NCBI GenBank assembly: GCA_937873305.1
Contig: CALMOM010000158.1
Span: forward strand, 1 to 37,180
Reading direction: 5' to 3'
DNA: 37,180 nt
From: an uncultured Terriglobus sp.
GTDB lineage: Bacteria; Acidobacteriota; Terriglobia; Terriglobales; Acidobacteriaceae
Below are positions 1 through 37,180 of the stretch, one piece after another. Below the pieces are notes generated by a model. It saw nothing but the letters and a program-made list of their open reading frames with translations. It was not told the origin of the DNA and did no database searches. How positions within the stretch are numbered: the first letter of the stretch is position 1; each line of letters opens with the position of its first letter. Made by a program: the position numbers and the translations under genes.

Positions 1-1275
1 GTGCAGGCGAAGGCGATTCCGCCCGCCATGGAAGGCCGCGACATCCTGGCCACTGCTGCAACCGGCACTGGCAAAACGCTCTCGTTCCTGATCCCTATGA
101 TTGACTACATGGACAACACGCCCGCGCCGCCCCCTGGGCCGCCCGGCAAGCGCCAGGTGAAGCCCATCCGCTCACTCATCCTGCGGCCCACGCGAGAGCT
201 GCCCATGCAGGTGCTCTAGGCCTACGGCAAGATTGTGCCCAACGCCAAGGGCGACGCCGTGCTGGTATGCGGCGGCTTGTCGGAGGGTGCTCAGCTTGAA
301 GCGTTGCGCCGCGGACCCCGTCTTGTTGTAGCCACGCCTGGCCGGCTTGAGGACTACCTGAAGCGCGGCGAAATCAGCCTGCGCAACGTGGAAACCCTGG
401 TGCTGGACGAAGTGGACCGCATGCTGGACATGGGCTTCCTGCCCGCGATCCGCCGCATCGTGGGTGCCCTGCCGCGCGACCGCCAGACCATGTGCTACTC
501 CGCCACGCTGGACGCCAACATCACCGAGATTGTGCGTGATTACGTGCACCAGCCGGTGCGCATCGAAATCGGCACCACCAGCAAGCCCAATGAGCGCGTG
601 GAGTTACGTGCGTACACCGTGATGCAGGACCAGAAGCTTTCGCTGCTGGAAAAGCTGCTGGCGGAGGGTGAGGGTACGTACCTTGTCTTCTCGCGGACCA
701 AGCACGGTGCGGACCGCTTGGCTCGCAAGCTGGAAAAGCTGGGTCATGTGACCTCGGTGATCCACGGTGACCGCTCGCAGTCGCAGCGTACCGCGGCGCT
801 CAAAACGTTTGCCACGGGCAAGAGCCGCATCCTGGTGGCGACGGACGTGGCCGCGCGCGGAATCGACATCTCGCACATTGCGCACGTGGTGAACTACGAC
901 CTGCCGGGCGCGAGCGACGACTTCGTCCACCGCATTGGCCGCACGGGCCGCGCTGAGAAGACCGGCGTTGCCACCACGTTTGTCATGCCGCAGGAGCGCA
1001 ACGACGCCCGCAAGATGGAGCGCGACCTGAAGATCAAGTTCCAGTGGTTTGAGGCAGACAAGAACCTGAAGAAGGAGGAGCGCAACGCTCCGCTGGACAC
1101 GGGCGCTTCGAACGACTTGCTGCAGCTTGAGACACGCTCCTGGAAGACGGGCGGCGGTGACAGCGCGCAGCCAGCTGCGCCCACCGGACGACCGGCCGGT
1201 GCAGGTCAGCGTCGTCGCAGAAGTGGTGGCGGTGGCGGTGGTAGTCGCTCGGGCCGTTCGCGCGCCGGACGGTAG
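1..1275 (+). pseudogene. DEAD-box RNA helicase (RhlE-like), 5'-truncated by the window and interrupted by an in-frame TAG
   Basis: ATP-dependent RNA helicase of superfamily 2, expected to remodel RNA in the cytoplasm. The frame is already open at base 1, just inside the Q motif (VQAKAIP), so the true start lies outside the window. Visible motifs in order are ATGTGKT (I), PTRELP (Ia, normally PTRELA), TPGR (Ib), DEVD (II, normally DEAD), SAT (III), ATDVAARGID (V) and HRIGRTGR (VI), then a basic Gly/Arg/Ser-rich tail typical of RhlE-like proteins. A TAG at 217-219 stops the frame straight after motif Ia and the same frame resumes. A GTG at 235 could restart translation, but that product would lack the Q motif and the ATP-binding P-loop. 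Homologues usually have glutamate at the stop position (MQVLEAYGK), so one GAG-to-TAG change explains the break. It could be a decaying gene or a sequence error. The family assignment is firm, the functional status is not. Confidence 0.85.
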
Positions 1276-1296
1276 GTAACTTCAGGTATTACGAAA

Positions 1297-1326
1297 GGGG
1301 AGCCCGCGGGCTCCCCCTTTTATTTT
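1297..1326 (+). terminator. Rho-independent terminator after the helicase, possibly bidirectional
   Basis: A perfect 20-base palindrome at 1297-1316 (arms GGGGAGCCC and GGGCTCCCC around GC) is followed by CTTTTATTTT. It lies 22 bases after the helicase stop and just before the stop of the convergent gene at 1320. Three A residues at 1294-1296 give only a short T-run on the other strand, so termination of the minus-strand gene would be weaker. Confidence 0.85.
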
Positions 1327-1775
1327 GTGTAGCTGTAGGTGCCGCACAACGTGGTCGTGTTGCCGACGGCTTCCTTTGTAAGCGTTGGCATCTGCGAACC
1401 GGAGAAGTAGGCCGTCTGCAGCGTTTTGCCGCTGACAAACGTCAGGAACCACTGCGTATCTTCTGCCCCGCAGAGCGTGTTGTGATGCAAAAACGCCTTC
1501 TTCGCCGGAACGCTGAGCCGGTAGAGCTTGCCCACGCCCTGGCCGCCGGGCTGCAGGTCGAACACCGCCGCGCTCTCTTCCGGCGTCAGCGGCCGGATCT
1601 CGGCAATCGTGATCGGGCTGAAGTTGATCGTTAGCTTTTCATCGGACAGGCCAATGTCGCCGGTGACGCCGTGCGCCGTGGTGCTTAGGGCCTTCCAGTA
1701 GCCCCGGTCCTGCGCTCGGACGGCACCTGCTGTAAGTAGGAGCGCGAAGGAGGCAGCGATAGTGGTCGTCTTCAT
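1320..1775 (-). CDS. Small secreted protein of unknown function
   Basis: A 151-residue protein with a clear Sec signal peptide: basic MKTT start, a hydrophobic stretch, and probable cleavage after VRAQ near residue 22. The mature part is about 130 residues, predicted to be mostly beta-strand, with two cysteines in similar settings (TLCGAED and TLCGTYS) that could form a disulfide in the periplasm. I do not recognise a named domain. It starts 71 bases downstream of the PQQ dehydrogenase stop on the same strand, so the two may be co-transcribed, but nothing in the sequence ties it to that enzyme. Its 3' end abuts the terminator shared with the helicase. Confidence 0.7.
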   Translation of the reverse strand: MKTTTIAASFALLLTAGAVRAQDRGYWKALSTTAHGVTGDIGLSDEKLTINFSPITIAEIRPLTPEESAAVFDLQPGGQGVGKLYRLSVPAKKAFLHHNTLCGAEDTQWFLTFVSGKTLQTAYFSGSQMPTLTKEAVGNTTTLCGTYSYTK

Positions 1776-1846
1776 CGCTCCCAGTGTACTGGCGTGTTCT
1801 GCGACGAGTGCTGCAGCAACTCTTAAGTACGCCCAGGTGTAGGGCG

Positions 1847-3997
1847 TTACGGCAGGGCGAATGCTACGTACTTGGCACCCTGTGGTGCCTTTGCGTTATG
1901 GGCGTTGCTGATGGCGATGACGACGTACTGCTTGCCATCGACCATGTAGGTGGCGGGCGTTGCCCTGCCTGCAAAGTCCATGGTGTACTCCCACAGGAGC
2001 TTGCCCGTGTCCTTATCGAAGGCGCGAAGTTTGCGGTCGTAGTTGGTCGCGCCGATGAAGAGCAGGCCACCTGCTGTGACGACCGGGCCGCCATAGTTTT
2101 CGCTGCCGGTGTCTGCAATGCCCTTCGCGACAAGCTCGGGGTATTCGCCTAGCGGAATCTTCCAGCGGTACTGACCGGTGTTCAGGTCGATGGCGTTCAG
2201 TGTGCCCCACGGCGGTGCGACGGCAGGGTAGCCGTCCGGGTCGAGGAACTTGCGATAGCCGGTGAATCGGTACTTGGCGGTGTCAGCTTCGCCGGAGGCG
2301 AGTTCCTTCTTATCTGTGCTGCCTGGGGGTTCGCTGCCGGTGCGGACGTAGGTGAGCAGCGCGTGCAGGGTGTCGCCGGTGAGATTGGGAAAGCCGGGCA
2401 TCCGGCCCTTGCCGTTGTGCACGACCTCTGCCATTTGCGTCTCGGAGAGGTGCCCTGTTGAGTCGATCAGGGAGGGGAATACGCCAGCCTGTCCCTTGCG
2501 ATTGCCGCCGTGGCAGCCGGCGCAGTTGTTGCTGTAGGCGGTTGCGCCCACGCCCATGCCCTGCTTGACCTCTTCCAGGCCGCCGGTCCAGGCAACGTCG
2601 TTGCTGTTGATGTAGAGCGTGCCTGTGGCAGGGTCGACCGCGTCGCCGCCCCACTCCGCACCGCCGTCGAAGCCGGGCATGATGACCGTCTGCTTGCCGA
2701 CGCTCAGCGGGATGAACTGGCCGCCGCTGGTGAAGGTGGAGAACTGCTCCTGCGCCCAGCGGTGCGCCTCTGGTGTGCGTGTGGTCAGCATGTCTGCCGT
2801 TAGCCGCTGGCGCGCGTAGGGCGCGGGCGTGCTGGTGGTGGGCTGCGTTGGGCTGGTCCACTCGCCGGGTACGGTGCTGGCGGGAAAAGGCTTCTCGTCG
2901 ATGGGAAAGATGGGCTGACCGGTGACGCGGTCGAAGACGAAAACCTGCCCGTGCTTGGTGGTTTGTGCCACGGCGTCGATGCGTTTGCCGTTGCGCTGGA
3001 TGGTGAGCAGCACGGGCGGCGCGGGAAAGTCACGGTCCCAGATGTCGTGGTGTACGGCTTGGAAATGCCATAGGAGCTTGCCAGTGCTTGCATCCAGCGC
3101 CAGCAGGCAGTTGGCGTACAGGTCGTTGCCTGCACGGTCCGCACCGTAGAAGTCGGTGACGGCGGAGCCGGTGGGCACGTAGAGGATGCCGCGCTGCTCG
3201 TCCAGCACGCTGCCCGCCCAGTTGTTGGCACCGCCGGTGTACTTCCACGCGCCCGCGGGCCAGGTTTCGTAGCCGGGCTCGCCCGGGTGCGGAACGGTGT
3301 GGAAGGTCCAGCGCAGCTTGCCGGTGTGCACGTCGTAGGCGCGCACGTCGCCGTGGACGGCAGGCTCCGCCTCGGCGGTGCGCAGACCCATGACGAGGAG
3401 GTCCTTATAGACGGTGCCGGGCGTGGTGAGCGCGACGATGCCGGAGGGCGACTCCGCACCGAGGTCGTTGCGCAGGTCGATGCTGCCGTGGTTGCCGAAG
3501 CTCTCAATGGGCTTGCCGGTGACCGGGTTCAGCGCCCAGACGGCGTACAGCGTGTTGGCGAAGAGTATCCGGTGCGTGCCGTCGGTCCAGTAAGCAAAGC
3601 CGCGGTCGGGCTGGCCGGAGTGGATGCCGCTGTCGAAACGCCACAGCTGCTTACCGGTGGCTGCGTCGAGCGCAACCACTGTCTGGCTGGGTGTGTAGGC
3701 GAACAGCGTACGGCCGACCATCAACGGATGCGTTTCCAGGCCGCCCATCTCGCCGGTGTCCCACGTCCACGCGGGGCGCAGTTGCGCGACGTTGGTGCGG
3801 TTGATCTGCGTCAGGGCCGAGTAGCGCTGGCCTGCCTTGCTGCCGCCATACACCGGCCAGTCCACATTGCGCGCGCCACCCTGCGCGGACAGGCCGCGAT
3901 GCAGTGACCCGCCCACGATCAGCGCCGCAGCGCCCAACGACAGCATGGCGACGCCAAGGCGAACGCTAAGCAAACGGGTGAAGAGACGGCGGCGCAT
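1847..3997 (-). CDS. PQQ-dependent dehydrogenase (glucose dehydrogenase-like) with an inserted cytochrome c domain
   Basis: A 716-residue membrane-anchored or periplasmic quinoprotein that should oxidise an alcohol or sugar with pyrroloquinoline quinone and pass electrons to its own heme. A single hydrophobic segment at residues about 14-32 follows a basic N-terminus and is an anchor or uncleaved signal. Propeller repeats of the type 'ALDAATGKQLW' recur at about 110, 300, 600 and 660. The C-terminal part (GGPVVTAGG, FIGAT, RAFDKDTGK, QYVVIA) resembles membrane glucose dehydrogenase. A c-type heme site CAGCH sits at 492-496, with Met533 (GRMPGF) as probable axial ligand. This heme domain lies before the last propeller blades, not at the C-terminus as in type II quinohemoprotein alcohol dehydrogenases. 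The five-helix membrane domain of E. coli Gcd is absent. The substrate cannot be read from sequence, and no PQQ synthesis genes are in the window. Confidence 0.9.
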   Translation of the reverse strand: MRRRLFTRLLSVRLGVAMLSLGAAALIVGGSLHRGLSAQGGARNVDWPVYGGSKAGQRYSALTQINRTNVAQLRPAWTWDTGEMGGLETHPLMVGRTLFAYTPSQTVVALDAATGKQLWRFDSGIHSGQPDRGFAYWTDGTHRILFANTLYAVWALNPVTGKPIESFGNHGSIDLRNDLGAESPSGIVALTTPGTVYKDLLVMGLRTAEAEPAVHGDVRAYDVHTGKLRWTFHTVPHPGEPGYETWPAGAWKYTGGANNWAGSVLDEQRGILYVPTGSAVTDFYGADRAGNDLYANCLLALDASTGKLLWHFQAVHHDIWDRDFPAPPVLLTIQRNGKRIDAVAQTTKHGQVFVFDRVTGQPIFPIDEKPFPASTVPGEWTSPTQPTTSTPAPYARQRLTADMLTTRTPEAHRWAQEQFSTFTSGGQFIPLSVGKQTVIMPGFDGGAEWGGDAVDPATGTLYINSNDVAWTGGLEEVKQGMGVGATAYSNNCAGCHGGNRKGQAGVFPSLIDSTGHLSETQMAEVVHNGKGRMPGFPNLTGDTLHALLTYVRTGSEPPGSTDKKELASGEADTAKYRFTGYRKFLDPDGYPAVAPPWGTLNAIDLNTGQYRWKIPLGEYPELVAKGIADTGSENYGGPVVTAGGLLFIGATNYDRKLRAFDKDTGKLLWEYTMDFAGRATPATYMVDGKQYVVIAISNAHNAKAPQGAKYVAFALP

Positions 3998-4033
3998 GCC
4001 GTATGATTCTACCCGCGGGGGCTATGTGCTGGC

Positions 4034-5116
4034 CTACGCTACCTGCAGTTCCGGGCCCCAGCCCATGTCGATGGCGAACGGATTCCAGAGGTGTACGGGC
4101 AGCGCGCCGCCGCTGGCCTGGTCGTGGCCGCCACCGAAGGTGCCGTCAGCTCCGGCGGGTGTGTGGGCGCGGATGAACTTAAGCAGGTTTACCTCCTTGG
4201 GCGCGCGACCGGCGAAATGAACAAAGCCCGGCCGAAAACCCACGTTGACGCCGAAGATGACGGCCTTTGGAAAACGCGGCCGCCAGATTTGCGCGACCAG
4301 CGGGTGCACCTGGCAAGGCGTGTCCATGCGCACGGCGATCATGTCCGCGCCAAGTTCGTCGCGCCACTTGGTGGAAAAGCGTGGGGGTGCCTTGCGTGCG
4401 ACGGCCAGCGCCTCACTGACCTCCGCTTTGGCCGTGCGCAGCGCGTCCAGCTCGGGCGACGGCGTGTTGAGTGCGAGCTTGGGCGTCAGGGCTGTAAGCA
4501 GCAGCCTTAAGGCGGGCAATGCGTCGCCGTTCGCGGTACGCCGCGGTGCGTTGAGCAGCGCGGTCAGGTCTTTCAGCGCGGTGCCGCTGAAGCGTTTTTT
4601 CGATTCGGCAAGGTCAGGAAACGGTGCCTTGTCGCCGAGGTCTGAAAGCAGCGAGATGCCCGCCAGCCATTGCAGCTCGTCCGCTAGCGCGGGTGCAACG
4701 GCCTGCGCGCACCACAGCGCCAGCAGGCCGGTGGTGGCGGTCGGTTCGGTACCGTAGGCAGTCAGTAGCACGGCTCCGGGCGGTGTGCCGAACGGCGCAT
4801 GGTGGTCCACCAGCAGCGTGGGCACGCCGGGCAGAATGGTGTCAGGCCGCGCGCCCAAGTCGGCGATGATGAGCGCCTCTGGCGCGCGCTGTCGCAGTCG
4901 CTCATGCACCCCTGGCATCCAGGCGTTCTCAAACTTGCCGCGGGTCTCCACGGTCACGCTGCCATACCCAGCCGTCTTCAGGGCGCGGTACAGCAGCGCA
5001 CCTGCAGGCAGACCGTCGGCATCCGCATCCGTCAGGATGTGGATGTCGGTTGCGGTGCCCTTCGGCAACGTGGAGAGGAACTCGGTGAACATGGCCTGGG
5101 CAAGTTGCTGATCCAT
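4034..5116 (-). CDS. DHH-family phosphoesterase
   Basis: A 360-residue member of the DHH/DHHA1 phosphoesterases, the metal-dependent family that includes RecJ nucleases and NrnA-type oligonucleotide or cyclic-dinucleotide phosphodiesterases. Metal-binding motifs are TDADADGL (residues 29-36), ADLG (85-88) and DHHAP (104-108). The C-terminal DHHA1 glycine-rich motif GGGHDQASGG is near residue 330. The open frame extends to 5311, but the extra residues are low-complexity and overlap the divergent gene's upstream region. I therefore place the start at ATG 5116 (MDQQLAQ), although the ribosome-binding site there is weak. It is shorter than RecJ and lacks its extra OB domain. The substrate is unknown. 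It ends 36 bases before the PQQ dehydrogenase start on the same strand, so read-through transcription is possible without implying a shared function. Confidence 0.85.
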   Translation of the reverse strand: MDQQLAQAMFTEFLSTLPKGTATDIHILTDADADGLPAGALLYRALKTAGYGSVTVETRGKFENAWMPGVHERLRQRAPEALIIADLGARPDTILPGVPTLLVDHHAPFGTPPGAVLLTAYGTEPTATTGLLALWCAQAVAPALADELQWLAGISLLSDLGDKAPFPDLAESKKRFSGTALKDLTALLNAPRRTANGDALPALRLLLTALTPKLALNTPSPELDALRTAKAEVSEALAVARKAPPRFSTKWRDELGADMIAVRMDTPCQVHPLVAQIWRPRFPKAVIFGVNVGFRPGFVHFAGRAPKEVNLLKFIRAHTPAGADGTFGGGHDQASGGALPVHLWNPFAIDMGWGPELQVA

Positions 5117-5259
5117 AGCCAGTTGGATGCGCTTGTGATTGCGGCTTGACGCAACCTGTCGATCCTGCGCAGGAGCGGGCAGTTTCGACCGTTGTGCAGG
5201 GAGGCTATTCTCAAGGACTGTGGGCTGATATAAAGGGGCGGCTGTGCAGAGGTGTGCCG

Positions 5260-5637
5260 ATGGCGCGTGTGACGGGTGTGGGTGGTGTCTTTTTGCGGGC
5301 GAACGATCCAAAGGCGCTCAAGGCCTGGTACGTGGAGCACCTCGGCTTCCATCCCGGTGAGCATGGCGTGATCGCGTTCCAGTGGAAGGACGAGGCTGCC
5401 TCTGGCCTGACTACATGGAGCACTTTTCCGCAGAACACGGACTACTTTGGCGGCGACAACACGCAGGCGGTCATGGTGAACTACCGCGTGGACGACCTGG
5501 ATGCGCTGCTGCAGAAGCTTACCGAGGCGGACGCAAACCTAAAGCCGAAGCGCGAAGACTACTCCTATGGCAAGTTTGCCTGGATCACGGATCCCGAAGG
5601 CAATCGCCTGGAGTTGTGGCAGCCGCTGGCACACTAG
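5260..5637 (+). CDS. VOC family protein (glyoxalase/bleomycin resistance/dioxygenase fold)
   Basis: A 125-residue single-module VOC protein. It opens with the typical first strand and helix (GVFLRANDPKALKAWYVEHLGF) and ends with the family's DPEGNRLELWQP signature, whose Glu is usually a metal ligand. Two such halves must pair to form one metal site, so it probably dimerises. The start is ATG 5260, preceded by an AGAGG ribosome-binding site at about 5248-5252. An upstream in-frame ATG at 5146 would add 38 non-conserved residues and is less likely. A TATAAA sequence at 5229-5234 might be a -10 element, but no good -35 is visible. The enzymatic reaction cannot be assigned; these proteins range from glyoxalases to resistance proteins. 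Confidence 0.85.
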   Translation: MARVTGVGGVFLRANDPKALKAWYVEHLGFHPGEHGVIAFQWKDEAASGLTTWSTFPQNTDYFGGDNTQAVMVNYRVDDLDALLQKLTEADANLKPKREDYSYGKFAWITDPEGNRLELWQPLAH

Positions 5638-5676
5638 TCGAGCCAGTCGCATCACATTCGCGGTATACAGAAGGCT

Positions 5677-6153
5677 ATGGTGACCAAGCTGGTTCTCTCG
5701 CTGTTGATGGCAGGTGTTGCCGCTGCCCAGGCGCCGCCCCCATCCCAAACACTGGATGCTGCGTTCCTCAATACCAAGGCTGCGGAACTGCTGTTGCAGG
5801 CCCGTTCTGCCCCGGCCGGCATTGCGTATGAAGTCCTGCTCAAGCGGCCGGAGAGCAACATTCAGACGGCCGTGCGTGTGAAGAGCGGCCAGGGGGAATG
5901 GCACCGGGACGATGCCGATATCCTGATCGGCGTGGAGGGCGCGGCGCAGATCGTTACTGGTGGCGAAGTCGTCAATGGCAAGGAGACTGCGCCGGGCGAG
6001 ATTCGCGGCGACGGCGTTCGCGGCGGCACCACGCAGCCGTTTCGCGCGGGCGACTTTGTTCGCATTGAGCCAAAAGTGGCGCACCAGGTGCTGCTGGCAC
6101 CCGGAACGACGTTCCGTTACATGGCGGTCAAGGTACGCGTCGCGCAGCAGTAG
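5677..6153 (+). CDS. Exported cupin-domain protein
   Basis: A 158-residue protein with a Sec signal peptide (MVTKLVLSLLMAGVAAAQA, cleavage near residue 19). The rest is a single cupin barrel. Motif 1 is visible as GEWHRDDADILIGVEG (His76, Asp80) and motif 2 as GDFVRIEPKVAHQV (His136). The motif 1 metal ligands are incomplete compared with the classical two-His plus Glu pattern, so metal binding is uncertain. The frame begins 39 bases after the VOC gene and 39 bases before tdk, all in the same direction, which suggests a small operon. The likely site is the periplasm. The specific function is unknown. Confidence 0.75.
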   Translation: MVTKLVLSLLMAGVAAAQAPPPSQTLDAAFLNTKAAELLLQARSAPAGIAYEVLLKRPESNIQTAVRVKSGQGEWHRDDADILIGVEGAAQIVTGGEVVNGKETAPGEIRGDGVRGGTTQPFRAGDFVRIEPKVAHQVLLAPGTTFRYMAVKVRVAQQ

Positions 6154-6192
6154 GCATTTTTCCACGAGCGCCGCTGCCGGTACCATGCTGGG

Positions 6193-6831
6193 ATGGCTTT
6201 GTTAACGGGCACCGAACGTCCCACGCCCGGCGTGCTGGAAGTGATTACCGGCCCCATGTTCTCTGGCAAGAGCGAAGAGCTGATCCGACGGCTGAAGCGG
6301 GCGCGCATCGCACGGCAGCGCGTGGGCTGCTTCAAGCCCGACATCGACCTGCGCTATCACCGGACCGCGATTGCTTCGCACTCGGAGCAGACGCACGAGG
6401 CGGCCGTGGTGACACCGGATGCAGAACGGCTGCGCGAACTGCTGTTTGCGGACGGCCTGGTGGATGCGATTGAGGTCGTGGGCCTGGATGAAGTGCAGTT
6501 TTTCGACGAGGCCATTGTGCCCTTGAGCCTGGAACTAGTCGGCCTTGGGAAGCGCGTGATTCTGGCGGGGCTGGACACCACCTTTGCCAACGAGCCGTTC
6601 GGCCCGGTGCCCGCGCTGATGGCGCTGGCCGACCGCGTGACCAAGCTGAACGCGGTTTGCATGGTGTGCGGTCAGCCCGCCATCCACACGCAGCGGCTGG
6701 GGCAGTCGCGGGAACTGGTGGTGGTGGGTGCGGCAGGGCTGTATGAGGCGCGCTGCCGGGCGCACTTCCAGCCGTACGTGGAGGAACCCGCCGAACAGAT
6801 GGAGCTGCCAAAGGTGCTGGCGCACGCCTGA
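6193..6831 (+). CDS. tdk: Thymidine kinase (type II)
   Basis: Phosphorylates thymidine to dTMP with ATP in the cytoplasmic nucleotide salvage pathway. The 212-residue protein has the family P-loop GPMFSGKS at residues 20-27 and the Walker B/catalytic segment DEVQFF at 99-104, where Glu100 is the expected base. The zinc lasso ligands are Cys156 and Cys159 (CMVC) with Cys188 and His191 (CRAH). The lid segment near 171-184 (SRELVVVGAAGLYEAR) replaces the usual acidic 'GgneeY' with 'GAAGLY', a mild deviation. Length matches bacterial type II kinases. It is the last gene of a short plus-strand run and faces ribE across the palindromic repeat at 6855-6984. Confidence 0.95.
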   Translation: MALLTGTERPTPGVLEVITGPMFSGKSEELIRRLKRARIARQRVGCFKPDIDLRYHRTAIASHSEQTHEAAVVTPDAERLRELLFADGLVDAIEVVGLDEVQFFDEAIVPLSLELVGLGKRVILAGLDTTFANEPFGPVPALMALADRVTKLNAVCMVCGQPAIHTQRLGQSRELVVVGAAGLYEARCRAHFQPYVEEPAEQMELPKVLAHA

Positions 6832-6854
6832 GTTAATCACGCTGCAATATGGGA

Positions 6855-6984
6855 GTCATCCTGAACGCAGCGAAGGATCCCTGCGACCGTTCGCAGGCCT
6901 CTGCAGCTTCCGTCCTTCTAGCGCGAAAGTTCTAGGCTGCAGCGGCAAGACTATGTTCTGTCGGGATCCTTCGCTCAGGATGAC
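6855..6984. repeat. Palindromic intergenic repeat (REP/MITE-like), copy 1
   Basis: A 130-base element bounded by perfect inverted ends GTCATCCTGA and TCAGGATGAC. The left arm (6855-6881) and right arm (6963-6984) also match over GCGAAGGATCCC, with 5 extra bases in the left arm. A second copy lies at 10983-11118. It fills the gap between the convergent genes tdk and ribE, where a long hairpin could also end transcription. No gene is visible inside it. Confidence 0.85.
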
Positions 6985-7006
6985 ACCGGTAATGCGAGGG
7001 CGGAGG

Positions 7007-7684
7007 TCAGTAGCCCAAAGCCATCAACGAGGCTTCCGTAATGGTTTCCGGCCTGACCTGTGCAGCCGCTGCGGCGCGCTGCTCGGCATACTTGGCGAGC
7101 ACGTCCACTTCAAGATTCAGCGGGTCACCCGGCTGCAGCGTGTGCAGGTTGGTGGCAGCGTAGGTGTGCGGGATGATGCCGATGCTGACGTCCGCCGTGC
7201 CGCTGGCACCCGCCTCGACAGCAGCCACGGTGAGCGAGACGCCGTTGACGCTGAGCGAGCCTTTTTCAACGATGTACCGTGCCAATGCCGCGGGTGCGGA
7301 AAGGCGAAGCTCCCAGTCCGTCTCCTCTGTCGTTCCGGCTGTAACTGCTGTTAACGCTGTCAGGCGACCCACGCCGTCCACGTGGCCCTGCACCACGTGG
7401 CCACCCAGCGGCGTTCCCGCGGGTGTGGGTAGCTCTAGATTGACGCTGCTGCCCGGTGAGAGCGCCTGCAGCGAGGTGCGGCGTAGCGTCTCCTCCAACA
7501 AATCTGCCTCAAACCCGGTCGGCGTAATCGCCAATGCTGTCAGGCATACGCCCGACACGGCGATGCTGTCGCCGGTATGCAGATATTGGGCCAGCGTGGG
7601 CGTTGCCACGCGCAAGCGGGCCGCGCCGGGGCGCTTTTCGTAGCTGGTGATGGTGCCGGTCTCGGCGATCAGGCCTGTGAACAT
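7007..7684 (-). CDS. ribE: Riboflavin synthase, alpha subunit type
   Basis: Converts two 6,7-dimethyl-8-ribityllumazine molecules to riboflavin plus a pyrimidine product that is recycled. The 225-residue protein shows two tandem lumazine-binding domains. The first has MFTGLIAETG at the N-terminus, GDSIAVSGVCLTA near 37 and GGHVVQGHVDGVG near 94. The second has KGSLSVNGVSLTVAAV near 140, IPHTYAATNL near 170 and VDVLAKYAEQ near 193. Length is slightly above the usual 200-215. GGAG precedes the ATG by about 10 bases. It starts 13 bases after the ribD stop, so the two form an operon. The lumazine synthase and RibBA genes are not in the window. Confidence 0.96.
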   Translation of the reverse strand: MFTGLIAETGTITSYEKRPGAARLRVATPTLAQYLHTGDSIAVSGVCLTALAITPTGFEADLLEETLRRTSLQALSPGSSVNLELPTPAGTPLGGHVVQGHVDGVGRLTALTAVTAGTTEETDWELRLSAPAALARYIVEKGSLSVNGVSLTVAAVEAGASGTADVSIGIIPHTYAATNLHTLQPGDPLNLEVDVLAKYAEQRAAAAAQVRPETITEASLMALGY

Positions 7685-7697
7685 GGGTCGATTGCTC

Positions 7698-8912
7698 CTA
7701 CACAGCAGATGCGGGTGTGAGCTGAAACGTCTCTGCCCATGGGTCGTGCAGGGTACCGCGCACGCATGCGTCCAGGTGCCGGTTGCCCTGCGTGCCTTCG
7801 CTGAGAAAGTCGCAGCGATCCACGTTATTCAGCTGCTCAATGAGCGAGAAGGGCGAGTGCGCCGGGTCGGCGAACGGAATGGCGTCATCGCCCAACTCGG
7901 TTTCTGAGAAGAAGAGCACAGCTTTGTCGACGAGGCCAGCCGTCAGGAAGGCTGCATTCAGGCCGGGGCCGCTCTCCAGCAGGACGGAGAGTAGCTCCAT
8001 ATCGCCCAAACGCTTCAGGACGGCGCGCAAATCCAGTTCTGGCTTGCCGCCTGTTTTGCCCTGCTCTGCGGGCGACAGCACGGGCAAGGTTTCCACCAGC
8101 ACGCCGCGCTGGCGCAGAGCGCGCTGGCGGTCGTTGGGCGCAGTGCGCGCACACAGGACCAGCAGGTCGTCATTGGCGCTTTCGACCAATCGTGAGCCAA
8201 GGGGCGTGCGGCATTGTGTATCCAGCACTACGCGCATCAGGCGGCGGCGGCGCAGAAGGTTGCTGCGATCAGTCAGCAGCGGATCGTCCGCCAGCACGGT
8301 CCCAATACCGGTGAGGATGGCATCGTTGGCGTGGCGAAAGCGGTGCACTTCATCCCGCGCTGCGGTACCGGTAAGCCAGAACGGTGCGCCTGCTGTGCGC
8401 TGAACGGGCAGGGGGGCCAGCTTGCCGTCCACCGAGAGTGCCGACTTCAGCGTGCAAAGTGGCAGGCCGGTCAGGATCCAGCGTGCAAAGGCATCGTTGA
8501 TAGCGCGTGACTCCGCCTGCAGCAGGCCGTGCTCGGCGACAACACCGCCGCGTTCCAGGATGGCCATGCCGCTGCCTGCCACCAGCGGATTCGGGTCCAG
8601 TGTGGCAGCCACCACGCGGGCCACGCCCGCATCCAGCAGCGCGTTGGCACAGGGGCCGGTGCGTCCATGATGGCTGCAAGGCTCCAGCGTCACGTAGGCC
8701 GTGGCGCCGCGCGCACTCTCACCTGCCTGCTTCAGCGCGGCTACTTCCGCGTGATCGCGTAGATCGTAGCGGTGCGCGCCCTCGCCCATGACCACGTTAT
8801 CGTGCGCTATAACGCAGCCCACCTGCGGGTTTGGCGAGGTGACGCCCAGCATGGCCCGCGCAAGCTCCAGGGCGCGCTGCATGTGCGCTGTGTCTGTGGT
8901 GGAAAACGGCAT
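7698..8912 (-). CDS. ribD: Bifunctional riboflavin biosynthesis deaminase/reductase RibD
   Basis: Performs two steps of riboflavin synthesis: deamination of the pyrimidine intermediate, then NADPH-dependent reduction of its ribosyl side chain. The 404-residue protein (from ATG 8912) has a cytidine-deaminase-like zinc domain with HAEVAAL (His54, Glu56) and PCSHHGRTGPC (Cys79, Cys88). The reductase domain starts around residue 150 (SALSVDGKLA) and includes RRRLMRVVLDTQCRTP. The frame is open to 8993, but MPFSTTDTAHMQRALELA fits the family N-terminus and the extension does not. A later ATG at 8882 is also possible. No FMN riboswitch core is visible upstream. It is the first gene of the ribD-ribE pair. 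Confidence 0.95.
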   Translation of the reverse strand: MPFSTTDTAHMQRALELARAMLGVTSPNPQVGCVIAHDNVVMGEGAHRYDLRDHAEVAALKQAGESARGATAYVTLEPCSHHGRTGPCANALLDAGVARVVAATLDPNPLVAGSGMAILERGGVVAEHGLLQAESRAINDAFARWILTGLPLCTLKSALSVDGKLAPLPVQRTAGAPFWLTGTAARDEVHRFRHANDAILTGIGTVLADDPLLTDRSNLLRRRRLMRVVLDTQCRTPLGSRLVESANDDLLVLCARTAPNDRQRALRQRGVLVETLPVLSPAEQGKTGGKPELDLRAVLKRLGDMELLSVLLESGPGLNAAFLTAGLVDKAVLFFSETELGDDAIPFADPAHSPFSLIEQLNNVDRCDFLSEGTQGNRHLDACVRGTLHDPWAETFQLTPASAV

Positions 8913-9023
8913 TACGAGTGTGATGCAGCTCGCAATCCAAGCAGCAACAGAAGCCTTGTCACGCGGGGTTGAGTGTGATGGAGCGCGATTCACGTCACTG
9001 TTCTGTTCAGCGCTTAACAGGCA

Positions 9024-9563
9024 TCAGTGCGTCAGCAGCCCCATCGCCGCGAAGAGAAGCCCAACGCCGCCAATGGCCAGGCCTATTAGCCAATAGATGC
9101 GCTGCCGAGTGAGCAACGTGACCGAGGACAGCACCACGGCTATTTGGAGCAGCGCCTCGCCGGAGTCATAGCGGCTGGCGCGGTGCTCGGCATGCTCCAC
9201 GTCTTCTTCCAGCCCGTGCGCCCGCTCCTCGCTTGCCTTCAGGTCGTCGTCCCACTTGGCGGTGTGCTTGCGGTAGTCGTCCAGCCTGGCAGCCGCGGCA
9301 GGGTTGTTGGGTGCCAGCACTGTCAGCAGGTCGCTGCTGGTGGCGATGTTGCTTTGGCGAATCCGCTTGGCCTGATACAGGCCCCACTCGTCGCTGGCAC
9401 GGGCCTGCTGCAGCACGGCCTCGGTATGGGCGCGGTGTGACAGCACGGTAGCCAGCGCCACCAGCATCGCCAGCACAGCAATTGAGAACGAGACGGCATA
9501 CAGCCCAGCCTCGCCGCCTTTCTCCAGGCCTTCGACAAACTCGTGGACTTCGTTGGCTTCCAT
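9024..9563 (-). CDS. DUF4337-type membrane protein
   Basis: A 179-residue protein matching the DUF4337 layout. An acidic N-terminus is followed by a transmembrane helix at about 21-43, a soluble charged middle rich in Glu, Arg and Lys (about 50-130, probably coiled coil), and two closely spaced transmembrane segments near 136-150 and 156-176. The function of the family is not known. It starts 10 bases after the ftsY stop, with GGGG upstream as a possible ribosome-binding site, so it is very likely co-transcribed with ftsY. Proximity to an SRP receptor gene does not itself indicate a role in targeting. Confidence 0.8.
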   Translation of the reverse strand: MEANEVHEFVEGLEKGGEAGLYAVSFSIAVLAMLVALATVLSHRAHTEAVLQQARASDEWGLYQAKRIRQSNIATSSDLLTVLAPNNPAAAARLDDYRKHTAKWDDDLKASEERAHGLEEDVEHAEHRASRYDSGEALLQIAVVLSSVTLLTRQRIYWLIGLAIGGVGLLFAAMGLLTH

Positions 9564-9572
9564 GGCTTACCC

Positions 9573-10940
9573 CTATGCGGCGCTGCCCAGCAGCGAGTCG
9601 AGAAAGGCGTTCGAGTCGAACGGGATGATGTCTTCCATTTTTTCGCCCGTACCCGCGAAGACGACAGGCAGCCGCAGTTCGCGTGCGATAGCGACCACCA
9701 CGCCGCCCTTGGCCGTGCCGTCAAGCTTGGTGAGTACGATGCCGGTGACGCCCGCGCTCTCGGTAAACAGGCGCGCCTGCTGCAGGCCGTTCTGGCCGGT
9801 GGTCGCATCCATCACTAGGAACACCTGGTGCGGTGCGCCCGGTACCAGTTTTTGCGCGGTGCGCCGCATTTTGTCGAGTTCGGCCATCAGGCCGGCCTTG
9901 TTGTGCAGGCGGCCAGCCGTGTCCACGATGACGATGTCCGCCCCACGCGCCTTGCCTGCGGTCAGCGAGTCGTACAGCGCGGCGGACGGGTCGCCACCCT
10001 GCTTTGTCTTGATAATGTCCACATTGGAGCGGCGCGCCCACACCTCAAGCTGCTCAATGGCGGCAGCGCGGAAGGTGTCGGCGGCGCACAGCAGCGCCTT
10101 GCGCCCGTGGGTGCCGTACAGCGCGGCCAGCTTGCCACTGGTGGTGGTCTTGCCTGTGCCGTTCACGCCCACCATCATGATGACCTCCGGCGAGTGTCGG
10201 GGATGGTTGGTCGGCTGATGGACGGAGTCGAGGATTTTGCGCAAGTCCTCTTTGAGCATCGCCTTGAGCTCGGTCGTGGTTGCCTTCTCGCGCAAGGCAC
10301 GCGTGCGCAGGTCGCGCATGACGTCTGCGGTGGTGGTCGCGCCCAGGTCAGCCATTAGCAGCACGGCTTCCAGCTCGTCGAGCATCTCCTCGTCGACGGT
10401 GCGGCCCAGCGCAAGAACGCTGTCGAGCCCCGCGCCCAGCTGGTCGCGCGTGCGGCCCACCGCGTCGCGCATCTTGCTCAGAAAGCTGGCGTCTTCTTCT
10501 TCAGCCGTGGCATAGCCGCCAAAGGAGAAGTTTGACGTCATGGGCCTGAGGCCAAACTGGTTGCGTTGCCCGTCCACAGAGGCTGCGATAGCTGGAGGCG
10601 GAGCGGCTGAAATTGGTTCTGGCGGTGCTGCTGGACTCAACTCAAGCGCGGGAAGCTCGCTTGCCCCCGCATGCAGGTCTGCCGCAGGGGGCTGCGAAGC
10701 TTCATCTGCCAGGAGGCTTAAGCCTTCGGTCTCCAATAGCTCAAAGGCGCTCTGCGGTAACAGGCTTTGTTCCGGTGGCGCGGTCCCGGCGTTGTTCTGT
10801 AAGGCTGCTTCAGCGGGTTCCGGCTCTGGCAGGTTGTCGGGCTGACCCGCGGATGTGGCCTCGCCTGTGACCGCCTGCCGGATGCGCTGAAAAAAGCTTG
10901 GCTTATGCGGCGTGTTACCCGGCCTGCTGAAGAGTGCCAT
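9573..10940 (-). CDS. ftsY: Signal recognition particle receptor FtsY
   Basis: GTPase that docks ribosome-SRP complexes at the inner membrane. The 455-residue protein has a long Pro/Ala/Glu-rich N-terminal region (1-150), the equivalent of the acidic A domain. An N domain bundle follows at about 155-235, then the SRP GTPase G domain: GVNGTGKT (258-265), DTFRAAA (288-294), DTAGRLHNK (340-348), TKLDGTAKGG (404-413). All GTPase motifs look intact. The hydrophobic start MALFSRPG may help membrane contact. The start ATG lies 42 bases downstream, in the direction of transcription, of the palindromic repeat at 10983-11118, so that repeat sits in the upstream region. DUF4337 follows after 10 bases. 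Confidence 0.96.
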   Translation of the reverse strand: MALFSRPGNTPHKPSFFQRIRQAVTGEATSAGQPDNLPEPEPAEAALQNNAGTAPPEQSLLPQSAFELLETEGLSLLADEASQPPAADLHAGASELPALELSPAAPPEPISAAPPPAIAASVDGQRNQFGLRPMTSNFSFGGYATAEEEDASFLSKMRDAVGRTRDQLGAGLDSVLALGRTVDEEMLDELEAVLLMADLGATTTADVMRDLRTRALREKATTTELKAMLKEDLRKILDSVHQPTNHPRHSPEVIMMVGVNGTGKTTTSGKLAALYGTHGRKALLCAADTFRAAAIEQLEVWARRSNVDIIKTKQGGDPSAALYDSLTAGKARGADIVIVDTAGRLHNKAGLMAELDKMRRTAQKLVPGAPHQVFLVMDATTGQNGLQQARLFTESAGVTGIVLTKLDGTAKGGVVVAIARELRLPVVFAGTGEKMEDIIPFDSNAFLDSLLGSAA

Positions 10941-10982
10941 GCGACAAGTCTACGTTGAGAGCGGCACTCCTCTTCCGCGTTC

Positions 10983-11118
10983 GTCATCCTGAGTGGAGCG
11001 AAGGGTCCCTGCAGATCTCACCTGTAACGGCCATGCCGCAAGGCTTTCGCGCGAGAAAGCTTCGAGCTGCAGTACTGAAGCCAACCTCGCGGGGATCCTT
11101 CGCTTCGCTCAGGATGAC
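10983..11118. repeat. Palindromic intergenic repeat (REP/MITE-like), copy 2
   Basis: A 136-base element related to the one at 6855-6984. Its terminal arms are 27 bases long (10983-11009 and 11092-11118) and complementary except for three mismatches, with outer ends GTCATCCTGAG and CTCAGGATGAC. The interior shares short blocks with copy 1 (CTGCAG, GCGCGA, AAAG) but is otherwise diverged. It lies between gpsA and ftsY, which run in the same direction, so it could act as a transcript stabiliser or terminator between them. Confidence 0.85.
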
Positions 11119-11138
11119 GGCTGAAATCTTAGTCGTCC

Positions 11139-12128
11139 CTACTCATCGCGTCCCGGCCGCGTCATCAGCGCGCGTATCGCATCACGCGGCGCGCGTCCCC
11201 TGTGCAAGATCGCGTGCATCTCCGCTGTGATGGGCATCTCGACGCCGTGCTTTGCGGCCAGGCCAAGCGCCGCACCCGTGCAGCGGACGCCCTCCGCTAC
11301 CTTGCCGTTCAGGCCGGCAATGATGTCGGGCAGCAAGCGTCCGCGGCCCAGCTCGACGCCGACGGTACGGTTGCGCGAGAGCGTGCCGGTGCAGGTGAGC
11401 ACCAGGTCGCCGTACCCGGCCAGCCCCGCCATGGTCTCGGGCCGTGCGCCACAGGCTACCGCCAGCCGTGTAATCTCGGCCATGCCGCGCGCGATCAGAG
11501 CAGCCGACGCGTTCGACCCAAGTTCAAGCCCGGCGACCACGCCGGCAGCCAGCGCGATCACGTTTTTGAGTGCGCCACCCAACTCGACGCCCACCACGTC
11601 GTCGTTGGTGTACACACGTAGCGACTCCGACGAGAAATCACGCTGTAGCTGCTGCAGAATGGCAGGGTCCATTGAGGCCAGCGTGACTGCCGTGGGCAGC
11701 GCCGCTGCCACCTCCCTTGCGAACGATGGCCCACCCAGCGTGGCAAAGCGCACCGGCGACAGCGCTGCAACGACCTCGCTCATGCGGCGAAAGGTGCCGT
11801 CCTGAATGCCTTTGGACGCGCACAGCAGTATGTGGTTCGAACGCAGGTGGGGCAGAGCAGCCTCAACCGTGGCGGGGAGGTGCTCCGATGGCGTGACCAG
11901 CAGTAGTACCCCCGACTCCAGCGCTTCTGGTAGTGACGCTGTCACGCGCAGGTCCGTCGGCAGCGGAAAGCCCGGCAGAAAGCGCGTGTTTTCACGCGAC
12001 TGCGCCATGCTGCTGGCATGCGTTGGAGTGTGAGCCCAGAGTGTCACGGCGTGCCGCTGTTGGCGCGCCAGCGACAGGGCCAGTGCGGTGCCCCATGCCC
12101 CCGCACCGATGACGGCGATGCGGCTCAT
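11139..12128 (-). CDS. gpsA: Glycerol-3-phosphate dehydrogenase [NAD(P)+]
   Basis: Reduces dihydroxyacetone phosphate to sn-glycerol-3-phosphate, the backbone for phospholipids. The 329-residue protein has the dinucleotide-binding GAGAWGTALA at residues 8-17, and segments LLLVTPSEHLP and TLGGPSFAREVA typical of GpsA. The catalytic-lysine region is ELGGALKNVIALAAG and the substrate-binding part is GLAGYGDLVLTCTGTLSRNR. The start overlaps the plsY stop by four bases (ATGA), which indicates translational coupling. With plsY this gives consecutive steps: production of glycerol-3-phosphate, then its acylation. Confidence 0.96.
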   Translation of the reverse strand: MSRIAVIGAGAWGTALALSLARQQRHAVTLWAHTPTHASSMAQSRENTRFLPGFPLPTDLRVTASLPEALESGVLLLVTPSEHLPATVEAALPHLRSNHILLCASKGIQDGTFRRMSEVVAALSPVRFATLGGPSFAREVAAALPTAVTLASMDPAILQQLQRDFSSESLRVYTNDDVVGVELGGALKNVIALAAGVVAGLELGSNASAALIARGMAEITRLAVACGARPETMAGLAGYGDLVLTCTGTLSRNRTVGVELGRGRLLPDIIAGLNGKVAEGVRCTGAALGLAAKHGVEMPITAEMHAILHRGRAPRDAIRALMTRPGRDE

Positions 12129-12769
12129 GTGGCGGAAGAATCGGTGGCGGGCGCGCTGAACTTCGGCTCTGTGCGAGCCAGCAGCCGTTGTATGTTGCCG
12201 TAGTGCTTAAGAATGACGAGCAGTGGTATTGCGATGTAAACCACGTCCACAAGCAGCCTGCGACGGCTGTCCAGCAGCACGCAGAGGCCAGCCAGGCACA
12301 CAGCGGCCACCATGGAGGCAAGCGACACGTACTTTGTCAGCGTAAACACCAGCAGAAAGATGAGCACGGCAAAGACGGTCGCGAGCGGCATCATCGCCAG
12401 AAACACGCCCAAGGCCGTGGCGACACCCTTGCCGCCGCGAAAGGCAAGCCAGATGGGGAACATGTGACCAAGCACGGCAAACAGGCCTGCCATCGCCTCC
12501 AGGTCATACCCGTTGGGAAAACCCGTGTACAGCGCAAAGTGCCTCGCAATGACGACGGCAAGCAGTCCCTTTAACGCATCCAGCACCAAGGTCGCGATGC
12601 CCAGGCCATTCCCACCGGAGCGTGCCACGTTGGTGGCACCGATATTGCCCGAGCCGGTCGTGCGTATGTCCTGGCGACGGAAGACGCGCACCAGCAGGTA
12701 TCCCGTGGGGATGGAACCAAGCAGGTATGCGAGGACGAGCGTAGTGGTCCAAAGCAGCGGCGGAGTCAT
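12125..12769 (-). CDS. plsY: Acyl-phosphate:glycerol-3-phosphate acyltransferase PlsY
   Basis: Inner-membrane enzyme that moves an acyl group from acyl-phosphate to glycerol-3-phosphate, giving lysophosphatidic acid. The 214-residue protein is strongly hydrophobic with about five membrane segments and carries the three PlsY motifs: GSIPTGYLLVR (18-28), TTGSGNIGATNVARSGG (37-53) and FRGGKGVATALG in the middle. The basic C-terminal tail extends a little past the usual end. It overlaps both neighbours by four bases (cinA upstream, gpsA downstream), so the three genes form one tightly coupled operon. Confidence 0.96.
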   Translation of the reverse strand: MTPPLLWTTTLVLAYLLGSIPTGYLLVRVFRRQDIRTTGSGNIGATNVARSGGNGLGIATLVLDALKGLLAVVIARHFALYTGFPNGYDLEAMAGLFAVLGHMFPIWLAFRGGKGVATALGVFLAMMPLATVFAVLIFLLVFTLTKYVSLASMVAAVCLAGLCVLLDSRRRLLVDVVYIAIPLLVILKHYGNIQRLLARTEPKFSAPATDSSAT

Positions 12770-14049
12770 GGCTGGTCGAGTGTAACAGCGCCCGGAGATC
12801 CGTCCTGTTGCAGCAGGGTGAACAGCAACATGAGCGCATGCTGAGAGCTAAACCATCGAACCCGCTCACGGTCGCCCATCAGCCGCAGCTCTCGCACCTC
12901 CGTGGTGGCGCGGGTACTAACGGCAAGGTAGACGAGCCCGACAGGCTTTTCTCCCGTGCCGCCGCCCGGTCCGGCAACTCCGGTGATGCCGACACCGACG
13001 TCTGCTCCCGTGCGCTGCCGTATGCCTTCGGCCAGGGCGCGCGCCACCGATTCGCTGACCGCGCCGTGCTGGTCCAGCAGCCCAGGTGAGACGCCGGCAA
13101 AGGTCGTCTTCAATGCGTTGCTATAGACGACGGCCCCGCCCAGGATGCTACTGGACGAGCCAGGCACCGACGTGAGCCGCTGCGAGAGAAGGCCGCCTGT
13201 GCAGCTTTCTGCTGTCGCCAGTGTCAGCCCGCGCTTCGCCAGCAGACGCAGGATTACCACCTCTGGACTGCTGCCATCTTCGGAGAAGACGACAGGGCGC
13301 ATCTCGTCCGCGCAGCGTTGCAGGACGTCCGCGACGCGCGCTTCGGCCTCCGCCTGCGACGGCTTTGCACACAGAAAATGCAACTGGATTTCGCCAATGG
13401 TGCTCAGGATGGTGGTGCTCACATCTGGGTACGCCTGGTAGATGGGCGCGGTGCGCGCATCCACCTCGCTTTCGGGCACCACGGCCATACGCAACAGCGC
13501 GGTCGCAATGTGCTGCGCAGGGATGACGGCAGCCAGCCGCGGGCGCACCTGCTCTGCGAACAGCGCCGTCAGTTCCTTGGGCGGGCCGGGCAGGAGGGCC
13601 AGGTACCGTGGAATGTCTTCGTACGCAGCGGCAATCCATTGGCCGGGCGCGGTGCCGTTCGCGTTGGGCAGCAGTTCCGCGCCGTCGATCACATCGCCCT
13701 GCTTGAAATTGATCTCGCGAATCTGGATGCCGCGCCGGTTGAATCGCTCCTTCAGCGACCCCACCACCGTCTGATCGCGCGACATGCCGCGTTCCAGCGC
13801 GGCAGCCACCGCCTCACGGGTCAGGTCGTCTTCCGTGGGGCCCAGGCCGCCCGACAGCAGCACGATATCGACGCGGCGCAGCGCAATGCGGATTGCGTCC
13901 ACTAGTTGAGAGAACTCGGCGCCCAGAATGGGTTTGAACGCCACTGCGACACCCAGCCGATTGAGTTCTGCCGGCATGGCCAGCGAATTCGTGTCCTGCC
14001 GGTAGGGCGTCAGCATCTCGCTGCCGACTGCAATAATTTCAGCAATCAT
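12766..14049 (-). CDS. cinA: CinA family protein (competence/damage-inducible protein with NMN deamidase domain)
   Basis: A 427-residue two-domain protein. The N-terminal MoaB/MogA-like domain begins MIAEIIAVGSEML and includes the GGLGPTEDDLTREAV motif. The C-terminal domain carries TAESCTGG and GITGVAGPGGG, which in the family forms nicotinamide mononucleotide deamidase (PncC) for pyridine nucleotide recycling. I chose ATG 14049 because the family starts at this point. Upstream TTG 14064 and GTG 14061 would add only a few residues, and no clear ribosome-binding site helps decide. The position usually read 'DTNSxF' here is DTNSLAM, a small change. It is the first gene of cinA-plsY-gpsA, and the region before it holds a candidate promoter and three GTGTCAC boxes. 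Confidence 0.94.
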   Translation of the reverse strand: MIAEIIAVGSEMLTPYRQDTNSLAMPAELNRLGVAVAFKPILGAEFSQLVDAIRIALRRVDIVLLSGGLGPTEDDLTREAVAAALERGMSRDQTVVGSLKERFNRRGIQIREINFKQGDVIDGAELLPNANGTAPGQWIAAAYEDIPRYLALLPGPPKELTALFAEQVRPRLAAVIPAQHIATALLRMAVVPESEVDARTAPIYQAYPDVSTTILSTIGEIQLHFLCAKPSQAEAEARVADVLQRCADEMRPVVFSEDGSSPEVVILRLLAKRGLTLATAESCTGGLLSQRLTSVPGSSSSILGGAVVYSNALKTTFAGVSPGLLDQHGAVSESVARALAEGIRQRTGADVGVGITGVAGPGGGTGEKPVGLVYLAVSTRATTEVRELRLMGDRERVRWFSSQHALMLLFTLLQQDGSPGAVTLDQP

Positions 14050-14088
14050 TCCGTCATTCACCAAGAGTCAGGTATGGCGGCGGTGCAA

Positions 14089-14186
14089 CGTGTCACGCCG
14101 CTTTTACGAAGCAGCTGGCGTGAGGGTGAAGTGACACGTACAACCAGCCGCAGGGGATACTGCAAAGCATAGCCGTGCCGTGTCAC
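14089..14186. promoter_or_regulatory. Three alternating GTGTCAC boxes upstream of cinA
   Basis: The 8-base sequence CGTGTCAC occurs at 14089-14096 and 14179-14186 and in the opposite orientation (GTGACACG) at 14131-14138. Each neighbouring pair therefore forms a perfect inverted repeat, with start-to-start spacing of 42 and 48 bases, about four to four and a half helical turns. The boxes fall in the 172 bases between the cinA start and the stop of the SDR gene. This looks like an operator array for a dimeric regulator, but no regulator is identified. Confidence 0.4.
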
Positions 14187-14195
14187 TTGTAACAA
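14166..14195 (-). promoter_or_regulatory. Candidate promoter for cinA-plsY-gpsA
   Basis: On the minus strand TTGTTA (14190-14195) and TATGCT (14166-14171) are separated by 18 bases, each matching four of six consensus bases. One GTGTCAC box (14180-14186) lies inside the spacer, where a bound protein would block RNA polymerase. The match is weak and found by eye only. Confidence 0.3.
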
Positions 14196-14221
14196 CTCGT
14201 GCTGTCCGGCAGATACGCCCG

Positions 14222-15250
14222 CTAGGTCGTGTGGGCGCTGTCCCCACCATTCACGTCATAGGTTGCGCCGGTCACCATGGCAGCCGCGTCACTGGCCAGG
14301 AAGACCGCGACGGGTGCCACCTGCTCCGGTGTCAGCCACGGCACGCCCAGCGGCGTTTTTGGCAGGCGTGCCTCGATTGTCTGCTGCTCGGTGGGGTGCT
14401 CCGGCGGAGGCGTGGTCATGGTTTCGCCCACGGCCTCGCTCCAGCGCTTGTCGTTGTGCGTCATGGCGGTGTCGATCAGGCCCGGCTCAATGGTGTTGAC
14501 GGTGATCTTGTACTTGCCCAGCTCCAGCGCAGCCGACTTCATGAGCCCGATGATGCCCCACTTGGACGCCGAGTATGCCGCGCCGTTCTTGGTGCCGTAA
14601 CGCCCTTGCATCGACGACGTAAAGATGATGCGGCCGCCCTTACCCTGCTTTACCAGCACCGGCGCGAACGCTCGCAGCGAGTTGGCCGAACCGTTCAGGT
14701 TATTGTCGATCACGTCATGCCAGTCGTGGTCGTCCATTTCCACCAGCGGCTTGAACGCCTGAATCGCTGCGTTGGCGATGACGATGTTGATCTGACCCAT
14801 TTGCTGAACGGCCTGGTCTGCGGCCTTGCGTAGGGCGGCAATGTCGCGGATGTCCGCCGTGATCCCCAGGAACCGCCGGCCGCGCTGCCGGACGAGCTTG
14901 CCGGTCTCCTCCAGGTCAGACGGCGTTGCGGCGATGTACTGCACGATGGGCGAAACGGTCGTGTTGATGTCAATGCCCACGATGTCTGCGCCGTTCGCCG
15001 CCATGGCGACGGCCATGGAGCGCCCAATGCCGCGGGCCGCGCCGGTAATGACGGCGACCTTGCCCTTCAGCGGCGCATTCCAGGTTTCGCCCGCCCAGGT
15101 CTGCGCGTCGATCCGCGCTTGTTCGTTCGCGCCGGCGTTACCGCCCTTCGGCTCCTGGCCAAGTGCGCTACCGGTCGCTATGCCCAAGGCTGTCAGTGCG
15201 CCTGCACCTTCCATCATGAATGTCCGCCGTGTTGATCTGTTCTGTTCCAC
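14222..15250 (-). CDS. SDR family oxidoreductase with a twin-arginine signal
   Basis: A 342-residue short-chain dehydrogenase. The Rossmann motif TGAARGIG is at 69-76, followed by NAA near 160-162 in place of the usual NNAG, then the serine region (SSMQG, 212-216) and the catalytic pair Tyr226/Lys230 (YSASK). The first 60 residues are an addition: TRRTFM at 7-12 followed by a hydrophobic run and GSALGQ, which fits a Tat signal with cleavage near residue 31. The enzyme would then fold with its nucleotide in the cytoplasm and be exported. The start is GTG 15250, supported by AAGGTGAG upstream. NAD(H) preference is suggested by GIDIN after the second strand (an Asp at the usual NAD-selecting site). 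The substrate is unknown. Confidence 0.9.
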   Translation of the reverse strand: MEQNRSTRRTFMMEGAGALTALGIATGSALGQEPKGGNAGANEQARIDAQTWAGETWNAPLKGKVAVITGAARGIGRSMAVAMAANGADIVGIDINTTVSPIVQYIAATPSDLEETGKLVRQRGRRFLGITADIRDIAALRKAADQAVQQMGQINIVIANAAIQAFKPLVEMDDHDWHDVIDNNLNGSANSLRAFAPVLVKQGKGGRIIFTSSMQGRYGTKNGAAYSASKWGIIGLMKSAALELGKYKITVNTIEPGLIDTAMTHNDKRWSEAVGETMTTPPPEHPTEQQTIEARLPKTPLGVPWLTPEQVAPVAVFLASDAAAMVTGATYDVNGGDSAHTT

Positions 15251-15343
15251 TGCGATGTCTCACCTTCTTGGGGTAGGATGCGTGTCGGCACGCTGACCGC
15301 AACGGTGTAGCAACATGGCGCTGAAAACTTGCGGACAGGCTTG

Positions 15344-16276
15344 CTAGGGCGAGTTGGTCAGCAGGCGCTCCACGCGCTGCTGCAGGCTCTGTGCGTTGAA
15401 GGGGGCATAAACCTTGGCATCGTTGTCGAAGTAGACGTAAACGTCTCGCCTTCTACGCTTGGGCTGCAGCACTGGGCTGGCGTGGTGGCCGTAAGGTCCG
15501 CTGGTCGCCAACTCGTCCGCCGCTTCCTGACCACGTGCCCACTGCACCACGCGCTCTGCCCAGGTGTCCAGCGCGGCATCGCCGTAGCCAGAGGCGTACA
15601 GCTCCTCCGACCCGTGCAGCCGGCAGTAGACGAAGTCCGACGTCACGTCGAAAAGCAGAGGCCACTGCACCGTGTCGGCCACCACCAGGCCTACGCGATG
15701 CTGGCGCAGCAACGCAATGAACTCCGGGTAAACAAAGCTTTCATGCCGAATCTCCAGGCAGTGCCGCAGCGGTATATTGACCTGCGCCTTCACCACCGTG
15801 CGGCCCGTGAGCCTGGGATCATGTTCCACGGCCAGCGCGGCAGCCTCCGCAGTGGTGCGCGGCAGCAGCTTGAAAAAAGAGGACAGGCGCTCCGCATCGA
15901 AGCGAATCTGCGGCGGCAACTGCCACAGGATTGGACCCAGCTTGTGCCCAAGCGCGAGCAGTCCCTGCGCAAAGAAGTTTGCCAGGCCTTGCTCCACATC
16001 GCGCAGCTTCTTCATGTGCGTAATAAAGCGTGAGCCTTTTGAGGAAAAGACGAAGCCACCCGGTGTTTCTTTTCGCCACTGCTCAAAACTGTTTGGTCGT
16101 TGCAGTGAGTAATGCGTGCCATTGATCTCAATGGAGGGAAACAGACCCGCCGCAAAGGCCAGCTCGCTCCGCTGTGCCAGCTCTGGCGGGCAGAATTGGC
16201 TGGGCCAACCTTTGTACCGCCAGCCGGAGATGCCAATGTAGATACGCCCAGGTTCTCCAGTCGAAAACGCGCTCAC
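15344..16276 (-). CDS. DUF72 domain-containing protein
   Basis: A 310-residue protein with the DUF72 TIM-barrel-like fold. Recognisable parts are YIGISGWRYKGW at the start, EINGTHYSLQ and FVFSSKGSRFITHMKKL in the first third, GPILWQLPP and EIRHESF in the middle, and YCRLHGSEELY with VYVYFDNDA toward the end. The biochemical role of the family is not established. The frame is open to 16741, but that would overlap the divergent dehydrogenase gene. I chose GTG 16276, which has GGAG eight bases upstream and leaves 56 bases of shared intergenic space. No promoter in that space is convincing. Confidence 0.85.
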   Translation of the reverse strand: MSAFSTGEPGRIYIGISGWRYKGWPSQFCPPELAQRSELAFAAGLFPSIEINGTHYSLQRPNSFEQWRKETPGGFVFSSKGSRFITHMKKLRDVEQGLANFFAQGLLALGHKLGPILWQLPPQIRFDAERLSSFFKLLPRTTAEAAALAVEHDPRLTGRTVVKAQVNIPLRHCLEIRHESFVYPEFIALLRQHRVGLVVADTVQWPLLFDVTSDFVYCRLHGSEELYASGYGDAALDTWAERVVQWARGQEAADELATSGPYGHHASPVLQPKRRRRDVYVYFDNDAKVYAPFNAQSLQQRVERLLTNSP

Positions 16277-16332
16277 GCCATTCTCCGTTGTAGGTACGGT
16301 ACATAGCCCTTCGCTGTTGCATCCTAGAGGGT

Positions 16333-19300
16333 ATGCCGCAGAAGCGCCTTCTGAATACTCCGCTGGACGTACCGCACACCACTGAGATCTTCGTCGATGG
16401 CCGCACCGTGCCGGTGGGCGAAGGCGAATTGCTGATCGAGGTGCTGAACCGCGCCGCCGCGCTGGCCAACCTGTCGATTGCGGACGCCGGGTTCCATAAC
16501 GCGGACAAGAAGCTGAGCATCGGCGAGCGTCGCGCGTTGAATGAGGACACCCACCTGGGCGACGGCCAAAGTTCGTCGCCTGAGCAATATCCCGGTACCA
16601 ATCCCGACAGCTCTCGCGCCAATCATGAGGGCAACTATCACTCCGTGGCGCAGGTCTGCTACCTGGAGCAGATGGGGCCGGTGCAGACGTGCGATACCTG
16701 CATGGTCGAGGTGAACGGCACTCTGGAGCGCGCCTGCGCAACAGAGGTGCGGGCGGGTATGCGCGTGTTTACCACCAGCCCACGTGCTGATGTTGCGCAG
16801 CGCGAGGCCATGGACCGCATCCTGCAGAACCACGACCTGTACTGCACCGTGTGCGACAACAACAACGGCAACTGCACCATCCACAACGCCGTGGGCGAAA
16901 TGCAGATCAAACACCAGGTGCGCCCATATCTGCACAAGCCGTATGAGCAGGACCACTCGAACCCGTTTTACCGCTACGATCCGGACCAGTGCATCCTGTG
17001 CGGCCGCTGCGTGGAGGCCTGCCAGGACGTGCAGGTGAACGAGACGCTGACCATCAATTGGGAAGACCGGCACCCGCGCGTACTGTGGGATGGTGGCGAG
17101 CAGATCGCCGGGTCAAGCTGCGTCAGTTGCGGCCACTGCGTCACCGTGTGCCCGTGCAACGCGCTCATGGAAAAGAGCATGCTGCAGCACGCGGGCACGC
17201 TCACGAACCTGCCCGCGAACGTGCTGGATGACATGATCGAGGTGGTCAAGGGCGTAGAGCCGGAGACGGGCTATCCACCCATCCTCGCCCTGTCGGACAT
17301 TGAGAGCACCATGCGCGAGGCGCGTACCAAACGCACCAAGACCGTATGCGCCTTTTGCGGTGTGGGCTGCTCCTTTGAGGTATGGACGCGCGACCGCCAC
17401 ATCCTGAAGATTGAGCCGACCCACGGCCCTGCCAATGGCATTTCGACCTGCATCAAGGGCAAGTTTGGGTACGACTACACCAACAGCACCGAGCGGCTGC
17501 ACACGCCGCTGATCCGCGTGGACGACGGGCAGTACAGCACCTATCGTGAGGCCACGTGGGACGAGGCGCTGACGCTGATCGCCAGCAAGTTCAAGAGCAT
17601 CAAGGAGACGCACGGGCCGGACGCGCTGGCCTTCATCGCCAGCAGCAAGTGCACCAACGAAGAAAGCTACCTGATGCAGAAGCTGGCGCGGGCGGTGATC
17701 GGCACCAACAACATCGACAACTGCAGCCGCTACTGCCAGACGCCCGCGACCAAAGGGCTGTCGCGAACGGTGAGCACCGGCGGCGATGCGGGGTCTATCG
17801 CGGACATCGAGCAGGCTGGGCTGGTGCTAATCGTTGGCTCCAACACGTCGGAGAGCCATCCCGTGCTGGCCACGCGCATCAAGCGGTCGCACAAGTACCG
17901 CGGCCAGCGCCTGATCGTCGCCGACCTGCGCAAGCACGAGATGGCAGAGCGCGCGGACACCTTTATGCGGCCGAACCCCGGTACCGACATGGTGTGGGCT
18001 TCCGCCATTACGAAGTACATTTTCGACCAGGGCTGGGAGGCAAAGCAGTTCCTCGCCGACCGCGTGAACAAGACCGAGGAGTACAAGGCGAGCCTTGCGC
18101 CCTTCACCATGGCCTATGCCGAGCAGGTGACTGGCATCAGCCAGGACGTGCTAAGGCAGGTGGCAAAGGAGATTGTCGAGGCGGATGGTGTCTGCGTTCT
18201 GTGGGCCATGGGTGTGACGCAGCACTGCGGCGGGTCTGATACCAGCACGGCCATGTCGAACCTGTTGCTGGCGACCGGTAACTATGGCCGGCACGGCGCG
18301 GGCGCATACCCGTTGCGCGGCCACAATAACGTGCAGGGTGCCAGCGACTTTGGTTCCATGCCGGACATGTTGCCCGGCTACCAGCACGTGGACGACGAGT
18401 CTGCCCGTGCCAAGTTCGAGGCTGCATGGCAGGTGACGCTGCCGGTCGCAAAGGGCTTGGATAACCACGAGATGATGGAGTCCATTCATAAGGGCACGCT
18501 GCGCTCGCTCTACATCAAGGGCGAAGACACCATCACAAGCGACGGCAATGCCAATGACGTGGGCAAGGCGCTGAGCGAGATCGAATTCCTCGTCGTGCAG
18601 GACATCTTCTTTTCGGAGACCTGCAAGTTTGCGGATGTGGTGCTGCCTGCGGCGCCTTCCCTTGAGAAGGACGGCACCTTCACCAGCACGGAGCGCCGCA
18701 TCCAGCGGCTGTACAAGGCACTGGACCCGCTGGGTGACTCGAAGCCGGACTGGGAGATCATCCAGCTCATTGCGCAGCGCATGGGTGCGCACTGGCACTA
18801 CACGCATCCCAGCGAAATCATGCAGGAGATTGCGGAACTGACACCGTTCTTCGCGGGTGTAACGTACGAGCGGCTGGAGGGCTTTAAGAGCCTGCAGTGG
18901 CCGGTTGCGAAGGACGGCACGGACTCGCCCATCCTGTTCAAGGACAAGTTTCCTTTTCCGGACGGCAAGGCCATGTTCTACCCGCTGGAGTGGGTACCGC
19001 CGTCGGAAGAAATTGACGAACACTTCGACCTGCACCTGAACAACGGCCGCATGCTGGAGCACTTCGAACAGGGCGCGATGACCTACAAGGTGCCCGGCAT
19101 CGAGCAGATCACTCCGCTGAACTGGGTGGAGGTTTCACCGGAGCTGGCCGAGGAGCGCGGGCTGGAGAGCGGCACTAAAGTGGAAGTGGAGAGCCGCTGG
19201 GGTGTGATCCGCGCCAAGGTGTTGGTGACGGACCGCGTGGAGGGCAAGCAGCTGTACATGCCCATGAACTCCGTGTCAGAGCCGGTGAACCGACTGACCG

Positions 19301-19533
19301 GTGCGCACGTGGACCGTGCCACACACACGCCTGCCTACAAGGAAACCGCGGTGCGCTTTCGCGTGCTGGAGCGGAAGGGCCGTTCGCCGCTGAAGGCAGA
19401 AAACTTCCGCAATGGCAGCCGCACACCGCAGCAGGGTGTGGAGGTGGAGCGCAAGTGGGCGCGTGGTGACTATGCCGTTCCGGGGACGCGTGCGGCGGAT
19501 AAGCTGGTGCAAATCAACAGCACCACAACATGA
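16333..19533 (+). CDS. Formate dehydrogenase alpha subunit-type molybdoenzyme (NuoG-like N-terminus)
   Basis: A 1066-residue molybdopterin oxidoreductase, probably a cytoplasmic formate dehydrogenase. The domain order is: 2Fe-2S ferredoxin (Cys109, 120, 123, 135); His-Cys3 4Fe-4S (His167, Cys171, 174, 180); two 4Fe-4S ferredoxin clusters (Cys220/223/226/230 and 263/266/269/273); the molybdopterin domain's own 4Fe-4S (Cys339, 342, 346, 373); then the bis-MGD catalytic part and a C-terminal dinucleotide-binding domain. The Mo ligand is Cys468, coded TGC, in SRYCQTPATKG. The next residue is Gln where classical formate dehydrogenases have His. About 45 extra residues sit in the ferredoxin domain (about 47-105). 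The closest architecture I recall is Bacillus YrhE/YjgC, which also pairs with a DUF1641 gene. GAGGG lies only two to three bases before the ATG, so the start is less certain. No beta subunit or FdhD is nearby. Confidence 0.88.
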   Translation: MPQKRLLNTPLDVPHTTEIFVDGRTVPVGEGELLIEVLNRAAALANLSIADAGFHNADKKLSIGERRALNEDTHLGDGQSSSPEQYPGTNPDSSRANHEGNYHSVAQVCYLEQMGPVQTCDTCMVEVNGTLERACATEVRAGMRVFTTSPRADVAQREAMDRILQNHDLYCTVCDNNNGNCTIHNAVGEMQIKHQVRPYLHKPYEQDHSNPFYRYDPDQCILCGRCVEACQDVQVNETLTINWEDRHPRVLWDGGEQIAGSSCVSCGHCVTVCPCNALMEKSMLQHAGTLTNLPANVLDDMIEVVKGVEPETGYPPILALSDIESTMREARTKRTKTVCAFCGVGCSFEVWTRDRHILKIEPTHGPANGISTCIKGKFGYDYTNSTERLHTPLIRVDDGQYSTYREATWDEALTLIASKFKSIKETHGPDALAFIASSKCTNEESYLMQKLARAVIGTNNIDNCSRYCQTPATKGLSRTVSTGGDAGSIADIEQAGLVLIVGSNTSESHPVLATRIKRSHKYRGQRLIVADLRKHEMAERADTFMRPNPGTDMVWASAITKYIFDQGWEAKQFLADRVNKTEEYKASLAPFTMAYAEQVTGISQDVLRQVAKEIVEADGVCVLWAMGVTQHCGGSDTSTAMSNLLLATGNYGRHGAGAYPLRGHNNVQGASDFGSMPDMLPGYQHVDDESARAKFEAAWQVTLPVAKGLDNHEMMESIHKGTLRSLYIKGEDTITSDGNANDVGKALSEIEFLVVQDIFFSETCKFADVVLPAAPSLEKDGTFTSTERRIQRLYKALDPLGDSKPDWEIIQLIAQRMGAHWHYTHPSEIMQEIAELTPFFAGVTYERLEGFKSLQWPVAKDGTDSPILFKDKFPFPDGKAMFYPLEWVPPSEEIDEHFDLHLNNGRMLEHFEQGAMTYKVPGIEQITPLNWVEVSPELAEERGLESGTKVEVESRWGVIRAKVLVTDRVEGKQLYMPMNSVSEPVNRLTGAHVDRATHTPAYKETAVRFRVLERKGRSPLKAENFRNGSRTPQQGVEVERKWARGDYAVPGTRAADKLVQINSTTT

Positions 19534-19667
19534 GTCGTGGTGCCTACCTCTTCGCGGGAGTGTGGGAACGCACTCCGTGGAAGCTTCGATCCCTATCAAC
19601 TTCTATCTCTGCGAGATGTAAGGCAGCCAGCAGCAAAGTGACCTAACCCGCTGCTTCCGAGGTATAC

Positions 19668-20162
19668 ATGGCCAATCCAATCAGGTTCTCACCGAACAAA
19701 TACGACCCGAAAGATGGGTTGATGCGCCGCCTGGAAGCTGCTCCAAAGGAGCATGCCGAAGCACTCCTGGTGGCCTATGACCTGCTGCAGACCGCACACG
19801 ACGAGGGCATCCTCGATCTCCTACACGGCATGGTGCATGCCAAGAATGAGATTGCCGGCCATTTGGCGGAGGCGGCGCGAGTTCAGGAAAGTGTGGGTGC
19901 GCTGCGCAACCTCATCAGCGTGGGCAAGATTCTGGGTGCGATGGAGCCGGAGACGATGAGTTGCATTGCCGCAGCCATGAGCACCGCCACCAAGAAGACG
20001 CCGGACGAGCCGCTGTCCATGTGGGGCCTGTTCAAGAAAATCAGTTCCAAGGAGGGGCGTCGCGGCCTCAGCCTCGGAGTGGAACTGATTACCGCGCTGG
20101 GCACCCGTCGTTTTACCGATGCGAAGCAGCTGCCCGGTGGCAAGGCGGTCGTAAAGAAGTAA
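19668..20162 (+). CDS. DUF1641 family protein, formate dehydrogenase partner
   Basis: A 164-residue helical protein with the DUF1641 core: a segment around AYDLLQTAHDEGILDLLHGMVHAKNEI, then Gly-rich LISVGKILG, and the C-terminal stretch with MWGLFKKISSKEGRRGLSLGVELITALG. In Bacillus (YrhD, YjgD) and other bacteria this family is encoded beside the NuoG-like formate dehydrogenase, and the same order here supports a partner role, either structural or in assembly. It follows the dehydrogenase by 134 bases. That gap contains a small inverted repeat, GGAGTG/CACTCC (19557-19562 and 19571-19576), without a T-run, which is not a convincing terminator. GAGG precedes the ATG by about six bases. The molecular function is not known. 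Confidence 0.85.
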   Translation: MANPIRFSPNKYDPKDGLMRRLEAAPKEHAEALLVAYDLLQTAHDEGILDLLHGMVHAKNEIAGHLAEAARVQESVGALRNLISVGKILGAMEPETMSCIAAAMSTATKKTPDEPLSMWGLFKKISSKEGRRGLSLGVELITALGTRRFTDAKQLPGGKAVVKK

Positions 20163-20211
20163 GCCGAAAGCACTGAGGCCGTCGTATCTAACGCATGCAG
20201 GAGAGTGTCAC

Positions 20212-20652
20212 TTGAAGCACCTTGTACTGATGTCGTGCCCTGTATTGACGTGCGTGTCGGCCTTCTCGCAGTCGCCCACGGACTTTTCTGCCATCGATTT
20301 AAAACTCAAGGCGTGCGAGACGGCCCATGTAGATGCCGACGGTAGTGCACACTGCCAGATAGATGCTTTCACCGCCGCCGACAAGCGACTGAACGCGGTA
20401 TACGCAAACATTACAACTGCTCTGAGGAATGCGGGACCGAAACACACGCCCGATGATGACGAGGTGGTGAAACGCCTGGTCGCGGCAGAGCGCGCCTGGG
20501 TAGTGTTCCGCGACGCGCAATGCAACTACATGAGTACTATGGCGCTGCATGCGCCGCTTGAAGGATACGAGTATCACTCCTGCCGATATGAGCTGACTAA
20601 GGAACGAATCAAGGCGCTTACCGCGGTCGATGCGCCTCAGAGTCCGCGCTGA
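20212..20652 (+). CDS. Exported LprI/DUF1311 family protein
   Basis: A 146-residue exported protein with the DUF1311 (lysozyme inhibitor LprI-type) pattern: an early Cys (KACET), then Cys in HCQIDAF, YANITTALRN, the core LVAAERAWVVFRDAQCNYMS, and the final SCRYELTKERIKAL. Four conserved cysteines suggest two disulfides in the periplasm. The signal peptide is MKHLVLMSCPVLTCVSAFSQ. The start is an unusual TTG at 20212, supported by GGAG about 10 bases upstream and by the signal sequence beginning there. It lies 49 bases after the DUF1641 gene and may be read from the same transcript. Lysozyme inhibition is known only for a few family members and is not shown here. Confidence 0.8.
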   Translation: MKHLVLMSCPVLTCVSAFSQSPTDFSAIDLKLKACETAHVDADGSAHCQIDAFTAADKRLNAVYANITTALRNAGPKHTPDDDEVVKRLVAAERAWVVFRDAQCNYMSTMALHAPLEGYEYHSCRYELTKERIKALTAVDAPQSPR

Positions 20653-20724
20653 TCTAGTTGGCGTTGCCGTTCGTACGTGGCAGTCAATGAGCTTGTACCC
20701 GCCGCGCTGACTTGCACGATCTCT

Positions 20725-21801
20725 TTACCGCGGCGCGCGCGGCGAGAAGTACCCCTTGCGTGCGCGCACATGCAGGCGCTGATCCAGTGCGACCAAATAG
20801 ATGGAGCGGAAGGCACCATCCTGCTTCAGGTCTGCGGGCCGGTAGCGCAGGGAATACTGTGAGCGCAGTTCTTCCTCAATGGAGTGAAAGCCCTGTGCCA
20901 CATCCTCGATCTTGACCGGGAAGAAGGTGCGTCCACCGGTCGCCTCGCTGAGGCGTGACAGCACCTCATCGCCCTTGTCGCGCGAGGGCGAGACGTTTGT
21001 CGAGATGGTGTAGACGATGGTCTCCGCGCGCTGACACTCTTTGATGGCATCCTGCTCGTACGCGTGGGAGTAGTTATCTTCCCCGTCGGAGACCACGATC
21101 AGCGCCTTGCGGATGGTGTCGTTGGATTTAATCGTCAGCATCTGATCGCGGCAGGTCTGGTAAATGGCGTCGAAGAAGGCGGTGCCGCCGCCGGGCCGCA
21201 GTTTGTTGATGGCCGTGCTCAGCTTGTCCACGCTATTGGTATAGTCCTGCGCCAGATCCTGCCGCACGTCGAAGCCTTCCACAAAGGCGGCGTCCTGTCG
21301 CGGCCGCAGCACCTGCAGTAGGAACTCCGTTGCCGCTTGCTGCTCAAACTGAAAGCGCGATCGGATGGAATTGGATGTATCGAGCAATATGCCGATACGC
21401 AGCGGCAGGTTTGCCTGCTGCGTAAAACTGATGATGCGATCGGGCCTTTTACCGTCGTCCAGCAGGCCGAAGTTCTGCTGCTGCAGGCCGGTCACAAAGC
21501 GGCCCTTGTTGTCGGTGACGGTAAAGACGAGCGGTACCTCTGGCACAAAAGCCCGGATGGTAGGTGCGTTCGCGTCGGCTGCTGCGATGGCAGGTGGTTG
21601 GTCAGTGCCGCCTGCCGGCGCAGTCTGCACTGGCGCTGCCTGCGTGGCGGGTACCGCCTGCTGTGGCGGATGTGCAGCGCTCGTAGCATCTACGTCCGTC
21701 GAAGCGGGCGGCAGGGCAGGAGCGGCACCCGGCTTCACCTGTGCGGAGGCAAGACTTGCGAGAAAGACAACCGAGGCGAGCAGCGGACGAAACACAAACA
21801 T
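20725..21801 (-). CDS. Exported VWA-domain protein (acidobacterial VWFA-related type)
   Basis: A 358-residue exported protein. A signal peptide (1-20) is followed by a Pro/Ala/Gln-rich linker to about 80, then a short beta domain with FTVTDNKGRFVTGLQQQNFGLLDDG. The von Willebrand factor A domain carries a complete MIDAS set: DTSNS at 141-145, GGTAFFDAI near 220 and SDGED near 250. It ends with RYRPADLKQDGAFRSIYL and RARKGYF. This whole pattern is the VWFA-related domain described in Acidobacteria, where many paralogues occur. A role in protein-protein contacts on or beyond the inner membrane is likely. It starts 44 bases after the stop of the pseudouridine synthase gene and may be the last gene of that operon. 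Confidence 0.9.
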   Translation of the reverse strand: MFVFRPLLASVVFLASLASAQVKPGAAPALPPASTDVDATSAAHPPQQAVPATQAAPVQTAPAGGTDQPPAIAAADANAPTIRAFVPEVPLVFTVTDNKGRFVTGLQQQNFGLLDDGKRPDRIISFTQQANLPLRIGILLDTSNSIRSRFQFEQQAATEFLLQVLRPRQDAAFVEGFDVRQDLAQDYTNSVDKLSTAINKLRPGGGTAFFDAIYQTCRDQMLTIKSNDTIRKALIVVSDGEDNYSHAYEQDAIKECQRAETIVYTISTNVSPSRDKGDEVLSRLSEATGGRTFFPVKIEDVAQGFHSIEEELRSQYSLRYRPADLKQDGAFRSIYLVALDQRLHVRARKGYFSPRAPR

Positions 21802-21845
21802 GTCCTGCGTAGTCTACCAAGTTGGACACATGGCTGGCTGTTGAC

Positions 21846-23231
21846 TCAGCGCGGAACGGCAGGCCGAAGCTGTGCGAGCAAGGCCTCGAGTTCCGCGGGC
21901 AGCGGCGCATACAGATCCAGAGGCTTGCCCGTGATGGGGTGTAGCAGCTTTAGGTGCGCCGCGTGCAGAAAGTTACGCGTGAGTTGAGCCGAGCCCTCAG
22001 GTAGCCCGGCGATGCGGGCGGGCGCGCCGTACAGCGTGTCGCCCACCACGGGGTGCCCCAGCGACTGCATGTGGACACGGATCTGGTGGGTGCGCCCGGT
22101 CTCGATGCGAAGATCCAGCAGCGTGAAATCGCCCGCCGGGGTCTGCAGCCGCTCCAGCACGGTGTAGTGCGTTCGCGCCGGGCGTGGATCGTTGCTGCGC
22201 CGCTGCGTGGCGACATCCATCTCTTCTGGATGCCGCTGCGCGGGCGTGCCGTGGCTGGCCGTGGTTAGGTAGCCCGCGCTCACGCGCGTGGTCATGCGGG
22301 TGCGGCGCACGCGGTCCCGCGCTATGGGCAGGTCGATGAGTCCGCGGTCGTTCCGTACGTGCCGGTGTACCAGCGCGATGTAGCGCTTTTCCAGTGAGCG
22401 CTCGGCAAACATCTCCGCCAGGGCGCGGTGCGCGGCATCAGTTTTGGCCACCATGATGAGGCCGCTGGTCTGCTTATCCAGCCGGTGCACGATGCCGGGC
22501 CGCAGCGGGCCGCCCACCGCGCTCAGCTGGTCTTTGAAGTAAAAGAGCAGCGCATTCACCAGCGTGCCGCTGCTGCGGGCGTCGTCATTCAAGCCGCTGC
22601 CCGCGTGCACCATCATGCCGGCGGGCTTGTCGATGACGGCCATGTGCCGATCCTCGAAAACGACGCTGAGCGGGATGTTCTCGGGTGTGGCGCGCAGCGG
22701 GGCGGGTTGCGGTTCGCCCTCGACCATAAGGGTTTCGCCGCCCTGCAGTTTGCCCTTGGCGCGGCCTACAACGCCGTTCACGCGCACTTGTCCGTGCTCG
22801 ATGAGCAGTTGTGCGCGTGCGCGTGAAATCTCTGGCAAAGCCTTGGCCAGGTAAGCGTCCAGCCGCTGACCGCGCGCATCCGCGTCGGCTACCCAGGTGC
22901 GGGTGCCGCCCACGCTGGCGATCTCCGGGCCGGGCAGCAAAACTTCGTCATCGTCCTCTGCCTGCACGACCGCTTCCGCTGTTGACCCCGGCTCGGATCG
23001 CTGCTGGCGGCGGCCACTCTTCTGGAAGCCGCGCTTCTCACGCGCGGGACCGGCAGCCGTCGCGCGTGTGGCGGGTGACACAGCAGCCGGAACTGCTTCG
23101 CCGTACAGCTGAGCTTCCGCTGCGGCCAAATCGGCAGTCTCGACCTCGTTGGCGGCGTCGCGCATCACGCGGTAATCCGCCTTGACTGACTGCCGTCGCT
23201 TGCCCTTGGGCAGCATGTTTTTACTGGGCAT
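21846..23231 (-). CDS. RluA/RluD family pseudouridine synthase with an S4 domain
   Basis: Isomerises uridine to pseudouridine in RNA; large-subunit rRNA is the usual target of RluD-like enzymes. The 461-residue protein has a long basic and Ala/Glu-rich N-terminal extension (1-108) not found in E. coli RluD. An S4 RNA-binding domain follows (about 119-170), then the catalytic domain with DKPAGMMVHAG (201-211) and HRLDKQTSGL (249-258; catalytic Asp252), and RTHQIRVHMQSLGHPVVGD near the C-terminus. A second insert of about 25 residues rich in Arg and Pro sits before THYTVLERL. The first bases overlap the end of the lgt-like gene by 11, so the two are translationally linked. The exact RNA site cannot be told from sequence. 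Confidence 0.92.
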   Translation of the reverse strand: MPSKNMLPKGKRRQSVKADYRVMRDAANEVETADLAAAEAQLYGEAVPAAVSPATRATAAGPAREKRGFQKSGRRQQRSEPGSTAEAVVQAEDDDEVLLPGPEIASVGGTRTWVADADARGQRLDAYLAKALPEISRARAQLLIEHGQVRVNGVVGRAKGKLQGGETLMVEGEPQPAPLRATPENIPLSVVFEDRHMAVIDKPAGMMVHAGSGLNDDARSSGTLVNALLFYFKDQLSAVGGPLRPGIVHRLDKQTSGLIMVAKTDAAHRALAEMFAERSLEKRYIALVHRHVRNDRGLIDLPIARDRVRRTRMTTRVSAGYLTTASHGTPAQRHPEEMDVATQRRSNDPRPARTHYTVLERLQTPAGDFTLLDLRIETGRTHQIRVHMQSLGHPVVGDTLYGAPARIAGLPEGSAQLTRNFLHAAHLKLLHPITGKPLDLYAPLPAELEALLAQLRPAVPR

Positions 23232-23961
23232 CGTGCCGCTCCCGCTTGAAAAAGAACGCCATGCCCACCGCTACCAGTGCGATCAGCGCGGCTTGATCGA
23301 CACGCAGGAAATTGCCGACAAATGCATCCGGCAACACGTAGTCCGGTCGCAGTTGGTCCACAAAAAATCGGCTCAGCGCCGCCAGTCCAAGCCCCAGGCC
23401 CAGCGTTTCGCCTCCGCGATGGGCACTGCGCAGGTAGCCATACGTCAGCACTACACCCAGGAGTGAGAGCGCCGCCGCGTACAGCGCTACGGGATGGTAG
23501 CCGCGATCGCCGCGAATCCACTGGCCAACCGGCAGGGGCGTGGGCGAACCCAGATCGTCGCCCGCGAACAGGCTACCCGCGTGCAGTGCCGCCTGCAGCA
23601 GCAGGGCGCCGGGCGTCAGCGCGTCTGCCGTGCGCAGCAACGGCAACCGCTTCCACAGGGCATATCCAATGCCGCTCAGCACAGCGCCCAGCAGGCCGTA
23701 GCGCGTTACCGTGGGCAGCGTGAGGATGTACATGGGATAGTGCAGAAACGCCGTCGGCATCTGCGCGATGATGACCAGCCTCGACAGCAAGAGCGTACCC
23801 ATTGCGCTGATCAGGCACAGGTTCCACACGGCGTCGTCATGGACGCCGAGCAGCCGAGCACACCGCGCCGCCAGCAGGATGGCCAGCGCTAAGCCCAGTG
23901 CGGCTACCGCGCCGTAGGTCGGAATGGTGACCGGTCCCAGATGTGCAAGATGCGGGTACAC
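23221..23961 (-). CDS. Prolipoprotein diacylglyceryl transferase-like membrane protein, divergent active site
   Basis: A 246-residue polytopic membrane protein whose ends match Lgt. It begins (GTG start) MYPHLAHLGPVTIPTYG, has the LPVGQW and YHPVALY segments, and ends with RVDQAALIALVAVGMAFFF. Lgt transfers diacylglycerol from phosphatidylglycerol to the lipobox cysteine. Several expected residues are missing. The 'GRxGNFxNxE' signature reads HAGSLFAGDD (127-136), with no Arg. The 'HGG' region reads TRYGLLGA (86-93), with Tyr in place of His. 'HPTQLYE' reads HPVALYA. It may therefore be an inactive or re-purposed paralogue. A 7-base inverted repeat AGATGTG/CACATCT (23939-23965) overlaps the start codon. 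It is the first gene of the minus-strand run leading to the pseudouridine synthase. Confidence 0.75.
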   Translation of the reverse strand: MYPHLAHLGPVTIPTYGAVAALGLALAILLAARCARLLGVHDDAVWNLCLISAMGTLLLSRLVIIAQMPTAFLHYPMYILTLPTVTRYGLLGAVLSGIGYALWKRLPLLRTADALTPGALLLQAALHAGSLFAGDDLGSPTPLPVGQWIRGDRGYHPVALYAAALSLLGVVLTYGYLRSAHRGGETLGLGLGLAALSRFFVDQLRPDYVLPDAFVGNFLRVDQAALIALVAVGMAFFFKRERHDAQ

Positions 23962-24063
23962 ATCTGTAAGAATACGTGGGACGTCGCGGGTGGTTCTTCA
24001 GACCGCTCCCGTTCGCCGCGGGACGACACGGCAGCCTGCCGGTTGTACCTGAAAGGACTTATC

Positions 24064-25050
24064 ATGAACCGGTACGCGTCCGCCCTGTGCGGCCTGCTTC
24101 TGCTTGCGCCACAACAACATGCACAAGCACTTTCACCCGCCGAGTTGCTGGCGATCCAGGTCTTTCGCGATCACCTGCAGGAAAGCATGCGCGGCCCGCA
24201 AAGTCCATTGAACATGGTGCAACTGCAGCAGCTGGAGGGCGGCGGAACGACCGTGGGCTCTGGCGCGGGCAATACCGTGCAGCTGCCACACGTGGCCGGT
24301 AGCGTCATCCAGGTGAGTTTCTCTGGCGATGACATCACGGTGAAAGCTCCGCCGAACGGCTTTCCGACTGGCCTGACCATTGGCGGCAAGCCCGCCACGG
24401 CAGAGACGGTGCGGTTCGACGCGGGCGGCACCTCGCCTGAGTTCCGGCAGGGCAGCGTTTCGTTCGTCTTTCGACGCAAGTTCGGCTACTGGCTCGTGGG
24501 CCGCGACATGCAGGCACCAGCTATGCTGGCCTTCCACACCCTGCACTGGTACGCGCCGGATGCGCGCTACCGGATCACGGCAGAATGGAAGCCGTACCCT
24601 GCGCCGCGCGTCTTGCGCATCGCCAATATCCTGGGCCAGGTGAACGACGAGACGTCGTACGGCGTGGCGGAGTTCACGCTGGATGGCCAGACCTACCAAC
24701 TGGAGCCGAGTGTCGACACCGCCCGTGCACAGCCGCTGTTTTTTGTCTTTCGGGACAGCACCAGCAGGACGACGACGTACCCGGCAGGGCGCTTTCTGGA
24801 TGCGGCGCTGCCCAGCAACGGACTTGCGCAGCCCGGCACGGTGGTGCTGGACTTCAACCGCGCGCGCAATCCGTGGTGCGCCTTTTCAGTGCACACCTCT
24901 TGCCCGTTGCCACCACAAGGGAATCGGTTGCCCGTGGCCATCTCCGCTGGCGAACGGCGGTACAGCCCTGAGACGGCCCACATTAACCTACCGGAGGGCA
25001 GAGGACCGGCCCGCTGGGCCGTGAAGGAGGCGCCGGTGAACCCGCGTTAA
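24064..25050 (+). CDS. Exported DUF1684 family protein
   Basis: A 328-residue protein with a signal peptide (MNRYASALCGLLLLAPQQHAQA) and the DUF1684 body. The C-terminal signature is the clearest evidence: VVLDFNRARNPWCAFSVHTSCPLPP followed by NRLPVAISAGERRY. Earlier parts include SFVFRRKFGYWLVGRD and WKPYPAPRVLRIANILGQ. Function of the family is unknown. The frame is open from 23941, but ATG 24064 has AAAGGA about eight bases upstream and begins a proper signal peptide, so I use it. It is divergent from the lgt-like gene, with about 100 bases between the starts. Confidence 0.85.
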   Translation: MNRYASALCGLLLLAPQQHAQALSPAELLAIQVFRDHLQESMRGPQSPLNMVQLQQLEGGGTTVGSGAGNTVQLPHVAGSVIQVSFSGDDITVKAPPNGFPTGLTIGGKPATAETVRFDAGGTSPEFRQGSVSFVFRRKFGYWLVGRDMQAPAMLAFHTLHWYAPDARYRITAEWKPYPAPRVLRIANILGQVNDETSYGVAEFTLDGQTYQLEPSVDTARAQPLFFVFRDSTSRTTTYPAGRFLDAALPSNGLAQPGTVVLDFNRARNPWCAFSVHTSCPLPPQGNRLPVAISAGERRYSPETAHINLPEGRGPARWAVKEAPVNPR

Positions 25051-25279
25051 GCGGTGGGACTCAGCCGTGGTTCTTTAGGCATTCCGGACTGGCGGACACT
25101 GCACACCGAACCATGTATACGAGCCGAACCCCTGTTCAATGAGTATTGGTTCAACCGGCGTTATTCCCGCACCTGCTTTGCAGGCCGGTCATCTGTGGCG
25201 ATGCTACCGCCACCCGCCCCGGTTGGCAAGGGAAGCGCCAGCCTGTGCCACGTGACCGGTTCCATCCAGCAAGCCGCGG

Positions 25280-26341
25280 CTACTCGTCGGCGAGCGCACC
25301 CTTGCCGGCCACCTCGGTTGGGGCAGACTCGCGCGCCTGCTGTACTAGCTTGCGGATGCGTCCGTCGATGTTGGAGCCAGAGCCGAGAGCCTCTGCCGCG
25401 AGCACGCCATTCGCATCGATGGTGAAATAGTGCGGAATAGCATTGATGCCGAACAAGTTGGACAGGGAGTGGTCCGCGTCGCGGTACTGGTTCCACGTCA
25501 TGCCATTCGCGGCGACAAACTGTTTCCACGCGGCCTCGTCACTGTCCCACGAGATGCTGATGAGCTCGAAAGGCTGTGCTGCGTATTGCTCCGCCAGCTT
25601 TTTCATGTGCGGCAGTTCCTGCTTGCAGGGTCCGCACCACGTCGCCCAAAAGTCAATGAGCACGACCTTGCCGTTCATGTTGTCCAGGTTGAAGGGCTTA
25701 CCCGCGAGCGTGGTAAAGGTCATGGCTGGTGGCATGTCCATGCGCGCCAGCTCGGGCTTCGCGGCAAAGTGCCGGGCGCGCACCAGCATGGGGTCATTGC
25801 TGACCGTCTTTTCCGCATAGGTGCTGAAACTCTTTCCCGCTTCTTCATCGCGATGCAGCAGCGACAGGACCCGGCCATCGTAGAAGTAGGCGGAGAGCGA
25901 CGCCTGCTTCGCGTCCTGCAGCGCTGCGTGGGCTTCGTCCAGCAGGCGTGTGTCCGGTATTTTGTTGTTGACGAGGTAGAGAACGGAGCGGCCCAGCAGC
26001 AGCTTGGCGCGCATCTGGTCCGCGGGCTCCTCCGCGGCTGCCGCCATGTCATGTGCAAACTGCATGGCATGCTTGCCGTCGTGGAGTCTGGCCTCGATCA
26101 GCACCATGTGTTCAAAGCAGTCCATACAGTGGCCGCCAGCTTTGCCGTTCGCCTTTTTCCAGGCGTCCACGGAAAAGTTCAGGTTGGCGGGATTGCGTTC
26201 CAGCGTCTCTGCCTGCGCCCGTAGCTTCTGGAAATCCGGGTCCTTCTCGTTCAGAGGATGGGCCTTCAACTGCGCCGCGGAGGATGGTGCAGGTGGCAGC
26301 AATCCAAGGACCGACAACAGCAACAGGGCTGGAACTTTCAC
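25280..26341 (-). CDS. Exported TlpA-like thiol-disulfide oxidoreductase with helical N-terminal domain
   Basis: A 353-residue protein with a signal peptide (about 1-23), a mostly helical region (25-200) resembling TPR-type packing, and a C-terminal thioredoxin domain (about 204-335). The active site is WCGPC (Cys236, Cys239) and the cis-Pro segment is NAIPHYF. The thioredoxin-fold start PPAMTFTTLAGKPFNLDNMNGKVVLIDFWATW is typical of the TlpA/ResA group, which reduces disulfides in the periplasm, for example in cytochrome c maturation. The N-terminal region carries an extra HCMDCFEH (Cys72, Cys75), a possible second redox or metal site. The start is GTG 26341 with only a weak ribosome-binding site. 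It starts 55 bases after the zapA stop, so it may be co-transcribed with the division genes by read-through. Confidence 0.88.
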   Translation of the reverse strand: MKVPALLLLSVLGLLPPAPSSAAQLKAHPLNEKDPDFQKLRAQAETLERNPANLNFSVDAWKKANGKAGGHCMDCFEHMVLIEARLHDGKHAMQFAHDMAAAAEEPADQMRAKLLLGRSVLYLVNNKIPDTRLLDEAHAALQDAKQASLSAYFYDGRVLSLLHRDEEAGKSFSTYAEKTVSNDPMLVRARHFAAKPELARMDMPPAMTFTTLAGKPFNLDNMNGKVVLIDFWATWCGPCKQELPHMKKLAEQYAAQPFELISISWDSDEAAWKQFVAANGMTWNQYRDADHSLSNLFGINAIPHYFTIDANGVLAAEALGSGSNIDGRIRKLVQQARESAPTEVAGKGALADE

Positions 26342-26396
26342 GAGAGCAGGCTACATGCTGATGGCGCGGAGCGAAAGCTAAATCTCGCGTGGCTGC

Positions 26397-26756
26397 TTAG
26401 CCGGCTCTGCGCTGCAGGACGTCGTCACCCAGTGCGTCGTCAAGAAGGCTGGAGAGCGAGTGGGCTCGGCGGCGGGCTGTGTCTTCGCTCGTGTCCAGCG
26501 AGTGCAGCAGGCTATGGTGGCGGGCGCGCAACTCCAGGAGCTCGTCTGCGATGTTGAGCGCGGCCAGCACGGCAACTCGCAGCGAATCAACAGTAGCGCC
26601 GTGGGCGGAAACAGCTCGCATCTTGCCATCCACAAGGGTGGCCAGCGCCGCAATGTGGGCCGGGTCAACGCCGGACAGCCGATAGGTCTGGTCGTAAATG
26701 TCGACGGCGATGGAGGCCGCGGCCTGGTTTTTTTCTGCGCTGTCGGGGCTCTGCAT
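26397..26756 (-). CDS. zapA: Cell division protein ZapA
   Basis: A 119-residue ZapA-like protein that would bundle FtsZ filaments at the division site. The head domain reads SIAVDIYDQTYRLSGVDPAHIAALATLVDGKM, matching the family N-terminus, and VAVLAALNIADELLELR marks the start of the coiled-coil tail. The C-terminal part is rich in Ser, Leu and Arg and would extend the coil. It lies 53 bases after the small coiled-coil gene at 26810-27067, so the pair is likely one operon and acts together at the divisome. Confidence 0.85.
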   Translation of the reverse strand: MQSPDSAEKNQAAASIAVDIYDQTYRLSGVDPAHIAALATLVDGKMRAVSAHGATVDSLRVAVLAALNIADELLELRARHHSLLHSLDTSEDTARRRAHSLSSLLDDALGDDVLQRRAG

Positions 26757-26809
26757 GTGCGGGGAGGAAGTCCTTCCAGGTGCCGTGGGCGGCGTGATCG
26801 TAGGGGGGA

Positions 26810-27067
26810 TTACGCCAGTTCGTCGAGCTGCTTTAGCATGGCGTCCACGCGGTCTTTTACCTGTTCGCGTTCCTTCTTAAGGGCCGTCACTTCCGTGGAG
26901 AGCGCGGTGTTTTCAGCAGAAGCTACGTCGAGCAGCTCCTTCATTGCGGCAATCTCTGTCTCCGCGGCGGCGCGCGCCTCGCGCTCGGAGCGAATCAGCT
27001 CTACTGTGCGCATGATGCGCTGTTCTAACGCCTGAAACTCATCGACGCTAATCGTTGTGGTTGCCAC
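26810..27067 (-). CDS. Small coiled-coil protein, ZapB-like
   Basis: An 85-residue protein that is nearly all coiled coil: heptads with Leu, Ile and Val through FQALEQRIMRTVELIRSERE and VASAENTALSTEVTALKKER, and a C-terminal MLKQLDELA. Size, composition and position just before zapA resemble ZapB, the coiled-coil partner that links ZapA to the chromosome terminus. Sequence similarity is hard to prove for such a simple protein, so the name is inferred from context. The start is GTG 27067 with AAAGGAG nine bases upstream, partly held in a small hairpin (27075-27091). Confidence 0.7.
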   Translation of the reverse strand: MATTTISVDEFQALEQRIMRTVELIRSEREARAAAETEIAAMKELLDVASAENTALSTEVTALKKEREQVKDRVDAMLKQLDELA

Positions 27068-27074
27068 GGTGGGG

Positions 27075-27091
27075 TACTCCTTTGCGGAGTA
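27075..27091 (-). promoter_or_regulatory. Hairpin over the ribosome-binding site of the zapB-like gene
   Basis: On the minus strand TACTCC-GCAAA-GGAGTA forms a perfect six-base-pair stem with a five-base loop. The Shine-Dalgarno bases AAAGGAG lie partly in the 3' arm, nine bases before the GTG start. Opening of this stem would control translation of the operon. It is seen by eye only. Confidence 0.4.
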
Positions 27092-27239
27092 TAGAGCGAC
27101 TATCCGCTATCGCCAACCGCTCTCTCATTCAGGTACCTGCATTGGATACCCTTTCCATACGTACTACTTGCACGTCTTCAGGACGCGCTGCAGCACGCCC
27201 AGGCTGCGCACGTAGAATGAGTCCATCGAGGTGCCATCC

Positions 27240-28082
27240 TTGAAGCTCACACACGCCGTTCGCGGCACGCGCTCTCTCGCGTTCGCTGTCACACTGTCGC
27301 TGCCCCTGGCTGTGTCTCGGCTTCATGCGCAAGTGGTATTGCCGGACGCACCTTCCGCCACGCGGCTGTACGCTTTGCAGACGCCGGCACCCGATGCGGA
27401 CGACCAGGCGTCCTCCTCGCAGCCACAGGCGCAGCAGCAGGATAAGCATGGCGACGTGGCACCGGCTGCGCCAATCCTGCAGCAGCAAAAGCGGGTGTTT
27501 GGAGTCCTGCCGAACTACACCTCGGTGTCCGGCGGCACAACACCCGCACCCGCCGGCTGGAGGACGGACTCCGTCGTTGCCTTCAAGCAGAGCACGGACT
27601 ATGTCGGTATCTTGTACAGTATCGCGACCTCAGCCATCGCGTATGCCCAGGATTCCCACCCGTTGGTGGACACGGTGAACGGCGGCAACGCACCACTCTG
27701 GGGTTACGTTTGGCGTGGCCTGGTAGACAGGACCAGTCAGACAGCGCAAGGCAGCCTTCTTTTTCCGGCGCTCCTGCACCAGGACACGCGCTACTTTGCC
27801 ATGGGTACGGGTTCCAAGGTCCGGCGCACGGTGCACGCGGCCGCGTCGGTTGTCGTTGCGCACAGCTACTCCGGCAGGCCGGTCTTCAACGTGGCGGGTC
27901 TCGCGGGCAAGGTGGGGACGCAGGCGCTATCCACCACGTATTACCCCACGGGTTCTGAAGACTTTGGCGTGTTGGCGCAGAAGTTTACTTATGCCTGTCT
28001 GCGGCAGGCGGGCTTCACCATCCTGCGTGAGTTTTCGCCTGACATCTCGCAGCACCTGCACCGTCACCACACCCAGCCGTAG
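27240..28082 (+). CDS. Exported protein of unknown function, acidobacterial type
   Basis: A 280-residue protein with a long signal peptide ending in SRLHAQ, a low-complexity Pro/Gln/Ala/Asp linker to about residue 80, and a compact domain. Landmarks are QQKRVFGVLPNYTSVSGG, a Gly-rich membrane-like segment around YVGILYSIATSAIAYAQD, LFPALLHQDTRYFAMGTGS, and the end REFSPDISQHL. Similar proteins with 'FGVLPNY' and 'ALHQDxRYF' are common in acidobacterial genomes and have no known function; outer-membrane association is a guess. I prefer the TTG start at 27240, which has GAGGTG six bases upstream. GTG 27231 is the alternative and adds three residues. Confidence 0.72.
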   Translation: MKLTHAVRGTRSLAFAVTLSLPLAVSRLHAQVVLPDAPSATRLYALQTPAPDADDQASSSQPQAQQQDKHGDVAPAAPILQQQKRVFGVLPNYTSVSGGTTPAPAGWRTDSVVAFKQSTDYVGILYSIATSAIAYAQDSHPLVDTVNGGNAPLWGYVWRGLVDRTSQTAQGSLLFPALLHQDTRYFAMGTGSKVRRTVHAAASVVVAHSYSGRPVFNVAGLAGKVGTQALSTTYYPTGSEDFGVLAQKFTYACLRQAGFTILREFSPDISQHLHRHHTQP

Positions 28083-28092
28083 GGCTAAGCCG

Positions 28093-29580
28093 TTACCGGC
28101 GCTTCCAGGTCACGCCAGCTTTGCCGTCTTCAATGAGCACGCCCTTTTCGGCAAGCTCGTTGCGGATGGCGTCGCCACGCGCAAAATTACGGCGCTTGCG
28201 GGCGTCGGTCCGCTCCGCGATCAAAGCCTCGATTTCCTGGTCGGAAATACTCTGCGATACCAGCAGGTCCGGCGCGATGTCGGTGCGGCCTTCGGCCTTT
28301 GCCCACGCCACGGCGGCTTTGCTCACATCGGCGTCGCGGTCGGTCAGGACGTCGAAGACGGCGTCTAACGCTTGCAATAGTTTCTGCACGCGCGCAATGT
28401 TGCCGCGTCCAAACGTGCCATGGTCCAGTGCGATGTTGGCCGCACGCACCACATCGAACACGGCGGCGCGTGCCTCCGCGGTGTTTAGGTCATTGTCGAG
28501 CGCGGCCCCGTACGCGGTCAGCTTTTCTGCTACCAGTGCATCCAGGTCCGCGTTCAGCGCTGCAGGCAAAGCCAAGGTGCCGCCTGCAGCTTCCACGCGC
28601 CGGGCAAACGTGCGCAGGCGCTCGATGGCGTTCGCGCTCTCCGTCAGCCCTTCGAAGGTGAAGTTCATCTGGTGCCGGTAGGGCACGCTGACCAGCAGAA
28701 AGCGGATGGCCGAGGCGCGGTAGCCCTTCAGCAAGAGGTCGCGAAGGGTATAGAAGTTGCCCTCCGACTTCGACATCTTCTTGCCTTCCACCAGCAGAAA
28801 GCGCACATGGAACCAGTGCCGCGCAAACGGCACGTGGCTGGCGCACTCACTCTGCGCAATCTCGTTTTCATGGTGCGGGAAGGCGAGGTCTTCGCCGCCG
28901 CCGTGCAGGTCGAAGCTCGGACCCAGATGCTTCATGGCCATGGCGGAGCACTCAATGTGCCAGCCCGGGCGGCCCGTGCCCAGCGGCGTATCCCAGGCGT
29001 GCTCGCCCGGCTTCACGGCCTTCCACAGGGCGAAGTCGCGCTTCGCGTCCTTCTCGTATTCGTCCACATCGACGCGTGCGCCGTCCTCGATGCCCTCCAG
29101 GTCCTTGCCGCTGAGCTTGCCGTAGTCCGGGAACTTTGCGATACGAAAGTACCAGGAGCCGTCGTCGACCTTGTAAGCGATGTCCTCCGAAGCCAGCCGC
29201 TCAATGAGCGCCACCATCTCGCCGATGGTCTCCGTCGCGCGGGCGATGATCTCTGGCCGCTCCACGCGCAGGGCGTCCATGTCTTAGAAAAAGGCGCGCT
29301 CGTACTTGGCGGTGTACTCGCCGATGGGCAGATTGGCGGCGCTAGCGTTGCGGATGATCTTATCGTCGACGTCCGTGATGTTCATCACGTGCTTGAGGCT
29401 GAAGCCCTTTAGGCGGGCGGTGCGGCGCAACACGTCCATGTGCAGAAAGGTGCGGAAGTTGCCGATGTGGCCGTAATCGTAGACCGTGGGGCCGCAGCAG
29501 TACATGCGCAGCGTGTTGTTCTCTGACGCAGACAGGGGCTCCACACGGCTACCCAGGGTGTTGAAGAGTTCGATCGCCAT
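28093..29580 (-). pseudogene. cysS: Cysteinyl-tRNA synthetase, interrupted by one in-frame TAA
   Basis: Charges tRNA-Cys; essential in most bacteria. Read through, the frame is 496 codons. It begins at ATG 29580 (MAIELFNTLG) and keeps every hallmark: zinc ligand Cys28 in YCCGPTVYDY, HIGN at 38-41, TDVDDKIIRNA, GWHIECSAM, HGGGEDLAFPHHENE and KMSKS at about 268-272. The single defect is TAA at 29284-29286 (codon 99), right after ERAFF. The same frame continues with GAC and an ATG at 29278-29280, giving an N-terminal piece of 98 residues and a C-terminal piece of 395. Homologues usually have glutamate or aspartate there (FFEDMDAL), so one GAA-to-TAA change suffices. No good ribosome-binding site precedes the second ATG. 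A sequencing error, a recent mutation, read-through or a genuinely split enzyme remain possible. It starts 111 bases after the tsaD stop. Confidence 0.85.
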
Positions 29581-29691
29581 CCGGGGCCGGTCTGGTGTCC
29601 TTGGTGTGACTTGCGCGCGCGCCCGGAGCCATGCGCGTAGTGCGCAGTCTGCCGCCGCAGTCCCAGCCCTGATTCTAGCCGACACTCGAGG

Positions 29692-30924
29692 CTACGACGC
29701 AGCACCCAGGCACAACTGAGGCGTGGCATTCAGCGTGGCGTTAGCGAACTCACCCGCCAGCAGCCGTGGCCACGCTGCTGCTGCAATCATGGCGGCGTTA
29801 TCCGTGGAGAGCGCCGGAGCCGGAAAGTCCACTCGCAACCCACGTGCCGCTGCTGCCTCCGCAAAGCGCCGCCGCAACTCGCGATTGGCAGCCACCCCGC
29901 CGGAGACGACCATCTCTTGCACGCCGTGGTGTGCTGCTGCAGCCAGCGTTTGCCGCAACAGGTTGCCGACAACGGCGTGTTGGAACGAGGCGATCAGGTC
30001 CAGCGTCTCCGCGTCGCACAGCGCGTGCACGGCCTCTAACTCCGGGTGGGTCTGCTGAGTCAGCGTGGCCCGCCGCTGCTCAATGGCAGCCTTCATGCCG
30101 TGTGTCTCCACGTGTCGCAGAACGGCGGTCTTGATGCCGCTGAAAGAGAAGTCAAAGCTAGGCTCCTCTGCCGTGCCACGGTTGATTTCAGTGAAACGAA
30201 AGGTCACTGCCTTAGGATCGCCGAAGACGCTGAGACGGTCGATCCACGGTCCACCGGGGTAGCCGAGACCCAGCAGTTTGGCAACCTTGTCATAGGCTTC
30301 ACCTGCGGCATCATCCACTGTACGGCCCACGGTGTGATAGTTCCACGCGCGCCCATCCCACTGCGCCAGGTACAAGTGCGTGTGTCCGCCGCTGACTACC
30401 AGCGCCAGCAGTGGCTCACCAGTCGAAGGCGGGTGCCCTACCTCTCGCTTCTGAGACGTGGGCTCTGGCATTTCACGGGTCTTCTTATCCCACATCTCTG
30501 CGAGCTGTGGGGCACCCGATACTGAGGAGTTGCCACGCTGCATCAGCACGGCGTGAATGTGACCCTCAAGATGGTTCACCGCAATGAGGGGTTTGCTTAG
30601 GCCAAAGGCATACGCCTTCGCAAACGAGATGCCGACCAGCAGCGCACCCGCCAGTCCCGGCCCTGATGTGACGGCGACTGCCGCAAGCTCTTCCGCGCGA
30701 ATTCCAGCCTGGCGCAACGCCTCACGCACCACGGGCACGATATTGCGCAGGTGCTCACGGCTGGCCAGTTCCGGCACCACGCCGCCGTACAGCGCGTGCA
30801 TCTCCATTTGCGAGGCGACCACGTTGCTCAGCACCTCGCGGCCGCCGCGTACAACGGCGGCGGCGGTCTCGTCGCAGGAGCTCTCAATGCCGAGGATCAG
30901 GCCGGTTGTGTCAGGCGGCAGCAC
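29692..30924 (-). CDS. tsaD: tRNA N6-adenosine threonylcarbamoyltransferase TsaD
   Basis: Transfers threonylcarbamoyl to A37 of ANN-decoding tRNAs, working with TsaB and TsaE in the cytoplasm. The 410-residue protein has ILGIESSCDETAAAV (10-24), GVVPELASREH, the metal motif HLEGH (His118, His122), VVSGGHTHLY (176-185), DDAAGEAYDKVAKLLGLGYPGGP and, near the C-terminus, STDNAAMIAA with the third metal ligand. It is about 70 residues longer than E. coli TsaD. Part of this is an insert at 137-165, between HAVLMQRG and the VVSGGH motif, encoded by the palindrome-ended segment 30431-30517. That site is a variable surface loop in the family, so the enzyme should still fold. The start is GTG 30924, with GGAG very close upstream. 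cysS follows on the same strand. Confidence 0.95.
   Translation of the reverse strand: MLPPDTTGLILGIESSCDETAAAVVRGGREVLSNVVASQMEMHALYGGVVPELASREHLRNIVPVVREALRQAGIRAEELAAVAVTSGPGLAGALLVGISFAKAYAFGLSKPLIAVNHLEGHIHAVLMQRGNSSVSGAPQLAEMWDKKTREMPEPTSQKREVGHPPSTGEPLLALVVSGGHTHLYLAQWDGRAWNYHTVGRTVDDAAGEAYDKVAKLLGLGYPGGPWIDRLSVFGDPKAVTFRFTEINRGTAEEPSFDFSFSGIKTAVLRHVETHGMKAAIEQRRATLTQQTHPELEAVHALCDAETLDLIASFQHAVVGNLLRQTLAAAAHHGVQEMVVSGGVAANRELRRRFAEAAAARGLRVDFPAPALSTDNAAMIAAAAWPRLLAGEFANATLNATPQLCLGAAS
30431..30517. repeat. 87-bp palindrome-ended element inside tsaD, read in frame
   Basis: Perfect 8-base inverted ends GGGTGCCC (30431-30438) and GGGCACCC (30510-30517) bound 87 bases, exactly 29 codons. 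Inside the right end is a second stem, CCCACA (30489-30494) with TGTGGG (30506-30511). The segment codes for residues 137-165 of TsaD, absent from shorter family members. It resembles the short GGGTGCCCCA-type repeats I recall from acidobacterial genomes, though that link needs a genome search. Confidence 0.6.
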
Positions 30925-31035
30925 ATCTCCATGCTATGCGTATGCAAACATCGTGTACTCTGCGCGCACTTCCTTAGCGTCCGCTGCGTTCTGCTCTTCA
31001 GACCGTTCGTACAGTCACAGACATCCAATCACGCG

Positions 31036-32442
31036 ATGAACTTTCGAGACACTAACCAGTTTCAGGCCGCGCTGCACATTGTGGAGCGGCTGCGCGAACG
31101 CGGGTACCAGGCTTACTTTGCCGGTGGCTGTGTGCGCGATCTTCTGCTCGGCCTCATGCCGAAGGACTACGACGTAGCAACGAACGCCACGCCGGAAAAG
31201 GTGCTGCTCGGCTTCGACCGCACGTTTTCCGTCGGTATGCATTTCGGCGTGGTGATCGTGTGCACGGCGAACAAGGACGCGGGCTGCGAAGTCCAGACGG
31301 AGGTCGCCACCTTTCGCGCGGACGGCGTGTATACCGATGGCCGCAGGCCCGACGAGGTGAGCTACTCCGACACGGCGGCAGAGGACGTGCTGCGCCGCGA
31401 CTTCACGGTCAACGGCATGATGCTGGACCCGACCGGCCTCACGCCGGACAACCTGCAGGTGCACGTGCTGGACCACGTGGGCGGGCAAGCAGACCTGCAG
31501 GCAAAGGTACTGCGCGCCATCGGCGACCCGGAGCGCCGCTTCACGGAAGACAAGCTGCGCATGCTGCGCGCGGTGCGCTTTGCCGCGCGGCTCGGCTTCA
31601 CCATCGAGCCGGAAACCATGCGCGCAATACAGCGACAGGCCGCCACCATTGCACAGGTGAGCAACGAGCGCGTCCGCGACGAACTGACCAAAATGCTGAC
31701 GGAGGGGCAGCCGCGCCGCGCGTTCGAGTTGCTGGACGAGAGCGGTCTGTTGCCGCATGTGCTGCTAGAGGTCGCCGCCATGAAGGGTGTGCAGCAGCCG
31801 CCGGAGTGGCACCCCGAGGGCGATGTTTGGGTGCATACGCTGCTGCTGCTGGAAAAGCTGCCGCCGCACCCCGCAGCCACGCTGGCCTGGGGCGCCTTGC
31901 TGCACGACGTAGGCAAGCCGCCCTGCTACCAGCCCCTGAACCCGGCGGATGAAAAGCCGCGCATCCGCTTCAACGGCCATGCCGAGGTGGGCGCAACACT
32001 GGCACGCCATATCCTCAACCGGCTGCGCTTCTCCAACAGCGATACCGACCAGATTGTCGCTTTGGTGGCCAACCACATGCGTTTTGGCGACGTGAAGAAC
32101 ATGAAGGGGAGCACGCTGAAACGCTTCTTCCGCCTGCACGACTTCCCGGAGCACCTCGCGCTGCACTGGCTGGACGTCACCGCTTCGCACAACCTGCTGG
32201 GCATGTACGACTACGCCCGCGAGCACTTCTACGCTGCTCCCATGGAAGAGCACAAGCCTGCCCCGCTGCTGAACGGGCGCGACCTGATCGACGCCGGCCT
32301 GAGGCCCGGGCCGCGCTTCAAACAACTCCTCAGCGACATTGAGGACGCGCAGCTGGAGGGCACCATCAGCACGCGGAACCAGGCCATCAACCTGCTTCGC
32401 GATCTCCTGGCGAAGGCCGCACCGGCGCAGGTGACGCTATGA
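31036..32442 (+). CDS. CCA tRNA nucleotidyltransferase with HD domain
   Basis: Adds or repairs the 3' CCA end of tRNAs, or a related poly(A) polymerase activity. The 468-residue protein has the class II nucleotidyltransferase head: FAGGCVRDLLLG (28-39), the metal-binding DYD at 44-46, and RRDFTVNGMMLDP. RNA-binding parts follow (DPERRFTEDKLRMLRAVRFAARLGF), then an HD phosphohydrolase-type domain (LLHDVGKP, with later His residues HAEVGA and NHMRFGD). CCA-adding enzymes and poly(A) polymerases of this class are hard to separate by sequence, so I give no symbol. The frame is open from 30751, but ATG 31036 matches the family start. Its last four bases overlap the amine oxidase start (ATGA). Confidence 0.92.
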   Translation: MNFRDTNQFQAALHIVERLRERGYQAYFAGGCVRDLLLGLMPKDYDVATNATPEKVLLGFDRTFSVGMHFGVVIVCTANKDAGCEVQTEVATFRADGVYTDGRRPDEVSYSDTAAEDVLRRDFTVNGMMLDPTGLTPDNLQVHVLDHVGGQADLQAKVLRAIGDPERRFTEDKLRMLRAVRFAARLGFTIEPETMRAIQRQAATIAQVSNERVRDELTKMLTEGQPRRAFELLDESGLLPHVLLEVAAMKGVQQPPEWHPEGDVWVHTLLLLEKLPPHPAATLAWGALLHDVGKPPCYQPLNPADEKPRIRFNGHAEVGATLARHILNRLRFSNSDTDQIVALVANHMRFGDVKNMKGSTLKRFFRLHDFPEHLALHWLDVTASHNLLGMYDYAREHFYAAPMEEHKPAPLLNGRDLIDAGLRPGPRFKQLLSDIEDAQLEGTISTRNQAINLLRDLLAKAAPAQVTL

Positions 32443-33800
32443 CGCCGGAGGTGATCGTGATTGGCGCAGGTGTGGCCGGTCTGGCTGCCGCCGTGCAGCT
32501 GGCAGAGGCGGGCTGCCGCGTCACCGTGCTGGAGGCCAGCGACCGCGTGGGTGGCCGCATCCGCACGGTGTACGTGGGCGACGCCCCCGTGGAACTGGGT
32601 GCGGAGTTTGTGCACGGCAAGCCGCCGGAACTGCTGTCGCTGCTCGACGAACTCGGCCTCCAACGCTACGAGATTAGCGGCACCGATGTCAGCTTTGCGC
32701 CAGATGGTACCCTGCATGCCCATGACGAGGACAGTGCCGAGGACGATGCTGGCGACCCGTTCGCCCTGCTACACCGCGTGACGCAGTGGGCGGCGGACCA
32801 CCCGGCGGACGACATGGCCTTTGCCGACTTCGTCCGTCGGCACGCCGCCGACGCAGGCGACGTGGGCAGCGCGACCGGCTACGTGGAAGGGTTCAACGCT
32901 GCCGATGCCGCCGAAATCTCCGTGCAGTCGCTGGCAGTGCAGCAGCGTGCCGAGGACGGCATCGACGGCGGAACGAATGCGCACGTACGCGGCGGCTACG
33001 CCCAGTTGCCGGAGCGTTTGGCCGAACGGCTGCGCCGCGCAGGAGGCGCGCTTGCTTTCCGGCAGCACGTCACTGAGGTCCACTGGCAGTCGAAAGGCGA
33101 ACAAACAGCTTCGCCATCGCTCGTGCGCTGTGTGTGCGCAGGCGGCGAGGTGTTTGAGGCGAATGCTGTTGTTGTCACGCTGCCGCTGGGCGTTCTGCAG
33201 GATGGTGCTGTCCGCTTTCAACCGGAGCCGGGCGACGTACTGCAGCAGGCCGCCCGGATGCGCATGGGCCAGGTGTGCCGCAACACTCTCGTGTTCCGGC
33301 GGCGCTGGTGGGCGGAGATAGAACACCCCGCGCATGATTCGCTGCGGACGCTCGGCTTCCTCTTGCCGGAGCAGCGCGTGCCAGGCAGGCACTTCAACGT
33401 GTTCTGGACCGGCTACCCCGCCACGGAGCCGGTGCTTACCGCGTGGGTTGGCGGCCCGTCTGCCTCAGCCTTCGACGACCTGGATGACCACGCCATCGCA
33501 CACATTGCGTGCGGCGACCTCGCACGCATCTTCGGCCTCTCGCGTGAAACGGTGCTGAATGAACTGCAGTCGCACCATCTGCACAGCTGGCAGCGCGATC
33601 CGCTCGCGCGGGGTGCGTACTCCTGGGTGCCGGTGGGCGCGGTGGATGCATCCGCTAAGATGGCTGAGCCAGTAGGCAACACACTCTTCTTCGCGGGCGA
33701 ACACACCGACACCACCGGCCACTGGGGCACGATGCACGGTGCGTTGCGCAGTGGCTTGCGCGTAGCCAGGCAAGTACTGGCCGCGTTTGGGCACGCCTGA
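32439..33800 (+). CDS. FAD-dependent amine oxidase (flavin monoamine oxidase family)
   Basis: A 453-residue flavoprotein that probably oxidises an amine with release of hydrogen peroxide. The dinucleotide-binding motif GAGVAGLAAAVQLAEAG starts at residue 9, followed by VLEASDRVGGRIRT and VELGAEFVHG. The C-terminal FAD motif is FFAGEHTDTTGHWGTMHGALRSG. The middle region has VVVTLPLGVLQ and a Trp (RRRWWAE) as in the monoamine oxidase/polyamine oxidase family. Without a signal peptide it should be cytoplasmic. It overlaps the tRNA nucleotidyltransferase stop by four bases, so the two are translated together, although no shared pathway is obvious. The amine substrate is unknown. Confidence 0.9.
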   Translation: MTPEVIVIGAGVAGLAAAVQLAEAGCRVTVLEASDRVGGRIRTVYVGDAPVELGAEFVHGKPPELLSLLDELGLQRYEISGTDVSFAPDGTLHAHDEDSAEDDAGDPFALLHRVTQWAADHPADDMAFADFVRRHAADAGDVGSATGYVEGFNAADAAEISVQSLAVQQRAEDGIDGGTNAHVRGGYAQLPERLAERLRRAGGALAFRQHVTEVHWQSKGEQTASPSLVRCVCAGGEVFEANAVVVTLPLGVLQDGAVRFQPEPGDVLQQAARMRMGQVCRNTLVFRRRWWAEIEHPAHDSLRTLGFLLPEQRVPGRHFNVFWTGYPATEPVLTAWVGGPSASAFDDLDDHAIAHIACGDLARIFGLSRETVLNELQSHHLHSWQRDPLARGAYSWVPVGAVDASAKMAEPVGNTLFFAGEHTDTTGHWGTMHGALRSGLRVARQVLAAFGHA

Positions 33801-33886
33801 CGTGACTCGGGGGATTGTCGTTCAGCATGTCCTTCGTTAGAAGATGAGGTTGTCTGACAGCCGTCTTCGCCGTACCATCGCCCTAG

Positions 33887-34975
33887 ATGGACTTCCTGAA
33901 CAACAAGCGCTTCGCCGCCAATCGCTCCCTCGCCAGCGCCGATGCGGAGCGGCTGGTGAGCGCCAGCAGCATGGGCGAGGACGCTGCCTTCGAACTCAAG
34001 CTGCGGCCCAATCGCCTGGGCGAGTTCATCGGGCAAAGCAAGGCGAAGGAGCAGTTGGCCATTGCGCTGGAAGCTGCCCGCAGCCGGGGTGAGGCGCTGG
34101 ACCACGTGCTCCTGTTTGGCCCGCCCGGCTTGGGCAAGACGACACTGGCCACCATCATCGCCAACGAGCTTGGCGTCGGCTTCCAGCAGACCAGCGGTCC
34201 CGCGCTGCAAATCCAGGGCGACCTGACCGCCATCCTGACCAACCTCCGCGAGAGGCAGGTGCTGTTTCTCGACGAAATTCACCGCCTGCAGCCAGTGCTG
34301 GAAGAAAAGCTGTATACCGCCCTGGAGGACTACAAGCTCGACATCATCATCGGCCAGGGCCCGGCGGCACGCACGCACGTCATGGAGATACGTCCCTTCA
34401 CCTTTGTGGCGGCCACCACGCGGCCCGGCCTGCTGTCATCGCCGCTGCGGTCGCGCTTCGGCATCCTCTTGCGGCTGGAGTTCTACACGGACGACGAGCT
34501 GCGCTACATCGTGGAGCGCTCGGCAGAGGTCATGGGTGTGACCATCGATCACGACGGTGCGGCGGAGATCGCCATGCGTTCGCGCGGCACCCCGCGCATC
34601 GCCAACCGGCTTCTGCGGCGCGTGCGCGACTTCGCCCAGGTGCGCGCCGCAGGCATTATCGACCTCGCCACGGCGCAGCGCGCGCTGCAGATGCTGGAAG
34701 TCGATGCGCACGGCTTCGACGAGCTGGACCGCCGCCTCTTGCGCACCATCATCTACAAGTATGACGGCGGCCCCGTTGGCCTGAACACCTTGGCCGCCGC
34801 GCTCGCCGAAGAGGAGGATGCGCTGGAAGAGGTGTACGAGCCGTTCTTGATGCAAATCGGCTTTCTGGACCGCACACCCCGCGGCCGCGTGGCGACGCGC
34901 CGGGCCTACGAGCACTTCGGCATCCCGATGCCATCAAAGGCGGGGCTTTACGACCGCCCGGCGCTGTTCGACTAA
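33887..34975 (+). CDS. ruvB: Holliday junction branch migration helicase RuvB
   Basis: ATP-driven motor that, with RuvA, moves Holliday junctions during recombination and repair. The 362-residue protein has the AAA+ features in order: GPPGLGKT (78-85), FLDEIHRL (127-134), [18 protein letters not shown] with sensor 1 and the arginine finger region, and [18 protein letters not shown] (sensor 2). The winged-helix C-terminus contains [16 protein letters not shown] and ends [15 protein letters not shown]. All look intact. It follows the amine oxidase by 86 bases. TTGTCG and TAGAAG, 17 bases apart in that gap, are a weak promoter candidate. No obvious LexA box is visible, and ruvA and ruvC are not in the window. 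Confidence 0.97.
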
Positions 34976-35018
34976 GCCGCGTTCGCCAGCGTCCGTCTGA
35001 GCGCACTCGCTGCTCAAT

Positions 35019-35642
35019 CTAGTGCGGCGCGGTACTGCTGACGGTTTTCTTCTTCGCCTTTGTCGTGGTCGGTGTCTTGGTGGCGGGTGCCTGCTGCGGT
35101 GCAGTCTGCTGTTGCTGAGCCGCAGCGGCCTGCAAGTCGCTTACCTGCTGTTCGTTTGCCTTGGCAGAAGCCAGCACTGCGTCGCCCAGGCTGCGACGCG
35201 CGCCGTCCAGCAGGGCTGCGGCCTGTTCCAGTGCTGTGTTCTCTGTACGAGGCGCATTGCCCCGGGACGCGATGGTCACACGCAGCAGCACACTGTACAG
35301 TGCATCCAGGTTCAGCAGCACCGGCAGCGATGCCGCGGCGGACGCGGGTGCCGCGTCTGCCGCAGCCAGCAGCGGGGGCAGGGTCGTCTGCAAATCCTTC
35401 TGCCTGGAGGCGCGGTTCGCATCCCCCTCGTCCCGCGCGCCAGCGGAGCCCTTCCAGCGATTTAGATCGACCGCGCTACCCGCCCGTGCCACGCTGTCCA
35501 GCGCGGGTTGCACCAGCGACGAGGGCGGCTGCACAGGGGTTGACGTTTGGTTTGCGACTGCCTGTGCCGACGCACGGCCTGAAACGGACGGCGGAAGCAG
35601 TAGCGATACGGACGTGAACAGAAGAGCGATGGTGCGTGCCAT
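35019..35642 (-). CDS. Exported Ala/Gln-rich protein of unknown function
   Basis: A 207-residue protein with a signal peptide (cleavage after GRASA or near residue 27). The middle is helical and Ala-rich (TTLPPLLAAADAAPASAAA, then LDALYSVLLRVTIASRGN), with a final low-complexity tail of Gln, Ala, Pro, Thr and Lys. It contains no cysteine, so disulfides are not involved. The shape, helical bundle plus disordered tail, suggests a periplasmic helper or structural protein, but nothing more can be said. It is convergent with ruvB and divergent from the TonB-domain gene. Composition is ordinary for this window. Confidence 0.65.
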   Translation of the reverse strand: MARTIALLFTSVSLLLPPSVSGRASAQAVANQTSTPVQPPSSLVQPALDSVARAGSAVDLNRWKGSAGARDEGDANRASRQKDLQTTLPPLLAAADAAPASAAASLPVLLNLDALYSVLLRVTIASRGNAPRTENTALEQAAALLDGARRSLGDAVLASAKANEQQVSDLQAAAAQQQQTAPQQAPATKTPTTTKAKKKTVSSTAPH

Positions 35643-35725
35643 GGTTGAGTGTTGGACCTGCTCGCTGCCGTAAATGTTTGCTTCGGGCCTATCGCGCGTG
35701 AGGGTACTATGGCAGCACCCAACCT

Positions 35726-36769
35726 ATGCACGTCTTCTTTCGAGTTCTTACCGCCGCTGTGTTGAGTGCCAGTGCCGTTGCGCCCGGTCAAACCTTGAAA
35801 CCCTCGCCGCAGCAGATGCGCGACAGCTTGCTGCAGATGGGACGCATTGCCGCGCTCGAAAGCCCTGGTGCCAAGCCTTTCCGCTTAACAGCCACATTCA
35901 GCACGTTCGACTACAAGGGAAACCCCGCAGGTGAGGGCACGCTGGAAGAGACCTGGTTGCGGCCCGGCGTCGCGCACCGCGTCATAACCTTTCACGGTCT
36001 GCGCAGCGACCAGACAGCAAAGGACGGCTCCGTACGTGAGACGCACGAGGGATTTACAGGAAGCTTCATGGAGCGGCGCGTCATCGCGGCGCTGCTGGAT
36101 GCGGTGCCCGAGGCGGCAATGCTGCCGGATGACGCGCACCTTGACTACCGGGACTACAAGGTGGGTGCCAGTAAGCTGGATTGCATCATTGTGAAGCCTG
36201 CAACTCCGGTCAAAGCTGGCATGGCGGAGGATCCAGTTACGGTGTACTGCTCAGATCCGGCTAGTCATGTCCTGCGGCTGCGGCAGGAGCGCTATGACTT
36301 TGCGGTGATCTATAACAAGCTAGTCCGGCTGGGCGAGCACGAGATCGCAGAGCACGTCACCATCAGCCAGAACGGTAAGCCCAGGGCGAGCCTGACTGTC
36401 ACCAGCTTTGCCGCGAGCCCCGATCTTACGGAGAAGGATTTCGTGCTGCCGGGTAATACTGCGGACCTGAGCCAGGCTGACATCGAGGTACCGGCTGAGG
36501 TGATTGCAAGCATCGCTCTCAAGAAAGTGCCGCCAGTGTACCCGCAAGTTGCCAAGGAGAACCACATCAGCGGCACGGTGTTGTTGAGTGCAATCATCAG
36601 TAAGGAGGGTACGGTTCGCGAGTTGGACGTGATGAGGTCGCCCTCGCCCGACCTTACGGAATCAGCGATGAACGCCGTGCGCCAGTGGCGCTACAAGCCG
36701 TACCTGGTTGGCGGTGCGCCGACAGAGGTCAATACCACCATCACGGTTAACTATGCGTTCAATCGCTAG
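35726..36769 (+). CDS. Exported protein with TonB C-terminal domain
   Basis: A 347-residue protein with a signal peptide (about 1-22), a beta-rich middle (about 45-250) in the style of outer-membrane lipoprotein carrier-like or DUF folds, and a TonB C-terminal domain at about 268-345: VPPVYPQVAKENHISGTVLL, ISKEGTVRELDVMRSPSPDL, MNAVRQWRYKPYLVGG. Classical TonB has an N-terminal anchor and a Pro-rich spanning region; neither is visible here, so it probably does not transmit energy in the usual way. Similar proteins annotated 'energy transducer TonB' are frequent in Acidobacteria. A strong terminator follows the stop by six bases. Confidence 0.82.
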   Translation: MHVFFRVLTAAVLSASAVAPGQTLKPSPQQMRDSLLQMGRIAALESPGAKPFRLTATFSTFDYKGNPAGEGTLEETWLRPGVAHRVITFHGLRSDQTAKDGSVRETHEGFTGSFMERRVIAALLDAVPEAAMLPDDAHLDYRDYKVGASKLDCIIVKPATPVKAGMAEDPVTVYCSDPASHVLRLRQERYDFAVIYNKLVRLGEHEIAEHVTISQNGKPRASLTVTSFAASPDLTEKDFVLPGNTADLSQADIEVPAEVIASIALKKVPPVYPQVAKENHISGTVLLSAIISKEGTVRELDVMRSPSPDLTESAMNAVRQWRYKPYLVGGAPTEVNTTITVNYAFNR

Positions 36770-36774
36770 CAGCA

Positions 36775-36803
36775 AAAGGCAGGCTCCAACGGAGCCTGCC
36801 TTT
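36775..36803. terminator. Bidirectional Rho-independent terminator
   Basis: A perfect 13-base-pair stem (AAAGGCAGGCTCC at 36775-36787 with GGAGCCTGCCTTT at 36791-36803) closes a three-base loop AAC. It has A-run and T-run ends, so it works on both strands. It lies between the convergent TonB-domain gene and the bactofilin gene. Confidence 0.88.
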
Positions 36804-36822
36804 GGATGACTGGATGTCTCTT

Positions 36823-37180
36823 CTACGAAGCGGACTCGACTGCAACCAGCTGACCCTGCTCTGCCGGTGCCGGTGTGCCGGGTTTGCCGTCGCCGGGCTT
36901 GCGGATGTCGATGCCGCCCTTGAAGAAGGCACCGTCTTCGATGGAGATGCGTGCCGCGACCACGTCGCCGGTGAGCGAGCCTTCGCTGCGGATGTCGATA
37001 CGGTCGCTGGCCTGGCAGTTGCCGCGCACCTTGCCCAGCACCACGATTTCGCGCGCGCTGATGTTGGCGGCCACCTGGCCGTTGCGGCCCACGGTGACGC
37101 GGTTGCCGGGCAGCGTAATCGTGCCCTCAATACGACCGTCGATATAGAGCGACTCCGAACCGGTAACCTCGCCCTTGATC
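36823..37180 (-). CDS. Bactofilin family protein, 5' end outside the window
   Basis: Polymer-forming cytoskeletal protein. The last 118 residues are visible, with the start beyond the window edge. The bactofilin beta-helix repeats are plain: IKGEVTGSESLYIDGRIEG, then GNRVTVGRNGQVAANI, REIVVLGKVRGNC, RIDIRSEGSLTGDVVAARI and SIEDGAFFKGGIDI. A short disordered tail with Pro, Gly and Ala follows. Bactofilins form filaments on the inner membrane and help shape cells or organise wall enzymes. The gene ends at 36823, 20 bases beyond the shared terminator. Confidence 0.9.
   Translation of the reverse strand, partial: IKGEVTGSESLYIDGRIEGTITLPGNRVTVGRNGQVAANISAREIVVLGKVRGNCQASDRIDIRSEGSLTGDVVAARISIEDGAFFKGGIDIRKPGDGKPGTPAPAEQGQLVAVESAS

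Follow-up and report, generated by a model that had tools for sequence, protein, structure and literature searches.

The in-frame stop in the cysteinyl-tRNA synthetase gene of a draft Terriglobus genome is probably an assembly error

The cysS gene found in the draft genome of an uncultured Terriglobus sp. (GCA_937873305.1) is interrupted by an in-frame TAA that, we infer, is probably a sequencing or assembly (consensus) error at this base and that most likely does not correspond to a new kind of split enzyme. The window analysed here is an entire contig of 37,180 nt (C158, CALMOM010000158.1) and the draft to which it belongs comprises 3.64 Mb in 223 contigs, with a completeness of 93.8%. The location of the gene, of its interruption and of other stop-interrupted genes of the same genome is given in Table 1.

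Table 1. Features of the interrupted cysS gene and of other genes broken by single stops. Plain positions refer to the window; those with an L handle are from the same genome.
Feature	Position	Strand	Description	Basis
cysS, cysteinyl-tRNA synthetase	28093..29580	-	495 codons plus terminal TAA; one in-frame interruption	translation, TIGR00435, Pfam
In-frame TAA	29284..29286	-	codon 99 of cysS; Glu codon in closest relatives	translation, alignment
ATG	29278..29280	-	codon 101 of cysS; sense Met (shared with several relatives), not a new start	alignment
HIGN signature	29458..29469	-	residues 38-41, upstream of the stop	read directly from translation
KMSKS signature	28765..28779	-	residues 268-272, downstream of the stop	read directly from translation
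TAG in DEAD-box RNA helicase	217..219	+	gene truncated by contig start; 14 relatives encode Glu or Asp here	
pckG	L173:11392		single stop	
Aminotransferase	L188:12625		single stop	
GFO/IDH oxidoreductase	L163:6903		single stop	
OsmC protein	L156:15669		single stop	
rnhB	L159:4474		single stop	
TonB receptor	L163:19000		single stop, judged by eye; probably a further stop-broken gene	

Translation of positions 29580 to 28093 bears out the interruption reported in a preliminary description of this DNA, the codons around it reading ...GCC TTT TTC TAA GAC ATG GAC... on the minus strand. This leaves two open pieces, one of 98 codons starting with the ATG at 29580 and one of 395 codons starting with the ATG at 29280, as had been described. 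In all other respects the gene resembles an ordinary bacterial cysS: its full-length match to TIGR00435 scores 455.7 bits (curated cut-off, 340) and spans profile positions 2-465 of 466 with one stop inside, the PF01406 catalytic domain extends over residues 18-315 without a break at the stop, and the DALR_2 and CysS_C domains are also matched. The two class I signatures are present on either side of the stop, in line with the earlier statement that the catalytic motifs are intact, and the translation, read by eye, further contains C29, C211, H236 and E240, which lie at the expected motifs and, by analogy with the E. coli enzyme, may be the active-site zinc ligands. What sets the gene apart from bacterial cysS is the TAA itself, since the frame of a CysRS is otherwise uninterrupted. 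By similarity the window belongs to the Acidobacteriaceae, its best named matches being in Granulicella, Acidobacterium and an Acidobacteriaceae isolate. The cysS gene adjoins tsaD, an arrangement shared with the closest relative. Describing the gene as otherwise perfect was slightly generous; the frame is intact apart from the stop but residues 180, 405 and 495 depart from columns that are invariant in 12 relatives. None of these lies near the stop, and the relatives' own departures from such columns are similar in number.

Comparison with more than 100 aligned relatives indicated that the position of codon 99 is mostly occupied by Glu, but also by Ala, Lys, Thr or Gln, with GAA or GAG as the codon in the nearest relatives. 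The closest of these, a congener (G004) with a 94% identical cysS product and the same arrangement of neighbouring genes, carries a Glu codon there and has no stop. The Glu codon expected in the preliminary description is confirmed by the closest relative and by others, and the change relative to them is G to T, as proposed there. Internal stops were found in none of the relatives with a full-length cysS match, and in the wider cysS alignment no relative is interrupted at this position. A different defect was seen in a distant relative (G051:C30, about 151568; L298), in which a one-base frameshift disrupts cysS beside the WHIECSAM motif; this is probably a sequence error as well.

The resumption of the frame with GAC ATG, together with the conservation of both pieces, could suggest a naturally split synthetase in which re-initiation at this ATG would yield pieces of 98 and 395 residues that assemble into an active enzyme. 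This is very unlikely. The relatives, including the one that is 94% identical, are unsplit at codon 99, and the ATG is an ancestral codon that specifies the usual Met of EDMDAL, a motif residue common to several relatives. Because this Met was already there, the closeness of stop and ATG, correctly noted before, is inherited and has nothing special about it. Moreover, the cut would fall inside the catalytic domain and would separate HIGN from KMSKS, and the ATG is preceded by TAAGAC, with no strong Shine-Dalgarno sequence recognizable by eye, even though a loose scripted flag for a start with such a sequence was positive. A split aminoacyl-tRNA synthetase does exist in Aquifex aeolicus, in the form of the alpha and beta subunits of LeuRS. 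The present case would be similar in that two polypeptides would derive from one synthetase; it differs in that no sister lineage is split and in that the cut is located within the catalytic fold.

Support for a consensus error comes mainly from a wider sample of the genome. The TAG of the helicase on this contig gave the first hint, and the sample was searched for stops flanked on either side by a strong coding signal in the same frame, all candidates being compared with Pfam with the stop written as X. The sample consisted of 715 kb of this genome and of 800 kb of controls, namely 400 kb from a single-contig congener (G003) and 400 kb from a good draft of another congener (G006). Of the 49 candidates from this genome, 6 have a domain that runs across the stop, against none of the 47 from the two controls, which is the excess expected of pseudogenes that arise from assembly errors. 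The counts are small, and at equal rates a 6:0 distribution would occur with a probability of (715/1515)^6 = 0.011, or 0.023 when cysS, which prompted the scan, is set aside. Besides cysS, the genes concerned encode the DEAD-box helicase, pckG, an aminotransferase (the stop lying close to the edge of the domain), an OsmC protein and a GFO/IDH oxidoreductase. In a seventh gene, rnhB, the stop is located at the domain edge, at a codon for Gly in the aligned relatives. The OsmC orthologue of another congener (G005; L301) is likewise broken, and the OsmC stop in the present genome could thus be real decay.

Two of these genes have additional anomalies: within 12 residues of their stops, the helicase and pckG each show two other changes at columns that are otherwise invariant (P = 0.021 and 0.025, respectively), those of the helicase being residues 62 and 68, just upstream of the TAG. 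Such clustering of a stop with odd residues suits a local consensus error. Relative to the related sequences, the changes are of mixed types, with G to T in cysS, the helicase and the aminotransferase and others in pckG and the GFO/IDH gene; an oxidative G-to-T signature behind all stops was considered on this ground and found unsupported.

An excess of internal stops has been described as a mark of low-coverage or poor assemblies (Cooley and Wright 2024, PMC11017572), and little else was found in the literature on split CysRS or on stop errors in metagenomes. The genes detected here resemble the spurious pseudogenes of that study in being conserved, intact apart from single stops, and in excess over better-assembled relatives. 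The two analyses differ in that near-identical assemblies and reassembled reads were compared in the paper, and the assembled sequence alone here. Part of the excess could nonetheless be true gene decay, as the controls are other species with better assemblies. Two further observations count against an error in cysS itself, in which the stop is isolated, with no odd change nearby and none of the clustering seen in the helicase and pckG, and is located in the middle of the contig rather than at its end. Overall, the finding that conserved genes of this draft carry single stops in excess favours the error among the three options raised in the preliminary description (assembly error, fresh nonsense mutation, natural split), of which the split gained no support from the uninterrupted relatives and the ancestral ATG.

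That cysS is a single-copy and normally essential gene also argues for an error. Searches with the TIGR00435 and PF01406 profiles detected no second cysS in the assembled genome, the remaining TIGR00435 hits being weak, incomplete matches to different long open frames that are probably other class I synthetases. A SepRS route to Cys-tRNA was not found in the assembled genome either, and none of the tRNAs recovered from the assembled part of this incomplete genome has a stop-reading anticodon. The backup invoked earlier to accompany a nonsense mutation, either a second cysS or suppression, was therefore not encountered in what has been assembled. Two different tRNA-Cys(GCA) genes (L138:1501-1576 and L139:1498-1572) occur beside the one cysS.

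A real and very recent nonsense mutation in the sampled cells ranks second among the explanations and is considered rather unlikely. It would imply that the variant belonged to a doomed or minority subpopulation, or that its effect was hidden by another cysS copy or by a suppressor encoded outside the assembled sequence. One base change from a Glu codon would be enough to create it, and some genes are indeed missing from the assembly, as shown by its completeness and by the absence of tRNA-Asp and tRNA-Ile from the set recovered. Against it stand the single-copy and normally essential nature of the enzyme, the lack of a second cysS, suppressor tRNA or SepRS in the assembled part, and the other broken conserved genes, which would need a separate cause.

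Selection on the gene does not separate a mutation from an error. When compared to G004, dN/dS amounts to 0.013/0.425 (0.03) for residues 1-98 and to 0.046/0.667 (0.07) for residues 100-495, so that strong purifying selection acts on both sides of the stop and cysS has been selected as one unit until now or very recently. These values rule out an old pseudogene, and they fit a sequence error and a fresh mutation alike.

A full-length enzyme made by translational readthrough or by suppression at the TAA is very unlikely. The position is a tolerant one, as illustrated by the occurrence of E, A, K, T or Q in relatives, and almost any inserted residue would work. On the other hand, no tRNA able to read a stop was found, and the RNA downstream of the stop displays no unusual fold (z -0.71). 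TAA is also a working stop in this organism, ending cysS itself and 105 of 429 long frames (about a quarter) in the sampled genome, which rules out its reassignment. Finally, all three stop codons (TAA, TAG and TGA) are represented among the broken genes, and none of them has thus been singled out for recoding. Taken as the sole source of Cys-tRNA in one Acidobacteriaceae strain, a newly arisen but working two-piece CysRS or an efficient readthrough of TAA can be given hardly any credence.

The consensus error would thus amount to one wrong base in a draft that is probably metagenome-derived or of low coverage, creating a TAA within an ordinary single-copy cysS. The gene carried by living cells would then encode a normal cysteinyl-tRNA synthetase of 495 residues that charges tRNA-Cys as usual. 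The occurrence of several single stops in conserved genes serves as a warning that gene losses or splits deduced from this draft need checks at the level of reads. Were the TAA genuine, this would be a rare instance of a stop disrupting the catalytic domain of a synthetase that is both essential and present in one copy.
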